Assembly (NCBI GenBank): GCA_036655895.1
Contig: JAVVPF010000014.1
Location: forward strand, 1-64,000
Reading direction: 5' to 3'
DNA from: Cloacibacillus sp.
GTDB lineage: Bacteria; Synergistota; Synergistia; Synergistales; Synergistaceae
DNA: 64,000 bases
This document shows positions 1 to 64,000 of this stretch, in pieces (the stretch's first letter is position 1; the number at the start of each line of letters is the position of its first letter). Position numbers and translations under genes: made by a program. Under the pieces are notes generated by a model. The model saw only the letters and a list, made by a program, of their open reading frames with translations, did not search any database and was not told where the DNA came from.

Positions 1-1088
1 CGAAGGTCGTCTTTGGCGCGCGGCTTTGCCTGTTGGTAGGAAACAGCGACTCTGTTGATGCTGAATATGGCCGAAACGCCCTCGTTGTAGACGGTTTCGA
101 TGCCGTTTGCGATATCGCCTACGACTGCTATAACCGGCGTGCCCTGTTTTTTAGCGCGTCGCGCCACTCCTATGACGACCTTCCCGCGCAGGCTCTGTCC
201 GTCTATCTTACCTTCTCCGGTGAATACGATATCCGCTTCTTTTGCCAGTTCGTCAAAGCCCACTGTGTCAAGCACGGTTTCTATTCCCATTTTCAGTTCC
301 GATCCAAAGAGCGTGCGCATTCCATACCCCATGCCCCCGGCTGCGCCCGCGCCCGGCATCTCCGCGCAGTCAGCGCCAAGCTCTTTTTTCACCACCGACG
401 CAAAGCTGCGCAGGCCGGCGTCAAGCAGAGGCAGCGTCTGTGCCGTCGCGCCTTTTTGCGGGCCAAATACATAGGCGGCGCCTGTTTCTCCGTAGAGAGG
501 GTTGTCGATGTCGCACATCGTCGTTATTTTTAAATCTTTTAGCTCCGGCGCCATCTGAGAAAGGTCCACGCGTGCGATTTTTGCAAGAGTGCCTCCAACT
601 GGTACGAAGCTCTTTCCATCCGCGTCCGAAAATAAAACGCCGACCGCGGCGGCCGCACCGCATCCGGCGTCGTTTGTGGCGCTGCCGCCCAGTCCCATGA
701 TGACGCGGCTGCATCCGCTGCGTGCGGCGTCGAGAATCAGCTCGCCAACACCGTAGGTTGTGGTGCGCATAGCGTCGCAGTTTTCGCCGGAAAGAGGCAG
801 TCCAGCGCAGGCTGCCATTTCGATTATGGCGGTCCTTCCGTCTTGTATAAGGCCGTAAAAAGCTTCGACCTCTTCAAAGTTTGGCCCGTGCACCTTAATA
901 TATTTCTTTTTTCCTCCCATTGAGGAAAGAAAAGCGTCAACACTGCCCTCTCCGCCGTCGGCGACCGGGATCGCCTTCACTGAGGCTTCAGGGAGATGCT
1001 TTTTTATCGCGCCTGTCATTATCTCGCATATTTCCAGCGAGCTCATCGTTCCCTTGAAGGAATCGGGTATCAGAAGGAATTTTTTCAT
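1..1088 (-). CDS. garK: Glycerate kinase, partial (runs off left edge)
   Basis: Phosphorylates D-glycerate with ATP, feeding sugar-acid and glyoxylate breakdown into glycolysis. Read on the minus strand, the frame starts MKKFLLIPDSFKGTMSS, the usual N-terminus of the GarK/GlxK family. It continues with a Gly-rich stretch ending GLGGSATNDAGCGAAAA and a later FTGEGKIDGQS, both typical of this family. About 362 codons are visible and the C-terminus lies outside the window; the family is about 375-380 aa. It lies 122 bp downstream of a CdaR-like regulator on the same strand, the pairing seen in enterobacterial glycerate/glucarate regulons. Whether the 2- or 3-phosphate is made cannot be read from sequence. 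Confidence 0.93.
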   Translation of the reverse strand, partial: MKKFLLIPDSFKGTMSSLEICEIMTGAIKKHLPEASVKAIPVADGGEGSVDAFLSSMGGKKKYIKVHGPNFEEVEAFYGLIQDGRTAIIEMAACAGLPLSGENCDAMRTTTYGVGELILDAARSGCSRVIMGLGGSATNDAGCGAAAAVGVLFSDADGKSFVPVGGTLAKIARVDLSQMAPELKDLKITTMCDIDNPLYGETGAAYVFGPQKGATAQTLPLLDAGLRSFASVVKKELGADCAEMPGAGAAGGMGYGMRTLFGSELKMGIETVLDTVGFDELAKEADIVFTGEGKIDGQSLRGKVVIGVARRAKKQGTPVIAVVGDIANGIETVYNEGVSAIFSINRVAVSYQQAKPRAKDDL

Positions 1089-1210
1089 TTTAGTTAGTCC
1101 TCACTAGTAGACTCTCTTATGCTGAACATTTCTACCGCCTCCTGAATGTTTTTAAAGACGCCTGACAAATATGATCGTAGCTTCTTTTGGGGGAAAGTCA
1201 TGGCGTCGGT

Positions 1211-2434
1211 TTATATTAGCTTGATGCGTTTGAGTGCCAGATAGTAGGCGTTCACTTGCGGGAAGTCGTCAAAGCGCAGGCCCAGACGCTCTTCCAGCTT
1301 TTGGAGACGATAGGAGAGCGTGTTGCGGTGCAGGTGCAGCTTTTCCGCGGCCAGCTGCTTGCTGAAAAAAGATTCGCAGTAGACCATGAACGTCTCGATA
1401 AGTTCGTTTGCTTCGTCGTCGCGCAGCGCCTCCGCTATCCTTTTTTCTATCGACCTCATCGAATAATTCGGCTTTAGAGAAAGCAGCATGTCGCAAAGCA
1501 TAAAGCCGCTGTGGTGATAGACGCCGGGCGCAAGGGAGAGTTTTTCAGCTATTTTAACTACGTCCCACGCGTTCTTATAGGCTGAGGGCAGTTCGTAGAG
1601 AGTGCGCGCCTGATGGCCGAGGCCTATTATCGTCTCTATGGAGGCCTCTTTTAATTTTTTATATATTTCTTTGCCAGTCGCCGTCACCGTCTCTTCGTCC
1701 TCCTGCTGGTTCTTTTCGTCGGGGCATTCCACGGCGCGGATGACCACAAAGCGGTCGCGCGAGGCGCTTGCTATGATGTTTTGCGGATCGGGGAACTTCT
1801 CACGCAGTATTTCGATGACTCTTCCGTGCATTGAGGAATAGTCTATTTCGTCGGCGATGGGGTCTGAGTAACTGTCGTAGGATATTTTCATCGGGTTTTT
1901 GTCGAGCTGCAATCCTCTGAAATTGGAAAAGAATATAGACATGACAGCCCTGGGGGCGTCAAGGTTTATCCCAAGCTGCGCCGCCTTTTTTATGAGAGGC
2001 TCATGTTCGTTAGCTGAGGGGTCAAAGAGACTTATCTCATGCACAAGCTCGTTTATCTTTTTCTGAGGCGAGGTAAGCGACGGAGAGTTTATTTTTTCGC
2101 GCAGGATGCTCTCTATCTGGTTTTTCACGAGCATCGTAAATTCAAGCACGACCTCGGGCGGCCCCGCTATCGCCGCCGTGCCGATTACGCGTCCGTTGTA
2201 AAAGATGGGGACGGTGCTGCCAGGGTACCATACGCCCATAGTCTTTGCCGTCTCTTCGTCGTCAAAGCTTATCTTTTTATATTTGATACAAGGCACGGAG
2301 GGACGGTGCAGCGTGCCTATCCGTTCCTTCGCCGGCGCGCCTATTATTATCCCGCTTATGTCTGTGATGATGATGCTGCGTCCCATCAGCGAGCTTAGAT
2401 ATTCGGAAATTTCTTGTGCGTATTTTTTCAGCAT
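1211..2434 (-). CDS. cdaR: CdaR-like sugar-diacid transcriptional regulator
   Basis: A cytoplasmic regulator of about 407 aa. The N-terminal half (roughly residues 1-135) looks like the sugar-diacid recognition domain, with the stretch SSLMGRSIIITDISGIIIG and a binding-loop-like segment GVWYPGSTVP. The C-terminus carries a PucR/CdaR helix-turn-helix with LHLHRNTLSYRLQKLEERLG. The open frame extends upstream to 2476, but an AGAAGGGA ribosome site sits just before the ATG at 2434, so I start at MLKKYAQEI. It is followed by the glycerate kinase gene, so glycerate or another sugar acid is the likely inducer. That ligand is inferred from E. coli CdaR and is not shown here. Confidence 0.88.
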   Translation of the reverse strand: MLKKYAQEISEYLSSLMGRSIIITDISGIIIGAPAKERIGTLHRPSVPCIKYKKISFDDEETAKTMGVWYPGSTVPIFYNGRVIGTAAIAGPPEVVLEFTMLVKNQIESILREKINSPSLTSPQKKINELVHEISLFDPSANEHEPLIKKAAQLGINLDAPRAVMSIFFSNFRGLQLDKNPMKISYDSYSDPIADEIDYSSMHGRVIEILREKFPDPQNIIASASRDRFVVIRAVECPDEKNQQEDEETVTATGKEIYKKLKEASIETIIGLGHQARTLYELPSAYKNAWDVVKIAEKLSLAPGVYHHSGFMLCDMLLSLKPNYSMRSIEKRIAEALRDDEANELIETFMVYCESFFSKQLAAEKLHLHRNTLSYRLQKLEERLGLRFDDFPQVNAYYLALKRIKLI

Positions 2435-2500
2435 GCTGTCCCTTCTTCCATGTTTGACCATGCTAAATGATACCATATATTTTATATGCGCAAGCCCTTT

Positions 2501-3481
2501 TTACCTGCTGGAACTGGCGTCGTAAGCGTTCTTGACTGGCGTTGAAATTATTTTCCCAGCCTTTATGGAATATATGCAGATATCGTTTATGTTCGAAGAC
2601 GCGGTTCGTTTTTGTACCGCTGAATGGAGGACGAACAGCAGTTCGTCCGTGCTTCCGGCAAGCCATGAAGCGCGCTGTACGCAGATAGTTTTTAGCGGGA
2701 TGTTTGTCAGCTTTCCGGTCTTTATATTGTAAACGAATACCCCGGAGCGGCAGTCGGGGTTTTGACATGTGCGGCAGTGAGTCTCCCCTATCTGCACCGC
2801 GAAGATGATGTTTTCGCCGTCCGTCGACTGTGTGAAGTGTATATCGCTTCCGCCAAGGATTTTTTCTTTGGCAAAAAGAGGATCAAGCGGGACCACGGTC
2901 AATTGTGCTCCGTCCAGGCTGAATTGGTAGAGGTTCGTCATGTCCTGCGCCCAGAACGATTTTCCGTCCGCCGAAAAAAAGGGAGAGAAAAGATCATTTG
3001 GCGCGGGCACGCCGCCTTTTCCAGGAGTTATGATTTTTTCACGTCCCGAAGCTATGTCATATATGGCGGCCAGCCAACGTTTCCCACCCACGTATTTTGA
3101 ATAGAGCAGGCTCTTTCCGTCTGTAGACCAGCGCGGGCCGTAACTGTTCCCTCCGCTTACGCGAAGCCGAGTGATTTTACCGTTGGGGATGGAGCAGAGC
3201 GCTATCGTTCGGCTGCCGTTTTCCCCATAGAGCGTGAAAGCTATCTGATCGCCGTTTGGCGAAATTTCAGGGTCAGCGGCGTTTCGTTTTATGAGCGTGT
3301 GCGAGGCGCCGTTTTCATAATAACCGACAGAGCTCTCTTTGCCTCTCCATTGGCCAAAGGCTATGCGAAGCGAAGAGGCCTCCGCCTGTACGGAAATTAT
3401 TATAAAAACAAGAGCCGCCGCCGCAAGCAACGCAAGCCGGCCGGTAAAAAAAGATGTTGGCGGATGCAGGCTTTTTTTCAT
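2501..3481 (-). CDS. Exported TolB/WD40-like beta-propeller protein
   Basis: A protein of 326 aa with an N-terminal signal peptide or anchor: basic start, then LALLAAAALVFIIISV and an Ala-rich cleavage region near residue 36. The mature part has repeated beta-propeller strands of the TolB/PD40 type, for example ISPNGDQIAFTLY, RWSTDGKSLLYSKY and FSADGKSFWAQD. There is also a Cys-containing insert, CRTCQNPDCRSG, that could bind metal or form disulfides. A strong GGAGGGAGC precedes the ATG. It ends about 66 bp before the cdaR-like gene. Role unknown; such proteins often serve as envelope scaffolds. I see no enzymatic motif. Confidence 0.75.
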   Translation of the reverse strand: MKKSLHPPTSFFTGRLALLAAAALVFIIISVQAEASSLRIAFGQWRGKESSVGYYENGASHTLIKRNAADPEISPNGDQIAFTLYGENGSRTIALCSIPNGKITRLRVSGGNSYGPRWSTDGKSLLYSKYVGGKRWLAAIYDIASGREKIITPGKGGVPAPNDLFSPFFSADGKSFWAQDMTNLYQFSLDGAQLTVVPLDPLFAKEKILGGSDIHFTQSTDGENIIFAVQIGETHCRTCQNPDCRSGVFVYNIKTGKLTNIPLKTICVQRASWLAGSTDELLFVLHSAVQKRTASSNINDICIYSIKAGKIISTPVKNAYDASSSR

Positions 3482-3590
3482 TAAGCTCCCTCCCAGGATT
3501 TGCAGCTAAAGGCGTGGCGCGCCTTCGCACTTAGATTTTACCTCCTACGCGCAAACTGCGAAAGCACCGCGCCTGCGTCGCACACGACTG

Positions 3591-3619
3591 TTGCAAACTT
3601 CCCGTGAATGCCTTATTAT
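3591..3619 (+). promoter_or_regulatory. Sigma-70-type promoter for the IclR gene
   Basis: TTGCAA at 3591-3596 and TATTAT at 3614-3619 are separated by 17 nt, about 58 bp before the chosen start of the IclR-family gene. The 195-bp interval 3482-3676 between the divergent beta-propeller and IclR genes holds no other coding signal. Confidence 0.6.
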
Positions 3620-3676
3620 TGTCGGGCAAATGAAATAAAATTCCGTCTATTGAAAAGGCTTGGATTGGAGGCCAAT

Positions 3677-4420
3677 ATGAAAGAAATCTCTGTAAGATCG
3701 GTGGACCGTGCATTTTCCATTCTCCAGGCGTTCTCCCGCGACGATTATAAACTGACGCTCAGCGAGCTTGCCGTGCGCATCGGGCTGCCCGTTACTACGA
3801 CGCTGCGGCTTGCGAACACGCTTGAAAGCCTGAACATGCTGCACCGCCACAGCGACCGTTCCTATTCGTTGGGAAACCAGCTGTATATCCTAGGAAGCAT
3901 AGCGAAGGTCAACTTCCGCCCGCAGCAGGTAATTTATCCGTACATGAAACAGCTGCGCGATGAAACGAAAGAGGCCGTTTCACTCTACGGTGTCGTAGGC
4001 GAGGACCGCGTCTGCTTTGAACATGTAGAAAGCCTGCTTTCAATGCAGTGCGTAATGCGGGTCGGAGACAAGCTTCCGCTTTGGGCCGGAGCCGGTGGGC
4101 GCGCATTGCTTGCCTTCCTAGGGGAAGAGGCGATAGAACGCGAAGTGGCAAAGGCGCATCAGATAACGCATACAACGCTCTTTGAGCCTGACAAGCTGCG
4201 CCGAAGCCTGGCCGACGTGCGCACGCTGGGATATTCGGTGAGCCACGGCGATCGCGAAGAAGGGATACTCTCAGTTGCAGTTCCTATCATGAACCGTCAA
4301 GGGGGCCTTGAATTCTCACTATCCATAGCAGGGCCAGCGCAGCGCTTCACGGAGGAGACGGCGCTTTCTCTTGTGCCCGCGATGCAGAAAATGTGCCGCG
4401 AAATCTCCACTCAGATATAA
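3677..4420 (+). CDS. IclR-family transcriptional regulator
   Basis: A DNA-binding regulator of 247 aa. The N-terminal winged helix-turn-helix (about residues 5-65) reads LSELAVRIGLPVTTTLRLANTLE. The C-terminal IclR effector domain includes LYGVVGEDRVCFEHVES and LPLWAGAGGRALLAF. The frame opens earlier, at 3608, but GGAGG lies 6-7 bases before the ATG at 3677, so that start is used. A perfect hairpin terminator follows directly. Candidate targets are the neighbouring HMG-CoA-lyase-like gene and the isomerase gene beyond it. IclR proteins usually respond to small organic acids; the ligand here is unknown. Confidence 0.9.
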   Translation: MKEISVRSVDRAFSILQAFSRDDYKLTLSELAVRIGLPVTTTLRLANTLESLNMLHRHSDRSYSLGNQLYILGSIAKVNFRPQQVIYPYMKQLRDETKEAVSLYGVVGEDRVCFEHVESLLSMQCVMRVGDKLPLWAGAGGRALLAFLGEEAIEREVAKAHQITHTTLFEPDKLRRSLADVRTLGYSVSHGDREEGILSVAVPIMNRQGGLEFSLSIAGPAQRFTEETALSLVPAMQKMCREISTQI

Positions 4421-4428
4421 TATAACAA

Positions 4429-4464
4429 CTGGAACGCCGTATGTATTTGGCGTTCCAGATTTTT
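4429..4464 (+). terminator. Rho-independent terminator after the IclR gene
   Basis: A 10-bp perfect stem (CTGGAACGCC / GGCGTTCCAG) with a 10-nt loop, followed by ATTTTT. It sits between convergent genes and may also stop the minus-strand HMG-CoA-lyase-like transcript. Confidence 0.85.
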
Positions 4465-4516
4465 CCGGGAGAGTGGGCGTTTATCTGTTAGATTATTAAT
4501 AAACGGTGCGCGGCGT

Positions 4517-5449
4517 CTACTGTTTTTTCGTGGCGGAGAGCGCCGTCAGCTCTGAGACCTTTCCTGCGCGTAGGATAGCGCTGTCGGTGCGGTGTCCTAC
4601 CCAGTGCTCAAGCTTTTTCGCGAGAACGATCATCTTATCCAGATCGATTCCCGTATCTATCCCCATCTCGCAGAGCATGTGGAGCATATCCTCCGATGCC
4701 GAGTTACCAGAAGCGCCGGGGGCGAAGGGGCATCCCCCAAGTCCGGCCATAGAAGCGTCATAACGCACGATCCCAGCCTGAAGCCCAGCTATGACGTTTG
4801 CAAGAGCCATACCGCGCGTGTTGTGCAGATGCAGGAACCAGCGCACATCGGGGAAACGTTCGCGCAAGTATGAAGCCGTATCGTAGACTTGGCGTGGATT
4901 TGCCATCCCGGTCGTGTCAGACATCGAAAGTTCTGTAATGCCAAGTTCGCAGAATTTTTCCGCAATCTCCGCCACCTGTTCCTTTTTTATCTTTCCCTCA
5001 AACGGACAGCCGAAAGTTGTGGAAATCGCGCCGGAGACCCCTGCGCCGTTTTCTCGCGCGAAAGCCGCGCATTCTCGAAAGCCGTCCAACAGCTCTGCGA
5101 TGGATTTTTTTAAATTTGCACGTGCGTGTGACTCGCTTGCGGAGAGCGTCAGTTTCACCTTCGTGATGCCGGCGGCAATGGCGCGTTCCGCGCCCTTTTT
5201 ATTTGCAACGAGGCAGCGATACTCCACGCCGGGCAGCCGCTTTATACTCCGCGCCACCGCATCGGTGTCCGCCATCTGCGGCACAGCCTTTGGATGTACA
5301 AAAGAACCCACCTCGATTATAGGTACGCCCGCCTCGGCAGCGCCGTTTATAAGCTCTACCTTCTGCTCAACGCTGAGCATTGTCGGTTCGTTTTGAAGGC
5401 CGTCGCGTGGCCCCACCTCGCAGAAAATTATTTTTTCAGGCCATTCCAT
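4517..5449 (-). CDS. HMG-CoA lyase-family enzyme (HMGL-like, DRE-TIM)
   Basis: A protein of about 310 aa of the DRE-TIM metallolyase group, which cleaves a 3-hydroxy-3-methyl acyl-CoA into acetyl-CoA and a keto product. Visible signatures: EVGPRDGLQNEP near the start, then EVGSFVHPKAVPQMAD, and the catalytic-loop motif AGLGGCPFAPGASGN near residue 260. The metal-site segment reads LHLHNTRG rather than the classical HDTYG; I recall this variant in many bacterial relatives. A TTG at 5467 opens the frame, but the ATG at 5449 fits the family N-terminus better. No leucine-degradation genes are nearby, so a related substrate such as another 3-hydroxyacyl-CoA is possible. It is divergent from the isomerase gene at 5585. 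Confidence 0.82.
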   Translation of the reverse strand: MEWPEKIIFCEVGPRDGLQNEPTMLSVEQKVELINGAAEAGVPIIEVGSFVHPKAVPQMADTDAVARSIKRLPGVEYRCLVANKKGAERAIAAGITKVKLTLSASESHARANLKKSIAELLDGFRECAAFARENGAGVSGAISTTFGCPFEGKIKKEQVAEIAEKFCELGITELSMSDTTGMANPRQVYDTASYLRERFPDVRWFLHLHNTRGMALANVIAGLQAGIVRYDASMAGLGGCPFAPGASGNSASEDMLHMLCEMGIDTGIDLDKMIVLAKKLEHWVGHRTDSAILRAGKVSELTALSATKKQ

Positions 5450-5501
5450 CTTTTTATGACACTCCAATCTGGCGATTTATAATTTCTATCAAGATAATAA
5501 A

Positions 5502-5540
5502 AGATTACTCTTGTAATTATGTTCTGTCAAGTGATATTAT
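5502..5540. promoter_or_regulatory. Overlapping divergent promoters
   Basis: Plus strand: TTGTAA (5511-5516), 18-nt spacer, TATTAT (5535-5540), leading to the isomerase gene at 5585. Minus strand: TTGACA (complement of 5525-5530), 17-nt spacer, TAATCT (complement of 5502-5507), leading to the HMG-CoA-lyase-like gene. Each -35 lies inside the other promoter's spacer, so simultaneous occupancy looks impossible. Confidence 0.6.
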
Positions 5541-5584
5541 ATTTCATGTAATGGAAAACATAAACGCACATAGGAGGAATTGTA

Positions 5585-6412
5585 ATGGCACATAAATTTT
5601 CTCTCGCGCACCTTACGGTACTTGGCTGGTCTCCTGTAGAAATGGCGTACAACGCGGCGCTTATTGGCTATGACTACATCAGCATCCGCAACATCAATAT
5701 GGGTGTCAAGGGCGAACGGGACTTCAGCATACCAATAGGCGGAGAGCGCTACAACGCGCTGATGCGGGCAATCGGCGAAACTGGCATCGGTATCCACGAT
5801 ATAGAGCTTGCCCGCGTAGTCGATGGAGTGGATGTGGCAAGCTACGAGGCCGCGCTTGAATCCGGCGCGTCGCTTGGTGCGCAGGGAGTGCTGAGCAGCG
5901 TTTGGACGGAGGATAAAAAATATTATACTGAGCAGTTTGCGCGTCTTTGTGACATTGCTGCGAAATACGGACTCACTGTGAATCTAGAATTTGTAACGTG
6001 GGCGGGTATATGGGACCTCAAAGGCGCGCTTGAGCTGCTTGCCGTCGTAGAGCGGCCTAACGCGCGGCTCATGATAGACACGCTCCATGCGTGGCGCTCC
6101 GGCGTAAGCACGGCCGACATTGCAGCGTGCCCAAAAGAACTCTTCGACATGGCCCACATTTGCGACGGCCCCGCCGAGATTCCCGCGCGCACCGACAAAG
6201 AGGCGCTCATCTACACCGGCCGCGATGCAAGATACTACGTAGGTGAAGGCACAATAAACATAGCCGACATGGTAAAATCGCTGCGTCCCGACACAGTCCT
6301 ATCAATAGAGCTCCCGCACCTAGCGCGTTCAGCCGAATACGGCAGTACAGAACATGCACGCAGATGCCTTACCACGGCGAAAAGATATTTGAAAGCAGCC
6401 GGCGCGGAATAG
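5585..6412 (+). CDS. Sugar isomerase/epimerase-like TIM-barrel protein (copy 1)
   Basis: A 275-aa single-domain TIM barrel of the xylose-isomerase-like/AP-endonuclease-2 superfamily, which includes hydroxypyruvate, inosose and keto-sugar isomerases and epimerases. Metal-site-type segments are visible: NLEFVTWAG, LMIDTLHAWRSG, MAHICDGP and LSIELPHLA. An AGGAGG lies 7 nt before the ATG. It is clearly paralogous to the gene at 7662 over the full length (shared AHLT, MAYNA/MIYNA, DIELA, NLEFVTWA, HTGR/YTGR blocks). A GntR regulator follows. The substrate is unknown; a C3-C6 hydroxy-carbonyl compound is inferred from the neighbouring dehydrogenases and TRAP transporter. Confidence 0.82.
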   Translation: MAHKFSLAHLTVLGWSPVEMAYNAALIGYDYISIRNINMGVKGERDFSIPIGGERYNALMRAIGETGIGIHDIELARVVDGVDVASYEAALESGASLGAQGVLSSVWTEDKKYYTEQFARLCDIAAKYGLTVNLEFVTWAGIWDLKGALELLAVVERPNARLMIDTLHAWRSGVSTADIAACPKELFDMAHICDGPAEIPARTDKEALIYTGRDARYYVGEGTINIADMVKSLRPDTVLSIELPHLARSAEYGSTEHARRCLTTAKRYLKAAGAE

Positions 6413-6572
6413 ACTTGCGGTACAGATGCATTCATGGCGCCCGATCGTGTGTTTGTATCTAAAAACCTCTTGTTATGGGGTATAATTGCTTCCTAGGAAT
6501 GATAAGGAACCCGAAAACATGCGGCATCTTGGGCATATAGATGTTGACAACGTATTCTGAGGGGGCGTAATC

Positions 6573-7256
6573 TTGTACAGGCCTGACGGAAAAAAACCTT
6601 CCGATAAAACTGAGAAAAAATCAGAAAGCCTTTCGAACTACGTATATGATGCAATCAAAAAAAAGATTGTTACCGGTGAACTTGCTCCAGGAAATGCTCT
6701 GATCGACAGGGTCCTGGCGGAGGAAATGGGTGTGAGCCGGACGCCCATACGAGATGCCCTGAAACGTCTTTCGTTGGAAGGGTGGGTATTGTGGCGCGAA
6801 CATAAAGGAGTCGTCGTTTCCGAGGTAAACTCAGATGACGAATATCAATTATTTTTACTTCGTGAGATGATAGAACCGTTTATAGTAAAAAAAATCATAA
6901 CTACAAAAAGACCGCAGGTACTTGCGGGACAGCTAGTAGCTATTGCTGATGCAATGGAACTGTTGCAGGATCGCCCCGTAGAGTTTATGGAAAAGGATAT
7001 GGAATTCCATTCCACCATCGTAGAGTTTATGGGCGTAACAAAACTCGGCCCTTTATGGGAAAAGATATGCGACGATATGACAAGGCTGGTTGTGCAATCT
7101 GTGCGAAAGCGCAGAGCGCCTAAGGATATTATGGAGGAACACCGGATACTGATAGAGGCGTTTTGGAGAGCAGACCTTGAGAAGGCGTTGGAATGTATAT
7201 CGAAGCACTGTAATCTTATAGTAGAGACCTACCATAACAATCAAAATTTATCGTAA
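6573..7256 (+). CDS. GntR-family regulator (FCD domain)
   Basis: A 227-aa regulator. The winged helix-turn-helix at about residues 20-80 contains DRVLAEEMGVSRTPIRDALKRL; the helical FCD effector domain follows, with EFHSTIVEFMG and a late EHRILIEAF. It starts at a TTG with GAGGGGG just upstream. A good -10 (TATAAT, 6481-6486) lies in the 160-bp gap before it, but I see no clear -35. It sits between two paralogous isomerase genes and probably controls one or both, plus the TRAP/SDR operon downstream. FCD regulators normally bind sugar acids or other carboxylates. Confidence 0.9.
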   Translation: MYRPDGKKPSDKTEKKSESLSNYVYDAIKKKIVTGELAPGNALIDRVLAEEMGVSRTPIRDALKRLSLEGWVLWREHKGVVVSEVNSDDEYQLFLLREMIEPFIVKKIITTKRPQVLAGQLVAIADAMELLQDRPVEFMEKDMEFHSTIVEFMGVTKLGPLWEKICDDMTRLVVQSVRKRRAPKDIMEEHRILIEAFWRADLEKALECISKHCNLIVETYHNNQNLS

Positions 7257-7281
7257 TTGGTATTAAATTATGAACAAACAT

Positions 7282-7367
7282 CAATGCCATAGTATTAGGC
7301 ATTGTTATATCGAATATAAAATAATATTTTTAATTTTAGGCGCTTAAACTTTATTGTTTAAGCGCCT
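7282..7367 (+). terminator. Tandem hairpin terminators after the GntR gene
   Basis: First hairpin: CAATGCC (7282-7288) / GGCATTG (7298-7304), followed by TTATAT. Second: a 12-bp perfect stem AGGCGCTTAAAC / GTTTAAGCGCCT (7338-7367), flanked by T- and A-rich sequence and usable in either direction. Confidence 0.75.
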
Positions 7368-7661
7368 TTACCTATGCTTTATGAAATTTTATATGAAGTT
7401 AAATAAAACGTTATGGTTTTAATGGTATTTATATAAAAACTAGACTGCCCAAAAAATACCAATCTTCATATTGTTTTTTTCGCAGTACGAAAAATTATTT
7501 GAACTTGGGCTTCTTGACAAGCCTTAAGTAAGCTTATATCTTAAGCTTAGATTCCGAAGTTCAGATATTTTTACTGCCTGACGAAATAATTTGTATTAAA
7601 ATTAGAACCATCGCTGATACTATGTGGTAATATAAAAACTCAAAGTTTAGGAGGCACAAAC
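7368..7661 (+). promoter_or_regulatory. AT-rich intergenic promoter/operator region
   Basis: These 294 bp hold no gene and are much richer in A+T than the surroundings. TTGACA at 7514-7519 is followed 15 nt later by TATATC (7535-7540), so the spacer is short. The same stretch carries overlapping inverted and direct repeats: CTTAAG twice and AAGCTTA twice, between about 7522 and 7549. They could be an operator for the neighbouring GntR protein. Confidence 0.45.
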
Positions 7662-8486
7662 GTGACTAGAAAATATTCAGTGGCGCATTTAACCTGGCTT
7701 CAATGGACTCCGCCGGAAATGATTTATAACGCACACGCGATAGGTTTTGACCGTGTGAGCCTACGCACCATAAGCCAGGGGCTAGCAGGGGAGATAAGCC
7801 ATGATCTTTCAAAAAACAATCAACTTTTTAAACTTACAAAACAGGCGCTGTCGGATACGGGAATCAAAATAAACGACATAGAGCTTGCGAAGATTGATCC
7901 CGGAACCACCGATATAAAAAAATACGAACCCCATCTTGAGGCTGCGGCGGAGCTTGGCGTTACCGATGTCATCACAAATATATGGAGTCCAGATCCTTGC
8001 TTTTATGAAGAAAAATTCGGCCAGTTATGCGATTTGGCCGCAAAATATGGCATGGATGTAAATTTGGAATTTGTTACATGGGCCGAGGTAAAAGATTTAA
8101 AGGCGGCGCTGGATCTGGTACGCACGTCAAATAAGCAAAACGCACGGATACTTCTTGACACGCTTCATTTTTATCGCTCTCACGTCTCTTTAGATGAATT
8201 GAAAGCCGCGCCTAAATATCTTTTTAAAACAGTTCATGTCTGTGACGCGGGCAAAAAGATCCCCACAGATAAAGAAAGTCTGGTCCATACCGGCAGGGCC
8301 GAACGTTTGTACATTGGAGAAGGCGCCATAGACATTGCGTCGATAGTTCGCCTCCTAAATGATGACGTCGTATTGTGCCCTGAAATGCCCCACTTAGAAA
8401 GAGTGAGCCAAATAGGGGCTTTTGAACATGTTCGCAGGACGCTGGCAACAGCAAAAGACTATTTTAAACAGCACGGCATAAATTAA
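7662..8486 (+). CDS. Sugar isomerase/epimerase-like TIM-barrel protein (copy 2)
   Basis: A 274-aa paralogue of the protein at 5585, with the same segments: NLEFVTWAE, ILLDTLHFYRSH, TVHVCDAG and LCPEMPHLE. GTG start with AGGAGG six bases upstream. It is the first gene of an apparent operon: isomerase, SDR, DctP, DctQ, DctM, second SDR, AEC permease. The two paralogues differ in the loop after the first strands (GVKGERDFSIPIGG in copy 1, GLAGEISHDLSKNN in copy 2), so they may act on different isomers or on successive steps. Exact reaction unknown. Confidence 0.82.
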   Translation: MTRKYSVAHLTWLQWTPPEMIYNAHAIGFDRVSLRTISQGLAGEISHDLSKNNQLFKLTKQALSDTGIKINDIELAKIDPGTTDIKKYEPHLEAAAELGVTDVITNIWSPDPCFYEEKFGQLCDLAAKYGMDVNLEFVTWAEVKDLKAALDLVRTSNKQNARILLDTLHFYRSHVSLDELKAAPKYLFKTVHVCDAGKKIPTDKESLVHTGRAERLYIGEGAIDIASIVRLLNDDVVLCPEMPHLERVSQIGAFEHVRRTLATAKDYFKQHGIN

Positions 8487-8514
8487 GTCATGCTATAGGC
8501 AGGAGGTGATTTTT

Positions 8515-9291
8515 GTGACAAGGATGCTTGAAGGAAAGAAGGCAATTATCAGCGGCGGCAATGCCGGTATTGGTCGGGCGATTACGCTGGCTTATGCCAA
8601 AGAAGGCGCAGACGTCGTAATTTATGGACGCAATGCTGAAAAAAATCTGACAGTCGTCGAGGAGGCTAAAGCGTTTGGAGTAAACGCCTGCCCGATATGC
8701 TGCGATGTGTCCGATCCTAAGGAGGTTGAGGTTGCAGTAGAGAGGTCTGCTAAGTTTCTGGGAAGAATAGATATTTTGGCTAACATTGCCGGTATTTCCC
8801 CCAAGAAACCAGGCGGATTCAAGATCCCGTTTTATGAACTTGAGATAGATACATGGAACGAAGTAATGAATGTAAATTTGAATTCTGTTTTTTATGTATC
8901 CCGCCTAGTGAGCAAATATATGATCAATCAGAGCTACGGGAAAATAATCAACATGTCTTCAATCGTAGGGCTTACTGGAAGCGAGCACGGCCCAGCCGCA
9001 GCATGTTATTCGGCGTCTAAGGCAGGAATAATTTCTTTGACGCGTTCAATGGCCTATGAGCTTGCGGAATATAACATTACGGTGAACGCTGCAGCTCCCG
9101 GGCGTATTGCAACGGCGATGTCCAGCACCAACAATGAATATTATAACCAGCGCAATTTGAACGACATTCCCGCAAAGCGTTTTGGAACCCCCGAAGAGGT
9201 CGCGGACTTTTTCGTGTTTTACGCGTCCGATAAATCGTCATATATTACCGGAGAAACCACGCTTATCACAGGCGGCTGGCTCATCAGGTAA
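8515..9291 (+). CDS. Short-chain dehydrogenase/reductase
   Basis: A 258-aa NAD(P)-dependent oxidoreductase of the classical SDR family. Cofactor motif SGGNAGIGRAI near the N-terminus, then LANIAGISP, an active-site Ser in INMSSIVGLTG and the YSASKAG Tyr-Lys pair. A frame reading from 8506 overlaps the AGGAGGTG ribosome site itself, so the GTG at 8515, eight bases after AGGAGG, is the likelier start. It probably oxidises or reduces the hydroxy/keto intermediate handled by the adjacent isomerase. Substrate not predictable. Confidence 0.88.
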   Translation: MTRMLEGKKAIISGGNAGIGRAITLAYAKEGADVVIYGRNAEKNLTVVEEAKAFGVNACPICCDVSDPKEVEVAVERSAKFLGRIDILANIAGISPKKPGGFKIPFYELEIDTWNEVMNVNLNSVFYVSRLVSKYMINQSYGKIINMSSIVGLTGSEHGPAAACYSASKAGIISLTRSMAYELAEYNITVNAAAPGRIATAMSSTNNEYYNQRNLNDIPAKRFGTPEEVADFFVFYASDKSSYITGETTLITGGWLIR

Positions 9292-9356
9292 CACGATAGT
9301 GTAACAGCTCCATTTTAAATAAAATCTTTAATAAATCTTGAGGAGGAACTAATACT

Positions 9357-10412
9357 ATGAAATCGCATAAGATGTACTCTTTTTTACTGTTTATCGCTGT
9401 AATGGCGGCCGCATTCTTCTCTTCCGGGAACATGGCTATGGCGGATGCCGCCAAATATGCCAAACTTAAGCCGATAACCTTGGTCTATCCCCACACGTCG
9501 CCAAAGACGGAAGCAAACGCCCTTATGGCCGATCTGATTAAAAAATATGCGGAAAAAGAGACTGGTGGAAAGCTGAAAGTTGAGGTCATGCCAGCCGCGC
9601 AGCTTGGAACAGCCCAGGAGACGGCGCAGCAGCTTCAAGACGGCAGCATAAACTTAAGTTCGGAACAGGTATATTCCATCGTGGACTTTATACCGGAGGC
9701 GTCAGTTTTTGATATGCTCTTTATGTTCTCCACCTATGATAAAAATACGATCGATAAAACGCTGAACACAGGTCCGGTGAATAAGTTTCTCCAGGAAAAG
9801 TATAACAAGGCGGGCTTTCAGCTCCTGGGCTACATGCAGGGAGCAACCTTTCGTGAAACGACCTCTAACAGAAAACTCGATGGCCCTGCAAATTTCAAGG
9901 GAATGAAGATAAGGACGCTGCCCAGCAACAACTTTGTCGTTGGATGGAAGGCAATGGGCACAGCTCCTACCCCGATAACCATAGGAGAACTGTATCTTTC
10001 TCTGCAGCAGAAACTTGTTGAAGCTCAGGAAAACCCGTACGACATCGTCCTCTCCAATAATTTTAACGAAGTGCAAAAATATCTCTGCGCAACGCATCAT
10101 AATCTCTATGTCATGCATATCATCATGAACAAGAAATTTTATGACGCGATGCCCAAAGAATATAAAGAAGCGCTCGAAATGGCAGTCAAAAAAGCGAGAA
10201 CTGAAATCGGAAATTCAATGCCGCAGCTTGCGGAGAAATCCAAAAAAGAACTCCTCAAGCGTGGTATGACTATTATCAACTATGACAACAACGCATTTGG
10301 CGATTTCCGCAAATCGGTCAAACCGCAGTGGGACAGCATTCGTAAAATAGCCGGCAACCAGACAGTTGATTTAATGATAAAAGAACTCGAAGCAAATTCA
10401 AAAAAGAAATAA
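9357..10412 (+). CDS. dctP: TRAP transporter solute-binding protein, DctP type
   Basis: A 351-aa extracytoplasmic binding protein. The signal peptide covers about residues 1-30 (YSFLLFIAVMAAAFF, cleavage near AMADA). The mature part has the DctP-family layout: TLVYPHTSPKTEANALMADL, QLGTAQETAQQLQDGSI, then the substrate carboxylate-binding region with GMKIRTLPSNNFVVGWKAMG and VEAQENPYDIVLSN. The Arg of KIRTLPS is at the usual carboxylate-clamp position, so the ligand is probably an organic acid or sugar acid. DctQ and DctM follow directly. A hairpin between dctP and dctQ probably lowers expression of the membrane subunits relative to the binding protein. Confidence 0.92.
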   Translation: MKSHKMYSFLLFIAVMAAAFFSSGNMAMADAAKYAKLKPITLVYPHTSPKTEANALMADLIKKYAEKETGGKLKVEVMPAAQLGTAQETAQQLQDGSINLSSEQVYSIVDFIPEASVFDMLFMFSTYDKNTIDKTLNTGPVNKFLQEKYNKAGFQLLGYMQGATFRETTSNRKLDGPANFKGMKIRTLPSNNFVVGWKAMGTAPTPITIGELYLSLQQKLVEAQENPYDIVLSNNFNEVQKYLCATHHNLYVMHIIMNKKFYDAMPKEYKEALEMAVKKARTEIGNSMPQLAEKSKKELLKRGMTIINYDNNAFGDFRKSVKPQWDSIRKIAGNQTVDLMIKELEANSKKK

Positions 10413-10451
10413 CCGCGATAAGTAAAAACCTATCCGCTGCTCCAATCTTGT

Positions 10452-10492
10452 AAGAGGCCAGAAACAGGCACGCGGTGTTTCCGGCCTCTTTT
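10452..10492 (+). terminator. Intra-operon terminator/attenuator between dctP and dctQ
   Basis: Imperfect stem: AAGAGGCC and GAAACA pair with TGTTTC and GGCCTCTT around one mismatch, with a 9-nt loop, then TTATAA. It fits partial termination after the highly expressed binding-protein gene. Confidence 0.72.
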
Positions 10493-10519
10493 ATAAAAAT
10501 AATCTAAGGAGTGAAGGTA

Positions 10520-11062
10520 ATGTTAAAGGTTCTTCGCTGGCTTGACAGACATTTTGAAGAAACAGTTCTCATACTCCTCATGATCGGTATTTCCTGCACA
10601 ATGTTCTTACAGGTTATTATGCGCTACGTTTTCAATACGCCGCTTACCTGGCCTGAGGAAATCAGTCGGTACATGTGGATCTGGACGGTGTTTTTCAGCT
10701 TAAGCTACACAATATATCTTAGGAATATGCTACGTGTTGATGTTATAGCCGATATGCTGCCGCCGAAGGCAAAGCAGATCCTTGATATATGCATTCAAGC
10801 TTTGAGCTTGGTGATCTATACCATCTTTACATTTTATTCTTTTAAAGTTTACACCTCGTTGGTCTTAAGCGGCCGAGTCTCTCCTGCGCTCCGGATTCCG
10901 ATGTATCTGGTTTACAGCGTCGTTTGTATCGGATTTTCACTCAGCGTTTTTAGAACACTGCAGCTGATAATAGAGCTTTTAGGCGAGATGCGCGGCCGCA
11001 AAAGCGAGCATCTTTTGATTACAGAGCAAATGCAGGATACAATGAAAAAGGAAGGAATATAA
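10520..11062 (+). CDS. dctQ: TRAP transporter small membrane subunit, DctQ type
   Basis: A 180-aa membrane protein with four predicted transmembrane helices: about residues 15-38 (VLILLMIGISCTMFLQVIM), 50-70, 88-112 and 130-152. It carries the family signature around TPLTWPEEISRYMWIWTVF. The GTG at 10511 opens the frame, but AAGGAG is 8 nt from the ATG at 10520. It overlaps functionally with the following dctM (one-base gap) and forms the tripartite carboxylate importer with the upstream DctP. Confidence 0.9.
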   Translation: MLKVLRWLDRHFEETVLILLMIGISCTMFLQVIMRYVFNTPLTWPEEISRYMWIWTVFFSLSYTIYLRNMLRVDVIADMLPPKAKQILDICIQALSLVIYTIFTFYSFKVYTSLVLSGRVSPALRIPMYLVYSVVCIGFSLSVFRTLQLIIELLGEMRGRKSEHLLITEQMQDTMKKEGI

Positions 11063-11063
11063 C

Positions 11064-12356
11064 ATGGCTGCTTTAGTATTTTTCGTATTTCTAGCATTTC
11101 TTGCTTTTAGCGTGCCCATTGCCGTCTCAATGATCATCAGTACGCTGGTTCCACTACTTTCAGGCGCGCCGGGAGCCAGTAGCATCACTACCCTTATACA
11201 GAACACCTTCAGCGGAGCCGATTCCACCCCCATAATCGCCATACCCCTTTTTATTCTGGGCGGCGTTTTGATGGCCGAGGGCGGTATATCTGAAAAATTA
11301 TTCAACGTTTTTGCATTTTTTATAGGAAAACGCAGAGCTGGTATGCCGATAGCGGTGATACTTACCTGTCTCTTTTACGGCGCAATCTCAGGTTCCGGCC
11401 CGGCGACAACAGCGGCTGTCGGTGGCATGACCATACCGCTGCTTATTTCCCTGGGATATGACAAACGTTTCTGTGCTGCCATGGTAGCGGTGGCTGGCGG
11501 ACTTGGCGTAATTATTCCTCCCAGTATCCCCTTTGTTCTCTATTCACTGGCTACCGGGGTATCCACGGGAGCTCTGTTCCTTGCTGGTGTATTGCCAGGG
11601 ATATTCATTGGCATCTGTCTGATGCTGTATGCCGTGGTCTACTGTACCATACACGGAGAAGATAAAGAAAAAATCATGGCAAACTACAATAAACTGCATG
11701 AGAAAGGTTTTTTTGAACTTTTTAAAGAGAGCTTCTGGGCTTTTCTCTCCCCGGTCATCATTCTTGGAGGGATATACAGCGGTATTGTGACTCCTACAGA
11801 GGCGGCCTGTATCTCTATTTTCTACGCTCTTTTTATTGCGCTTTTCGTATATAAATCGATACACTATAGGGAGCTGTGGGGCTTCTTCGGCAGCGCTGTT
11901 AGAACCTATGCGCCTCTTTGTTTTTTACTTGCCTTTGCCACCGCTTTTGGACGTATGCTTGCACTGATAAAAGCGCCGATGATGTTCTCCAACTTCATCC
12001 TCACCTATTTTACAGCCCAGTGGCAGGTGCTTCTTGTAATAGTGGTCATATTCTATTTCCTTGGCATGGTAATGGACACAGGCCCCGCCATTCTCATCAT
12101 GGCGCCCATCCTGCTGCCACTTGTTGTAGAAGTTGGTGTAAATCCCGTTCATTTCGGCGTGATCATGGTAACGAACCTGGCAATCGGACTCTCAACGCCG
12201 CCATTCGGACTGGATTTGTTTGTCGCCAGCAGTTTGATCAAAGAAAAGCCGATGTTGGTAGCCAAGCCCGCCATACCATTCATTGTGGCATTCTCTGTGG
12301 CGCTCCTGGTTATCACTTACGTCCCTCAGCTTAGTCTGAAACTACTGGGCATGTAA
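11064..12356 (+). CDS. dctM: TRAP transporter large membrane subunit, DctM type
   Basis: A 430-aa permease of the DctM/TRAP-L family with about 12-13 hydrophobic segments. Family motifs: PIIAIPLFILGGVLMAEGG, GAISGSGPATTAAVGGM, GVIIPPSIPFVLYSLATG and LIMAPILLPLV. An AAGGAAGG site precedes the ATG, and it starts one base after dctQ. It drives Na+- or H+-coupled uptake together with DctP and DctQ of this operon. Confidence 0.94.
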   Translation: MAALVFFVFLAFLAFSVPIAVSMIISTLVPLLSGAPGASSITTLIQNTFSGADSTPIIAIPLFILGGVLMAEGGISEKLFNVFAFFIGKRRAGMPIAVILTCLFYGAISGSGPATTAAVGGMTIPLLISLGYDKRFCAAMVAVAGGLGVIIPPSIPFVLYSLATGVSTGALFLAGVLPGIFIGICLMLYAVVYCTIHGEDKEKIMANYNKLHEKGFFELFKESFWAFLSPVIILGGIYSGIVTPTEAACISIFYALFIALFVYKSIHYRELWGFFGSAVRTYAPLCFLLAFATAFGRMLALIKAPMMFSNFILTYFTAQWQVLLVIVVIFYFLGMVMDTGPAILIMAPILLPLVVEVGVNPVHFGVIMVTNLAIGLSTPPFGLDLFVASSLIKEKPMLVAKPAIPFIVAFSVALLVITYVPQLSLKLLGM

Positions 12357-12394
12357 CGTCAGCATAGCAAAAATTTGAAGGAGATATGAAATCC

Positions 12395-13138
12395 ATGAGA
12401 TTAAAAGACAAAATAGCAGTATTTATCGGCGGTGCTTCAGACATTGCAACCACTACCGCGCTGAAATTTATAGAAGAAGGAGCTTCCGTTGCCCTCATTG
12501 ATTATGACCAAAAGGCTTTTGACAGGGTGCAGCCCCAATATCTAGATAATAAAGGTACACTCAGGACTTTCATTGCGGACGTTAGAGACTACGAAGCACT
12601 GCGTTTTGCTATTGACGAAGTGTTGAAAGAATTTGGACGCATAGATATTTTGGTTAATTGCGCGGGGATCTTGATACATAAACCAATTGACGTCCTTACC
12701 GTGCGGGAATGGCAAGATGTTATTGATATAAACCTCACTGGAATATTCAACGCCTGTAAAGCCGTCACTCCCAGCATGAAAGAACACAAATACGGACGTA
12801 TAGTAAATATTTCTTCAATAGGAGGTCGCACTGGGCGCCCCGGTGTAGGGGTCAACTACGCAGCGGCGAAGGCCGGTATTGTCGGGCTGACGCAAACACT
12901 CGCAAAAGAACTTGCCCCGTGGACCGTGACCGCCAATGTTGTGGCGCCTGGTCCGCTGAAGGGCCGCATGTTTTTTGGTATGGAGCAGCATTTGATAGAC
13001 GGACTTATTAAGAATATACCTCTCGGCCGTGTTGGCGAGATGGATGAAATCGCTTACGCCATCATGTATCTGGCAAGCGACGAGGCCGCTTGGACCACAG
13101 GCGAAGTGTTGGATGTCAACGGTGGAGCGTTTATTTAA
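12395..13138 (+). CDS. Short-chain dehydrogenase/reductase with degenerate cofactor loop
   Basis: About 247 aa, SDR family. The NNAG-type motif appears as LVNCAGILI, the active-site Ser as VNISSIGGRTG and the catalytic pair as YAAAKAG. The dinucleotide loop reads IGGASDIATTTA: the last Gly of the usual TGxxxGxG is replaced, which is atypical and may alter cofactor preference or activity. Two in-frame ATGs compete (12386 and 12395); the second has a workable distance from AAGGAG. It closes the isomerase-SDR-TRAP group and may catalyse a second redox step. Confidence 0.85.
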   Translation: MRLKDKIAVFIGGASDIATTTALKFIEEGASVALIDYDQKAFDRVQPQYLDNKGTLRTFIADVRDYEALRFAIDEVLKEFGRIDILVNCAGILIHKPIDVLTVREWQDVIDINLTGIFNACKAVTPSMKEHKYGRIVNISSIGGRTGRPGVGVNYAAAKAGIVGLTQTLAKELAPWTVTANVVAPGPLKGRMFFGMEQHLIDGLIKNIPLGRVGEMDEIAYAIMYLASDEAAWTTGEVLDVNGGAFI

Positions 13139-13228
13139 CCTGCCATTTTGAAATTCAATATTCTGTTGGAAGGCGGGCGGCCTCGTGATAACACTGCGGT
13201 CTCCCGCCCCGAGTACTTGGAGGAAAAA

Positions 13229-14179
13229 ATGGTATCAGCTTTTATTCGCGGCGTTGTTCTCATATTTCCACTGGCAATAGTGCTAGCAGCCGGAAATATA
13301 TTATCCCAAAAAAAGTTCATAACTAAAGAAGATGTTTCGACCTTGTCGAAGCTTCTGTTTTGGATCATCTCTCCGTCTCTTCTTTTTCGTAATGCCTTCC
13401 TGATAAAAGACGGCTTCTCTGAACATATGTTGTTTTTTGCCGCCGTAATATCAGCCGCCTTCATTACTATGCTCTTTGCCTACGTGAGCGAAAAATATCT
13501 CTTTCGGTGCCGCGATGCCAAGGATCTGGCCCTTACTACAGCAGCTTCGATGAGGCCCAATACCATATACGTGGGGCTTCCCACCGTGCAGGCTGTATTT
13601 GGGAATGAGGCTATACCTATGCTTTCTCTTTATGTGGCGATCGCTATGCCGCTCTACAATTTACTTTCCCCTCTATCAAGTGAGCTGATACTTGCGCGTG
13701 GCAGAAATTTCAAAGAATTTGTCACGCGAGCCCTTAAGGCGATATTAAAAAATCCAATGGTGATGGCGCCGCTTGGAGGAATTGTTCTCACTTTTTGTGG
13801 TTTGAGCAAGCTTCCCACCGCAGCCGATAAATCACTCGAAATGATAGGCAATGCTGCTACAGGGTTGGCGTTGCTTACGCTTGGAGCTTCTATAGATATC
13901 AGCCATGCTAAAAAAACTTTATTCACCTGCTGGAGGGAGGTGGCGACGAGGCTCTTCATACATCCGGGGCTGCTTTATTTTTGTATGATAATCTTTGGCA
14001 TTGAGGCATCTCTTAGAAATGTGGCTGTATTGGTGACCGCCACTCCCACTGCCGTGACTTTATTTATTCTGGCGAGAGGGATAGGGCTGAACGGCGATAG
14101 AGCTGCGGAAATAACTGTGATTACCACGCTCTTGTCCGCCGTAACTATCCCTATATGGATCACATTACTAGGAATTTGA
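13229..14179 (+). CDS. AEC-family permease (auxin-efflux-carrier type)
   Basis: A 316-aa integral membrane protein with about ten hydrophobic helices, matching the AEC family (MleP/MdcF-type carboxylate permeases and exporters). Recognisable parts: ISPSLLFRNAF near residue 50, SMRPNTIYVGLPTVQAVFG in the middle, and LLTLGASIDI before the C-terminal half. The frame begins at 13148, but TTGGAGG lies just before the ATG at 13229 and the hydrophobic N-terminus starts there. It probably transports a carboxylic acid linked to the upstream operon. Direction of transport is unknown. Confidence 0.83.
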   Translation: MVSAFIRGVVLIFPLAIVLAAGNILSQKKFITKEDVSTLSKLLFWIISPSLLFRNAFLIKDGFSEHMLFFAAVISAAFITMLFAYVSEKYLFRCRDAKDLALTTAASMRPNTIYVGLPTVQAVFGNEAIPMLSLYVAIAMPLYNLLSPLSSELILARGRNFKEFVTRALKAILKNPMVMAPLGGIVLTFCGLSKLPTAADKSLEMIGNAATGLALLTLGASIDISHAKKTLFTCWREVATRLFIHPGLLYFCMIIFGIEASLRNVAVLVTATPTAVTLFILARGIGLNGDRAAEITVITTLLSAVTIPIWITLLGI

Positions 14180-14499
14180 TATTTCGCGTGAGAGTAAGGA
14201 GGGCTCTCCTAGTTACATTATGAGTGCACACTGAGTGACGAGGGAAAATCATTCTAACCTAAATGTCCATAACTTTACCAATCGTTGCAGTCGCCTCCTC
14301 ACCGACAGATTGCCGAGAATAGCGCTCACTTTTCAATGCCGGTGTATTTCCACGTATTAGAAAAATTTTCTATTAAATGGCATCTTGACAACCAACTCAT
14401 TAATGATTATTCTATAGTTATTGCGTTAAATGATAATATATTCCGTTTAGCGGAATTATATGTGTATAAATAAAAAATATTTACCTCGGAGGTAATACT
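14180..14499 (+). promoter_or_regulatory. Intergenic region with promoter for the ThDP enzyme gene
   Basis: No convincing gene in these 320 bp; a 62-codon frame at 14285-14473 has no ribosome site or recognisable content. TTGACA at 14385-14390 and TATTCT at 14408-14413, 17 nt apart, form a good promoter about 90 bp upstream of the ThDP-enzyme start. CGGAGG precedes the ATG. Confidence 0.6.
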
Positions 14500-16332
14500 A
14501 TGGCAAAAGATCTCGTAGCATTTCAACTTGTGAAATTTCTTGAGTCAAGGGGCGTCGAAAATATTTTCGGCCTCTGCGGCCACACCGTGATTGGTTTCCT
14601 TGACGCTTTAAAGGACAGCAAGATTCGCTACATCTCCGTGCGTCATGAACAGATAGCGGCACATGCGGCGGACGGATACGCGCGCGGCAAGGGCTGCCAG
14701 GTTCCCGGCGTTCTCATGACGCACCTTGGCCCCGGGCTCACCAACGCGACAACTGGCGTTGCGGAGGCGGGCCTCAACTCTATCCCGATGGTTGTCATCG
14801 CAGGCGACGTCCCAAGTTGCTACTTCGGACGCCATCCTCATCAGGAAGTAAACATGCACGCGGACGCCAGCCAGTATGAGATATATCGCCCGTTCGTAAA
14901 GCGCGCCTGGCGCGTAGACCGGCCCGAGCTGCTGCCTGAGGTGATGGACAAAGCCTTTCGTTTGGCCGTCACAGGACGTCCCGGTCCAGTGCTCGTCTCC
15001 GTTCCGATGGACATCTTCTCAATGGAGTTGGACACGCGCTTCTTCGAGCAGCGCATAAATAATTTCCCTGAACTTCCGAAGCCAGGCCTCTCCGACGCCG
15101 CAGCAGAAGAGATAGCAACGATGCTTGCCGAGGCGGATCGCCCCATCCTATATCCCGGCGGCGGCGTCATCTCGTCGGGAGCTGCGCCCGCGCTTACGGA
15201 GCTTGCTGAATTCCTTGAGATACCGGTGCTTTACACCCTCATGGGCAAAGGCTCCATACCGGACAACAGCCCGCTCGCCGTTGGCATGACCGGCTTCTGG
15301 GGTACGGAATTCAACAACACCACCGCGATGAAATCAGACGTCATGATGGCAGTAGGCACCCGCCTTTCCGAGGCCGATTGCAGCTCATGGTACCAGGGCG
15401 AAACCTTCGACGTGCCGCCAACGAAACTCATTCACATCGACATTAATCAGGAAGAGATCGGCCGCAACTTCCCGACCGCGATAGGCGCCATCTGCGACGC
15501 AAAAGAGGCAATTTGCGCGATACTTGCGGCTGCTAAGAAAAAATATCCAAACGGAGTAAGGCGTCCCGAGATCGTCAAAGCCATCGCCGAGGCTAAGGTG
15601 GCGTATAGGGCGACGCTGGTTGACGCTCAGAACTCAGCGCAATACCCAATGCGCCCCGAACGGATACTAAAAGACCTAAGAGAGGCGCTGCCGAAGGACG
15701 GTTACGTCGTAGCCGACGTAGGCTGGAACAAAAACGGCGTCGGCCAGCAGTTTGAGATATACGAGCCCGGCACATTCGTAGCTCCAGGCGGCCTCTGCAC
15801 AATGGGCTACGGCCCATCAGCCGCTCTGGGCGTAAAGGTGGCCAACCCCGACAAAAAAGTAGTCGCACTCATCGGCGACGGCGGCATGGGTACAAACGTA
15901 TCCCCCTTTGCCACCGGCGCGATGGATAACGTGGCCGTCGTATGGGTCGTCATGAACAACTGCGCCTTTGGTACAATCGCAGGTCTTGAGCGCCAGCATT
16001 ACGACCATCAGTTTGGCACGCTCTTTATGAAAGACGGTGAACCCTACAGCCCGGATTTCGCGGCAATAGCCGAAGGTTACGGCATAAAAGGCTACAAAGT
16101 GACTACCGCCGAAGAATTTAAACCGATGCTCGAAGAGGCGCTTGCCTCCAACAACCCGTGCGTCATCGACGTTCGCATGGAAAACGCCCCCGTTGTGACA
16201 TGGGGCTGTTGGAACATAAACGACATCTATCGCAAGCGCGGCGAAGAAAAGCCATGGAGACAGTGGCAGTGGGAAGATACTACCCCCTGGTACATGGCGG
16301 AACTGTGCGACCAAAAAACTAACAAGAAATAG
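14500..16332 (+). CDS. Thiamine-diphosphate enzyme, acetolactate-synthase/decarboxylase family
   Basis: A 610-aa ThDP-dependent enzyme with the usual three domains. The N-terminal Pyr domain holds the catalytic Glu in VRHEQIAAHAADGYARGKG. The middle domain includes PILYPGGGVISSG. The C-terminal PP domain has the metal/ThDP motif starting GDGGMGTN and ending NN about residue 485. The Glu excludes glyoxylate carboligase, which lacks it. It is followed, after a terminator, by a CoA-acylating aldehyde dehydrogenase. A plausible joint role is decarboxylating a 2-oxoacid to an aldehyde that is then oxidised to acyl-CoA (inference). Acetolactate synthase proper is less likely because no regulatory subunit or branched-chain genes are nearby. 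Confidence 0.85.
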   Translation: MAKDLVAFQLVKFLESRGVENIFGLCGHTVIGFLDALKDSKIRYISVRHEQIAAHAADGYARGKGCQVPGVLMTHLGPGLTNATTGVAEAGLNSIPMVVIAGDVPSCYFGRHPHQEVNMHADASQYEIYRPFVKRAWRVDRPELLPEVMDKAFRLAVTGRPGPVLVSVPMDIFSMELDTRFFEQRINNFPELPKPGLSDAAAEEIATMLAEADRPILYPGGGVISSGAAPALTELAEFLEIPVLYTLMGKGSIPDNSPLAVGMTGFWGTEFNNTTAMKSDVMMAVGTRLSEADCSSWYQGETFDVPPTKLIHIDINQEEIGRNFPTAIGAICDAKEAICAILAAAKKKYPNGVRRPEIVKAIAEAKVAYRATLVDAQNSAQYPMRPERILKDLREALPKDGYVVADVGWNKNGVGQQFEIYEPGTFVAPGGLCTMGYGPSAALGVKVANPDKKVVALIGDGGMGTNVSPFATGAMDNVAVVWVVMNNCAFGTIAGLERQHYDHQFGTLFMKDGEPYSPDFAAIAEGYGIKGYKVTTAEEFKPMLEEALASNNPCVIDVRMENAPVVTWGCWNINDIYRKRGEEKPWRQWQWEDTTPWYMAELCDQKTNKK

Positions 16333-16348
16333 CCTCGCCTTATCAACG

Positions 16349-16377
16349 TCCGCCCCTTTTGTTAGGGGCGGATTTTT
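16349..16377 (+). terminator. Rho-independent terminator after the ThDP enzyme gene
   Basis: A 9-bp perfect stem TCCGCCCCT / AGGGGCGGA with a 6-nt loop, followed by five T residues. Confidence 0.93.
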
Positions 16378-16474
16378 AAGAAATTTTATATAACGAAAAT
16401 AATTTCTTTATAGTGGTATTTAATAAAGCAAAAACGCTAAAAATATAAAGTCTTTGAAGGAGATGTATTTTGTT

Positions 16475-17914
16475 ATGGCAAAACATGAAATTACACAAGA
16501 ACAGCTTGAAGCGCTTGACTCAATTTTTGCAAAAGCAAAGGCAGCTGAAAAGGTTATCGAAAATTACAGTCAGGAACAAGTAGACCGCATGGTGCGCTGT
16601 GTCGCGTGGGCCGCCGCCAACCCCAAAACATTTCAGGAAATATGCTGGATGGGCGTTGACGAAGCTGGCGCAGGCGACAGAAACGGCCGTTTCGGCAAAC
16701 GTCACAAAATACTGGGCGTGCTCCGCGACGCACTGCGTCAGAAGAGCGTAGGCGCGATAGAAGAGCTGCCAGAAAAAGGCATCACCCGTTACGCCAAGCC
16801 CGCAGGCATCATCACCTCCCTCATCCCCATGACGAACCCCGAACTCACGCCTATCGTCACCGCCATCTACGCGCTGAAAGCACGCGATGTAGTAGTCTTC
16901 TCCCCGCACCCGCGTACCGTGAAGACAACAAACAAGGTCGTCCAGATAATGCGCGACGCGCTTGCCGCTATCGGCGAGAATCCCGACTTCCTGCAGTGTG
17001 TTTCCGAGGTGAACATGGATCTTGTGGCCGAATCAATGAAGCGCTGCGACCTCATCATGGCCACTGGCGGCCCAGCTATGACAAAGGCGGCCCACAGCTC
17101 CGGCAAACCCGCCTACTGTTCAGGCGCTGGAAACGCTACGATGATTTACGATGAGACGGCCATCCCGGCTGAAGCTGCGCGCAACACACGCATAAGCAAA
17201 ACCTCAGATTTCGGCTCCGGCTGCTCCGCCGACGGCAACCTCATCATAAGCGACACCATCTACGACGAGACGGTCAAGGCGCTTGAGGCAGAAGGCGGGT
17301 ACCACGCGACAGACGCAGAGCGCGAGCTGCTCAAAAAGGCAATGTGGGATACGGAAGGACATCGCATCGTGGCCACAGTCGCCGTATCGCCCCAGGAACT
17401 GTGCCGTACGGCTGGATTTGAAATCCCCGCGGACCGCAAATTTGTAATGGTGAACAACGAAGGCATAGGCAAAGAGTTCAAATTCTCCGGCGAAAAGCTC
17501 ACAACGCTCCTTACGCTATATAAATACGAGGGTGAGTTTGAAAACGCTCTTAAAATGATGGACGAAATATACAAGGTAGGCGGCCGTGGACACTCATGCG
17601 GCATCTACAGTTTTGACGAAGAGCACATCCAGAGCCTTGCGCTGCGCGCTCCTGTGACGCGCGTCATGGTGCGCCAGCCCCAGTCCAAGGCAAACGCAGG
17701 TTCTGCGGAAAACGGGATGCCGATGACATCAAGCATGGGCTGCGGAACATGGGGAGGCAACCAAGTCTCCGAAAACATCGCCCTAAAGCACTACATGAAC
17801 AGCACATGGGTGGCGCGCCCGATAATGAAAGACCAGCCCGCGGAAGAGATCCTCTTCGGTGAGTTCTTCGACGCCGCGGTAACAAAGGAACAGGGCGAAG
17901 AGATCAAATTCTAA
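16475..17914 (+). CDS. CoA-acylating aldehyde dehydrogenase (SauS-like)
   Basis: A protein of about 479 aa of the acylating aldehyde dehydrogenase group, which oxidises an aldehyde with CoA and NAD(P)+ to acyl-CoA. Related families are the AdhE N-terminal domain, EutE/PduP and the sulfoacetaldehyde dehydrogenase SauS. Seen: PAGIITSLIPMTNPELTP, VVFSPHPRTVKTT, ATGGPAMTKAAHSSGKPA, GAGNATMIYDE and the catalytic Cys in DFGSGCSADGNLI. A TTG at 16454 opens the frame, but the ATG at 16475 has AAGGAG about 12 nt upstream and fits the family start. The substrate is unknown; sulfoacetaldehyde is one option, but no sulfonate-specific gene is in view. Confidence 0.85.
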   Translation: MAKHEITQEQLEALDSIFAKAKAAEKVIENYSQEQVDRMVRCVAWAAANPKTFQEICWMGVDEAGAGDRNGRFGKRHKILGVLRDALRQKSVGAIEELPEKGITRYAKPAGIITSLIPMTNPELTPIVTAIYALKARDVVVFSPHPRTVKTTNKVVQIMRDALAAIGENPDFLQCVSEVNMDLVAESMKRCDLIMATGGPAMTKAAHSSGKPAYCSGAGNATMIYDETAIPAEAARNTRISKTSDFGSGCSADGNLIISDTIYDETVKALEAEGGYHATDAERELLKKAMWDTEGHRIVATVAVSPQELCRTAGFEIPADRKFVMVNNEGIGKEFKFSGEKLTTLLTLYKYEGEFENALKMMDEIYKVGGRGHSCGIYSFDEEHIQSLALRAPVTRVMVRQPQSKANAGSAENGMPMTSSMGCGTWGGNQVSENIALKHYMNSTWVARPIMKDQPAEEILFGEFFDAAVTKEQGEEIKF

Positions 17915-17943
17915 CCCAAAAGAATAAAATCTATTGATATAAT

Positions 17944-17990
17944 ACGGTAACAGGGGCATCAATCTGTTGAAGCCTCCGTTACCGTTTCTT
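17944..17990 (+). terminator. Terminator after the acylating dehydrogenase gene
   Basis: Stem ACGGTAAC / GTTACCGT, extended by GGGGC / GCCTC pairing around a bulge, then TTTCTTTATT. Confidence 0.75.
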
Positions 17991-18016
17991 TATTCAGCAG
18001 GGAGTTGTAAGTTTTT

Positions 18017-18943
18017 ATGGACAAGCAAAACAGCACCACTACGGGGGCGCTTTACGCGCTTGGAACTGCGGTTCTATGGGGCGGCATGAGCCCGCTTTCT
18101 AAATATATCGGAGGACAGGGCGTTAATATGATTTCTGTGATGACCTACCGCGCCGTGCTTGTCACCGTGATTCTCGCGGCTTCGCTGCGAATCTATCTGG
18201 GGGCGGGGTGGTGGCGCGTTGGAAGACGCCTCACTGGAATATACGTATTGCTTGCCTTTCTTACCGTCTTTATGAACGCCTGCGGCTTTATGATGTCGTG
18301 CGTTTACCTCACAGTGCCGCAGGCCCTTATGATACATTATGCCTTCCCCTTGGTTACGATGGCGGGCGCGTGGCTTGTTACGCGTGAGCGTCCGTCCGCG
18401 GCTCAGGTGGCGGCCGGTTTTATGATCCTTGCGGGGCTTTACATCGGTTTTTCAGGCGGCGCGTCGGCAAGCACGTCAATTTCGACCGTGGGGGTGCTTT
18501 GGGCTGTTTGTTCACTTGCGGGGCTCTCCGGCCAGACGCTCATTTCACGGCGTATCTTAAAGGGCGGCGCAACGAACCCGCTTAAGCAGCTCTTTTATAT
18601 CCATCTTTTCGGCGGGATGATGCTCATTGCCGGCAAGAGCGCGCTCAGCGGCTGGGGCGACCTTGTCTATATCACGTGGCCCGTTTTTGGCCTCATGCAG
18701 TATGCGGCGCTTGGAGCTGGCCTGCTTGGATTTGGATTCATGTTCTCCGCGCTGAAGCTGATACCGGCTTCGCTGGTAAGCCTTATTTGTACGCTTGAGC
18801 TTGTTTTCGCGCTTGTCATAACTCCGCTATGTCTAGGCCTCTATCCGACCGTCTGTGAGCTTGTTGGGTGCGCCGTGATTATGGCGGCTGTGGCCTTTGC
18901 CGCGTGGCAGCCGCACCCCAGGGTGTTGAAGCGGTTTGGGTAG
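18017..18943 (+). CDS. EamA/DMT-family transporter
   Basis: A 308-aa protein with about ten transmembrane helices in two EamA repeats (roughly residues 10-140 and 155-295). Typical opening TGALYALGTAVLWGGMSPLSKYI and second-half end LVSLICTLELVFALVITPLCLG. These are usually exporters of amino acids or other metabolites; the substrate cannot be inferred. It is probably monocistronic between the terminator at 17944 and the gene-free stretch that follows. ATG start with GGGAG upstream. Confidence 0.86.
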   Translation: MDKQNSTTTGALYALGTAVLWGGMSPLSKYIGGQGVNMISVMTYRAVLVTVILAASLRIYLGAGWWRVGRRLTGIYVLLAFLTVFMNACGFMMSCVYLTVPQALMIHYAFPLVTMAGAWLVTRERPSAAQVAAGFMILAGLYIGFSGGASASTSISTVGVLWAVCSLAGLSGQTLISRRILKGGATNPLKQLFYIHLFGGMMLIAGKSALSGWGDLVYITWPVFGLMQYAALGAGLLGFGFMFSALKLIPASLVSLICTLELVFALVITPLCLGLYPTVCELVGCAVIMAAVAFAAWQPHPRVLKRFG

Positions 18944-19221
18944 GAGGGGAGTAGGGCTGGCTGGAATACTACCATCTCTGAGCTAACGTTTGAAAAGATC
19001 AACGAACTTTTCATTCTCTGTGCTGGTTCTGAATCTCCTTCAACAAAATAACGTGTAAAGCCATCCCGTTTATTCTTACAGTTATTTTCTCGCTTACGCT
19101 ACTTTTGAGTCTGACGATGTCCTTTAAGACACAAGTACACAATGAACATGATAAACTCAAACTCTCCGCTCGATATATGATATATAGAGTAAGCGGTCTG
19201 TTAAAGTTATTTAAATAAGAA
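18944..19221. other. Gene-free stretch, possible decayed coding remnant
   Basis: About 280 bp of lower G+C than the neighbours and no intact gene. One minus-strand frame reads as a continuous, protein-like tail, including NCKNKRDGFTRYFVEG and ending near SSLIFSNVSSEM, but it has an internal stop and no start. It may be the remnant of a lost gene; I recognise no family. Confidence 0.3.
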
Positions 19222-19257
19222 GCACAAGAGCCGGCGGGTCCCCGCCGGCTCTTGTGC
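19222..19257 (-). terminator. Terminator of the ALDH4-type dehydrogenase gene
   Basis: Nearly uninterrupted 17-bp inverted repeat, from GCACAAGAGCC to GGCTCTTGTGC. On the minus strand it is followed by TTCTTATTT, so it most likely ends the minus-strand gene at 19302. Confidence 0.85.
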
Positions 19258-19301
19258 GCGCCTGCAACTGCGCGTCCTTCTGATTGGGAGAGCAGAAAGA
19301 A

Positions 19302-20933
19302 TTATTCCGCCTGCATGAAGGGGTACTTGAAATCATGCGGGGGCAGAAGGTTTTCTTTGATGGTTCGGGGCGAGGTCCATCGGATCAGGTTCAGTTTACT
19401 GCCGGCCTTGTCGTTGGTGCCGGAGGACCGTGCGCCGCCGAAGGGCTGGAGGCCTATGCTTGCCGCCGTCGTTTTGTCGTTGATGTAGAAATTTCCGGCC
19501 GCATACCGCAGAGCTTTTTCCGCCGTGTTTATCGCCTCGCGGTCTGAGGAAAATACCGCGCCGGTAAGCGCGTAGGGCGACGTCTCGTCGCAGATTTTCA
19601 GCGTCTTTTCATAGTCCGCGTCGTCGTAGACGTAGAGCGTGAAGATGGGGCCGAATATCTCCTCTTCCATTGATTTGAAGTGAGGGTTCGTCGTCTTTAT
19701 CAGCGTTGGCTGTACAAAGTATCCCCTGCTCTTGTCGCCCGAACCGCCGAAGAGTATCTCCGCGTCGGGCGCGTTTTTCGCATATTCTATATATTTCATG
19801 CAGTTGTCAAAGGAGGCCTCGTCTATGACCGCGTTTACAAAGTTACGGAAGTCGCGCGGGTCGCCTGTGCGCAGTTCTGCCGCCATCGCCATGAGTTCGG
19901 CCTTAAGCTCCGGCCAGCGGCTTGCAGGAACGTAGCCGCGCGAGGTGGCGGAGCATTTCTGCCCCTGATATTCAAAGCCTCCGCGCATTATGGCGGCGGC
20001 AGCGGCCTTTATGTCCGCCGAATTATGGATGAAGATGAAGTCCTTGCCGCCAGTTTCGCCGACGAGCCGCGGATATGCGCGGTAGGCCGAAAGATTTTCG
20101 GCGACGCCGCGCCATAGGCTGTTGAATACCTCGGTCGAGCCGGTGAAATGTATGCCGGCCAGTTCTTTTCTTTTGAGGATGACGCCGCTTCCGACGGAGC
20201 CGGGGCCGGGGATGAAGTTGACGACGCCCGCGGGGAGGCCCGCCTCCATGAATATCTGCATCAGATACCAGCTTGAAAGAAGCGACGTGGTCGCAGGCTT
20301 CCAGACGACGGTGTTTCCCATCATTGCGGGCGCCATAGGAAGATTCGCGGCAAGCGCTGTGAAATTGAACGGAGAGACGGCGTAGACGAAGCCTTCAAGC
20401 GGGCGGTATTCGATGCGGTTGATGACGCCCTCCTCAGAGGCCGGCTGCTCTTCGTACAGTTCGTTCATGCAGTGCACCCCGAAACGGAAATAGTCGACAG
20501 TTTCGCTCGCCGCCTCGATTTCGGCCTGCCACACGGTCTTGCTCTGGCCCATCATTGTCGCCGCGTTCAAAATATACCGGTACTTTTTGTCGATAAGCTC
20601 CGCTATTTTCAATATAATGGCTGCGCGCTCCGTCCACGGCATGTTGTTCCATGTGACGGAGGCTGCGACTGCGGCGTCGGCCGCGGCTTGGGCCTCGCGC
20701 GCTCCGGCCTTGTGATATACGGCAAGCGTGTGCGCGTGGTCGTGCGGCATCACAACGGAGCCGCAGTCTTTCGTGTATATTTTTTCTCCGTTGACGACAA
20801 GCGGAATCTCCGCCGTCTCGGAGCAAATTTGCCTTATGGCCTCCTTCAGCAGTTGGCGCTCGGGACATCCCGGCGCGTAGCTCATTGAAGGTTCGTTTTC
20901 TGGTCTTTGAAATCTAAATAATGCGTTGTTCAT
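19302..20933 (-). CDS. 1-pyrroline-5-carboxylate dehydrogenase-like (ALDH4 type)
   Basis: A 543-aa NAD-dependent aldehyde dehydrogenase. It has the length and layout of the ALDH4A1/RocA class, which oxidises L-glutamate semialdehyde (pyrroline-5-carboxylate) to glutamate. Seen: FNFTALAANLPMAPAMMGN, FTGSTEVFNSLWRGVAENL, the catalytic Glu in LVGETGGKDF, the catalytic Cys in YQGQKCSATSR, and EEIFGPIFTLYVYDD. The frame extends upstream to 21008, but GGGAGG lies just before the ATG at 20933 (MNNALFRFQ). No proline dehydrogenase is in the window; ornithine- or arginine-derived semialdehyde is the likeliest source. The gene stands alone with its own terminator. Confidence 0.88.
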   Translation of the reverse strand: MNNALFRFQRPENEPSMSYAPGCPERQLLKEAIRQICSETAEIPLVVNGEKIYTKDCGSVVMPHDHAHTLAVYHKAGAREAQAAADAAVAASVTWNNMPWTERAAIILKIAELIDKKYRYILNAATMMGQSKTVWQAEIEAASETVDYFRFGVHCMNELYEEQPASEEGVINRIEYRPLEGFVYAVSPFNFTALAANLPMAPAMMGNTVVWKPATTSLLSSWYLMQIFMEAGLPAGVVNFIPGPGSVGSGVILKRKELAGIHFTGSTEVFNSLWRGVAENLSAYRAYPRLVGETGGKDFIFIHNSADIKAAAAAIMRGGFEYQGQKCSATSRGYVPASRWPELKAELMAMAAELRTGDPRDFRNFVNAVIDEASFDNCMKYIEYAKNAPDAEILFGGSGDKSRGYFVQPTLIKTTNPHFKSMEEEIFGPIFTLYVYDDADYEKTLKICDETSPYALTGAVFSSDREAINTAEKALRYAAGNFYINDKTTAASIGLQPFGGARSSGTNDKAGSKLNLIRWTSPRTIKENLLPPHDFKYPFMQAE

Positions 20934-20960
20934 TGCAGTTCCTCCCGTAAAAATATTAAC

Positions 20961-20973
20961 GCAACTAAGTTGC
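20961..20973. promoter_or_regulatory. Palindrome upstream of the ALDH4-type gene (candidate operator)
   Basis: GCAACT-A-AGTTGC lies about 30 bp upstream of the start codon, next to an AT-rich -10-like sequence on the minus strand (TATATT). Its position overlaps the probable transcription start. The 180-bp gap 20934-21114 holds no gene. Confidence 0.4.
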
Positions 20974-21114
20974 ATTAATATAATAACGAGAGCTGCACAA
21001 AAATTCAAACTCCAGAAAGAGGCTTAAGCGATAATATTGAAAAATAAAATGAAATAAAGTAAGCAGAATATAAAGGGTGAGCCGAGTGCCAGCGATTTGG
21101 CAGAGCGCGTGCGC

Positions 21115-22440
21115 TTAAATGTTTTGTATCCGCGGCCTTCGCGCTGAATCTTTTAATTCCTGCAATGTTTCCGGCGCTATCTCACGCGCGAGGTATGAAC
21201 AGTAGACGGAGTTGTTTTGCAGCAGCGGCTCCGTGCGCAGCGCGGGGAGTTTTTGAGCCGCCTCTTCAAAATAGGGCGTGCCGGGGATAGGGGAGAACTC
21301 CGCAAGCTTAGGCGTGCCGCCGTTCTGCCAGACGAAATCTATCGTCTCGCGCACGGAGGCGGTGTCCTGCCCCGGAAGGCCCAGCAGGATGTACGTCTCG
21401 CAGTCTTCGCGGCTGTATCCCGCGGCGCGAAGGTTTTTCACGGCGGCGGCGTACTCGCCGCGCGCCACTTTGCCGGAGCTGTCGGCCGCCACTTTGGGGT
21501 CAACGCTTTCGAGCGATAGCCTTATAGTTTTAAAATTATTTTCTGCAAGCGCCGCCGCGCATCGCGCGTCTATCTGGCGCACATGCAGGCCGTTTGGCGT
21601 GTGAAGGCGCAGTTTGTTTCCGTAACGTGCAAAAAGTTCGCGGCAAAGAGGATAAAAGAAATTTTCTTTTTCAAGCAAAAGCGCGTCGTCGTAAAAGGCG
21701 AAATCACGCGCGCCAAGCGCCGCTTGATAGTCTATCTCAGAGAGCACCTCGGGCAATCCGCGCCTGCGGTAGCTGGGCCAGAGGACGTTTGAGGCGCAGT
21801 AGCGGCAGGAGAAGGGGCAGCCGAAGGAGGTCATGATGACGCCGTAAGGGGGAGCGCCGTAAAGATCCATCGCGGGATACGGCGCGGAAGGTTCGCTGTG
21901 CCCGCGCACAATATAATCCGCGCCAAGCGTCGCCGCGTGCTCTGCGCAAAGCGCCGCGTATATACCGCCAAGCGCGATCGGTGTATCGGGAAATGCTTCT
22001 CGCATCAGCGTTATCATCTCACACGCTCCGAGATACCAATAGGTCATCCCAGAGGTGAGAAAGATGAAGTCCGGCCTCTGTATTTGTGCAAGCGCCGCGC
22101 TTATTTCGTCACTGGTCAGACCAAATTGATTGAATCTGCGCGGTATATCACGATAAACCTCCGGCTTTTCGATTTCAGTCTTTTTTATTTTTTGCCGGCC
22201 GAAGCTTTTTTCGCCGAGCGACCCCGCGGCAACCGCGTCAAAAAGTTCCACGCGGCATCGTTCCTTCATGCTCTGCAAGATGTAAAGCAGTCCAAGCGGC
22301 TTCGACCACAGGTCCATGAAAGCGAAGTCCCGCACGGGCGGGTTGACGCCTAATATCCGTTTGCCTGAAAGAGAAAGAAGCTCCTCCATCTCAATAGTTT
22401 GTGAAATAACGCATTGTTTTTGCGTGCCGCAGCTTTTCAT
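21115..22440 (-). CDS. B12-binding-domain radical SAM protein
   Basis: About 441 aa. The N-terminal part (residues 30-190) resembles the cobalamin-binding Rossmann domain of this superfamily. The radical SAM core follows with the [4Fe-4S] motif FGCPFSCRYCAS (CxxxCxxC), an EIDY segment and later TYILLGLPGQDTASV. The C-terminal stretch has AEFSPIPGTPYFEEA. The frame opens at 22482; I prefer the ATG at 22440 (MKSCGTQKQ), preceded by AGGTGGAG. No dedicated partner gene is adjacent, so the substrate is unknown. Relatives methylate or rearrange lipids, cofactors or peptides. Confidence 0.8.
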   Translation of the reverse strand: MKSCGTQKQCVISQTIEMEELLSLSGKRILGVNPPVRDFAFMDLWSKPLGLLYILQSMKERCRVELFDAVAAGSLGEKSFGRQKIKKTEIEKPEVYRDIPRRFNQFGLTSDEISAALAQIQRPDFIFLTSGMTYWYLGACEMITLMREAFPDTPIALGGIYAALCAEHAATLGADYIVRGHSEPSAPYPAMDLYGAPPYGVIMTSFGCPFSCRYCASNVLWPSYRRRGLPEVLSEIDYQAALGARDFAFYDDALLLEKENFFYPLCRELFARYGNKLRLHTPNGLHVRQIDARCAAALAENNFKTIRLSLESVDPKVAADSSGKVARGEYAAAVKNLRAAGYSREDCETYILLGLPGQDTASVRETIDFVWQNGGTPKLAEFSPIPGTPYFEEAAQKLPALRTEPLLQNNSVYCSYLAREIAPETLQELKDSARRPRIQNI

Positions 22441-22557
22441 TTTCTCCACCTGTTCCTGAACGCCGCGCGTTGAAAAGTTCAACGGTTCTGCGGCTCTCTT
22501 TGTTTGATTGTACCCTATTTATCCGCATTAATACAGCGTCGCGCGTCGCGCCACAAC

Positions 22558-22591
22558 TGGTCAGACCATTTGTGAAATGAGCGTGGTCAGA
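22558..22591. promoter_or_regulatory. Candidate FadR/GntR operator sites
   Basis: TGGTCAGACCA (22558-22568) is a perfect 5-1-5 palindrome of the TGGTnnnACCA type known for PdhR/LldR-like FCD regulators. TGGTCAGAC repeats at 22583-22591. They lie about 200 bp upstream of the FadR-type gene's promoter in the 395-bp gap 22441-22835. Confidence 0.5.
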
Positions 22592-22770
22592 CGCTCCGGT
22601 TCAATTTATGCACGTGTTGATAAAATAATCCTATTAGTTGAACATGAGTAATCAAAACAGCTCTTAAGACGGTGGTGCCAAGATTAGAAATTGTTTTCAC
22701 AAATTGTGGAACTCATTGTTGCGACTGAATTAGCTGGAATTGTCTCACTATTTAGACTTTCTATAATTGC

Positions 22771-22818
22771 TTGCAAAAGTCAGTAGAATGTAGTATAAGG
22801 TGTACTGGGTAGCCCAGT
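22771..22818 (+). promoter_or_regulatory. Promoter with palindrome at the start site (FadR-type gene)
   Basis: TTGCAA (22771-22776), 17-nt spacer, TATAAG (22794-22799). The palindrome ACTGGG-TAG-CCCAGT (22804-22818) covers the expected +1. This layout suits autorepression. The promoter probably serves the regulator and the citrate-lyase operon behind it, since no other good promoter is visible in the 61 bp after the regulator. Confidence 0.62.
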
Positions 22819-22835
22819 TAGGAGGGATTTTCACA

Positions 22836-23534
22836 ATGATTGAAACGCCAGTAACACGCGGCACTAGAATCTATGAAAAGGTAGTTGAAAAACTCAAAGG
22901 TGAGATCGCGGCCGGAAACATCCTGCCGGGAGATCCGCTTCCCTCTGAACGTCAGCTCATGGATACATTCGGCGTCAGCCGCAGCTCTTTACGCGAGGCC
23001 TTTCGCGTCATGGAGCTTTTGGGGCTCATCGAATCTATCCCGGGCAAAGGCCGCTTCGTCCGTCATCCGCGCACCATCTCGGAGGACACGGACAGCATCC
23101 AGCTTGAAGATTCGGCGATATTGGAACTGATGGAGGCGCGCCGCATCCTTGACCCGGCAATCGCGGCAGAAAGCGCCATGCGCGCCACGCCGTCGGATTT
23201 GACGCGTATGCTCCGCGTCATAACAGCTACGGAGAAGACGCTGCTTGATCCGTTGGAGCGCGCGCACGCGGATTTTGACTTCCACCTCGTGCTTGCGGAG
23301 GCGACGCACAACTTCGTCTTTATAAACCTAACGCGCATGAATTTCGACCTGATAATGGCGACGCATGAAAGAATCTACAACCTGCTCGACGACAAGGACG
23401 CATTTTTGAACGAACACAAGGAGATGTACGAGGCTATCCTCGACCACGACCTTGACGGCGCACGCGAGGCCGCTTCGCGCCACATCGACCGCATCTACCG
23501 CACTCTTCACAGAGGCATCGCGGCCGGAGAATAA
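22836..23534 (+). CDS. FadR-subfamily GntR regulator
   Basis: A 232-aa regulator with a winged helix at about residues 10-75 (DPLPSERQLMDTFGVSRSSLREAFRVME) and an FCD domain with metal-site-type residues (HADFDFHLVLAEATHN, EHKEMYEAI, ASRHI). The ATG at 22836 has AGGAGGG eight bases upstream and is preferred to the earlier frame opening at 22800. It lies immediately upstream of the HD protein/aconitase/citrate-lyase operon on the same strand and is the obvious regulator of it. FCD domains with this His/Asp pattern usually bind a metal ion plus a carboxylate ligand. Confidence 0.92.
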   Translation: MIETPVTRGTRIYEKVVEKLKGEIAAGNILPGDPLPSERQLMDTFGVSRSSLREAFRVMELLGLIESIPGKGRFVRHPRTISEDTDSIQLEDSAILELMEARRILDPAIAAESAMRATPSDLTRMLRVITATEKTLLDPLERAHADFDFHLVLAEATHNFVFINLTRMNFDLIMATHERIYNLLDDKDAFLNEHKEMYEAILDHDLDGAREAASRHIDRIYRTLHRGIAAGE

Positions 23535-23595
23535 TGATATTTTCACAGGCACCGCAAACAATAAAATCAAGAGTTGAATATTGGAGGAATAACAA

Positions 23596-24156
23596 ATGGA
23601 GAAAAAGATAAGAGAGCTTTTCCCTGAGATCGAATGGATCAAGAGCCCTGAGATGCAGGCAAAGGTCGTGGCGTCTATCGAAGACGCGCTGAAGACCGGC
23701 GGCTGGCAGCCCGAGGATATGGACAAGATCCCCTTCACGCTGCTTATCCCTAACTGCCCCTTCACCTATCTGGACCACGTCCGCGGCGTAACACGCATCG
23801 CAAAGGCGGCAATGGACGAGTTCAACGCCATCTACCCGGCGAAGGACGCGAAGTTCACGCTGGACAACGACATGCTTGTGGCTGGCGCTCTTCTTCACGA
23901 CGTAGGCAAGCTCGTTGAGTATGAAAAGAACGCGGCCGGCGAGACGGTGAAGTCCACAATGGGCAAGAACCTCCGCCATCCGTTCTCGGGTACGGTCATT
24001 GCCCTGCGCAACGGCTGCCCCGACGCCGTGGGACACATCATCGCAAACCACGCGCATGAAGGCGACGGAACGCTCCGCAGCCCCGAAGGCGTAATGATCA
24101 ACAAGGCCGACTTCATGAATTTTGAGTCAGTCAAGTCATTCCTCGGAATGAAATAA
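23596..24156 (+). CDS. HD-domain protein
   Basis: A 186-aa protein with HD-superfamily metal-binding residues: YLDHVRGVTRIA (His near 61), LLHDVGKLVEY (HD pair near 100), RHPFSG and IIANHAHEG. Such proteins are metal-dependent phosphohydrolases. The GGAGG-AATAACAA-ATG start is clear. Its place as first enzyme gene of the aconitase/citrate-lyase operon suggests a supporting role, such as nucleotide or cofactor turnover, but nothing in the sequence names a substrate. Confidence 0.72.
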   Translation: MEKKIRELFPEIEWIKSPEMQAKVVASIEDALKTGGWQPEDMDKIPFTLLIPNCPFTYLDHVRGVTRIAKAAMDEFNAIYPAKDAKFTLDNDMLVAGALLHDVGKLVEYEKNAAGETVKSTMGKNLRHPFSGTVIALRNGCPDAVGHIIANHAHEGDGTLRSPEGVMINKADFMNFESVKSFLGMK

Positions 24157-24191
24157 ATTCTCTACCTAATCCAAACGGAGGGATTTTTAAA

Positions 24192-25472
24192 ATGGGCAAA
24201 ACATCTATAGTAAAGATAATGGAGAAAGCATCCGGCCATGCAGTGAAGGTCGGAGACCGCGTATGGTGCAACATCGACTGGGCCACCTGCCGCGACTTCG
24301 GCGGAGCCAACGTCGTGCTGCAGTTCGAGAAGGAAATGGGACAGGACGCGAAGGTCTGGGACCCCGAGAAGCTTGCCTTCACATTCGACCTTCAGGCGCC
24401 GGCGCACTCTGAAAAGGTTGCGACGAACCAGAAGATAATCCGCGAGTTCTGCAAAAAGCAGGGCGTGGAACGTCTCTTCGACGTCAACCACGGCATCGGC
24501 CAGCACGTAATGCTTGAAGCTGGAATGATAAAGCCGGGCGACGTAGTCCTTGGTACAGACAGCCACATGAACCTGCTTGGCTCCATCGGCTCTTTCGCAA
24601 CGGGCGTCGGCAACAGCGACATCGCCGCCTCCTACATCGCGGGCAAGAACTGGTTCCGCGTTCCCGAGACGATGAAGATAGAAGTGACCGGCAAGTTCAA
24701 GAAGGGCGTCTGCATGAGAGACCTTCTCACGCACATAGTGGGCGACCTGGGCGCCGGCGGAATGGACTTCCTCGCCGTCGAATTTACCGGTGAAACGATT
24801 GAAAACTCAACTCTGGCCGACCGTATCACGCTCTGCTCGATGGTAACGGAAATGAGCGGCAAGGTGCCCCTCATCATGCCCAACGGCGACGTACTTAAGT
24901 GGCTGGTAGAGCGCGCAGGCCCCGAAGTCGAGACGCTTGCGAAAGAACTTGCAGCCGACGCGGACGCCGAATACTGCAAGGTGCTGCACTATGACGTGAC
25001 CGATCTTGAGCCGCTTGCCTCATGCCCCGACGCGCCGGACAACGTGAAGCCGGTCCGTGAAGTTGCCGGAACAAAGGTGGATCAGGTGCATATCGGCTCC
25101 TGCTCAAACGGCCGCTATGAAGATATAAAGGCCGCGTACGACGTTCTTATGGCGGGCGGCGGCAAAGTCAGCCCGAAGGTGCGCACGATAATCACACCTT
25201 CGACTGTAGAGGTACAGCTTCGCTGCGCCAAGGAAGGCATGCTTGCGGCTTTCCTTGAGGCTGGCATCGTCTTCACAAACCCGACCTGCTCCCTCTGCAC
25301 AGCGGAACACTACGGCGCGCTGCCCTCAGGCGACGTGGCCGTCTCCACGACGAACCGCAACTTTATCGGCAAGGTCGGCAAGGGCAGCCACACCTACCTT
25401 ATGAGCCCGATGTCAGCAATGGCTACAGCCGTCAAGGGCTGCATCACAGACCCAAGAGACATACTGAAGTAG
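24192..25472 (+). CDS. Aconitase-family hydro-lyase, large subunit (first pair)
   Basis: A 426-aa large (LeuC-type) subunit of a two-subunit [4Fe-4S] hydro-lyase. These enzymes move a hydroxyl between carbons through a cis-alkene (isopropylmalate, homoaconitate, 2,3-dimethylmaleate, methanogen-type and split aconitases). Seen: VLGTDSHMNLLG, VGNSDIAASYIAGKNWF, HIGSCSNGRYEDI (first cluster Cys) and NPTCSLCTAEH (CxxC ligands). The CxxC loop differs from the second pair (NPGCGPC), so the two pairs probably have different substrates. The next gene, 13 bp on, is its small subunit. Confidence 0.88.
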   Translation: MGKTSIVKIMEKASGHAVKVGDRVWCNIDWATCRDFGGANVVLQFEKEMGQDAKVWDPEKLAFTFDLQAPAHSEKVATNQKIIREFCKKQGVERLFDVNHGIGQHVMLEAGMIKPGDVVLGTDSHMNLLGSIGSFATGVGNSDIAASYIAGKNWFRVPETMKIEVTGKFKKGVCMRDLLTHIVGDLGAGGMDFLAVEFTGETIENSTLADRITLCSMVTEMSGKVPLIMPNGDVLKWLVERAGPEVETLAKELAADADAEYCKVLHYDVTDLEPLASCPDAPDNVKPVREVAGTKVDQVHIGSCSNGRYEDIKAAYDVLMAGGGKVSPKVRTIITPSTVEVQLRCAKEGMLAAFLEAGIVFTNPTCSLCTAEHYGALPSGDVAVSTTNRNFIGKVGKGSHTYLMSPMSAMATAVKGCITDPRDILK

Positions 25473-25485
25473 GAGGAAGAGTGTT

Positions 25486-26013
25486 ATGAGCGAAATTCTC
25501 AAAGGCAGAGCATGGGTATTCACCGATGACGTCGACACCGACCTCATCTACCACAATAAATATCTCGCGGAGACAGACCCGAAGAACATGCCGCAGTACG
25601 CTTTCGAATACTACCCCGGCAAAGAAAACTTCGCGAAGGAAGTAAAGCCCGGAGACTTCGTAGTCGCCGGAAAGAACTTCGGCTGCGGCTCAAGCCGTGA
25701 GCACGCCGTCTACTGCATCGAATACGCGGGCGTGCCCTGCGTCCTTGCGGAGACATGCAGCCGCATCTACTACCGCAACGCCATCAACAACGGATACCCC
25801 GTGCTTTTCGTAAAGGGCATCTCTGAGGCTATCAAAGAGGGCAAGATAAACGACGGCGACCAGCTCGAAGTTGAGCTTTCGACCGGAACTATCAAGGACG
25901 TCACAAACGGCAACACCTTCCATGGAGACGCCGTAAGCGACCTTGAAAACGACATTATGAAGGCGGGCGGCCTGATGAACTACATGAAGGCCCACGCCGC
26001 GGCGAAACAGTAG
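25486..26013 (+). CDS. Aconitase-family hydro-lyase, small subunit (first pair)
   Basis: A 175-aa LeuD-type swivel subunit. Signatures: DDVDTDLIYHNKYL, NFGCGSSREHAVYCIEYAG and SRIYYRNAINNGYPVL. The YHNKYL segment is in the loop that, in this family, helps set substrate specificity; the second small subunit has FPGKYT there. AGGAGG upstream of ATG. It sits between the two large subunits in the order large-small-large-small. The partner is the large subunit at 24192. Confidence 0.88.
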   Translation: MSEILKGRAWVFTDDVDTDLIYHNKYLAETDPKNMPQYAFEYYPGKENFAKEVKPGDFVVAGKNFGCGSSREHAVYCIEYAGVPCVLAETCSRIYYRNAINNGYPVLFVKGISEAIKEGKINDGDQLEVELSTGTIKDVTNGNTFHGDAVSDLENDIMKAGGLMNYMKAHAAAKQ

Positions 26014-26028
26014 AGGAGGCTGGATCTC

Positions 26029-27291
26029 ATGGGCAAGACATTTGCTGAAAAGGCGCTCGGCAGAGCGGCCGGCTACGAAGTTACGGCGAACCAGGTCGTA
26101 ACGGTTGAACCGGACTTCTGCATGAGCCACGACAACGGAGCTCCTATCGCGCGCACCTTTAAAAAAATCGGCGTCAAAAACGTCAAATATCCCGAGCGCA
26201 TCTGCTTCATCCTCGACCACGCCATCCCCGCGCCGTCAAGCGACCACGCCGTCAACCACAAAGAGGTGCGTGAGTTCGTAAAGGAACAGGGCGTCCCGCA
26301 CTTCTATGACGTGAAGAGCGAAGGCGGCGTCTGCCATCAGAAGATGTGCGAAGAGGGCTTCGCCCTTCCCGGCCTGGTAATGGTCGGCAGCGACAGCCAC
26401 ACCTGCACCTACGGCGCCTACGGCGCCTTCTCGACCGGCATCGGCCGCTCCGAGATGGCGGCGGTATGGGCCACCGGCAAGATCTGGTTCAAGGTCCCCG
26501 AGAGCATGAAGGTAGTCGTAACCGGAAAGTTCAAGCCCGGCGTATCGGCGAAAGACTTTATCCTGAAGTTCATAGGAGACGTCAGAGCCGACGGCGCGGA
26601 CTACATGAGCGTTGAATTCTGCGGACCCGGCATTGAAGAGATGAGCATCGCCGAGCGCATGACGCTCTGCAACATGGGCATTGAATTTGGCGCGAAGAAC
26701 GCCGTCTGCCCGCCCGACAAAAAGGTGCTCGACACAATAAAAGAACGCGGCAACGCGAAGACCGACAAATGGGAGGCGCTTTGGGCTGACGAAGACGCGG
26801 TATACGCGGCTGAATATCACTACGACCTCGGCGACATCACCCCCGGCGTTGCGAAGCCCCATAAAGTGGACAACTACGCCGCAATCGAAGAGGTGAAGGG
26901 TACGCCCATCCACGAGGCGTTCCTCGGTTCCTGCACAAACGGCCGCATTGAAGACCTGCGCGCCGCGGCAGCGCTCCTCAAAGGCAAACAGGTAGCCGTC
27001 CGCACAGTCGTCATCCCAGCCTCATGGATAGTCTACCGTCAGGCGATGAAGGAAGGCCTCTTTGACATCTTCCTCGACGCCGGCTGCATCATCTGCAACC
27101 CCGGCTGCGGCCCCTGCATGGGCAACCACGAAGGCATCCTTGCCCCCGGCGAAGCGGCCATCAGCACCGCGAACCGCAACTTCAAGGGACGCATGGGCGA
27201 CAAAGAGAGCTTCATCTATCTGGCAAGCCCGATGACCGTCGCGGCATCCGCGATCAAGGGCGAGATCTCTGATCCGAGGGAGGCGCTTTAA
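26029..27291 (+). CDS. Aconitase-family hydro-lyase, large subunit (second pair)
   Basis: A 420-aa LeuC-type subunit, close to the usual isopropylmalate/homoaconitate isomerase length. Seen: VGSDSHTCTYGAYGAFSTG, GRSEMAAVWATGKIWFKVPE, LGSCTNGRIEDLRAAA (cluster Cys) and NPGCGPCMGNHEG (CxxC), all closer to canonical LeuC/HacA than the first pair. It is about 16 bp from the preceding small subunit and 3 bp from its own. No leuA or leuB-type leucine genes accompany it, so leucine synthesis is unlikely. Confidence 0.88.
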   Translation: MGKTFAEKALGRAAGYEVTANQVVTVEPDFCMSHDNGAPIARTFKKIGVKNVKYPERICFILDHAIPAPSSDHAVNHKEVREFVKEQGVPHFYDVKSEGGVCHQKMCEEGFALPGLVMVGSDSHTCTYGAYGAFSTGIGRSEMAAVWATGKIWFKVPESMKVVVTGKFKPGVSAKDFILKFIGDVRADGADYMSVEFCGPGIEEMSIAERMTLCNMGIEFGAKNAVCPPDKKVLDTIKERGNAKTDKWEALWADEDAVYAAEYHYDLGDITPGVAKPHKVDNYAAIEEVKGTPIHEAFLGSCTNGRIEDLRAAAALLKGKQVAVRTVVIPASWIVYRQAMKEGLFDIFLDAGCIICNPGCGPCMGNHEGILAPGEAAISTANRNFKGRMGDKESFIYLASPMTVAASAIKGEISDPREAL

Positions 27292-27293
27292 TC

Positions 27294-27788
27294 ATGTCAG
27301 TTAAAGGAAAAGTTTGGAAATACGGCGACGACGTCAACACAGACGTCATCTTCCCGGGAAAATACACATATACCATCAAAGAACGCGCGGACATGGCGAA
27401 GGTCGCCTGTGAAGACCTTGACCCTGAGTTCACGAAAAACGCGCAGCCCGGCGACATCATCGTCGGCGGCAAGAACTGGGGCTGCGGCTCCAGCCGCGAA
27501 CAGGCCGTCTCCTGCCTTAAGGAACGCGGCATAGCGGCGATAATCGCAAAGAGCTTCGCGCGCATCTACTACCGCAACTGCTTCAACGAAGGTCTGCCGA
27601 TCATCATCTGCGCTCCCGCAGTCGACGCCATCAATGCCGGCGACGAGGTAGAGGTGGATTTTGATAAGGGCGTCATCGTAGCCGGCGGCAAGGAATATCC
27701 GTTCCCGCCGTACCCCGAATTCGTACAGGGGCTTATCAAAGACGGCGGGCTCATCCCCCACGTCAAAAAGGAACTGGGCCTGGCCTAA
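27294..27788 (+). CDS. Aconitase-family hydro-lyase, small subunit (second pair)
   Basis: A 164-aa LeuD-type subunit. Signatures: DDVNTDVIFPGKYTYT, NWGCGSSREQAVSCLKERG and ARIYYRNCFNEGLPIII. It follows the second large subunit by two bases and must pair with it. The specificity loop FPGKYT differs from YHNKYL in the first small subunit. In a scheme starting from isocitrate, one pair could dehydrate it and the other rehydrate the aconitate to citrate; alternatively each handles a different methylated acid. Confidence 0.88.
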   Translation: MSVKGKVWKYGDDVNTDVIFPGKYTYTIKERADMAKVACEDLDPEFTKNAQPGDIIVGGKNWGCGSSREQAVSCLKERGIAAIIAKSFARIYYRNCFNEGLPIIICAPAVDAINAGDEVEVDFDKGVIVAGGKEYPFPPYPEFVQGLIKDGGLIPHVKKELGLA

Positions 27789-27805
27789 CACACTGGTTCA
27801 ACATT

Positions 27806-27830
27806 ATCAGGCCGCCACAGGCGGCCTGAT
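27806..27830 (+). terminator. Intra-operon hairpin without T tract
   Basis: 11-bp perfect stem ATCAGGCCGCC / GGCGGCCTGAT with a 3-nt loop, 18 bp after the second small subunit. No T run follows, so it is more likely an mRNA-stabilising or processing element than a full terminator. Confidence 0.5.
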
Positions 27831-27881
27831 GAAATCAAAATAAAAATAAAGGCAATACAAAATTCAGAGGAGGAAATGAAA

Positions 27882-29153
27882 ATGGCTGAAAATATTCTCA
27901 AAGTAAAAGAACAAAAGGACCGTTACAAGGTAACATACATGGCGGGAGACGACTCCGGCTTTGACATGATGGAGGGCGCGCTTCTCGTCCTCGACTCAAT
28001 GAACCTGCCCATCGACTGGCACAGAGCTGACCTCGGCTGGTGCATGTGGGAGAAGTCAAACAAGAAATTCGGCGAAGGCGACGCGCGCTGCAACACAGTT
28101 CCGCCTGAGACCATCAAGTCAATACAGGATACCGACGCCACCCTCATGGCGGCCATCACCTCAAAGTCAGGCGTAAAGGGTTTCAAGTCAGCCATCCTCC
28201 AGATGCGCCAGCTCTTCGACCTCTACATCAACATGCGCCCTGCGAAGACCCTCCCAGGAATCGGCACGCCGCTTGCGAAGGATCCGAAGATCGACATCGT
28301 CATGTTCCGTGAAAACACAGAAGACCTCTATGCGGCAGTTGAATTCTTCCCGCTTCCCAAAGAGATGTTCGACCTCCACCCCGGCATGGCCCGCTTCAAA
28401 GAAGGCAAAGGCGACATCGCAGTTTCATGGCGTGTATTCTCCGAACAGGGCTGCGAGCGCATCATCCGCGCCGCCTTTGAGTACGCCAAGGCGACCGGCC
28501 GCAAGACCGTCCACTGCGGCAACAAGGCCAACGTCATCCGCCAGACAGACGGCATGATGAAGAGAAAGTTCCTTGAGATCGCAAAGGAATACGAGCAGTT
28601 CGGCATCAAAGCGTTTGAAGAAAACGCCGACGCTACCGCCATGTGGCTCATAAAGAACCCGCAGGACTACAGCGTATACGTAGCTTCAAACGTATTCGGC
28701 GACATCCTCTCCGACGAAGCCTCACAGCTCACCGGCGGTCTGGGATTTGCTCCGTCGGGCAACATCGGCGCAAACGCGGCAATCTTTGAACCCTCAAGCG
28801 GATCCGTACCGAAGTACGCCCACCAGTACAAGGTCAACCCCAGCGCAATGATCCTCACCGCGAAGATGATGCTTGAATACCTCGGCCTCGACGACGACGC
28901 GAAGAAGATAGAAAAAGCGCTCGGCGAAGTGCTCGTTGAGAACAAGCCCGGCACACTCACCTACGACGTCCTCCGCGACTTCCGCGGCGACCCCGACTGG
29001 GAGAAGAACGCGGCCTCAACAATAGAGATGGCGGCCGCCATCGCCGCAAAGATCAATCCCGAATTCAAGGGAGAGAAGCTCGAAGCGTCAAAGAAAAAGG
29101 TGCACGAGATGTGCGCGTGGGACGAGGCGTCACTCATCGGTTTCGCCGACTAG
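27882..29153 (+). CDS. Isocitrate/isopropylmalate dehydrogenase-family enzyme
   Basis: About 423 aa of the beta-decarboxylating dehydrogenase family, with the length and pattern of bacterial isocitrate dehydrogenase. Seen: the substrate helix SAILQMRQLFDLYINMRP, RENTEDLYAAVEF (catalytic Tyr), HCGNKANVIRQTDG (catalytic Lys region), and GDILSDEASQLTGGLG followed by ANIG-like SGNIGANA. Compared with SLNxxLRQxxDLY of isocitrate dehydrogenase, the Ser is kept but the Asn two positions later is Ile, which may change substrate. ATG at 27882 has GAGGAGG eight bases upstream. With the hydro-lyases and citrate lyase it could reductively carboxylate 2-oxoglutarate or a relative (inference). Confidence 0.85.
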   Translation: MAENILKVKEQKDRYKVTYMAGDDSGFDMMEGALLVLDSMNLPIDWHRADLGWCMWEKSNKKFGEGDARCNTVPPETIKSIQDTDATLMAAITSKSGVKGFKSAILQMRQLFDLYINMRPAKTLPGIGTPLAKDPKIDIVMFRENTEDLYAAVEFFPLPKEMFDLHPGMARFKEGKGDIAVSWRVFSEQGCERIIRAAFEYAKATGRKTVHCGNKANVIRQTDGMMKRKFLEIAKEYEQFGIKAFEENADATAMWLIKNPQDYSVYVASNVFGDILSDEASQLTGGLGFAPSGNIGANAAIFEPSSGSVPKYAHQYKVNPSAMILTAKMMLEYLGLDDDAKKIEKALGEVLVENKPGTLTYDVLRDFRGDPDWEKNAASTIEMAAAIAAKINPEFKGEKLEASKKKVHEMCAWDEASLIGFAD

Positions 29154-29182
29154 CCTTCACCCGATAAACTAAAATAAACAAA

Positions 29183-29220
29183 GCGGCCTGCCTCAGTCTC
29201 GTGAAAGACAGGCAGGCCGC
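29183..29220 (+). terminator. Strong intercistronic hairpin before citD
   Basis: 11-bp perfect GC-rich stem GCGGCCTGCCT / AGGCAGGCCGC with a 16-nt loop that itself has a GTCT/AGAC pairing. No T run follows on the plus strand. It probably uncouples citDEF abundance from the upstream genes. Confidence 0.6.
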
Positions 29221-29249
29221 AATAATATTTCTCAGGGGGTACGTAAAAA

Positions 29250-29519
29250 ATGAACACCTCACAGGCGGGAACGCTTGAATCAATGGACTGCCTCGTAACT
29301 CTGACAGAGGCGCAGGCCGGTTCCGGCGTAAAGATAGAGATAACAGGAGCAAGCGCCGTCCGTTTCAAAAGCGCTATGGAAAAGAAAATAAAAGAAACTT
29401 TGGAAACTCTCGGAGTACGTGACATCGACGTGCGGGTGCAGGACAATGGAGCGCTCGACATAGTTCTCGGCGCCCGCGTAGAAGCGGCGCACGCAAGACT
29501 TACGGGAGGCAAAAAATAA
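29250..29519 (+). CDS. citD: Citrate lyase acyl carrier protein (gamma subunit)
   Basis: An 89-aa acyl carrier protein of the citrate/citramalate lyase complex. The segment AGTLESMDCLVTL matches the family site for the 2'-(5''-phosphoribosyl)-3'-dephospho-CoA prosthetic group, with Ser11 as the expected attachment residue. The C-terminal half has VRDIDVRVQDNGALDIVLGARVE. Its stop overlaps the citE start (TAATG), implying translational coupling. It carries the acetyl thioester that is swapped for the citrate (or citramalate) acyl group. Confidence 0.95.
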   Translation: MNTSQAGTLESMDCLVTLTEAQAGSGVKIEITGASAVRFKSAMEKKIKETLETLGVRDIDVRVQDNGALDIVLGARVEAAHARLTGGKK

Positions 29520-30388
29520 TGAGACGCACAATGCTCTACCTTCCCGGCAACAACCCCAACATGCTGACGCGCGGACATTTATTCGGCTCAGACGGCCTCG
29601 TACTAGACCTTGAAGACGCCGTCGCAATGGTAGAAAAAGATACAGCGCGCGTACTCGTCTCCAAATTCCTGGAACAGGGCGAATTTGGAAACTGCTACGT
29701 CTCCGTCCGCATCAACGGGATAGACACAGAATACTGGAAAGAAGACCTCGCGGCCATCGTAAAAAACAAACGCCTTGATGGGATCCGAGTTCCCAAAGTA
29801 GAAGACGCCAACACCGTAAAAATAATAGACGAAGAACTCTCAATGCTCGAAGAGAAAAACGGCCTCCCCGTAGGAAAACTCTCCGTCCACTGTCTGCTTG
29901 AGACGGCCCACGGCATCTGGAACGCCTACGAAATAGCGAAAGCCTCCCCGCGCATAGAGGCGATACTTCCCGGTGGCGAAGACCTGCGCGCCGACCTCAA
30001 AACAAACCGCTCCGACGACTCCACCGAACTCGAATGGGCAAGAAGAATGCTGGTATTCGCCGCGCGAGCTGCGGGAGTAGAGCCGCTCGACACAGTATTT
30101 GCACGCATCACCGACGACGCCGGCCTGCGCCGCGAGACCGAATTCATCAAACAACTCGGCTTCTCAGGCAAATCAATAATCCATCCCAACCAGATCAGAA
30201 TAATCCACGACATCTTCACCCCCACCGACCAGGAAATAGCCAACGCCCAGAAAATAATCGCAGCCGCCAAAGAAGCGGCGGAACGCGGACAGGGCGCGGT
30301 AACGGTAGACGGTAAAATGGTAGACATCCCGGTGGTGAAAAGAGCCGAGTACGTACTCGTCCGCGCCGGACTGACGGAGGTGAAATAA
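29519..30388 (+). CDS. citE: Citrate lyase beta subunit (citryl-ACP lyase)
   Basis: A 289-aa HpcH/HpaI-type TIM-barrel lyase. It cleaves citryl- (or citramalyl-) ACP to acetyl-ACP plus oxaloacetate (or pyruvate). Seen: MRRTMLYLPGNNPNML, the Mg-binding GLVLDLEDAV, VRINGIDTEYWKEDL, LETAHGIWNAYEIA and GGEDLRADL. Length is normal for CitE. It overlaps citD by one base and is separated from citF by one base. Citrate and citramalate lyases cannot be told apart by sequence alone; the methylaspartate-type genes at 33-37 kb make citramalate a serious alternative. Confidence 0.95.
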   Translation: MRRTMLYLPGNNPNMLTRGHLFGSDGLVLDLEDAVAMVEKDTARVLVSKFLEQGEFGNCYVSVRINGIDTEYWKEDLAAIVKNKRLDGIRVPKVEDANTVKIIDEELSMLEEKNGLPVGKLSVHCLLETAHGIWNAYEIAKASPRIEAILPGGEDLRADLKTNRSDDSTELEWARRMLVFAARAAGVEPLDTVFARITDDAGLRRETEFIKQLGFSGKSIIHPNQIRIIHDIFTPTDQEIANAQKIIAAAKEAAERGQGAVTVDGKMVDIPVVKRAEYVLVRAGLTEVK

Positions 30389-30389
30389 G

Positions 30390-31937
30390 ATGACGATCAA
30401 CGCAGTAGGCCGTGAAATACCGGACTTCATAGAGGGATACGGCAAAGTAAAACACTACCAGGGCGCCTTCGCAAGAAAACCTGAAGGCCGTATAGCGGGC
30501 CCCGTCCTTCGCTGCACAGGCAGCGACATAACAGACAAACGCGTCTCCTCAATCAAAGAGGCCATAAAAGCCTCCGGCCTGAAGAGCGGCATGACAGTCT
30601 CCTTCCATCACCACCTTAGAAACGGAGACTACGTAGTAAACATGGTCCTCGACGCCTGCGCCGAAATGGGAATAAAAGGACTCACCCTCTTCCCCACAGC
30701 GCTCTTTGGAGTCCACAAAAAAGTCATAGACCACATAAAAAGCGGAGTAGTCAGCCGCATCATGGGCTCCGTCAACGGCCCCATAGGCCAGCTCATTTCA
30801 GAAGGCGGCATGGAAGTCCCCGTCGTCCTCAGAAGCCACGGCGGCCGTCCCCGCGCGGTAATGGCGGGCGACGTCCACATAGACGTAGCATTCATAGCCG
30901 CCCCCACCGCCGATAAATACGGTAACATGTGCGGCACGCTTGGCAAATCAGCCTGCGGCTCGCTGGGATACGCCTTCACCGACGCCGACTACGCGGACAA
31001 AGTTGTCGTCATAACAGACAACCTCGTCCAATTCCCCGCAGCCCCCGTCTCCATCTCGCAGACAAAGGCAGACCTCGTAGTAGAAGTGCCCTCAATAGGC
31101 GACCCGGCTGGAATAGTCTCCGGCACCACCAAAGTGACGCGCGACCCGCTCCGCCTCCTAATCTCAAGCTACGCCTCCAAACTGATAGAGGCAAGCCCCT
31201 ACTTCACAGACGGCATCTCCTTCCAGACCGGAGCCGGCGGCATCCCGCTTGCAGTCACCGCCTTCATGAAAGAGGCCATGATCAAAAAAGGCATCAAAGG
31301 AAGCTTCGGACTCGGCGGCATCACAGGCTACTTCGTAGAACTTTTAAAAGAAGGCCTCGTTGATAAACTTATGGACGTCCAGTCCTTCGACCTTGACGCC
31401 GTGCGCTCCATAGGCGAAAACCCCAACCACATAGAAATATCCGCCGACTGGTACGCCAACCCATGGAACTGCGGAGCCGCGGTCAACATGCTCGACGTAG
31501 TCATCCTGGGCGCCACAGAAGTAGACACAGACTTCAACGCAAACGTCAACACCGAAGCTGACGGCGCCCTTCTTCACGGCACAGGCGGACACCAGGATAC
31601 GGCGGCGGGTGCGAAACTCACCATAATAGCCCAGCCCCTTCTCCGCGGCCGCATCCCCTGCGTCACCGACAAAGTCTACAACGTAACGACCCCTGGTGAA
31701 GTAGTAGACGCCATCGTCACCGAATACGGCGTCACTCTCAATCCCAGAAGAAAAGACCTGGCGGACGCAGTCTGCGGACTCAAAGGCCTTCCGATAGTCC
31801 CCATGGAAGAGCTTGCGGCCCGCGCCAAAAAAATGTCCGGTCCCACAGACCCGGTATCCACCACCGACAGAATAATAGGCGTAGTGGAATGGAGAGACGG
31901 AACCGTCATCGACGTAGTGAGGCAGCTGAAAAAATAG
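30390..31937 (+). CDS. citF: Citrate lyase alpha subunit (citrate:acetyl-ACP transferase)
   Basis: A 515-aa CoA-transferase-like subunit of citrate lyase, exchanging free acid for the acetyl group on CitD. Seen: NAVGREIPDFIEGYGKVKHYQGAF, SFHHHLRNGDYVVNMV, FQTGAGGIPLAVTAFMKE, FGLGGITGYFVELL and GTGGHQDTAAGAKL. Length and order (D-E-F) match known citrate lyase operons. A 20-bp-stem terminator follows. Accessory citC and citX are at 55.2-56.8 kb; citG is not in the window. Confidence 0.95.
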   Translation: MTINAVGREIPDFIEGYGKVKHYQGAFARKPEGRIAGPVLRCTGSDITDKRVSSIKEAIKASGLKSGMTVSFHHHLRNGDYVVNMVLDACAEMGIKGLTLFPTALFGVHKKVIDHIKSGVVSRIMGSVNGPIGQLISEGGMEVPVVLRSHGGRPRAVMAGDVHIDVAFIAAPTADKYGNMCGTLGKSACGSLGYAFTDADYADKVVVITDNLVQFPAAPVSISQTKADLVVEVPSIGDPAGIVSGTTKVTRDPLRLLISSYASKLIEASPYFTDGISFQTGAGGIPLAVTAFMKEAMIKKGIKGSFGLGGITGYFVELLKEGLVDKLMDVQSFDLDAVRSIGENPNHIEISADWYANPWNCGAAVNMLDVVILGATEVDTDFNANVNTEADGALLHGTGGHQDTAAGAKLTIIAQPLLRGRIPCVTDKVYNVTTPGEVVDAIVTEYGVTLNPRRKDLADAVCGLKGLPIVPMEELAARAKKMSGPTDPVSTTDRIIGVVEWRDGTVIDVVRQLKK

Positions 31938-31955
31938 CAAGAGATATTTTTTAAC

Positions 31956-32005
31956 ATAATAAATCGCACGGGCCCGCAGAATACTGGGCCCGTGCGATTT
32001 ATTAT
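31956..32005. terminator. Strong bidirectional terminator between citF and the IclR gene
   Basis: Perfect 20-bp stem (31956-31975 with 31986-32005; core ATCGCACGGGCCC / GGGCCCGTGCGAT) and a 10-nt loop. AT-rich ends give T-rich tails on both strands, fitting convergent citF (+) and iclR (-). Confidence 0.93.
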
Positions 32006-32063
32006 AAAGACTCTATAGATTGTAGCGGCTTGTGTGCCCCGCTCTAAATTGAGCCAGAGTCGT

Positions 32064-32903
32064 TTACTCTCCCATATTTGCCACGATATGCTCCAACGAC
32101 GGGCTTCGGAACAAAATATCCGATTCCTCATGTGCTTCGTTCCATCCGAAGGTCGACGAAATTTCAGCGCAATATTCGGGGATGCGTTCTTTTAACCCAG
32201 CAACTATTGATTCGCTGAAACGGGCGCTAGGACCAGTTACGGCTATTGTGCATAGTATCTGGTGGCTGCTGTCCACGACTGGGCCGGCGATGGAGGAGAA
32301 TCCCTCCTGGTATTCATTTATGCAGTAGTTGTAGCCTGTTTTGCACAGATTGTAGAGCATTCTCATAAGTTTCGATTTATCCGTTGTTGTAAAGTTTGTC
32401 AGACTATGGGAGTCTTTTATGAAAGAATCCTGCTCCTCCGGAGACGCGAAGGCTAAAAAGCCTCTGCCGCCTGCGCCGGCCCATAGAACATATTTTGACC
32501 CAACCGTAGGAGAAAATTTAAAATTGTGAAAAGCTGGCACCTTTTCGAAACAAATTCGGTAGTCGCCCTCCCTGATATAAATCAGGGCAGTCTCCCCAAA
32601 CTCATCTCTTAATTTTACGAGATACGGATAGATGACCTTCCTCAAAAAATCATTCTGTTTCGCGCAGTATCCAAGGCTATAAACGCGTCGGCCAAGACTG
32701 TAGCGTTTTGTGTGCTTATCACGGATCAGAAAAGATTCCTGTTCTAGGACCCCGGCGATGCGCGACGCGGTGGAATATGGGATCTGTACCAGTTTCGATA
32801 TCTCAGTAAGAGAGAGATCCTCAGTTCCTCTTGTGAAGCAGTTTAGTATCGCAAGGGCGCGCTGTATAGCCTGGGTTCCAGTTTCCTGTTGTTTCTCGCT
32901 CAT
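32064..32903 (-). CDS. IclR-family regulator of the heterocycle/methylaspartate operon
   Basis: A 279-aa IclR-family protein. N-terminal winged helix at about residues 10-70 (LTEISKLVQIPYSTASRIAGVLEQE), C-terminal effector domain with LIYIREGDYRICFEKV, YVLWAGAGGRGFLAF and FSSIAGPVVDSSHQI. ATG preceded by GGAGGGG. It is transcribed divergently from the operon beginning at 33205 and is its likely regulator. A TATATCCA-N5-TGGATATA palindrome just after that operon's promoter is a candidate binding site. Confidence 0.92.
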   Translation of the reverse strand: MSEKQQETGTQAIQRALAILNCFTRGTEDLSLTEISKLVQIPYSTASRIAGVLEQESFLIRDKHTKRYSLGRRVYSLGYCAKQNDFLRKVIYPYLVKLRDEFGETALIYIREGDYRICFEKVPAFHNFKFSPTVGSKYVLWAGAGGRGFLAFASPEEQDSFIKDSHSLTNFTTTDKSKLMRMLYNLCKTGYNYCINEYQEGFSSIAGPVVDSSHQILCTIAVTGPSARFSESIVAGLKERIPEYCAEISSTFGWNEAHEESDILFRSPSLEHIVANMGE

Positions 32904-33097
32904 ATCTTTCCCCTCCGTAGGTTCGCTTTTGTTCTCTGGTGATGGTTGTATGGCAATATTTATCCCTAAACAATATGTAGGATATTTTAATGTTATTTTT
33001 AAAGTTGTAACAGCTTATTGGCGATTTTAGTTTTAACTCAAAAATTATAACAGTTAAGTCTATTCTAAACCATTTGAAATTTCTTTTCCTTTCGTTA

Positions 33098-33126
33098 TTG
33101 ACACTTATCATAAAACTATGTATGAT
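33098..33126 (+). promoter_or_regulatory. Promoter of the 33-50 kb operon
   Basis: TTGACA (33098-33103), 17-nt spacer, TATGAT (33121-33126). It is close to consensus and about 80 bp before the first start codon. Confidence 0.78.
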
Positions 33127-33148
33127 TGATTCACCACATAGAAGATAT

Positions 33149-33169
33149 TATATCCATATTATGGATATA
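33149..33169. promoter_or_regulatory. Palindromic candidate IclR operator
   Basis: TATATCCA (33149-33156) and TGGATATA (33162-33169) with a 5-nt spacer, about 17-35 bp downstream of the predicted transcription start. A repressor there would block elongation or clearance. Between it and the gene lies only the ribosome site AAGGGAG. Confidence 0.6.
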
Positions 33170-33204
33170 TGCAATAAGAGATTTTGCAAAGGGAGACGAT
33201 TTAT

Positions 33205-33717
33205 ATGCAGGTTAAGATGCCAGTCGACGACGCGGTAATAAATCAATTGCATATTTACGATATGGTAGAAATATCGGGCCCTATATTCACAGGCCGTGAC
33301 GCGGTGCTGCCTAAAGTAGTGGCCTGCATCAAGGATGGCAGCTGTGAGGCGCGCGGTATCTTTCTTCAGGGGACAGCGGTATTCCATACGGCTGTAAGCC
33401 CCGCGGGCATTGGCCCCACGTCTAGTAACAAGCTTGATATTGAAGGCAGCATTCCGGAACTTTCGGCGGCCGGAGTAAAAATGCATATAGGCAAAGGCAG
33501 CCTCAAAAAAGAAACGGTCGAAGCATTGAAAGATAACAATTCGATTTTTTTGGTGACGCCTCCCAACACGGCGCTTCTTACGGCGACTATGCAGAAGACG
33601 CGCGTAGTCGCCTTTCCCGAAGAGGGGATGGAGGCGCTGTACGAGGTAGAGGTCAAAAACTTTCCGGCTATCGTGGCGATCGCTCACGGCGAGTCGATTT
33701 ACGATAAGCAGAAATAG
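33205..33717 (+). CDS. Class I fumarase/mesaconase-type hydratase, beta subunit
   Basis: A protein of about 170 aa corresponding to the C-terminal (swivel) half of class I fumarases, L-tartrate dehydratase and mesaconate hydratase. Seen: DMVEISGPIFTGRDAVLPKV, GPTSSNKLDIEGSIPEL, MHIGKGSL and FPEEGMEALYEVEV. A TTG at 33184 opens the frame, but AAGGGAG is nine bases from the ATG at 33205. First gene of the operon, 18 bp before the alpha subunit. With methylaspartate ammonia-lyase three genes on, the natural substrate is probably mesaconate, hydrated to citramalate; fumarate is the alternative. Confidence 0.88.
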   Translation: MQVKMPVDDAVINQLHIYDMVEISGPIFTGRDAVLPKVVACIKDGSCEARGIFLQGTAVFHTAVSPAGIGPTSSNKLDIEGSIPELSAAGVKMHIGKGSLKKETVEALKDNNSIFLVTPPNTALLTATMQKTRVVAFPEEGMEALYEVEVKNFPAIVAIAHGESIYDKQK

Positions 33718-33735
33718 GCGGCGGAGGCGGTTCTG

Positions 33736-34590
33736 ATGATCGAATATAAAGACATAGTTGAAAAGACGGCACAAACACTTGTAAAGGCGAGCACAGTCTT
33801 TCGCCCAGATCAGATTGCAGCTTATAAAAAGGCTGCAGATCGCGAAGAGAGTCCGCATGCAAAGTGGGTGTTGAATAATATCCTTGAAAACGCGGATATC
33901 GCGGAGAGTAAAATACTCCCCCTTTGTGACGACACTGGCATCCCACATCTTTTTGTAGAGGTGGGCGACGAGTGCGGCGTCCCCGCAGGTTTTTATAAGG
34001 CTCTTGAAGAAGGCGTCGCGAAGGGGCTGCGTGAGCTTCCTGGGCGTCCTATGGCCGTAATGGGAGATGATGCTGCACGTATCAGTCAAAGCGGCGGGCT
34101 TTCAGACGATTCCGGCGCGCTTGCAATGGCGCCTGTGCAGACAAGACAGGTTGCTGGAAAAGATATCCGCCTGACCCTGATGATGTACGGCGGCGGTCCT
34201 GAAATCAGGGGAAAAACGCTTCGCGTTTTCCATAAACATTCGGTAGATACCGTAATAAATGAAATGGTCGCATGGGCGACGGAAGGCGCTAAACTGCTGG
34301 GCTGCCTGCCCTGCGTGCTTGCCTTTGGGATCGGACGCTCAAATTATGAAGCGGCCGCGCTTGGGATGGAAGCCATGGCCAAGGGCAACTTCCTCGTGCA
34401 GTCTGAGATGGAAAGACGCATTACAGATGCGGTGAACGAGTCCGGCTACGGAGCATTGGGACTTGGCGGAAAGACGACGGTCCTGGGGACGTTCGTAAAG
34501 GTAGGTCCCCAGAGAGCCAGCGGTATAAGGGTAGTATCAATGAGGCTCGGCTGCTGTTTTGACCCGCGCCGCGCGGAATGCATATTTTAG
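33736..34590 (+). CDS. Class I fumarase/mesaconase-type hydratase, alpha subunit
   Basis: A 284-aa [4Fe-4S] catalytic subunit. It shows the three expected Cys regions: LPLCDDTGIPHLFVEVG (Cys near 63), GCLPCVLAFGIGR (near 195) and RLGCCFDPRR near the C-terminus. Also GGLSDDSGALA and RVFHKH. It pairs with the beta subunit just upstream. The beta-before-alpha order is less usual than alpha-beta. Role inferred from the neighbouring ammonia-lyase: mesaconate + water to (S)-citramalate in the methylaspartate route. Confidence 0.88.
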   Translation: MIEYKDIVEKTAQTLVKASTVFRPDQIAAYKKAADREESPHAKWVLNNILENADIAESKILPLCDDTGIPHLFVEVGDECGVPAGFYKALEEGVAKGLRELPGRPMAVMGDDAARISQSGGLSDDSGALAMAPVQTRQVAGKDIRLTLMMYGGGPEIRGKTLRVFHKHSVDTVINEMVAWATEGAKLLGCLPCVLAFGIGRSNYEAAALGMEAMAKGNFLVQSEMERRITDAVNESGYGALGLGGKTTVLGTFVKVGPQRASGIRVVSMRLGCCFDPRRAECIF

Positions 34591-34625
34591 AAATAAAAAA
34601 TTAATTTATCTATGGAGGCTGTAAC

Positions 34626-35975
34626 ATGAAGATATTCAAAAACGGAACCGTCGTAACTGGAGATGGCAAGACAGTGCTCGAAAAAGCAAACGTCATTGAG
34701 GTCGACGGACTTGTCGCCGACGTGAACCTTTTCTACGACGAAAACCTTGAACCCTATGCGGAAGAGATCATCGACTGCACAGGCAAATGCGTCATGCCCG
34801 GAATGATCAACCATCACCAGCATGGAGTCACTTTCGGCACGATGTTCGCCAGCGGCTGCGTCAACTACGGACGCGACGTTATCATGGATCATCTCGACAG
34901 AAGCCTCCTGCAGGGGCACACAACCGTCCTCAACGTAGACGGATTCGCGACGATGGACGAGGTCGAAGAGACTCAGGCATGTCATCCGATTCGTATCAAG
35001 ACCGCGACGACCCACGCTCCCGTCAACTATCATGCGGGCGAGCTCTGCGACGGCAAAGGTTTCCTTCCTAAGCACAAAGAAATGACTGTTGAAAAGATGC
35101 TTGCGGACGGCGCCGTCTGTATCGGCGAGGTCGGCGGCGGACACACGCTCGGCGGCGGCGGTCAGGACTATCTTTATATCCCCCGCGCGGTCAAAGAATG
35201 CAAAGGCAAAGACATAGATTATCTCCAGGCCAGAGCGATGAAGCTTTCCGTCCTGGGACGCTACATCGAAGAATCATATTACGACCGCGACCGTGTGGCC
35301 GCCGCCCTTAAAGAGGCAAAGCTGGACAGCTTCCTCACGCCGGAAGAGACCAAAGACATCGTCTACAAAACAACGCTTGCCTCTGTCAAGGTCGCCCTTG
35401 ACGGCTACCGTGAGGCTGCTGGCCTTGCGCAGAGATACAACGTTCCTCTTATGATCCACAACGCACCGACGTCGAAATATATAGTGCATGAAATTGCAAA
35501 GATGGGGCTTGAGACGCTTATCTGCTGCCATTCGAACTACCTCTTCACCACCGAGGAATGTGTTGAAAACGGCCGTTACCTCAAGCAGTTCCCCGGGGTA
35601 GTTCTTGATGCCGCGGTACATGATCCGTGGGGCGCCAAGCACCTTGTGGCAAATCCGGATAATCTTCACGCGTTCTATGACAATGACCTTATTGACGTCA
35701 TTTCAACGGACTTTGCGGCGGGGCACAGTGATTCAATGCTGGAAGCAATAGACCACGCCGTCAACGAATGGAAATCAGTAGGACTTGCCAAAGCGGTGGC
35801 TCAAGGCACCTCCAATGTGACAAAGATACTGCCGCTCATCGCTCCTAACCTCGGAGAGCTCAAAAAAGGATATACGGCGGACATAGTAGTCACGGAATGC
35901 CCGCATTTTAAAAACGTCGAAAGAGTATACATCGGCGGCAAGCTAGTAGCTAAAGACGGCAACGTTATCCGCTAA
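34626..35975 (+). CDS. Enamidase-like amidohydrolase
   Basis: A 449-aa amidohydrolase-superfamily enzyme: N-terminal beta-sandwich, metal motif HHQH at residues 63-66 after MPGMIN, a GEVGGGHTLGGG segment, MIHNAPTS, ICCHSN, and the STDFAAGHSD aspartate region, closing with the usual GYTADIVV. The GEVGxG block resembles the enamidase of Eubacterium barkeri, which opens 1,4,5,6-tetrahydro-6-oxonicotinate to 2-formylglutarate and ammonia. It is longer (enamidase is about 385 aa), so the substrate may differ. GGAGG before the ATG. Co-operonic with a 6-hydroxynicotinate-reductase-like protein and a molybdenum hydroxylase, which supports opening of a reduced N-heterocycle. Confidence 0.7.
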   Translation: MKIFKNGTVVTGDGKTVLEKANVIEVDGLVADVNLFYDENLEPYAEEIIDCTGKCVMPGMINHHQHGVTFGTMFASGCVNYGRDVIMDHLDRSLLQGHTTVLNVDGFATMDEVEETQACHPIRIKTATTHAPVNYHAGELCDGKGFLPKHKEMTVEKMLADGAVCIGEVGGGHTLGGGGQDYLYIPRAVKECKGKDIDYLQARAMKLSVLGRYIEESYYDRDRVAAALKEAKLDSFLTPEETKDIVYKTTLASVKVALDGYREAAGLAQRYNVPLMIHNAPTSKYIVHEIAKMGLETLICCHSNYLFTTEECVENGRYLKQFPGVVLDAAVHDPWGAKHLVANPDNLHAFYDNDLIDVISTDFAAGHSDSMLEAIDHAVNEWKSVGLAKAVAQGTSNVTKILPLIAPNLGELKKGYTADIVVTECPHFKNVERVYIGGKLVAKDGNVIR

Positions 35976-36008
35976 TTATAGAAAACACCCAGGGAGGAAA
36001 ATTTCAAC

Positions 36009-37259
36009 ATGAAAGTTAAAAAGGTAATATGTTCCAAAGCGCTGACAGGGTTTTACATGGACGACAAAGAGGCTATCAAAGCCGGAGCCAAAGCTGACGG
36101 TTTTATCTATAAAGGTGAGCCGATAACCCCGGGGTTCAAAACTATCAGACAGCCCGGTGTCGCTATCTCCGTCATTTTTGTGCTTGAAGACGGACATATC
36201 GTCTACGGCGACTGCGCCGTCGCGCAGTATGCCGCAAGCTGCGGCCGCGAAGTGCCCAATACACCGGAATCCCTCATTAAAATGATAGAAAAATATGTAG
36301 TGCCTTATTTTGAAGGGATGGATATCAAGGAATTTAAGTCTACAGCCGAAATATTTGACCGCTATGAGTTTGAAGGGGAACGCCTTCCCGCCTCCATCCG
36401 CTACGGTGTCACTCAAGCGGTGCTTGAAGCTGTCGCGTACGAACAGAAGCTTACCATGTGCGAAGTGATATTAAAGGAATACAACCTCCCTGTCGACCTG
36501 ACGCCAGTCCGCATCAACGCGCAGTCAGGCGACGAGCGTTATACGAACGTGGACAAGATGATTCTCAAAAAGGTCGGTATGATGCCCCACGGACTTATAA
36601 ACAACGTCGAAGAGAAGCTTGGCAAAGACGGCCAGATATTCCTTGACTGGGTCAAATGGGTCACCGCTCGTATTTCCGAGATCGGCGAATCTGATTACAA
36701 GCCTGTCATGCGTTACGACGTCTACGGCTGCATGGGCAAGGCCTTCGATAATGACCTCGACAAAGTAGGGGAATATCTCATCAAAGTGGCAGAAGCGTGC
36801 GCGCCGTATGAAGTCTTCGTCGAAATGCCCATAGACATGAAGTCAAACGAGAAGCAGCTCGAAGCTATGAAATATCTGCGCAGCTATCTTGACAAGGCCG
36901 GATGCAGGCTGAAGCTGATCATTGACGAATATGCTAACACCTACGAAGAAATTGTTGAGTGGGTCGACGCAAAGGGCGCCGACATGGTCCAGGTGAAGAC
37001 GATAGACTTGGGCGGAATCAACAACATAGTAGAGGCGGACCTCTACTGCAAAAAGCACGGTGTCCTTGCCTACCAGGGCGGTACCTGCAACCAGACAGAC
37101 AAAGCAGCCATCGTCTGCGCAAACCTTGCTGTAGCTACGAAGCCATTTGCTATGGCGGGCACTCCCGGCATGGGCGTCGATGAAGGCGTTATGATCGTCA
37201 GCAACGAGCAGGAAAGACTGCTTGCCATCCTCAAAGCAAAACAGGAAGGCAAAATCTAG
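36009..37259 (+). CDS. mal: Methylaspartate ammonia-lyase
   Basis: A 416-aa enolase-superfamily enzyme converting (2S,3S)-3-methylaspartate to mesaconate and ammonia. The whole chain follows the Clostridium tetanomorphum enzyme (413 aa). Seen: LTGFYMDDKEAIKAGAKADG, VLEDGHIVYGDCA, QSGDERYTNVDKMILKK, PHGLINNVEEKLG (catalytic-site His), DVYG (metal Asp), and VQVKTIDLGGINN with the catalytic Lys near residue 330, then GGTCNQTD and GMGVDEG. The neighbouring mesaconase-type hydratase supplies the next step. Glutamate mutase, the usual upstream enzyme, is not in the window. Confidence 0.93.
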   Translation: MKVKKVICSKALTGFYMDDKEAIKAGAKADGFIYKGEPITPGFKTIRQPGVAISVIFVLEDGHIVYGDCAVAQYAASCGREVPNTPESLIKMIEKYVVPYFEGMDIKEFKSTAEIFDRYEFEGERLPASIRYGVTQAVLEAVAYEQKLTMCEVILKEYNLPVDLTPVRINAQSGDERYTNVDKMILKKVGMMPHGLINNVEEKLGKDGQIFLDWVKWVTARISEIGESDYKPVMRYDVYGCMGKAFDNDLDKVGEYLIKVAEACAPYEVFVEMPIDMKSNEKQLEAMKYLRSYLDKAGCRLKLIIDEYANTYEEIVEWVDAKGADMVQVKTIDLGGINNIVEADLYCKKHGVLAYQGGTCNQTDKAAIVCANLAVATKPFAMAGTPGMGVDEGVMIVSNEQERLLAILKAKQEGKI

Positions 37260-37277
37260 AGATACACCTCCACCCTC

Positions 37278-37331
37278 ACTCCAGTATTGTTGCCACAAAG
37301 TTCATTTTATGCAACACTACTGGAGTTTTTT
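37278..37331 (+). terminator. Terminator/attenuator between mal and the Fe-S reductase gene
   Basis: ACTCCAGT / ACTGGAGT outer stem (8 bp) and GTTGC / GCAAC inner stem, followed by TTTTTATA. It would reduce or stop transcription after the fumarase-amidohydrolase-mal part of the operon. Confidence 0.8.
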
Positions 37332-37358
37332 ATAGGCCCCTTTTAAGGAGTTGAAGTG

Positions 37359-38882
37359 ATGATCAAGGTTGATGTCAGCAAATGTGTTGGATGCAAGGCT
37401 TGTGAGCAGGTGTGCCCCTCTGCTGCGATAATGGTGGCGGATAAAAAGGCGTCGGTAAACAGCAACTGCGTCCATTGTGTCACATGTATCAAATACTGTA
37501 AGTTCGGCGCCCTATCAACGGATGTCGTGGCCGAGGACCCGCTGCTTTGCCGTAACTGCGGCGTTAAATGCCGTATCCCAGAGGGAAAACTGGGCGCATG
37601 CAAGAGATTTCGCAATGAAAAAGGCGCACTTGCGATAGTAAGGCCGCTTCAAATACCCACCAACACCGCGCCAGATCCTGAGAAAATTGCCATAATGAAG
37701 CCGGTAGTGTCAGCTGTAGGAGCTGGCGCTGCCTATCCCGACTACAAGCCCGCCCCATACATCGTTACCGAAAAACGTGATGATTTTGACGTTGTGACCG
37801 TCGTTACAGAAGCGCCGGTATCATACAGCTCTATGATGGTCAAAATCGACACAAATGCCCATATTGGAGACGAAGGAGCGCTTGTGCGCCGTAGTGGGAG
37901 AGTGGTAGGCATAGTTACCACAGAACAGTATGGCTCGCATATATTGATTCTCGGCGGCGTCAACAAAGTCAAAGGCCCCGACGGCATGTATGTGGTAAAA
38001 ACTATGGCCGAGCTTGGCAATAAAGAAAAAGTTACGCTTACCGTTGACAACGGTTGCTCACTTGAGCTGCAGGTCGGAGAGCACCCGGTGATAAACGGCG
38101 AAGTTGACGACAAAATGCGTGTCGGATGCGGAGGCGCCTGCTGCGGTCTGTTCGCGCGTTCTCTTGCGCCGCTTATAGACGAGGCCATCATCCTTGATCA
38201 CCATATAACAGGCCTCTTCACGCAGCATCCCGCCGGAGCGGAGCAGAAGCCATACAGCGGCGTCACGCCCGTTGGACGTCTTGCCACGAACGGCCGTTAT
38301 TTCTTTGAGCACGGCGACGGCTGGGGCGGAACAAATATAAACGACCCAGTAGAAGCGATCAAAGATATAGACATGAGCATTGCGAAGGCCGGTATGAAGA
38401 TACTAGTTGCGGAGACGACGTGGCGTAAGATAGCGCTATTTGAGGTGACGGCTGACGGTAAACCTGTTCCCCTTGAGATCCCCGCAGAATTGGAGAGCTT
38501 CCGCAAAATGGCGGCCGACTGTTGCGAAGACAGCCGTGTCTCCGCTATGTACTACGCCGGAGTGGGCGGGAGCGCAAGAGCCGGTGTGACAGTGGACCCC
38601 ATCCAGATCACAAAGGCCGTACACAGAGGCGACGCGAACCTGACTATTGCGGGCGCTCCCACATACCTCATGCCGGGCGGCGGCATAACATTCCTTGCCG
38701 ACGTAGAAAAAATGATAGACCACCCCTTCAACTACACAGCGTCGCCTGCGGTGCTGGCTCCCATCGAATATACGATGACTGTCGAAAACTACACCAAAAT
38801 CAAAGGCCACATCCATGCCATGCGAACGAAAGATGAAGTGACAGAGGAAAAAAGATACGAACTCACCAAACTTAAGGACTAA
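37359..38882 (+). CDS. hnr: 6-hydroxynicotinate reductase-like Fe-S protein
   Basis: A 507-aa protein. The N-terminus carries two [4Fe-4S] ferredoxin motifs (CVGCKACEQVCPS and CVHCVTCIKYCKFG), then a third Cys cluster, CRNCGVKC with a later Cys in KLGACKRF, and a distal CGGACCGL. E. barkeri 6-hydroxynicotinate reductase is described as having two [4Fe-4S], one [2Fe-2S] and a covalently bound flavin; the visible Cys pattern fits. It would use ferredoxin-level electrons to reduce a hydroxylated pyridine-type ring. AAGGAG is eight bases from the ATG. Identity rests on architecture, recalled family description and operon partners; a database search was not possible. Confidence 0.68.
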   Translation: MIKVDVSKCVGCKACEQVCPSAAIMVADKKASVNSNCVHCVTCIKYCKFGALSTDVVAEDPLLCRNCGVKCRIPEGKLGACKRFRNEKGALAIVRPLQIPTNTAPDPEKIAIMKPVVSAVGAGAAYPDYKPAPYIVTEKRDDFDVVTVVTEAPVSYSSMMVKIDTNAHIGDEGALVRRSGRVVGIVTTEQYGSHILILGGVNKVKGPDGMYVVKTMAELGNKEKVTLTVDNGCSLELQVGEHPVINGEVDDKMRVGCGGACCGLFARSLAPLIDEAIILDHHITGLFTQHPAGAEQKPYSGVTPVGRLATNGRYFFEHGDGWGGTNINDPVEAIKDIDMSIAKAGMKILVAETTWRKIALFEVTADGKPVPLEIPAELESFRKMAADCCEDSRVSAMYYAGVGGSARAGVTVDPIQITKAVHRGDANLTIAGAPTYLMPGGGITFLADVEKMIDHPFNYTASPAVLAPIEYTMTVENYTKIKGHIHAMRTKDEVTEEKRYELTKLKD

Positions 38883-38892
38883 TGTGCGCTAA

Positions 38893-38921
38893 TGCCCCCC
38901 GGTGCAAACTAGGGGCGTTTT
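38893..38921 (+). terminator. Weak terminator before the TAXI binding-protein gene
   Basis: GCCCC / GGGGC stem with a 13-nt loop followed by GTTTTT. Likely partial termination inside the operon. Confidence 0.55.
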
Positions 38922-38964
38922 TCCGAGACAAAATGTTTCATAATTAGAGAGGAGAACTTTTATA

Positions 38965-39945
38965 ATGAAAAAGTTTTTTACGGTACTGGCTTTAGTGGCG
39001 GTAATCTTCTCAGCGGCAGGTTCTTTTTGCTCTTCTGCACAGGCGGCTCAGAAGCTTGAGCTGGCAATATGCGGCGGTTCTATAGGCGGCGCATGGGCGG
39101 CAATCGGCGAGGGGGTCGGCGAAGTTGTCAGGCGTAGTTATCCAGGATCAAACACTGCCTATGAAGTAGGTCAGGAAGCCGCCAACCTCGCGCTCGTATC
39201 GCGCGGTAAAATTCAGCTTGGCATAGCCCACGCCCAGCTTATTAAAATGGCTACGGACGGAAAAGATCCTTTTAAGAAAAAGATCGGGAACCTTCGCGCG
39301 CTTTGTGTTCTCTACAACGGAGCCCTAGAGCATTTCATCATCAAGGCGGATACAGGCCTAAAGAGCTTTGCCGATATCAAAACAAAAAAATATCCCCTCA
39401 AGGCCTACTTCAACACCAAAGATTCTTTTATGGATATCGTTGGCAAGAAAGTTATTGAAGCAGAGGGCATCACACCTGCCGATATTGAAAAAATGGGCGG
39501 CTATACAAAGAACAGCTCTATGGGCGCAGCTCTTGATCTTATGAGAGACGGCAAGATCGATGCATATAGCAATGTCATCCAGGTGCCTGCCAGCCACGTC
39601 GTAGATGCGGGGACCACCCTTAAATTGAATCTGCTTGGTATGACGCCGGCGGCACAGAAAAAGGTGAATGCGGAACTTGGCACCTATTCTACCGTGATTC
39701 CCAAAAAAGCCTATAATTTCCTTAAAAACGACGTTCCCACAGTTGGAGCCACAGTCATTCTGTTTACAAATTCCGATCTCCCAGACGACGAAGCCTATGC
39801 CATCCTAAAATCTATCAAAGACAACTTCCCCTATTTCTGCAATATCCACAGCTCACTTAAAGGTCTGAAATTTGCAGAGCTCAAAGATACCGCGCCCGTT
39901 CCGCTTCACCCTGGCGCAGTCAAGTTCTTTAACGAGAATAAGTAA
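38965..39945 (+). CDS. TAXI-family TRAP transporter solute-binding protein
   Basis: A 326-aa secreted or lipid-free binding protein. Signal peptide about residues 1-27 (FTVLALVAVIFSAAGSF, cleavage near AQAA). The mature start LELAICGGSIGGAWAAIGEGVGEVV is the TAXI-family ligand-binding opening, followed by TAYEVGQEAANLALVSRGKIQLGIAHA. TAXI proteins often bind glutamate or other acidic solutes. It works with the fused TRAP permease at 43256, four genes on. It is probably the importer for the substrate of this operon. Confidence 0.9.
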   Translation: MKKFFTVLALVAVIFSAAGSFCSSAQAAQKLELAICGGSIGGAWAAIGEGVGEVVRRSYPGSNTAYEVGQEAANLALVSRGKIQLGIAHAQLIKMATDGKDPFKKKIGNLRALCVLYNGALEHFIIKADTGLKSFADIKTKKYPLKAYFNTKDSFMDIVGKKVIEAEGITPADIEKMGGYTKNSSMGAALDLMRDGKIDAYSNVIQVPASHVVDAGTTLKLNLLGMTPAAQKKVNAELGTYSTVIPKKAYNFLKNDVPTVGATVILFTNSDLPDDEAYAILKSIKDNFPYFCNIHSSLKGLKFAELKDTAPVPLHPGAVKFFNENK

Positions 39946-39959
39946 GTTACCATTAAAAA

Positions 39960-39990
39960 GCAACGGGAGTTCCAAAGGAGCTCCCGTTGC
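39960..39990 (+). promoter_or_regulatory. Hairpin covering the ribosome site of the UPF0280 gene
   Basis: GCAACGGGAG / CTCCCGTTGC (10 bp) plus TCC/GGA around a mismatch. The AAGGAG at 39975-39980 and the TTG start at 39987 are inside the stem, so folding would hide the initiation region. No T run follows, so it is not an obvious terminator. Confidence 0.55.
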
Positions 39991-40886
39991 AAAACAGAGA
40001 TAAAACAATGTATCCAAACCCATATAGCGTAATACAGGACGGCGTCGTATATATCGACCACGGGCCCATCACTATGACTCTTGAAGCGCGCAGGGATGGT
40101 CATGCCTTTACCGAAGCGGCTATATCCGGAGCTGAGAGAGTTCTTGAGATATTTGACGAATTTGGAACGCACCTCAATTTTTTGCGCGGACAAGCGGGGA
40201 AGATCATTTCTATCCCAGATAGTCTGCCCCCTGCAGTGCGGAAAATGACAGAATCGGTGATGCTCCTCCAAGAGGATGATTTTACCCCGATGGCGGCGAT
40301 AGCTGGGACTACCTCGGATTTCGCCGTGGAAGCGATGACCGCCCACGGCGCCGATTACGCGCTTGTAAATAACGGCGGGGATATCGCATGGAGAATATCT
40401 CAGGAGCAAAAAGATTTTCTGAAGGTCGGCCTAATAAGCGATATAGACAACGGACGGCCTACCCATTCTTTGAAAATAAAATCGTTCAGTGCGATACGAG
40501 GACTGGCGACGAGCGGTCTTGGCGGACGCAGTCTGACACGAGGTATAGCATCCGCCGTAACGACGCTTGCCTCGGATTCTTCAAAGGCGGACGCAGCGGC
40601 CACTGCGATCGCCAATGCCTGTTACTGCGACGATCCGGCCATAAAACAATGTGTTGCTGAGGAGCTCGACTACGGCACAGATATCGCGGGGCTTCTTGTT
40701 ACAAAATCTGTAGGCTGTCTTAAGAGCGGAAGTGCCGAGCGCGCTCTTGCGGCGGGAAGCAGGAGGGCTGATCAGTTAATTGACAACGGTATGATTTTCG
40801 GCGCGATCATCTTTGTCGCCGGTCGTATGAATGTAGTGAGCTCACAGAAGAACGGGAGCCTTTTTGAGGTTTCCAAATTGTATTAG
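39987..40886 (+). CDS. UPF0280-family protein (ApbE-related fold)
   Basis: A 299-aa protein of the UPF0280 family, distantly related to ApbE-type FAD:protein FMN transferases. Seen: GPITMTLEARRDG, GTTSDFAVEAMTAHGADYALVNNGGDIAWR (the nucleotide-site-like NGGD is also an ApbE hallmark) and SLTRGIASAVTTLASDSSKADAAATAIANA. TTG at 39987 has AAGGAG six bases upstream; an ATG at 40008 gives seven fewer residues but has a poor ribosome site. Its position next to an hnr-like gene, whose studied relative has covalent flavin, suggests flavin attachment to that protein (inference). Confidence 0.8.
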   Translation: MQNRDKTMYPNPYSVIQDGVVYIDHGPITMTLEARRDGHAFTEAAISGAERVLEIFDEFGTHLNFLRGQAGKIISIPDSLPPAVRKMTESVMLLQEDDFTPMAAIAGTTSDFAVEAMTAHGADYALVNNGGDIAWRISQEQKDFLKVGLISDIDNGRPTHSLKIKSFSAIRGLATSGLGGRSLTRGIASAVTTLASDSSKADAAATAIANACYCDDPAIKQCVAEELDYGTDIAGLLVTKSVGCLKSGSAERALAAGSRRADQLIDNGMIFGAIIFVAGRMNVVSSQKNGSLFEVSKLY

Positions 40887-40913
40887 GTAAGACACAGTTG
40901 CGGAGGGCTATAT

Positions 40914-43190
40914 ATGGAGAAATTTAAATGTATCGGCTTAAAACAGAGCTTTGTAGATGCTCGTGAAAAGGTTACCGGCACCGCTAAGTACCTTGACGAT
41001 ATGACCTTTGCGGGGCTTTTGATTGGAAAAATACTGCGCTCGCCGCACCCGCACGCGAGGATACTGTCAATAGACACATCCGCCGCAGAGGCGCTTGTCG
41101 GTGTCAGGGCGGTGATCACAGCGAAAGACTGCCCGCAGAACAAATTCGGCATGGAAATAGCCGATGTCGATATGCTCGCGGTGGAAAAGGTCCGCTATGT
41201 TGGAGATGAAGTTGCGGCGGTTGCCGCGGATAATGACGAAATAGCGAACGAGGCGCTCAAACTCATAAAGGTTGAATATGAGGTGCTTCCGGTTGTAGAT
41301 GATACGATGAAGGCGCTCGAAAAAGATTCACTCCTCGTCCATGAAACCAATGGCTCAAATATTGCGCGTGAATATCACATCCAGCGCGGCGATATTGAAG
41401 CCGACCTTGCCTCTTGCGACTATGTTTTTGAAAAAGAATTTAGTACCCACCGCGTTTCAGGGCTGTATCTTGAACCGTTTGGAGCGGTGGCCCAGTGGGA
41501 AGCCAACGGCCGTCTTACCGTGTGGACGGGGCTGCAGTCGGCTTTTCAGGGAAGAAACGAGATCGCGAAAGCCCTTGGCATCAAGCCAACGATGGTGACG
41601 GTCAAATCTCCTTTCATCGGAGGCGGATTTGGCGCTAAGATATGGATAAGGAATTTCCATCCCATAGCGGCTGTCCTTGCTAAAAAGACGGGGCGTCCCG
41701 TAAAAATACTTCTCACGCGAGATGAAGAACAGCTCACCACGCGTCCAAGGATCGCGCCGCGTATGAAGGTCAAGCTCGGAATGATGAAGGACGGAACGAT
41801 GGTCTGCAAACAGTCTACCATCGTAGCAGATAATGGGGCCTATTCATGGGCTGCGCCGAAGGTTCTTCTAAACCTTTCAATGCGTACAGACTGCCTTTAC
41901 AGATATAAATCAAGCAAATGCGATTCCTACCTCGTTTACACAAACCTTATACCGACAAGCGGATTTCGGGGATACGGCAACAGTCAGATGCACTTCGCCG
42001 TTGAATCGTTCATTGACGAATGTTCTCGCGAAATTGGTTTAGATCCCGTTGAAGTCCGCCTTAAAAACTGCGTGCATAAGGGCGATGTGACGCTGCACCG
42101 CTGGCGCCTCAAGAGCTGTGAACTTTCCGAGTGCATCAGGATAGCGGCGGAAAAAATAAGAGAGAACCGACTGCCGGCAGAGGAAGAAAACGGTCGTATC
42201 AAGCGTGGTATCGGCGTCGCCTGCATGACGCACGTCTCCGGCAACCGCGGCGGGGATAAATTTGACGGCTCCTCCGCCATGATACGCATTCACGAAGACG
42301 GCGAGATCTTTATATTCTCAGGCGAAGCTGATTTGGGGCAGGGCGCAAAGACCGTTTTTGCGCAAATCGCCTCTGAGAGGCTTGGCGTGCCCATAGACAA
42401 TATAACGATCATGCCGCTTGACACCGACGTAAGCCCCTTTGGAATGGGCACCTATTCCAGCCGCGTAACCACGGTCGGAGGCAAGGCTGTCTTTTTGGCC
42501 AGTGAAAAAGTGCTGGATCAGGTGTTGACGTTGGCGGCCGAGATGAGCAAACGTCAGAGAGATACCATGTACATGGAGAACGGCCTCATTAAGTGCAGCC
42601 GTGACCCGTCAGTCCTGATGACGCTCAAAGAGGTGGCCGCAAAGGCAATTAGAAGCCGCGCAGGAGTCCCCCTCACCGCCTACGTTACCTACGACCCGCC
42701 TACGGAAGGCGCAGACAAAGATTTCTACGGAGACTATTCAAGCGCCTATTCTTTCGGAGCTCACGGAGTAGAAGTCGAAGTAGACACCTATACAGGCAAA
42801 GTGAAGGTGCTTCGCGTCATCGCCGTTCACGACGTCGGCAAGGTCATCAACGAACTGGGGCTTCACGGACAGATAACCGGCGGCGTCGCGCAAGGCATTG
42901 GCTGGTGTCTCTATGAGGATATGCTCTTTAAAAACGGCGTTCCGGCGACGAACGGCCTGCACGGCTATACCTTCATGACAATCAAAGACATGCCGGCCGT
43001 TGAAGGGATAGCGATAGAAAGCAATGACCCGATAGGCCCATACGGCGCAAAAGGCGTAGGCGAACCGACACTGATCCCCACCGCTCCCGCTATCGCGAAT
43101 GCTATAGAGGATGCCTGCGGAGTTCGTATCAGAGATCTTCCGATAACGCCGGAAAAACTTTACTGGGCTCTCCACACGCCGAATAAATAG
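40914..43190 (+). CDS. Molybdenum hydroxylase, molybdopterin (large) subunit
   Basis: A 758-aa xanthine-dehydrogenase-family catalytic subunit. Residues about 10-115 form the first domain (AREKVTGTAKYLDD), followed by cofactor-binding stretches FIGGGFGAK, SGFRGYGNSQMHFA, GEADLGQGAKT and the catalytic Glu in YGAKGVGEPTLIPTAP. It hydroxylates an aromatic N-heterocycle or aldehyde with water-derived oxygen. E. barkeri nicotinate dehydrogenase has this subunit split in two (NdhL, NdhM); here it is one chain. FAD and 2Fe-2S subunits lie at 45177 and 46062, after the transporter gene. The YqeB-type gene at 49151 points to a selenium-dependent enzyme. Confidence 0.92.
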   Translation: MEKFKCIGLKQSFVDAREKVTGTAKYLDDMTFAGLLIGKILRSPHPHARILSIDTSAAEALVGVRAVITAKDCPQNKFGMEIADVDMLAVEKVRYVGDEVAAVAADNDEIANEALKLIKVEYEVLPVVDDTMKALEKDSLLVHETNGSNIAREYHIQRGDIEADLASCDYVFEKEFSTHRVSGLYLEPFGAVAQWEANGRLTVWTGLQSAFQGRNEIAKALGIKPTMVTVKSPFIGGGFGAKIWIRNFHPIAAVLAKKTGRPVKILLTRDEEQLTTRPRIAPRMKVKLGMMKDGTMVCKQSTIVADNGAYSWAAPKVLLNLSMRTDCLYRYKSSKCDSYLVYTNLIPTSGFRGYGNSQMHFAVESFIDECSREIGLDPVEVRLKNCVHKGDVTLHRWRLKSCELSECIRIAAEKIRENRLPAEEENGRIKRGIGVACMTHVSGNRGGDKFDGSSAMIRIHEDGEIFIFSGEADLGQGAKTVFAQIASERLGVPIDNITIMPLDTDVSPFGMGTYSSRVTTVGGKAVFLASEKVLDQVLTLAAEMSKRQRDTMYMENGLIKCSRDPSVLMTLKEVAAKAIRSRAGVPLTAYVTYDPPTEGADKDFYGDYSSAYSFGAHGVEVEVDTYTGKVKVLRVIAVHDVGKVINELGLHGQITGGVAQGIGWCLYEDMLFKNGVPATNGLHGYTFMTIKDMPAVEGIAIESNDPIGPYGAKGVGEPTLIPTAPAIANAIEDACGVRIRDLPITPEKLYWALHTPNK

Positions 43191-43255
43191 AATCAGCGGC
43201 GGCAGTTGATGCATTTGTAAGAGATATATCAATCTTGGAATTGAGGTGCTGATAA

Positions 43256-45175
43256 TTGAACAACTTATGGAAGTTGCTGACAGAAGAGGGTAAAAAACGT
43301 AAATTAACCGGTTTTGACGCGCTTGCGATAAAGTATATCGCAGTCGCCATGTCTCTCTATCAGCTTGCACAGGCTACATTTTTAACAGTTCAGCCCCAGA
43401 TGCACTACGCGATCCACCTTACCTTCATTATGGTGCTCTGCGCGTTGATGTACACGAGGACCTTCCAGGCCCACGAACGCACCAGCACTAGAGTGCCGAT
43501 TGAGGACTGGTTTTACATTGCGATTCTAGCAGCGGCCGGTATCTACTATTGCTTAAACATGGGAACCTATCTAACGCGTATGCCTCAGGTTGACGAACTC
43601 AGCTCTCTTGAGATTGTAATTGGGATACTCACCGTAGCGGCGGTCATCGGGCTTACAAAGAGATGTATGGGTTTTGTGCTTCCGAGCATAGGATGTATAT
43701 TCCTGGCGTATGCGCTGTGGGGCCATCTTATCCCGGGGATACTCTATCATAGAAAATTGCTGGCCGTTGACATACTCGACCAGCTCGTATATACGACGAA
43801 CGGCATATATTCGTCGCCTATAGCGGCTGCCGCGACATACGTATTCATGTTCGTTATGTTCGGCTCATTCTTTGCGGCCTCAGGAGCAGGGGACTTTTTC
43901 TACAAGTTCTCAATGGCGATAGCTGGACGCTATGCCGGAGGAGCCGGTAAAGTTGCGATAATAACCAGCGGGCTTTTCGGAATGATCAACGGCAGCCCGA
44001 CCGCGAACGTTGTGACGACAGGTTCCTTTACAATCCCAATGATGAGAAAAGCCGGCTATGACGGGACCTTCTCTGGTGCGGTGACGGCTGTCGCGGCGAC
44101 AGGCGGCGGGATCATGCCGCCGATTATGGGAACGGCCGCCTTCTTGATGGTCGAGATGGCGGGTATATCATATAAGAACATTGCCATAGCCGCTTTTGTG
44201 CCCGGAGTTCTTTACTATCTCGCGTTGCTGCTCATCGTCCACTTCCGCGCAAAAAAATGCGGGCTGGTAGGCCTAGACCAGTCGGAACTTCCTTCCGTAC
44301 GGGAAACCCTCAAAGAAGGATGGATATTCCTCGTCCCCTTGGTGGTGCTAGTTGTAATGCTCATGGAAGGATACACGGCCAATTTATCCGCCGTCGTAGG
44401 TATAGTCGCTGTTGTGGCGGCGTCCTGGGCGCGTAAAAAAACAAGAATGCATCTGCCAGCGGTCATAAAAGCGTTGGAAGACGCCGCGAAATCAGCGGTC
44501 ATCGTTTCGCTTTCATGCGCGGTGGCGGGATGCGTTATCGCCGGGCTTATGACGACGGGACTTAGCGGAAAGCTGGCAAGCCTCATCCTCAGCTTAGGCG
44601 GAAACAGTACGCTTTCGGCATTGATACTCACGGCCGGCATCTGCACGCTGCTTGGAATGGGAATGCCTGTTGCAGCAGCCTACTGCCTCACTGCCGCCCT
44701 CTGCATCCCGTCGCTTTACGAGCTTGGCCTGCAGCCGCTCGAAGCGCACATGTTCGTCGTCTATTTTGCTACACTTTCGGCGATCACTCCTCCAGTCGCC
44801 GTAGCCTCCTATGCAGCGGCCGGAATATCCGAAGCCAACGCAGCGACAGTGGGGTGGCAGGCGTGCCGAATAGGCCTTGTATCGTTCATCGTACCGTTTA
44901 TCTTTGTCTTTGAACCGATGTTGATGGTCACACCGGATAACTTCTGCCTCCAGAGCGTCTGGATAATGATAACCGCGACGCTGGGCGTCCTCATCCTGTG
45001 TGCGGGACTTGAAGGCTACTTCAAAAAACCCATACCGATGCTGATGCGCGGTGTTCTTGTTATCGGCGGTCTGATGCTCATTTACCCGGGAGCTATAACA
45101 GACTACATGGGCCTTGGCGTGTTGGGTCTGCTTCTGGTTCAACAGTATTCTGGAATTAAATTAGGAGGGAAATAA
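43256..45175 (+). CDS. TRAP transporter fused membrane protein (4TM-12TM)
   Basis: A 639-aa fused DctQM-type permease of the TAXI-TRAP class, with about 18 hydrophobic segments. Typical motifs: GVLYYLALLLIVHFRA, MINGSPTANVVTTGSFTIPMM, AVAATGGGIMPPIMGTAAFLM and ITPPVAVASYAAAGI. TTG start with GAGGTG seven bases upstream. Partner of the TAXI binding protein at 38965. Its location between two subunit genes of the molybdenum hydroxylase ties uptake closely to the oxidation step. Confidence 0.92.
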   Translation: MNNLWKLLTEEGKKRKLTGFDALAIKYIAVAMSLYQLAQATFLTVQPQMHYAIHLTFIMVLCALMYTRTFQAHERTSTRVPIEDWFYIAILAAAGIYYCLNMGTYLTRMPQVDELSSLEIVIGILTVAAVIGLTKRCMGFVLPSIGCIFLAYALWGHLIPGILYHRKLLAVDILDQLVYTTNGIYSSPIAAAATYVFMFVMFGSFFAASGAGDFFYKFSMAIAGRYAGGAGKVAIITSGLFGMINGSPTANVVTTGSFTIPMMRKAGYDGTFSGAVTAVAATGGGIMPPIMGTAAFLMVEMAGISYKNIAIAAFVPGVLYYLALLLIVHFRAKKCGLVGLDQSELPSVRETLKEGWIFLVPLVVLVVMLMEGYTANLSAVVGIVAVVAASWARKKTRMHLPAVIKALEDAAKSAVIVSLSCAVAGCVIAGLMTTGLSGKLASLILSLGGNSTLSALILTAGICTLLGMGMPVAAAYCLTAALCIPSLYELGLQPLEAHMFVVYFATLSAITPPVAVASYAAAGISEANAATVGWQACRIGLVSFIVPFIFVFEPMLMVTPDNFCLQSVWIMITATLGVLILCAGLEGYFKKPIPMLMRGVLVIGGLMLIYPGAITDYMGLGVLGLLLVQQYSGIKLGGK

Positions 45176-45176
45176 A

Positions 45177-46049
45177 TTGAAAAAGGTTGAAAAACACTTA
45201 TTCCCTAAAACTATCGGAGAGGCGCTAGCGCTCCTTGAAGAATATAGGGGCGAAGCCCGTCTTGTATCTGGCGCTACAGATCTCATGCTCTGGATAAAAG
45301 AGGGCAAGGTTTCTCCGTCTGTTCTTGTAGACGTATCGGATATCCCGGAAATGAAATTCGTTGAAGTGCAAAATGGGAAACTGGTAATAGGGGCGTCAAT
45401 GACCCACGCTGAAATTGCCGCAAACCAACTGGTGAAGCAGCTGTTTCCCGCTCTCGCTGACGGCTGCCGGAGCGTCGGTTCGCCTCAGATACGCAACATA
45501 GCCACGCTTGCCGGCAATATAGTAAGCGCGCAGCCCGCGGCGGACTCTGTAGTCCCGCTGACGGCGCTTGGCGCGGTATGCGAGACCGTGAATTGTGACG
45601 GCGCGCGTAAGCGTCCGCTCTGCGAACTCTCAAAGACTGTAGGCGTAAGCTATATCGACCCAGCAAGGGAGATTCTCACGAAGATAGAGATAGCGATCCC
45701 CGCCTGCAAATATGGGACGGCCTTCAAACGTATCGCTTCGCGCGAAGCAATGGCGCTGCCGGTGGTCAACGTTGCTGTGATGCTTGAAGCCGCGCTCGAC
45801 GGAAGCATATCCGCCGCGCGTATCGTAGCCTCTCCTGTCTCCGTGACTCCGTTCCGTGCGAAAAAAGCTGAGGCCGCTCTCGTTGGCAAGAAGCCGTCCG
45901 CCGAAGTATTAGCCGCGGCCGCCGCTATCGCGGAAGACGAGGCTTCACCACGAGACTCTTTAGTGCGCGGTTCAGGGGCTTACCGTAAAGCGCTTGTAAA
46001 GGATCTTGTCGAACAGGCGCTTGTAGAAGCAGCCTCGGCGTTAGCGTAA
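45177..46049 (+). CDS. Molybdenum hydroxylase, FAD-binding (medium) subunit
   Basis: A 290-aa CoxM/XdhB-type flavoprotein subunit. Seen: the flavin motif ARLVSGATDLML near residue 30, VIGASMTHAEIA, and SVGSPQIRNIATLAGNIVSAQPAAD, the usual FAD pyrophosphate-binding block. TTG start with AGGAGGG upstream, one base after the TRAP gene. It passes electrons from the 2Fe-2S subunit to NAD(P)+ or another acceptor. The 2Fe-2S gene follows after 12 bp. Confidence 0.92.
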   Translation: MKKVEKHLFPKTIGEALALLEEYRGEARLVSGATDLMLWIKEGKVSPSVLVDVSDIPEMKFVEVQNGKLVIGASMTHAEIAANQLVKQLFPALADGCRSVGSPQIRNIATLAGNIVSAQPAADSVVPLTALGAVCETVNCDGARKRPLCELSKTVGVSYIDPAREILTKIEIAIPACKYGTAFKRIASREAMALPVVNVAVMLEAALDGSISAARIVASPVSVTPFRAKKAEAALVGKKPSAEVLAAAAAIAEDEASPRDSLVRGSGAYRKALVKDLVEQALVEAASALA

Positions 46050-46061
46050 GGAGTGATTGAG

Positions 46062-46547
46062 ATGCAGGAATTAAAATGTGTCGTTAACGGTAAAAATGTT
46101 GCCATAATGATCGACCCCAGCCACTCCCTGGCTGACGTAATAAGGTACGACCTCGGCCTTACGGGAACTAAAAAAGGGTGTGAAGAGGGCGAATGCGGCG
46201 CCTGCACTGTACTTGTGGACGGCCTGCCGGTCGACTCTTGCATCGTTCCCGCTATGAAGGCGCAGGGGCGCAGCATTCTCACAATAGAGGGACTTGAGCA
46301 GAACGGAGAGCTCGACCCGATCCAGGAGGCTTTTGTGGAAGCGGGCGCCATTCAGTGCGGCTTTTGCACTCCAGGCGTAGTACTTTCCGCTAAGGCGCTT
46401 CTTATGCGCGAGGAGAACCCAACCAAGGAAGAGGTACGTGACGAACTTTCAGGGCACTTCTGCCGCTGCACCGGATATTTGCAGTTCTACGACGCAGTAA
46501 AAATAGCCTCGGAAAAAATAGCGGCACGTAAGGCCGCAAAGGCTTAA
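46062..46547 (+). CDS. Molybdenum hydroxylase, 2Fe-2S (small) subunit
   Basis: A 161-aa two-cluster ferredoxin-type subunit. The N-terminal plant-type [2Fe-2S] motif is CEEGECGACTVLVDG with a later Cys in VDSCIVP; the C-terminal four-helix domain has CGFCTPG and CRCTGY. The frame opens at a GTG (46053) that is part of the ribosome site; the ATG at 46062 is eight bases after AAGGAG. Completes the three-subunit hydroxylase. A hairpin with a T run follows. Confidence 0.94.
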   Translation: MQELKCVVNGKNVAIMIDPSHSLADVIRYDLGLTGTKKGCEEGECGACTVLVDGLPVDSCIVPAMKAQGRSILTIEGLEQNGELDPIQEAFVEAGAIQCGFCTPGVVLSAKALLMREENPTKEEVRDELSGHFCRCTGYLQFYDAVKIASEKIAARKAAKA

Positions 46548-46570
46548 ACCGGAAGATTTTATTAAAAACG

Positions 46571-46614
46571 AGGGACTGCGGCGGAAAAAAGAAAAATTCT
46601 GCCGCGGCCTTTTT
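46571..46614 (+). terminator. Terminator/attenuator after the 2Fe-2S subunit gene
   Basis: AGG + GCGGC pair with GCCGC + CCT around a small internal loop, with an A-rich 18-nt loop, then TTTTT. Confidence 0.6.
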
Positions 46615-46644
46615 ATAAATGTCTTATGAAAGGAGCATTTTTAT

Positions 46645-49119
46645 ATGCAGCGAATCGGTCTATTTACACCAATCACTATAAATTCCATGGAACTTGCCAA
46701 CAGAGTCATCATGTCTCCGATGTTCACAAACTCGGCGGCGTCGGGAGGATTTGTATCTAAAAATACCATCAAACACTACGTGGACAGGGCGCGCTCCGGC
46801 GTCGGACTGATAATGACGGAACACACAAGCGTCAGCTCAAAATTCATCCATGCAGGGCTCCGTCTCCAAATCAGCCGTGATGAACACATAGATGGCTTTA
46901 AAAAACTTATCGAAGCGGTTCACGGCGAAGGGTGCAAAATTGGACTCCAGATCGCGCACTCGATCTACGGCGTAGGCAAGAAACCGCACGAACTGACGAA
47001 CGAAGAATGTTACGGCATCATCGATGATTTTGTAGCTGGTGCGCGGCGCGCCTATGAGGCAGGTTTTGACGCCATAGAGCTGCATTATGCGCATACCTAC
47101 ACGATGGCGGATTTCATCTCGCGCCGTACCAATCTGCGCACAGACGAATTTGGCGGCGACATCTACGGCAGAATGTTTATGCACTTGGAAATCCTCAAAA
47201 AGATCCGCGCGCTAGTGGGTCCAGAGTATCCGCTCTTTGCCAGAATCAGCGCCGAAGAATTTGTACTGGGCGGCAACACGATCGTCCAGAGCCGCATCTT
47301 TGCGCAGGAGCTAGTCAAGCACGGCATCGACTGTATGGACGTCTCCGCCGGAGTCCGCTTCGACGACGCGCCAGTGAAGGGCTATTCAGACCAGAGGGGC
47401 AAGCCGACAATAGAATATCCAGACGGCCCTAACGTCTATCTTGCAGAAGAGATAAAAAAATGCGTCAGCGTCCCTGTGGTGACAGTGGGAAAACTTGGCA
47501 ACCCTGAATTTGCCGACAACGTCATTGCGGAGGGCCGCGCGGACATGGTGGCTTTAGCGCGTCCGCTTATAGCCGATCCCATGTGGGTGCGTAAAGCTCA
47601 AGATCACCGTTTTGACCGCATCACCGAATGTCTATACTGCACCGAATGCCTTTACGAACGTCACGACCCTTCCGCCTACATCCATTGCATGAGATATACC
47701 TGTCAGAACGCGTGCCCCGCAAACGTTGAAGTGCCGCTATATCTCGATTTTGCAAGAAGAGGGATGTACAAGGAGGCCTATCAGGTGATTCAGAACGAAA
47801 ATCCGCTTGTTCTGACCTGCGGCCGCGTCTGCAACCATCTCTGTGAAAACATGTGCAACCGCGTTAAAATCGACGAACCAATAGCCATCCGTGGCATAAA
47901 ACGTTTTATAACGGACTGGCTGCTTGAGCACGACGGGAAATTCCCGCTTCCAGCGATGGAGCCGCGCAGCGCAAAGCGCGTCGCAGTTGTCGGTTCCGGC
48001 CCATCAGGTCTCTCATGCGCATTTTACCTTCAGAAAAAGGGCTACGATGTGACGGTCTACGAAGCACTTGATGTCATTGGCGGAATGCTTGCGGTGGGGC
48101 TTCCCGAATACCGTCTCCCCAAGGAAAAGTTTGCCAAGGAGATAGAACTTTTCAAGGAAATGGGCATCAAATTCATCACAGGCGCAAAGATTGGCAGAGA
48201 ACTTTCGGTTAAAGAACTACGCAGCCTCGGCTACATGGCGGTCTATCTAGCCGTCGGAGACCACAATGACAGAAAACTTGGCGTAGCCGGGGAAGATTAC
48301 GAAGGCGTCACATCAGGCGTATCGTTCCTGCGCTCGGTGAAGACCGGCGGCGAAAGCGGTCTTCAAGGTAAAGAGGTCGTAGTGGTCGGCGGAGGCAATG
48401 TATCTATGGACTGTGCAAGAACGGCGATACGCCTTGGTGCGTCAAAAGTGTCGCTGCTCTGCCTTGAAAAAGAAAACGAGATGCCAGCGCATCCTGACGA
48501 AGTTAAAGAGGGCAAAGAAGAGGGGCTCTACGTATTCAACGGATGGGGGCCGATGGCCATCTCAGCACAAGAGGGGCGCGCTGATGAGGTGACCTTCAAA
48601 GAATGCACCGCCGTCTTTGATGATTCTGGCCGCTTCAACCCTTCATACGATGAAAACTCTCTCTTAAAGGTGCACGCCGATCTTGTTATTTGCGCCATCG
48701 GGCAGGCTCTGAGCTGGGAAGTGGCTGAAGCCGACGAAGAGCTCATCGCGATACGCGGCAATGTCATACCAGCCGCCTATCGCGGCACTACCGCCACGCC
48801 TTGGATATTCGCCGGCGGCGACTGCACGACGGGCCCAGATTCCGTTGTCAGCGGAGTCAACCGCGGCAAAGAGGCCGCCTCGTCGATAGATCGCTACTTG
48901 GGCGGCGACGGACAGGTGATAGCGCCAAAACATCTGGCACGAGAGATGAGCAAGCCTATTGACGAAACTCCGACGCAACGCGAGAAGATGGCCATGCTTG
49001 AACCACAAGCGCGTAAGGACTGTTTTTGCGAGGTGGAGTGCGGCTTTTCCGAAGAACAGGTTGCAAAAGAGGCAGGAAGATGCCTGCGCTGCGACGTTCT
49101 TAAGATAAACCGCTTGTAA
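46645..49119 (+). CDS. Fused old-yellow-enzyme / GltD-like Fe-S flavoprotein
   Basis: An 824-aa two-part oxidoreductase. Residues about 1-345 form an NADH:flavin oxidoreductase (OYE) barrel (LFTPITINSMELANRVIMSPM, GLQIAHS, DAIELHYAHTYTMADFIS, ADMVALARPLIADP). The rest resembles the GltD/NfnL family: Cys-rich YTCQNACPANVEVPLYL and CGRVCNHLCENMCN for Fe-S clusters, FAD motif VAVVGSGPSGLSCAFYLQ, a second dinucleotide motif VVVVGGGNVSMDCARTA, and IFAGGDC near the end. Usual dienoyl-CoA/enoate reductases are about 640-670 aa with another C-terminal layout. It may supply electrons from NAD(P)H to the ring reductase or reduce an alkene itself. Confidence 0.85.
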   Translation: MQRIGLFTPITINSMELANRVIMSPMFTNSAASGGFVSKNTIKHYVDRARSGVGLIMTEHTSVSSKFIHAGLRLQISRDEHIDGFKKLIEAVHGEGCKIGLQIAHSIYGVGKKPHELTNEECYGIIDDFVAGARRAYEAGFDAIELHYAHTYTMADFISRRTNLRTDEFGGDIYGRMFMHLEILKKIRALVGPEYPLFARISAEEFVLGGNTIVQSRIFAQELVKHGIDCMDVSAGVRFDDAPVKGYSDQRGKPTIEYPDGPNVYLAEEIKKCVSVPVVTVGKLGNPEFADNVIAEGRADMVALARPLIADPMWVRKAQDHRFDRITECLYCTECLYERHDPSAYIHCMRYTCQNACPANVEVPLYLDFARRGMYKEAYQVIQNENPLVLTCGRVCNHLCENMCNRVKIDEPIAIRGIKRFITDWLLEHDGKFPLPAMEPRSAKRVAVVGSGPSGLSCAFYLQKKGYDVTVYEALDVIGGMLAVGLPEYRLPKEKFAKEIELFKEMGIKFITGAKIGRELSVKELRSLGYMAVYLAVGDHNDRKLGVAGEDYEGVTSGVSFLRSVKTGGESGLQGKEVVVVGGGNVSMDCARTAIRLGASKVSLLCLEKENEMPAHPDEVKEGKEEGLYVFNGWGPMAISAQEGRADEVTFKECTAVFDDSGRFNPSYDENSLLKVHADLVICAIGQALSWEVAEADEELIAIRGNVIPAAYRGTTATPWIFAGGDCTTGPDSVVSGVNRGKEAASSIDRYLGGDGQVIAPKHLAREMSKPIDETPTQREKMAMLEPQARKDCFCEVECGFSEEQVAKEAGRCLRCDVLKINRL

Positions 49120-49150
49120 GATAAAATATAGAAAGAGGTTTTTCTTTGTC

Positions 49151-49948
49151 ATGACAGATAATAAAACCGCCGTCGTAAGAGGCGGCGGCGACCTTGCAAC
49201 AGGAATAATCTACAGACTCTGGAAGGCCGGCTACTCTGTGCTTGTGCTTGAAACAAAGTGTCCGCTTGTAGTACGCCGAACTGTAGCGGTTGCCTCAGCC
49301 ATCTTTGACGGTGCTGCCATGGTAGAGGATATGAAGTCCGTACGTATTGACTCTGTGGGAGAATTTACAAAAGGTTCTCATATTATACAAGTGCTTGTTG
49401 ATCCAGAAGGACAATCTATAGAAAAAATATCCCCAGACCTGGTCGTAGATGCCGTTATGGCAAAGAAAAACATTGGTACAACAAAAGATATGGCGCCGCT
49501 TGTCATTGCGATCGGGCCTGGATTTTCCGCGCCTCAGGATGTGCATGCCGTTATAGAGACAAAACGCGGCCACACGCTGGGACGCGTTATAACGAATGGC
49601 GCCGCTATTCCAAATACAGGCGTTCCGGGAATCATAAAAGGCTACAGCACGGAACGGCTGCTTCGCGCTCCAAAAGAGGGCTATTTGCTTCCGGTGCGTA
49701 AAATAGGCGACGAGGTGGCAGCAGACGAGGTCATAGGCTATGTTGACGGAATAGAGGTATGCTCAAAGCTTGACGGGATACTGCGAGGGCTCATTCATCC
49801 GCACGTTCATCTCACACAGGGGCTGAAGATAGGCGATGTTGATCCTCGCGGCGACGCCTCTCACTGCTGGAGCATAACGGACAAGGCTTTGGCTATTGCC
49901 GGCGGAGTGCTGGAAGTAATAATGAGTAAAGACTCAATCTTAAGGTAA
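49151..49948 (+). CDS. yqeB: YqeB/EF2563-type selenium-dependent molybdenum hydroxylase accessory protein
   Basis: A 265-aa protein opening TAVVRGGGDLATGIIYRLW, then LVLETKCPLVVRRTVAVASAIFDG, with a middle IGPGFSAPQDVHAVIETKRGH. These match the YqeB (EF2563) family, found with selenium-dependent molybdenum hydroxylases and thought to help place labile selenium or the cofactor. Last gene of the operon. It makes the hydroxylase encoded upstream a probable non-selenocysteine selenium enzyme, as reported for nicotinate dehydrogenase of E. barkeri. The ribosome site is weak (AGAGGT about 12 bases before ATG). Confidence 0.85.
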   Translation: MTDNKTAVVRGGGDLATGIIYRLWKAGYSVLVLETKCPLVVRRTVAVASAIFDGAAMVEDMKSVRIDSVGEFTKGSHIIQVLVDPEGQSIEKISPDLVVDAVMAKKNIGTTKDMAPLVIAIGPGFSAPQDVHAVIETKRGHTLGRVITNGAAIPNTGVPGIIKGYSTERLLRAPKEGYLLPVRKIGDEVAADEVIGYVDGIEVCSKLDGILRGLIHPHVHLTQGLKIGDVDPRGDASHCWSITDKALAIAGGVLEVIMSKDSILR

Positions 49949-50150
49949 GAAGGCCAAAGCTTCGGTTTAGAACATTGAATGACCGTAGGCAATAGAGGAT
50001 GCGGTGACCCTGTTGTTATTCTCCGCCAATTCTTGGTTGTGAGGCGAATACGGCGTAACTTTGAGTGAAATATCTCTGTTTTTATTTGACTAATAAGATG
50101 TCTGGCGCCTTCTTTTTTATTTGGATGCTGCGGGGGCGCGTGACATAATA
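49949..50150. other. Intergenic stretch without gene
   Basis: About 200 bp between the end of the long operon and the terminator of the minus-strand genes. I see no coding signal, clear hairpin or promoter. Confidence 0.5.
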
Positions 50151-50195
50151 AAAGGCCCGCATCGACGCGTAGTTTTACGCGCGGTGCAGGCCTTT
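50151..50195 (-). terminator. Terminator of the minus-strand DUF3795 gene
   Basis: Long imperfect stem: AAAGGCC / GGCCTTT, GCA / TGC and CGCGTA / TACGCG, around small mismatches. On the minus strand it is followed by TTTTATTATG. Confidence 0.85.
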
Positions 50196-50230
50196 GAATT
50201 TATGCCGATTGAAAATTTTTGCTCAGTGCC

Positions 50231-50569
50231 TTATCTGCTTTTTAGGCACTCCAGGTTGTGTTTGTATTCGGGGACGGCTTCCCAGACGGAGGTGCCTAAG
50301 TCGCAGGGAAAGTCGGGACAGAAGCCGCAGTTGGGGATGCGGTTGCGCACGGCGCAGGCGCGGATGGCGCATTCGCCGCAGCTTATGCTCTTTGCGCCTG
50401 CTGTGAGGCATCCCGTGCAGCGCAGCCGCGACGGGAGTATGAAGGAGCCTTTGCCTTCGCGCTCCTGCGCTGCGGCAAGCGCCGCAAGCGTTTCGTTGTC
50501 TTTGTTCAGTGTGGCGCGGCGCGCTGTACAGGCGTCGCAGTCTATGCCGCAGCAGCCTATGTTCGCCAT
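50231..50569 (-). CDS. DUF3795 Cys-rich protein
   Basis: A 112-aa protein with about 12 cysteines, arranged CCGIDCDAC, CTGC, CGECAIRAC and CGFCPDFPC. This is the DUF3795 pattern and probably binds zinc or an Fe-S cluster. Its ATG overlaps the stop of the B3/B4 protein gene (TAATG), so the two are translationally coupled. Function unknown. Confidence 0.85.
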   Translation of the reverse strand: MANIGCCGIDCDACTARRATLNKDNETLAALAAAQEREGKGSFILPSRLRCTGCLTAGAKSISCGECAIRACAVRNRIPNCGFCPDFPCDLGTSVWEAVPEYKHNLECLKSR

Positions 50570-51273
50570 TATTCCGTTTCCGCCTCCGGGTTTGCTGCAC
50601 AGACGACGCCATGTTTTTTGATTTCGCAGCCTATTGCGCGAAGCTCAGAGGCAAGGGCCTCGACGCCTTGCTCTACGCTGCGCCATTCGGTGTCGAAAGA
50701 ACAGTCCACGATGAATATCGCCTCTTGTGTCTCGCAGTCGACGCAGGCGTCCCGCGTGTCGCGGTAGTTCCAGAGCCAACAGCAGATTTTTTCGTCGTCC
50801 GCGTAGGCAATCTGCGGGGGTGCGCATTCGATGATCTCTCCGCCCGCTCCGAGCGGCGCGAATTTTTCGCCGTCTCGTACGTAGCGCAGCGTCATGCCGC
50901 CCTTTAATTTTTTCATGTCGTGCGCTCCCATCGGCAGTATGTTCATCGCCGATACGCAGTCATAGCAGTCCACCACGTCTGATACGTCCCACATGTCGCC
51001 TTTGAAGAGCCTGCGCAGCAGCGCCTCTATCGAGGAACGGTACTTGCTGGGCTTGACGCCCATTTTTGAGTAGGTCTCGCGCCATCTGCGAACGTCGGGG
51101 TGCAGCATCATCGTGTCAGCAGAGAGGCCGATGTCCTTCATGTGCCCCTCAAGTTCGCGTTTGAGTTTCGCCACGTGCGCCGCGCCGTCCGCACCGCCGA
51201 TGTTTGCGCGGAGCCAGCCTATCTTTGCCTCGGGGAAATTTTCAAGTACCTTTTTATCCAGTGAAATTTTCAA
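50569..51273 (-). CDS. B3/B4 domain protein (phenylalanyl-tRNA synthetase editing-domain-like)
   Basis: A 234-aa stand-alone B3/B4 domain, the fold that edits mischarged tRNA in the phenylalanyl-tRNA synthetase beta subunit. Seen: GVKPSKYRSSIEALLRRL, VVDCYDCVSAMNILPMGAHDM (usually VDxxNxxS in the family) and EAIFIVDCSFDT. The family is widespread and poorly characterised; a role in aminoacyl-tRNA quality control is inferred. Coupled to the DUF3795 gene downstream. Confidence 0.83.
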   Translation of the reverse strand: MKISLDKKVLENFPEAKIGWLRANIGGADGAAHVAKLKRELEGHMKDIGLSADTMMLHPDVRRWRETYSKMGVKPSKYRSSIEALLRRLFKGDMWDVSDVVDCYDCVSAMNILPMGAHDMKKLKGGMTLRYVRDGEKFAPLGAGGEIIECAPPQIAYADDEKICCWLWNYRDTRDACVDCETQEAIFIVDCSFDTEWRSVEQGVEALASELRAIGCEIKKHGVVCAANPEAETE

Positions 51274-51333
51274 AACGCTCTCCCTTTTCTGTATGTTGTA
51301 TGTTGTTGTATGCGCCGCCGTTATTTGTCTGAA

Positions 51334-51849
51334 TTATCTGTCCATATTATAGCTCGCGCCGAGCCTTCTGCATATCTCTTGTGCAAGGCGTCCTACGGCC
51401 CAGCCCGCCGCCGTTCCAGCGATGAAGAGCGGTATCATGTAAAAAACGGCCCTCGCGTCTCCTATCATATATGAGACGAGCAGCGTCTGCGCCGCGTTGA
51501 AGGCCCACGCGCCCGCTACGCTGATCCACGGAAGTGAAAAATCGCGCCGCATCTTGCAGTAGAGGAGCGACATGACGATGGCCGCCGCGACGCCTCCCGC
51601 CATGCTGCATAGAAATGCGAACCAGTTGCCGGTGAAGAGCCACGCAAGCAGCACTCGCAGCACTGTGACGCAGAAGGCGGCCTTTACTCCCAGCATGACG
51701 AGCGCGGCAAGGGTGAAGACGTTTGCCGCGCCAAGTTTCAGGCCGGGAAGCGGCATCGGCAGCATTCCTTCCGCAGCGTTCACCACAAGCGCGCAGGCTG
51801 TGAAAAGCGCCGCCATTACAAGCCGGCGCGTGACGTTCTGCGCACTCAT
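51334..51849 (-). CDS. Gx-family membrane protein (heptaprenyl diphosphate synthase component I-like)
   Basis: A 171-aa protein with five to six transmembrane helices. It matches the Gx transporter/HepT family by PLPGLKLGAANVFTLAALVMLG and LRVLLAWLFTGNWFAFLCSMAGG. These resemble ECF-type substrate-capture subunits. It overlaps the upstream NusG-II gene by one base (TGATG) and belongs to a set with ApbE, as often seen in anaerobes next to flavinylated electron-transfer systems. Confidence 0.85.
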   Translation of the reverse strand: MSAQNVTRRLVMAALFTACALVVNAAEGMLPMPLPGLKLGAANVFTLAALVMLGVKAAFCVTVLRVLLAWLFTGNWFAFLCSMAGGVAAAIVMSLLYCKMRRDFSLPWISVAGAWAFNAAQTLLVSYMIGDARAVFYMIPLFIAGTAAGWAVGRLAQEICRRLGASYNMDR

Positions 51850-52208
51850 CAGTAGCTTACGCCGTCCACATCGTTGTTTGTCTTCTGCGCGCCCGTTATG
51901 CGAAGCGCGAGATGATGAGGTAGGCAGACGGCGCCGGTTCCGGGCCGCGTGATGCGCCCCATGCGGACGCAGCTTCCGTCTGGACAGTCCGCGGAAATTA
52001 TCGCGGCCCCGCCGCCGCCTGCGCGTATGATGTTAAAACCGCCGCCCGTCTTCACCCGTATGTCGCGCGGCGGCTGCGCAAGCGGGATGCGATGGATGAC
52101 GACGCCGTCCGCCACTACTTCGGCATAGGTCGGCACGCCTTTGCGCACGCCGGGCAAAAATGCGCCGCAGATGAGCATGAGCGCGCCCGCAGCCGTCACT
52201 ATGGCCAT
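51849..52208 (-). CDS. NusG domain II-containing protein
   Basis: About 119 aa from the first ATG. One N-terminal membrane segment (VTAAGALMLICGAFLPG), then an extracytoplasmic NusG-II domain with ADGVVIHRIPL and the Cys motif CPDGSCVRMGRI with a later VCLPHHLALRI. The ATG at 52208 lacks a ribosome site and cuts off residues KRGDRV that look like the family's basic N-terminus. AGGAGG sits nine bases before an in-frame ATA (52229), so initiation may be upstream (see findings). Partner genes ApbE and Gx suggest a role in flavin-based extracytoplasmic redox systems. Confidence 0.82.
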   Translation of the reverse strand: MAIVTAAGALMLICGAFLPGVRKGVPTYAEVVADGVVIHRIPLAQPPRDIRVKTGGGFNIIRAGGGGAAIISADCPDGSCVRMGRITRPGTGAVCLPHHLALRITGAQKTNNDVDGVSY

Positions 52209-52225
52209 GACGCGATCGCCGCGCT

Positions 52226-53305
52226 TTATTGCTTTGCGCCTCCTATTATGCTTTTTTTATAATTTTTATCTGTAAGCTGGAATAATGTTTCAGCGTGCGG
52301 GGTGACGAGCGCCTCGTTTTTGCCGGAAAGCAAAAATACGGCGGCTATTTCGGGATTCTTTTTAAGAAAGGCGTCCGCCTTTTTCCGTCCCATGACGAAG
52401 AGCGCGGTGCAGAGGGCGTCGGCCTTTGTGGAGTCCGCGTCTATTATCGTGACGGAGGAGAAGTCTGAGATGGCGGGGTGTCCCGTCGCAGGGTCGAAGA
52501 TGTGATGGTAGCGCTTTCCGTCTTTTTCAAAGTATCGTTCGTACGGGCCAGAGGTGACTACGGAGGCGGCGGGCGTCATTATGACGCCGAAATATTCTCC
52601 GCGAGGGTGGTCGGGGTGCTGTAGGCCTATCTTCCAGAGGCCGCGTTTAGGCGCTTTTCCTATGAGGTCTATGTTGCCTCCAAGGTCTATTATTGCGCTT
52701 TGTACGTTCAGCTCCAAAAGGCGCGCCTTCAGAAGGTCGGCCGCGCGTCCCTTCGCTATGGCGCCAAGGTCTAAGGCCATGCCCTCCGGCGCTTTGACGA
52801 AGAATTTTCCATTGTCGTTTTTGAGAGTTATCTTGCCGTAGTCGGTGTTGCGCAGAGCGCGCGCTATCTCGTAGGCTTCGGGTATGCGCGCCTGAGGCGT
52901 GCCTATCTTCCACAGCTTCACCACGTCTCCGATGGCTGGGTTGAAGGCGCCGCCGGTGGCTTTCGCTGTTTTTCCGGCGCGTGATATGAGGGAATATGTT
53001 TTTTCGTCTACCGAAGTCCATTTGCCGCGCGCGGTGTTTATTCTGCCGACGTCGGAGGAGGCGATGTTTGCGGAAAAAAGCTCCTCAAGTTTCACCAAGA
53101 GGCCGTCGGCCTCTTTCAGCGAGGAATCTAATTTTTCTTTATCCGCGCCGTAGAGCGTGACGCGCACGTAGGTGCCCATGCGGTAGTTTTCGCTTGCGGC
53201 GCAGGTCTGCTGTGCCGTAGCCTGAGTTCTGCCGTAAATGAAGAAGGCGGCGCAAAAAAAAGCGGCCGCCGCTATTGTAAAACAGGTTGTTTTTTTGACC
53301 GTCAT
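52226..53305 (-). CDS. apbE: FAD:protein FMN transferase (ApbE)
   Basis: A 359-aa enzyme that attaches FMN through a phosphoester to Thr/Ser of extracytoplasmic redox proteins. N-terminal signal/anchor FTIAAAAFFCAAFFIYG, then YRMGTYVRVTLYG, GAFNPAIGDVVKLWKIG, ALDLGAIAKGRAADLLK, the nucleotide-site IIDLGGNIDLIG and HHIFDPATGHPA, all diagnostic. No classical lipobox. Gene order apbE, NusG-II, Gx is common in anaerobes. Its targets (for example RnfD/RnfG-type subunits) are not in the window. Confidence 0.94.
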   Translation of the reverse strand: MTVKKTTCFTIAAAAFFCAAFFIYGRTQATAQQTCAASENYRMGTYVRVTLYGADKEKLDSSLKEADGLLVKLEELFSANIASSDVGRINTARGKWTSVDEKTYSLISRAGKTAKATGGAFNPAIGDVVKLWKIGTPQARIPEAYEIARALRNTDYGKITLKNDNGKFFVKAPEGMALDLGAIAKGRAADLLKARLLELNVQSAIIDLGGNIDLIGKAPKRGLWKIGLQHPDHPRGEYFGVIMTPAASVVTSGPYERYFEKDGKRYHHIFDPATGHPAISDFSSVTIIDADSTKADALCTALFVMGRKKADAFLKKNPEIAAVFLLSGKNEALVTPHAETLFQLTDKNYKKSIIGGAKQ

Positions 53306-53339
53306 GGTTTATGTGCCGCCGCCGCTTTGCGCAGAGGCG

Positions 53340-54626
53340 CTACTCGCAGAGGCCATCTTCAGCCGTGCCCGTGAATTTCATTTTTGCCTCGAGTATGCGG
53401 TGGTTCTGCACCTCAAGCACCTTTATCTCCCACGGGCCGCAGCTTATGAGCTGTCCCTGCGTCGGGAAGTCGCCGGTTATCTCAAGTATCATGCCGGCAA
53501 GAGTGTCTACGTCGACATAGATAGTGTCAAACGGGTAGTTCAGCGCCTCGGCCAGGTCTTCAAGGTTCACCTGTCCCTGGACGATGTAACAGTTTTCGCC
53601 GACGTTCAATATCTCTGGCGTCTCTTTGTCGTATTCGTCCTGGATGTCGCCTACGATTTCTTCGATGAGGTCTTCCAGGGTGACGAGCCCCGCCGTGCCG
53701 CCGTATTCGTCTACGACGATGGCCAGGTGTTTGCGCGCCTTTTTCATCATGTCCAGAGCCTCGTCCGTCTTCATCGTTTCCGGCACGTAGAGCGGTTTGC
53801 GCATCAGCTTGTTTATGGCGATGTCCGTCTCGCCGTTTGAGAGCGGGCGGAGCAGGTCTTTTGCGTAAAGTATTCCGGTGATGTCGTCCATGTCCTCTTT
53901 ATATACTGGGATGCGCGAATGTCCGCTTTCAAGGAATATTTTCACGGCGTCGTTTACGCTGTCGCTTTCGTCTATTGAGAACATGTCTATGCGCGGGGCC
54001 ATCACTTCGGAGACGCGGGTCTCTTCAAAGGCGATGACGCCGTGTATCATCTTGCGCTCGTCCTCTTCAAGCGCGCCTGCGGCGCTGCCTTCGCTGACGA
54101 TGTGGTCTATCTCTTCGCGCGAGATGAGCGCGCTGTAGGAGACGAGGTCCATGCCTATGAGCTTGCCGATCAGTTTGAGTATCGTCTGTAAAAGCGCCAT
54201 CACCGGCGTCAGCAGAAAGTTGAAGAGGCGCAGAAGCGGCATACAGATGAGCAGCACGCTTTCTTTTTTGGCTATCGCTATGTTTTTGGGCAGGATCTCA
54301 CAGAATATGACAATGAGCAGGGTCATGACGGCTACCGCCACGGCGGGGCCAGCCAGTCCGAAAATTGAGATGGCTACAGAGGTTGCGACGGCGCTCGCTG
54401 CGATGTTGACGAGGTTGTTGCCAATGAGAGTTACGTTTATCGCTTTTGCGATGTTGTCCGCGAGCCAGAGAAAACCTTTTTTGTGGTGTGGGAAATCATC
54501 CGCCATCGCCAGAAGTTTCCCTCTTCCTGCCGACGTGATTGAGGTCTCCGTCATTGAAAAATATACGGAGAAGGCCAAGAGCACGCCAAGCAGGCCAATA
54601 CTGCCTACAAGGTCAGAATTCAACAA
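53340..54626 (-). CDS. HlyC/CorC-family transporter (CNNM + CBS domains)
   Basis: A 428-aa membrane protein. The N-terminal CNNM domain has about four helices (LLGVLLAFSVYFSMTETSITSA, then LIGNNLVNIAASAVA). It is followed by paired CBS domains (VMAPRIDMFSIDES; HSRIPVYKEDMDDITGILYAKDLL; LAIVVDEYGGTAGLVTLEDLIEEIVG) and a C-terminal CorC_HlyC domain. Such proteins act in Mg2+/Co2+ efflux or resistance. TTG start at 54626 with AGGAGGA nine bases upstream. Separated by 34 bp from apbE on the same strand. Confidence 0.92.
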   Translation of the reverse strand: MLNSDLVGSIGLLGVLLAFSVYFSMTETSITSAGRGKLLAMADDFPHHKKGFLWLADNIAKAINVTLIGNNLVNIAASAVATSVAISIFGLAGPAVAVAVMTLLIVIFCEILPKNIAIAKKESVLLICMPLLRLFNFLLTPVMALLQTILKLIGKLIGMDLVSYSALISREEIDHIVSEGSAAGALEEDERKMIHGVIAFEETRVSEVMAPRIDMFSIDESDSVNDAVKIFLESGHSRIPVYKEDMDDITGILYAKDLLRPLSNGETDIAINKLMRKPLYVPETMKTDEALDMMKKARKHLAIVVDEYGGTAGLVTLEDLIEEIVGDIQDEYDKETPEILNVGENCYIVQGQVNLEDLAEALNYPFDTIYVDVDTLAGMILEITGDFPTQGQLISCGPWEIKVLEVQNHRILEAKMKFTGTAEDGLCE

Positions 54627-54829
54627 ATATCATCCTCCTGATATTATGAGCCCCAATTTTAGGGACTGTATGAGTAAGCATATCATAAGTTTTTGATATT
54701 CGCACTATCCGGGCGGTGATTTAGGTAGTTGTCCGTAAAAGTTCTACGCATCCTTCGGTAGCGCGCAAGGCGCGCCGCTTTTAAGATAGGCTTCATCAGG
54801 AACGGATAATGTTTAAGGAGGCTTTTGTA

Positions 54830-55174
54830 ATGGATGATTTTGTTGCGGCGTATAAGAGGATGTTTGAAAATTATTTTGAGTTCTCCGGCAGAAGTTCGCG
54901 CGCGGATTTTTGCGGAGCGATAGTGATGAACATTTTGGTCGGTTTTCTGCTTGCCGCTTTAAGCTGGATGCTCCCGCTCATTTTCTTTGCGGACTGGGCC
55001 TACGGCATTGCCGTCATCATTCCGCTTACGGCGCTTACCGTGCGGAGGCTGCACGATATGAACAAAAGCGGGTGGTGGGTGCTGGTCGGGCTCTTTCCAG
55101 TGCTTAATCTCATTCTTGTGATTTTCTGCTGCTTCTCGGACGGAACTCCTGGGTCAAACGCCTACGGAGCCTGA
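54830..55174 (+). CDS. DUF805 membrane protein
   Basis: A 114-aa protein with three or four transmembrane segments. It matches DUF805 by YKRMFENYFEFSGRSSRADF, VRRLHDMNKSGWWVL and a Gly/Asn-rich tail (DGTPGSNAYG). AAGGAGG precedes the ATG at 54830; the frame opens earlier at 54809. A hairpin terminator follows. Function unknown. Confidence 0.9.
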   Translation: MDDFVAAYKRMFENYFEFSGRSSRADFCGAIVMNILVGFLLAALSWMLPLIFFADWAYGIAVIIPLTALTVRRLHDMNKSGWWVLVGLFPVLNLILVIFCCFSDGTPGSNAYGA

Positions 55175-55214
55175 TGCGCGCGGCGGGATAGATATAGATG
55201 CTACTTTTGCTTCG

Positions 55215-55238
55215 GCCCTCCGATACGGAGGGCTTTTT
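55215..55238. terminator. Terminator after the DUF805 gene
   Basis: 8-bp perfect stem GCCCTCCG / CGGAGGGC with a 3-nt loop, then five T residues. It lies between convergent genes and overlaps the last bases of citX. Confidence 0.9.
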
Positions 55239-55776
55239 ATTTTATATTGCGGATCTCGGCCGCAGCTCTGTTTATTTCTCGAATGGCAAGTTCGTGCAGC
55301 TCTTCCAGCGAATGAGAGCCAAGGCGCGCGCAGACTTTTGCGTTCTCGCCGCAGAGCAGACAGCGGCGCTCAGCTAGGCCCATCTCTTTTCTTGAAACGG
55401 GGCCCTCTTCGGTGATTATATCTATGTCAAGGATGCGCCCCGCCGTCATTCTGTTTTCCGCGTCGAGCGCTATGCGCTTCATATCGGAGGCACTCTGGGT
55501 GGCCGCGTCGAAAGCGCCCTGCCAGCAGACGCCGGCGCCGTTTTCAAGGAAGCGTTCCTCGCGCGTTTTTGCGTTCGCATGGGCCACCAGCAGTTTTTTG
55601 CACATATTTATCACGTCGTAGTCGTTTGGCGCGCGCTTTGGAAAGCCTGGGATGTTGAGCCCTATCTGACAGATGAAATAGGCGGAGCGTCCCTTTGCGT
55701 TTTTGATGGAGAGCCAGCGCCTCTGCCACGCGGCGCGTTCTTCGCGCCCGGCAAGCACCTCTTCAAGCGGCGTCAT
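55237..55776 (-). CDS. citX: Apo-citrate lyase phosphoribosyl-dephospho-CoA transferase
   Basis: A 179-aa enzyme that loads the phosphoribosyl-dephospho-CoA group onto CitD. Diagnostic motif near the middle: DIDIITEEGPVSRKEMGL followed by RRCLLCGENAKVCARLGSH and LEELH. N-terminal REERAAWQRRWL also fits. Start overlaps the citC stop by four bases (ATGA). It is detached from citDEF by about 23 kb. citG, needed to make the prosthetic group precursor, is not seen here. Confidence 0.93.
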   Translation of the reverse strand: MTPLEEVLAGREERAAWQRRWLSIKNAKGRSAYFICQIGLNIPGFPKRAPNDYDVINMCKKLLVAHANAKTREERFLENGAGVCWQGAFDAATQSASDMKRIALDAENRMTAGRILDIDIITEEGPVSRKEMGLAERRCLLCGENAKVCARLGSHSLEELHELAIREINRAAAEIRNIK

Positions 55777-56828
55777 TTCTTTTCCCTCAGTTTTTTTATT
55801 ATTTCGGCGCCCTTTGCGCTTTTTAAATAATCTATGGTGACAGAAGGCAGAAGCGCGGAAAGCGCCTCCGGCTCTGTGCCGCCGGCAAGCATGGAGCGCA
55901 CGCGCGACGCGGAAATGGCAGCTCCGTCGGCCTGGATGCGTTCTATCTCCGTCACGGCGCAGCCAAATGACGGAAGCGACGCTTTGAGCGCCTCGTTATA
56001 GACTGCGGTAACGGGGCAGAACGGCTCCGTGCCGACGAAGCGGCGCGTTATGCCAAGCTCCTTCACGAAAAGCAGCCCAAACAGCGACGCGTCAAGTTCC
56101 GCCTGCACTTTAGCCGCAGCCGGCTCAGCGCGGTCTTTTAGGAAATAGGTCGGGAATGTCGCGGCGGATACCGCGTAGCTGCCGCTGCCAATGACGCAGA
56201 CGTTTGGCAGGTGCGCCGTGCCGCGCTGCACCAGTGAAATGCGGTCGGCGAACGGAAAGACTGATGCGTCCTCTTCTACGACGATGACGTAAAGTCGCGC
56301 CGCGCCGCGCGCGGCCTCTTCGATGAGGTGCAGATGTCCCAGCGTGAACGGGTTGCAGTTCATCACGGCGGCGGAGGCGGAGCCAGCTCCGTCTTTTTCG
56401 GCCTTTGCTCTTTCGGCCGCAAGTTTTTCTTTGTACTGCGCAATGCCGGGCGCGCCAGATTCCATAAGCACCGCGGAGGGCGCCGCCGCAAGCGGGCGAA
56501 AGCCGAGTCCGGCAAAGCGGTCGGCCATCTCGGGTTTTGTGTATATGAAGAGGTGATAGAGTCCTTTTTCTCCCGCGGTGCGCATCAAAGCGGAAATGAC
56601 GATGCCCGAAAGCCCCGCCTCCTGCCACTGAGAGTCCGCGGCGACCATTTTTATGACAGAGCCCGCGAGGCTTGCCGTGGCGGCAAGACGTCCTTCGGTG
56701 TCTTCCGCAAGCGCTATATAATCCGGCGTGCCTTCAAAGACGAGCCCGCTGCGTCCAAGAAGCGACTCAACTGCCCTGCGTTCGTATCTGCTGAGGCTTT
56801 TTGTAACGCGGCATTCTAATCCAAACAT
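55773..56828 (-). CDS. citC: [Citrate (pro-3S)-lyase] ligase
   Basis: A 351-aa enzyme that acetylates the CitD thiol with acetate and ATP to activate citrate lyase. N-terminal GNAT-like part (about 1-130), then the nucleotidyltransferase motif MNCNPFTLGHLHLIEEAA (T/HxGH type), and VGTEPFCPVTAVYNEAL and ISASRVRSML further on. Upstream on the same strand are an acyl-CoA synthetase and an M20 peptidase. With citX it confirms that the genome makes a working citrate/citramalate lyase. Confidence 0.94.
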   Translation of the reverse strand: MFGLECRVTKSLSRYERRAVESLLGRSGLVFEGTPDYIALAEDTEGRLAATASLAGSVIKMVAADSQWQEAGLSGIVISALMRTAGEKGLYHLFIYTKPEMADRFAGLGFRPLAAAPSAVLMESGAPGIAQYKEKLAAERAKAEKDGAGSASAAVMNCNPFTLGHLHLIEEAARGAARLYVIVVEEDASVFPFADRISLVQRGTAHLPNVCVIGSGSYAVSAATFPTYFLKDRAEPAAAKVQAELDASLFGLLFVKELGITRRFVGTEPFCPVTAVYNEALKASLPSFGCAVTEIERIQADGAAISASRVRSMLAGGTEPEALSALLPSVTIDYLKSAKGAEIIKKLREKK

Positions 56829-56852
56829 ATTTTATCAATCCTATTTCAAATT

Positions 56853-58352
56853 TTAATCCTGCGACAACTTTCTCTTTACTATCTCGCCTATCGCAGAGCG
56901 AGGCATCTCAGTTATAAATTCGATTATGCGCGGCGCCTTGTAGTAGGACAGTTTCTTGCGGCAATATTCTATCAGGTCTTTGGCCGTGGCGCGCTCTCCT
57001 TTTTTGAGGACGATGTACGCCTTGACCAGTTCTCCGCTTATGGGCCTGGGCACTCCGACCACCGCGGCCTCTTCGACCGCGGGATGTTCTTCGAGGACTC
57101 GCTCCACTTCACGCGCGTAAACTTTGAAGCCTCCTACGAAAATGACGTCCGTCATGCGCCCGACGAGATAGAGATAGCCGTCTTCGTCGAACTTAGCCAC
57201 GTCGCAGGTGTTGAACCAGCCGTTTTTGAAACGCTGCTCAGTAAGCTCCGCGTTTCTGAAATAGCCGTGAGTGACGCTTGCGCCGCGTATCCAGAGGACG
57301 CCCTCTTTGCCCGCCGGCTGCTCGCTGCCGTCGTCGTTTCTTATCTGTGCTTCAACACAGTCAAGCAGGGTACCGACGCTGCCGGGCTTTTTCTTGTCCA
57401 TCCCAGGCGGCAGCGCCACGACGGACGAGGCCTCGGTGAGGCCGTAGCCCTGAAGCACAGGCGTCGCAAGCACCCGCTCCGCGCGTTTGGACGAGGCTTC
57501 CGGCAGCCTGTCTCCGCCCGAAAGTATGCAGCGCAGCGTAGGCGGCACCACCACCCCGCGGGACGCGGCGGCCACCATCAACGCTATCATCGTAGGCACC
57601 GCCATCACGATGGTGACGCCAGCGTTTTTTATAGCCTCCATAGAGGTTTCCACCGGCATGAACGACGGCAGTATCGCCTGACGCGTCGCCTTCACGACGG
57701 GCAGCAGGGCCCCGCAGACGAAGCCGAAGGCATTTGAGTTTGGCAGCGCGTTGAGGAAGACGTCTTCGTCGTCGTCAAGCATCTGTATATGTTCCACGCA
57801 GGCGTCTATGCAGGCCAGCAGATTGTCGTGAGAGAGCGGCACGGCCTTTGGCTCGCCGGTCGTGCCGGAGGTGTAGAAGATAACGGCGATGTCTGACGAC
57901 TCCTCCGAACAGGGACGCCCGGGGACGTTTTCGTCAAGCGTGTCAAGGCTGATGACGGAGCACGGGATGCCCTCTTCTGAAATGAGCGGTGCAAGGTCCG
58001 CGCAGCCTCGGTAGGTCAGCGCCGCAAAGACGTCGGCGTGAACGAGTTGTTTTATGAGCGGCACATAGGCGGAGCGGAAGTCAAGCAGCGCCACAGCGCC
58101 GCCGAGCTTCCAGACCGCAATGGCCATCGCAAGCAGGACAGGGCTGTTTGGCATAAGCAAAGCTAGCCGCTGCCCCTTTTTGAAATTGCTGGCTCTTAAC
58201 TTTTCCTCACATTCCTCAATGAGCTCTGCGAAGGCGCCGCGGGACCACCAGGTCTTTTGCCACCAAAGAAAGGGCTCAGTAGGGAATCTATTCAGATTGT
58301 CCCTGATTATTGCCTCAAGTCTGGAATTCAAGCCATCACGTCCATTATTCAT
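56853..58352 (-). CDS. Acyl-CoA synthetase (AMP-forming)
   Basis: A 499-aa ANL-superfamily adenylating ligase activating a carboxylic acid to its CoA thioester. Seen: FYTSGTTGEPKAVPLSH (P-loop type), GYGLTEASSVVALPPG, GWFNTCDVAKFDEDGYLYLVGR and the hinge region DVIFVGGFKVYAREVERVL, with the C-terminal Lys region PRSAIGEIVKRKL. Fatty or aromatic acid substrates are both possible. It lies 24 bp upstream of citC, so co-transcription is likely, but a functional link is unproven. Confidence 0.9.
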   Translation of the reverse strand: MNNGRDGLNSRLEAIIRDNLNRFPTEPFLWWQKTWWSRGAFAELIEECEEKLRASNFKKGQRLALLMPNSPVLLAMAIAVWKLGGAVALLDFRSAYVPLIKQLVHADVFAALTYRGCADLAPLISEEGIPCSVISLDTLDENVPGRPCSEESSDIAVIFYTSGTTGEPKAVPLSHDNLLACIDACVEHIQMLDDDEDVFLNALPNSNAFGFVCGALLPVVKATRQAILPSFMPVETSMEAIKNAGVTIVMAVPTMIALMVAAASRGVVVPPTLRCILSGGDRLPEASSKRAERVLATPVLQGYGLTEASSVVALPPGMDKKKPGSVGTLLDCVEAQIRNDDGSEQPAGKEGVLWIRGASVTHGYFRNAELTEQRFKNGWFNTCDVAKFDEDGYLYLVGRMTDVIFVGGFKVYAREVERVLEEHPAVEEAAVVGVPRPISGELVKAYIVLKKGERATAKDLIEYCRKKLSYYKAPRIIEFITEMPRSAIGEIVKRKLSQD

Positions 58353-58368
58353 TTTGCCCGGTCAGGGG

Positions 58369-59565
58369 CTATGCGGTCATTGTAAGCGCCATATATGCCT
58401 CCCAGGCGGCCGCAAAGGGGAGCATACTCTCTGGAATGTCGTAGCGCGGATGGTGCAGCGGATATTCAAGCCCGGTGCCCAAAAGCATGAAGACGGAGGG
58501 CACGCTGTTGCTGAAAAATGAGAAATCCTCACCCGAGAGCAGCGGACGTTCCAACATCGTTATGCCCTCTTCGCCGAAAAAAGGAACCCCGATATGCGTC
58601 AGTGAATCCAGCATTTCGAGGTTATTGTCTACCTGTGCGTAGTTGCGGGTATATTCTACAGAGGCTATGCCGCGCAGCGCCTTAGCTATGCCGGGGGCCA
58701 CAGTTTCTATGCGGCTCTGCACAAAATCGCGCGTGCGTGAATCAAAGGCTCGCAGCGTGCCCCAAAGATTGGCCTGTTCCGGGATGATGTTATAGGCCGC
58801 GCCGGCCTCCACCTGTCCAAACGAGACTACTACGGGTTCGCGCGGGTCTACCTCGCGCGCGAGCATCGTCTGGATGGTGATTATTATATTTGCTGCGATA
58901 GTGACTGGGTCGACCGTCAGGTGCGGCTCCGCGCCGTGCCCTGAGGCTCCGTGGATGTCTATATGGATGCGGTCGGAAAGGGCCGTCATGACGCCGCGGC
59001 GCGAGAACAGTTCGCCGTATGGAAGCTCTGAGGCCCAATTTACGGCGGCGCAGCGGCCGATGTTGAACTTTTCGATGAAATGATTTTCCGTAAGCGACTT
59101 TGCGCCGCTGCGGCCTTCGCCCGCCGGCTGGAAAAGAAAAACGATCTTTTGGCTGAGCGCCTCTGGCATTTCGGACAACACGGCGGCCGCGCCAAGGAGC
59201 GAGGCCATCTCCGCGTCGTGCCCGCAGCCGTGCATGACGCCGGGGATACAGGAGGAAAACGGCAGTCCGGTCTGTTCGTCGGCCGCTATCGCGTCCATCG
59301 TCGCACGCAACATCAGCGCCTGGCCGGGAAGGTCTGCGCCAAGCACGCCCACAACGGATGTCTGCGCGGCAAAGCCGCACGTCACCTCCATGCCGGGAAG
59401 TGATCTCAGGACATTTGTGATTTTAGAGGCGGTGATATTTTCTTCAAATGCAAGCTCTGGAAATTGGTGAAAATCTCTTCGCCAGTCCTGCATCTCCTCC
59501 ATGATTTTTTCCGCCCGCTCAAGCAGCGACGCTCCTAAAGCGGAAAGTTCGATCTGATCACTCAT
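58369..59565 (-). CDS. M20-family metal-dependent amidohydrolase
   Basis: About 398 aa of the M20D group (N-acyl-amino-acid or hippurate hydrolases, IAA-amino-acid hydrolases). Metal-site motifs: GVMHGCGHDAEMASLLGAA near residue 90, the FLFQPAGEGRSGAKSL Glu pair and ASGHGAEPH; C-terminal GEDFSFFSNSVPSVF. The usual EE is replaced by GEGRSGA, common in this group. The ATG at 59565 is preferred because AAGGA is nine bases upstream. It heads the minus-strand group with the acyl-CoA synthetase, citC and citX. The cleaved amide is unknown. Confidence 0.87.
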   Translation of the reverse strand: MSDQIELSALGASLLERAEKIMEEMQDWRRDFHQFPELAFEENITASKITNVLRSLPGMEVTCGFAAQTSVVGVLGADLPGQALMLRATMDAIAADEQTGLPFSSCIPGVMHGCGHDAEMASLLGAAAVLSEMPEALSQKIVFLFQPAGEGRSGAKSLTENHFIEKFNIGRCAAVNWASELPYGELFSRRGVMTALSDRIHIDIHGASGHGAEPHLTVDPVTIAANIIITIQTMLAREVDPREPVVVSFGQVEAGAAYNIIPEQANLWGTLRAFDSRTRDFVQSRIETVAPGIAKALRGIASVEYTRNYAQVDNNLEMLDSLTHIGVPFFGEEGITMLERPLLSGEDFSFFSNSVPSVFMLLGTGLEYPLHHPRYDIPESMLPFAAAWEAYMALTMTA

Positions 59566-59675
59566 CCCCATACTTCCTTCCGGTGCCTGCCTAAAGAATA
59601 CCAAACTAAATATCCGAATAGTTTATCACAATTTACCGTTAAAGTGTAAAATAATGGGAGACTGGGGGAGTTGGA

Positions 59676-60560
59676 TTGACCGATTCACAAAAGGGCGCGG
59701 CCTGCGCGTTCCTCTCATATCTGTGTTGGGGGTCGATGCCGGTATACTGGAAGGCTCTCGCGCATGTTTCATCTTTTGTTATACTATGCAACCGCGTACT
59801 TTGGTCCGCGGTCTTCACTATCATGGTGATCGCGGGCGCGCGGATGTGGAGCACGGGCGCCGCCTTCGCCGCAAAAAATAAACGGCAGACGCTTTGGCTC
59901 GTCGTAGGAGGATTTCTCATCACCTTCAACTGGGGGCTTTATATATGGGCCATCAACGATGGACGGATACTTGAAACGAGCCTCGGCTATTACATCAATC
60001 CGCTTGTCTCGATGTGCTTCGGGATGCTCTTTTTCGGCGAGCGCATGAGGCGCGCGCAAGTGGCGGCGCTTTTGCTCGCGCTTGCCGGGGTGCTCGTGCA
60101 GGTCTTTTATCTTGGCGAGGTGCCGCTCGTATCGCTCGGCCTTGCGCTCTCCTTCGGCCTCTACGGAGTGCTGAAAAAAGCCGTCGCAGTCTCCCCGCCC
60201 ATAGGTCTTTTCATCGAGACCATCTCCGTCGCCCCCGCGGCTCTCTTATGGCTCTGGTACATGCAGCGCACGGGAGAGGCGACTTATCCTTATGATATGT
60301 GGACCTATCTGCTGCTTGCCGGAACCGGAATCATGACCTCCGTGCCGCTTTTTTTATTTGCCTACGCGACAAAGCGCATAGAGCTGACGGCGCTTGGCTT
60401 TATACAGTTCGTCTCGCCCACCCTCACCTTTCTTATCGGCACGCTCATCTACCATGAGCCGCTCTCACCGATAAGAACGCTGACCTTTGTGCTGATTTGG
60501 AGCGCGGTCGCTGTATACTGCGCCGATAAAATTTATCTCGCGCGGCGCGAAACTCATTGA
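59676..60560 (+). CDS. rarD: RarD-type EamA transporter
   Basis: A 294-aa membrane protein with ten helices of the RarD subgroup. Opening SQKGAACAFLSYLCWGSMPVYWKAL, then CNRVLWSAVFTIMVI, NWGLYIWAINDGRILETSLGYYINPLVSM and a C-terminal GFIQFVSPTLTFLIG. TTG start with GGGGGAG five bases upstream. Substrate unknown. Divergent from the M20 peptidase gene. Confidence 0.88.
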   Translation: MTDSQKGAACAFLSYLCWGSMPVYWKALAHVSSFVILCNRVLWSAVFTIMVIAGARMWSTGAAFAAKNKRQTLWLVVGGFLITFNWGLYIWAINDGRILETSLGYYINPLVSMCFGMLFFGERMRRAQVAALLLALAGVLVQVFYLGEVPLVSLGLALSFGLYGVLKKAVAVSPPIGLFIETISVAPAALLWLWYMQRTGEATYPYDMWTYLLLAGTGIMTSVPLFLFAYATKRIELTALGFIQFVSPTLTFLIGTLIYHEPLSPIRTLTFVLIWSAVAVYCADKIYLARRETH

Positions 60561-60952
60561 CATGTAGTGTTTTAGCGATAGAATTATAGATAATATTTCA
60601 CACGAGAAATGGGCGTTTATATGTTTCTGAAACATATGGCATCGGCGGGTTCATATTGCCCGCGGTAAAGCCCTGCACTCACAATCTAATCACATACTCC
60701 TTTCATCCGGGCGCAAATGCGCCCCCTTTTCGTCTTTATAAAAGACCAGACTGAATATTCCTGGCCCGCGCGTCGCCGAAAACCCGGCGTAAGGCGGGTC
60801 TTGCCGCCCATAGAATTGCCGTTGCCGAAAGAGGCGCCGTTATTAAGATGAAAGATGTTTTTTAAGCATCGCGCGCTTGTCTGTTTTTCATCATATCTTT
60901 GAGAAGGCGCGATGAAGAATACGGCGGGAATACAGCAAAGGGAGGAAAACTA
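60561..60952. other. Intergenic region with terminator and GC-rich structured segment
   Basis: Almost 400 bp with no gene. GGGCGC-AAAT-GCGCCC followed by CCTTTT (60709-60730) is a terminator candidate, probably for rarD. From about 60753 to 60840, three GC-rich hairpins stand in series: CGCCG/CGGCG, GGCGG/CCGCC and a GCC-GAAAGA-GGC type. I do not recognise them as a known riboswitch. They could be the leader of the surface-protein gene. Confidence 0.5.
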
Positions 60953-63019
60953 ATGCGGCAGCGAAAAGAGAAAAAAATCAGGGCGGCGGTTTTGGTGGGC
61001 GCGCTCGTTTTTGCCATTGCGGCGGGAGTGTTTTTGTCGCCGCTTCCGGCGGCGGCCGCTTGGGACGGAAGCGCGGACACTTCGTGGTACAACGATTCAC
61101 AGAGCGTTTTTACAATATGCTCGCCAGCCCAGCTTGCGGGGCTGGCAATGCTGCTTGACGGAAACAATGCGCTCTCCGCCGATTTTTCCGAAAAGACGAT
61201 ACGGCTTGCAGCCGACATCGACCTTGCCGGGAAGCAGTGGACTCCAATCGGAGCATGGGTGGACAGCAAAAAGACGCGGCCGTTTCGCGGCATCTTTGAC
61301 GGACAGGGACATAAGATAACAGGCCTTTATGTGACATCGGGGCGCTGCGCTGGACTTTTCGGCTATGTGCGAAACGGCGTCATCAAGAATCTCTCTGTGG
61401 CCGGTTCCGTCAGCGGCGGCAGCTATATGGGCGCCGTTGCGGGCTGGATAGAAGGAATGGGCGGCGATTCGCTGATAGAGAACTGCCGCGTCGTTGTTGC
61501 TGTAAGCAGCGCGAAAGCGGCCTATATCGGAGCCGTCGCGGGCTACAATAAAGGAAGCGGAGGCACGGCCTCGATAGTCGCGTGCAGCGCGGATTCAACG
61601 CTTACCACCAGCTACGACGGCCCTAACGCCGGCTTTATCGGCGGCATAACTGGAGGAAATCTGAGTTACTCCGGCGGCGCAGCCGTGGTGCAGGGCTGCG
61701 CCGCCTCATCCGCCATCGCCATTCCAGAAAACGGCGTCAACACAAACTGGCAGGCGGGCCTCGTCTGCGGGACAAACAGAAGCACGGAGGCGGAACTTTC
61801 GTCCGTCTTAAACTGCGCCGCCACGGGCCTCATAAAAGGAGACGCGCTCTACGCGGGCGGCGTCACGGGCCACAATTACGCCTACTCTCGCGGCTCCGTC
61901 GTCCTTGATTCCTGTATCGTTACAGCGGACATCTCTACAACCCACCCCGTGGGGATGGCGGGCGGCGTTGAAGGCTACAACTACACCGTCAATGAAGGCG
62001 CGTCGCAGGTACGAAACTGTTTCTTCAACGGCTCTGTAAAAGGAGCTGCGGCTGCGGGAGGCGTCGCGGGTACAAGCGCCTGTATGGCGCAAAGCACCTC
62101 CGTCTATTTCAACTGCGTCACGCAGGGCGCTTGCGTAGCAACAAACTCAGCTTCCGGCAGCACGCAGGGCTGCGCTGGGGTAATAGCGCTCGTTCAGTGC
62201 AACGAAGCCTCCAGCATCTCTATTCAGAACTGCTCCTCCGAGACTGTCCTAAGTTTCCAAAGCGGCGTTGAACACAAGGGAGGAGTAGCGGGATACGTGG
62301 ATATAATGGACGGCGCCTCGGCCTGTCTTATCAAAAACTGCTCCGCCGCATCGCCGCTTTCCGCCGCTTCCGGCGCGGGTTACGCGGGCGGCGTTGCCGG
62401 TTATATCAGAAGCGCTGGCGGCGCGGTGACGGTCGCAAACTGCGGATGGCTTGATGCGGGCGGCGCGCCGGCTTTCGGAGGAACCAGCGGGCAAGTGCTT
62501 TCAAACGCGGCCTCTTTTGACGCGGCGGAGCTTTCAAGCGGAGTAGTCGCCGCCTGCCTGCCAAACCAAGCGGCGCTTTTCTTCGATATGGACAAAGGAG
62601 CGGCCTCCGCCTCTTTCAACCTTGTCACCTATCCGTCAACAGGAGCCGATTTTTCAAAATATGTAAGCTGCGGCGTTAAAAATACAAACACAGGCGCCGT
62701 CTTTGCCGCGGCTTCGGCAAATGTAGTGACAGTCGCCCCGCTTGCCGCCGGCGGCGCGCAGATAACGGCGGCGCTTTCGTTAAAACCGACGCTCTTTGCC
62801 GGCGCAAGCGGCCAACAGGCGGAGGCGGTAGAGGCCGGTCCATCCGTATTTGCCTGGGTGCGGGCAAATACAACTCCCGAGCCTGTCAAACCTGTAGTGC
62901 CGGGAAGTTCCGGCGGGGGCGGCTGTTCTGCAGGATATGGCGTGCTTTTGCTTGCGGCGCTTTTGCCGCTTGCTTTGTATAAAAAAATAAGCGGCGTCAA
63001 AGGCCGCTTTCGCAAATAA
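60953..63019 (+). CDS. Secreted GLUG-repeat surface protein with Synergist-CTERM sorting signal
   Basis: A 688-aa exported protein. Signal peptide about residues 1-35 (KKIRAAVLVGALVFAIAAGV, cleavage after AAAA). The body is a repetitive beta-helix with many GLUG-like units (GLFGYVRNGVIKNL, GAVAGWIEG, GAVAGYNKG, GGVTGHNYA, GGVEGYNYT, GGVAGYVDI, GGVAGYIRS), each followed by a Cys-containing strand. The C-terminus has SGGGGCSAGYG, the hydrophobic VLLLAALLPLALY and a basic tail, the layout of the Synergist-CTERM signal. AAAGGGAGG precedes the ATG; the earlier opening at 60899 lacks a ribosome site. Probably cell-surface attached; ligand unknown. Confidence 0.85.
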   Translation: MRQRKEKKIRAAVLVGALVFAIAAGVFLSPLPAAAAWDGSADTSWYNDSQSVFTICSPAQLAGLAMLLDGNNALSADFSEKTIRLAADIDLAGKQWTPIGAWVDSKKTRPFRGIFDGQGHKITGLYVTSGRCAGLFGYVRNGVIKNLSVAGSVSGGSYMGAVAGWIEGMGGDSLIENCRVVVAVSSAKAAYIGAVAGYNKGSGGTASIVACSADSTLTTSYDGPNAGFIGGITGGNLSYSGGAAVVQGCAASSAIAIPENGVNTNWQAGLVCGTNRSTEAELSSVLNCAATGLIKGDALYAGGVTGHNYAYSRGSVVLDSCIVTADISTTHPVGMAGGVEGYNYTVNEGASQVRNCFFNGSVKGAAAAGGVAGTSACMAQSTSVYFNCVTQGACVATNSASGSTQGCAGVIALVQCNEASSISIQNCSSETVLSFQSGVEHKGGVAGYVDIMDGASACLIKNCSAASPLSAASGAGYAGGVAGYIRSAGGAVTVANCGWLDAGGAPAFGGTSGQVLSNAASFDAAELSSGVVAACLPNQAALFFDMDKGAASASFNLVTYPSTGADFSKYVSCGVKNTNTGAVFAAASANVVTVAPLAAGGAQITAALSLKPTLFAGASGQQAEAVEAGPSVFAWVRANTTPEPVKPVVPGSSGGGGCSAGYGVLLLAALLPLALYKKISGVKGRFRK

Positions 63020-63063
63020 GAACGGTCTCCGCTGCGCGCCGGCGCACGCGGCATCTAAAAACA

Positions 63064-63107
63064 AAAAAGCCGCAAAACATATCAAGCGACATGTTTTGCG
63101 GCTTTTT
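63064..63107. terminator. Bidirectional terminator between the surface-protein gene and rplS
   Basis: Perfect stem of at least 16 bp (core AGCCGCAAAACAT / ATGTTTTGCGGCT) with a 10-nt loop and A/T runs on both sides, suiting the convergent genes. Confidence 0.93.
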
Positions 63108-63132
63108 ATTTTTCCGTGGATGCGGGAGATTC

Positions 63133-63495
63133 TTAGGCGAAATCTCTGCGCTCTTTGATGCGTGCGGCTTTTCCGCTGAGGTTGCGGAGATAGTAGAGCT
63201 TCGCGCGGCGGACGCGGCCTTTGCGGGCCACTTCTATCTTGTCCACTGAGGGGCAATGCACCGGGAAGATTCTTTCTACGCCGATTCCGTTGGATATTTT
63301 GCGGACGATGAAGTTCTCGCGGAGACCGCCGTGCTGACGGCCGATCACTACGCCTTCAAATATCTGTATACGTTCGCGGTTACCCTCTTTGACCTTAACG
63401 TGCACCTTTACGGTGTCGCCGGAGCGGAACTCAGGGATGGAATCCGCGTCTTTGCGGAATTTCTTCTCAACCAGAGCTATTCTTGGATCCTGCAT
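63133..63495 (-). CDS. rplS: 50S ribosomal protein L19
   Basis: A 120-aa ribosomal protein L19. Full-length match to the family: [54 protein letters not shown] and [20 protein letters not shown]. Located at the 30S-50S interface. GGAGGG upstream of ATG. The RNA methyltransferase gene lies upstream on the same strand, as is usual for the rpsP-trmD-rplS neighbourhood. Confidence 0.98.
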
Positions 63496-63577
63496 GAGGT
63501 TTTCCCTCCTTTTTCAGTAATGATTTATTTTTGTTTCAGAGCCAAAAGGCCCTTATCTGTAGCTTTCTTCGCCTGGC

Positions 63578-64000
63578 TCAGCGCCAGCCGAAAAATCTGT
63601 CGAGCGTGATGCTCACCGCGCTCCTCACCGAGAGATGGTTCCAGCCGTCGTGTCCGCCAGTTATAGGCGTCATTACCGCGTCCGCCAAGTCCATCGCCTC
63701 GCTGTGAAGCCCCCAGCCCGTGCCGAAGATGAAGACGGGGCTGTGGTCTCTTGCAAAAATCTCGCGTTTCAAAGAGAGCCAGTGCCGCGCGCCTTCGTGA
63801 TGTTTTGCCGTGGTAGCTATCTTGAAGGGCGCTTTTTTCTCCCTTTCCGCAACCCAGGCGAGCGCTTTTTGGACGGAGGCGAATATCTTCAGCGTGGAGA
63901 AGGCCTCTTTGCGGTCGGGATTATATTCCGAGCCCCAGCCCGTCGTCCAGTGGTCAGCTATTCGCTTCGCCATCTCGCGCTGCTGCGCAAGCGGAGTGAT
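63578..64000 (-). CDS. SPOUT-type RNA methyltransferase, partial (runs off right edge)
   Basis: The last 140 codons or so of a protein whose frame stays open to the window end (ITPLAQQREMAKRIADHW before the first internal Met). Recognisable C-terminal half of the SAM-dependent RNA methyltransferase family found beside trmD/rplS in several deep-branching bacteria: KIATTAKHHEGARHW, FIFGTGWGLHSEAMDLAD and PITGGHDGWNHLSVRSAVSITLDRFFG, the last two forming the knot-type SAM site. The Met at 63973 is internal; the true start lies beyond the window. It probably modifies tRNA or rRNA. Confidence 0.8.
   Translation of the reverse strand: MTPLAQQREMAKRIADHWTTGWGSEYNPDRKEAFSTLKIFASVQKALAWVAEREKKAPFKIATTAKHHEGARHWLSLKREIFARDHSPVFIFGTGWGLHSEAMDLADAVMTPITGGHDGWNHLSVRSAVSITLDRFFGWR

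Follow-up and report, generated by a model that had tools for sequence, protein, structure and literature searches.

The UPF0280 protein encoded downstream of an iron-sulfur reductase of the 6-hydroxynicotinate reductase family (HNR) in Cloacibacillus sp. appears to be a dedicated cytoplasmic maturase, which most likely puts FMN on a threonine or serine of this reductase, while the members of other UPF0280 clades may act in the same way on COG1900 proteins; on balance, this is the reading that we favour. Its direct basis is the near-obligate pairing of the two genes, the partner-specific clades of UPF0280, the ApbE fold, a conserved metal site and a conserved acceptor-like site in the partner protein. 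UPF0280 is predicted to bind FAD via the ApbE-type fold and a Mg site and to transfer FMN from it to HNR, Thr151 being the best candidate acceptor, and the covalent flavin would then pass on electrons of the Fe-S clusters to the ring of the heterocycle. For the other clades, the corresponding targets would be HcyBio (L-aspartate semialdehyde sulfurtransferase) and the ferredoxin-fused COG1900 group.

The genes and the intergenic element concerned are located in the window (the whole analysed stretch of DNA, 64,000 nucleotides long) as follows:

36009-37259, + strand, methylaspartate ammonia-lyase gene (MAL; open reading frame)
37356 (GTG) or 37359 (ATG) to 38882, + strand, HNR-like iron-sulfur reductase (open reading frame; 507-508 aa)
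38965-39945, + strand, solute-binding protein of a TRAP transporter, TAXI family (TIGR02122, E 8.6e-49), encoded between HNR and UPF0280
39960-39990, + strand, hairpin with a perfect 14-bp stem (-27 kcal/mol, z -9.7), without a T run on the + strand
40008 (ATG) to 40886, + strand, UPF0280 (COG2122 group) with the ApbE fold and no signal peptide (open reading frame, family models, AlphaFold model)
52226-53305, - strand, classical ApbE (FAD:protein FMN transferase; PF02424 1e-83, PDB matches)

The ATG at 40008 is a likelier start of UPF0280 than the alternative TTG at 39987, and the next gene in the + strand order encodes a molybdenum hydroxylase subunit. According to the first-pass annotation, the hnr-like and UPF0280 genes share an operon and are separated only by the gene of the transporter binding protein. 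The order of open reading frames confirms that the latter is the sole gene between them; as to the operon, it is likely, but two intergenic hairpins make it less clear-cut in the window: at 38891-38919 (fold z -0.85), between HNR and TAXI, a weak one followed by TTTTT, and the strong one listed above, which falls between TAXI and UPF0280, in overlap with the TTG start.

Co-occurrence of the two genes across genomes had been set beforehand as a check of their connection, and it holds nearly everywhere. Among 80 hnr loci drawn from Bacillota, Pseudomonadota, Desulfobacterota and one archaeon, UPF0280 is located downstream of hnr on the same strand in 79, and the lone locus without it ends at a contig end. 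In most loci other than that of the window, UPF0280 directly follows hnr or overlaps it, the gap having a median of 9 nt and not exceeding 200 nt in 75 of the 79 loci. HNR and UPF0280 are present in the identical 11 genomes of 61 relatives, while HcyBio was found in none of the 61, nor in the genome of the window. HNR is rare among 341 Clostridia-class genomes (two genomes), and the set of UPF0280-containing genomes comprises exactly these two and the 41 that possess HcyBio/DUF39 (COG1900). All 26 plasmids with hnr also have UPF0280; Hydrogenophaga BPS33 carries plasmid UPF0280 copies without HNR on that same plasmid, and a tblastn search with one HcyBio protein gave no match on plasmids. In Synechococcus elongatus, taken as a control genome, HcyBio is present and UPF0280 was not detected, a point against the favoured reading.

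The reductase itself has an N-terminal 2[4Fe-4S] domain (Fer4) and no further Pfam match, and its cysteines C65, C68, C72, C82, C258 and C390 are invariant in the alignment. A fold search with its AF2 model (mean pLDDT 92.8) matched the ferredoxin domain alone, leaving the catalytic domain without a match among those listed. Plasmid-borne relatives are annotated as 6-hydroxynicotinate reductase, and this family name, the 2[4Fe-4S] domain and the conserved cysteines link the protein to Hnr of Eubacterium barkeri, which is reported to contain Fe-S and a covalent flavin (Alhapel 2006). The difference is that the cluster in the window includes methylaspartate ammonia-lyase and citrate-lyase-like genes, and hence the substrate of this HNR is probably not nicotinate fermented via the E. 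barkeri route; none of the hnr loci examined was recognised as the nicotinate cluster of E. barkeri.

UPF0280 of the window matches the model PRK04334.1-2 of the COG2122 group with an E-value of 1.6e-66, yet under the curated cutoff of this model, and it also matches PRK04334.1-1, -3 and -4. With PF02424 it scores 14.9 bits, below the gathering score of 25.6, and the match is weak in 32 of 42 UPF0280 members, some relatives reaching 5e-8. The relatedness to ApbE, first surmised from an NGGD block, is borne out at the level of the fold: the AlphaFold model (AF2 pLDDT 95.4) is an ApbE double T-fold, with VIA Z of 21.4 to the structure 2o34 and of 14.3-17.9 to ApbE/Ftp/FmnB, 203-220 residues being aligned. 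Three segments of the protein correspond to those of ApbE:

40371-40382, + strand, block N129-G130-G131-D132, counterpart of the ApbE strand GG[N/D]I; all 42 sequences have G131 and D132
40509-40529, + strand, T175-S176-G177 ... R181, the TSGxYER segment of ApbE; T175, S176 and G177 invariant, R181 in 40 of 42
40590-40604, + strand, D202-A-A-A205-T206, equivalent to the ApbE metal-site-1 ligands; D202 invariant, T206 in 41 of 42

The NGGD block is real (NNGGD), and the N-terminus has no hydrophobic signal segment, as had been claimed. D202 and T206 are spaced as D280 and T284, the metal-site-1 ligands of E. coli ApbE (PMC4767422), and an Arg is located at S+5, as R262 in FmnB. UPF0280 has in common with ApbE/Ftp/FmnB (PF02424) the fold, the GG[DN]I block, the TSG serine and the Asp and Thr of metal site 1. 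It differs from them in the lack of a signal peptide, in its partners, which are HNR/COG1900 and not FMN-binding-domain proteins, and in two residues. The catalytic His (H257 in V. cholerae, H273 in FmnB) has no counterpart in the HNR-linked clade, so that the Asp-Ser-His triad is represented only by the conserved D202 and S176, while the second-metal (Me2) ligand, E169 in E. coli and K165 in T. pallidum, is replaced by the invariant Ala106 according to the alignment. Both losses argue against flavin transfer. There is precedent for ApbEs that serve soluble reductases in the cytoplasm, such as those for soluble fumarate reductase in Klebsiella and trypanosomatids, likewise cytoplasmic and coupled to one soluble reductase; these enzymes are classed as ApbEs acting on DxxSGAT-type acceptors, whereas UPF0280 is a distant, His-less relative (PMC12052999).

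The lost His would also fit a loss of the transfer reaction, in which case UPF0280 might be a structural subunit, an FAD/FMN-binding chaperone or an FAD pyrophosphatase loading non-covalent FMN, the T. pallidum Ftp of the same fold being an FAD pyrophosphatase (PMC4767422). Correlated divergence of HNR and UPF0280 (Mantel r 0.83, without tree correction) and the short distance between their genes fit a stable complex as well. Such a role nevertheless seems unlikely to us, considering the covalent flavin reported for the E. barkeri enzyme and the conservation of an acceptor-like site in the reductase:

37788-37808, + strand, D145-V-V-T148-V-V-T151, putative site of flavin attachment in HNR (residues counted from the GTG start, 37356)

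The initial statement that the reductase has no clear acceptor motif is correct for the strict ApbE acceptor D-x-x-[ST]-G-A-[ST], which is absent from HNR, VV standing where GA would be expected, but it overlooked this more relaxed site. In 98 HNRs, D145 is conserved in 92%, T148 and E152 in 100%, and position 151 is occupied by Thr in 93 and by Ser in 5 sequences; T151 is only one among about a dozen near-invariant Ser/Thr positions. The pattern D-x-x-T-x-x-[T/S] forms one conserved site in each of the HNR and COG1900 alignments, the column-permutation P for HNR being 0.0086 with a motif pattern that was relaxed after the sequences had been inspected. The COG1900 sites are DxxT[TS][GA]T and DxxTxAT, and one COG1900b protein (L178/L180), with UPF0280 adjoining, has the exact ApbE consensus DIVTGAT. 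Classical ApbE accepts the replacements of G by A and of A by V within the motif, with the efficiency lowered to about half (PMC12052999). Another conserved segment of HNR, S406-x-R-[AS]-G-V-T412, was rejected as the acceptor, since of the two candidates Thr151 alone is preceded by Asp at -6 and by Ser/Thr at -3 and has a parallel in COG1900.

Homology of HNR and COG1900 is not claimed, since neither the profile comparisons nor the Pfam scan gave significance: hhalign in local and global modes and with sub-regions yielded a P of about 0.03 over 24 columns, in a segment that contains the common DxxTxxT site, and the Pfam matches listed for 42 HNRs with E-values of up to 10 do not include HcyBio. 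No HcyBio structure was found in the PDB by sequence.

In the UPF0280 tree, three partner-specific clades, linked to HNR, HcyBio and COG1900b, each correspond to one change (support 100, 97 and 88, respectively). The suggestion that UPF0280 is dedicated to the ring reductase holds for the HNR-linked clade only, as the whole family is tied equally to COG1900/HcyBio. The studied UPF0280/COG2122 proteins (MA1715, DvMF_0044, and DVU1097 with the structure 2o34) belong to the same family, the UPF0280 profile matching 2o34 with 5e-21; they accompany HcyBio/DUF39, whereas the protein of the window falls into the separate HNR-linked clade. In D. vulgaris, homocysteine synthesis requires COG2122 along with DUF39 and NIL/ferredoxin; when sulfide is low, MA1715 is needed; and the COG2122 proteins of methanogens and Desulfovibrio were suggested to handle persulfide (PMC5764234). 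These data favour UPF0280 as a sulfur-handling or persulfide/Fe-S maturation factor, supplying sulfur to COG1900 and helping with the Fe-S clusters of HNR, and so do the many conserved cysteines of HNR and the single Cys present in 33 of 34 bacterial HcyBio-linked UPF0280 proteins. In the HNR-linked clade, however, no Cys is conserved (21% in the best column; three sequences are Cys-free), which makes a relay via a UPF0280 Cys unlikely there, and the retained ApbE metal site points toward nucleotide chemistry. Moreover, HNR is not known for sulfur chemistry, and yet its pairing with UPF0280 is as strict as that of HcyBio, which argues for a common cofactor-maturation job, and we regard the sulfur-handling function as rather improbable.

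Although UPF0280 sits within catabolic clusters, it is most improbable that it processes a metabolite of a heterocycle pathway, as it also pairs with HcyBio in biosynthesis, and the HNR-UPF0280 pair stays constant while the neighbouring catabolic genes change from locus to locus (methylaspartate ammonia-lyase/fumarase-like genes in the window and in Lutispora, AA_synth pairs, Rieske or acetophenone-carboxylase-like genes in Proteobacteria). As for the classical ApbE, it works outside the membrane, and its gene is located apart from the reductase locus, as noted initially; the enzyme is complete and possesses every catalytic motif, HHIFDP and AKG being kept, but its signal-like hydrophobic N-terminal segment and the near-universal, specific HNR-UPF0280 pairing leave very little probability that it flavinylates HNR and that the link to UPF0280 is incidental.

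Flavin attachment by UPF0280, if true, would explain how a cytoplasmic reductase acquires covalent flavin although the classical ApbE acts on the other side of the membrane. More tentatively, the whole UPF0280/COG2122 family could constitute a second lineage of flavin transferases, located in the cytoplasm and devoid of the catalytic His, with HNR-type ring reductases and COG1900 enzymes as substrates. In that case, L-aspartate semialdehyde sulfurtransferase, and perhaps also the coenzyme M synthase MMP16, would be a covalent flavoprotein not yet recognised as such, the sulfurtransferase carrying FMN on the Thr five residues ahead of its persulfide Cys54, and MA1715 would transfer flavin and not carry sulfur. 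COG2122, on which sulfate reducers and methanogens depend to make homocysteine, has no agreed biochemical role; with candidate target residues named, its vague annotation as a protein of "sulfur trafficking" becomes directly testable.

The first-pass annotation regarded UPF0280, an ApbE-like protein of the COG2122 group, as a possible cytoplasmic flavin transferase dedicated to the 6-hydroxynicotinate reductase-like protein HNR, an idea that was to be abandoned if the two genes did not co-occur; they do co-occur, with hardly an exception. Among the 61 relative genomes, 11 harbor full-length HNR and the same 11 harbor UPF0280, and HcyBio (the DUF39, or COG1900, enzymes) is absent from all 61. 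In the 80 hnr loci of named genomes (best matches to the query and hence a non-random sample), which cover Bacillota, Pseudomonadota, Desulfobacterota and one Hecatellales archaeon, UPF0280 is on the same strand in 79, at a median distance of 9 nt (75 within 200 nt), and the only locus without it, L056, stops inside hnr. All 26 plasmid records with hnr contain UPF0280, and 26 of the 27 with UPF0280 contain hnr. The 43 UPF0280 genomes among 341 of the Clostridia-type class are the exact union of those with HNR (2) and HcyBio (41). Nine of twelve HNR genomes also possess HcyBio, and all nine carry a second UPF0280 copy, adjoining HcyBio in several of them. A possible exception is Synechococcus elongatus, where HcyBio is present and UPF0280 was not detected with the model used. 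Simple P values for the co-occurrence are inflated by kinship of the genomes; chance linkage of HNR and UPF0280 is untenable, since the pairing extends over many lineages with almost no exceptions. The Hydrogenophaga BPS33 plasmid (L026 7917-8849) has four UPF0280 places without HNR, amid IS1071 copies and Rieske oxygenase genes.

An ORF check returned the four genes of the window where they had first been placed; they are listed here with one hairpin.

37356-38882, HNR, 508 aa, 2[4Fe-4S] domain at the N-terminus (domain search)
HNR-UPF0280 interval, TAXI, TRAP transporter binding-protein gene
39960-39990, perfect 14-bp hairpin between TAXI and UPF0280 (z -9.7), followed by TTTTT on the minus strand and AAAA on the plus strand
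40008 (or 39987)-40886, UPF0280, matched by PRK04334/COG2122 models (best 1.6e-66, under that model's curated cutoff) and PDB entry 2o34
52226-53305, opposite strand, separate classical ApbE, full gene (PF02424, 1e-83)

UPF0280 likely starts at ATG 40008, because the alternative TTG 39987 sits inside the perfect hairpin, which perhaps serves mRNA stability downstream of the binding-protein gene. A second hairpin, weak and terminator-like, separates HNR from TAXI; with hairpins between the genes, their co-transcription, and with it the shared operon proposed for HNR and UPF0280, is probable but unproven in the window.

The surrounding cluster (29519-49948: citE/citF-like, fumarase-like, amidohydrolase, methylaspartate ammonia-lyase, HNR, Mo hydroxylase, TRAP and OYE-GltD genes), whose order is largely kept in relatives and Lutispora (L030), probably serves N-heterocycle fermentation via 3-methylaspartate, mesaconate and citramalate. 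The gene at 49151-49948 encodes YqeB, for selenium-dependent molybdenum hydroxylase maturation (1e-102), which suggests selenium dependence for the nearby Mo hydroxylase as well.

The AlphaFold model of UPF0280 (pLDDT 95.4) matches 2o34 (VIA Z 21.4) and resembles ApbE, Ftp and FmnB in fold (Z 14-18, about 200-220 residues matched); 32 of 42 family members give weak PF02424 matches. By motif mapping, conserved D202 and T206 occupy the metal-site-1 ligand positions, D280 and T284 in Escherichia coli ApbE (PMC4767422), and S176 is the conserved Ser of TSG. Conserved R181 has the same spacing as FmnB R262. The His that acts as general base in ApbE has no counterpart, and an invariant Ala stands where the second-metal ligand would be; with these two gone, the ordinary ApbE mechanism should not be assumed. 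Nucleotide/pyrophosphate chemistry stays plausible, with metal site, Ser and Arg kept. The HNR-linked clade has no conserved Cys, which speaks against a Cys-based sulfur carrier there.

In a tree of 64 UPF0280 proteins (quick method), sequences linked to HNR, HcyBio and COG1900b (the name used here for the ferredoxin-fused proteins of L178-L188) separate with one change each (support 100, 97, 88). Across loci, the distances among HNRs are correlated with those among the UPF0280 proteins (Mantel r 0.83, shared species history left in).

The ApbE acceptor consensus is D-x-x-[ST]-G-A-[ST], in which Asp is replaceable with little effect and about half of the modification is kept on G->A or A->V (PMC12052999). 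HNR had been said to lack a clear motif of this type, which stands as far as GA is concerned; but when GA is relaxed (at least 85% conservation, the pattern being picked after inspection), exactly one site appears, D145-x-x-T148-x-x-T151 (column-permutation P 0.0086). In 98 HNRs, position 148 is always Thr and 151 Thr or Ser, and about a dozen other Ser/Thr positions are near-invariant. HcyBio plus COG1900b also have exactly one relaxed site, D-x-x-T-x-x-T (P 0.0115), which reads DxxT[TS][GA]T in HcyBio and D-[IV]-[VI]-T-[GSTA]-A-T in COG1900b, one protein of the latter having the exact ApbE consensus. UPF0280 adjoins 7 of 9 COG1900b proteins in the short flanking stretches covered. In local profile comparison, HNR and HcyBio align best over the segment with the relaxed site, albeit weakly (P about 0.03). 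The acceptor-like Thr of HcyBio lies five residues N-terminal of the Cys equivalent to Cys54 of L-aspartate semialdehyde sulfurtransferase (L-ASST), which is essential (PMC12068725).

Fer4 is matched by 30 of the 42 aligned HNRs, the remaining 12 being alpha/betaproteobacterial picks; proteobacterial HNRs (L023-L029, L058-L109) are without the N-terminal ferredoxin domain. Several of these loci contain a separate ferredoxin-NADP reductase gene, and in L024, L025, L028 and L029 a tandem pair of genes labelled 'amino acid synthesis family' follows HNR-UPF0280. Weak matches to the GcvT C-terminal barrel (PF08669; 22 of the 42, best 4e-4) give a hint to a portion of the catalytic domain, which has no other match.

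The Hnr of E. barkeri reportedly holds a covalent flavin. From the pairing, the fold, the metal site and the conserved site we infer that UPF0280 would bind FAD and Mg, dock onto newly made reductase and transfer FMN to Thr151; electrons would then pass from the Fe-S domain to the flavin for ring reduction, or, in Proteobacteria lacking this domain, from an external ferredoxin/FNR, often encoded nearby.

No paper among those listed names UPF0280 or ties COG2122 to hydroxynicotinate reductase. In D. vulgaris COG2122 is required, along with DUF39 and NIL/ferredoxin, to make homocysteine, and in M. acetivorans it aids the assimilation of sulfide; the same work proposed a persulfide role and remarked that homology to the flavin-binding region is lacking (PMC5764234). 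Flavin transfer may be compatible with this sulfur phenotype, as a flavin-less L-ASST, unable to reduce its thio-intermediate, would resemble a sulfur-assimilation defect. Given the two partner families, the function of UPF0280 should be one needed by HNR-type reductases and COG1900 enzymes alike.
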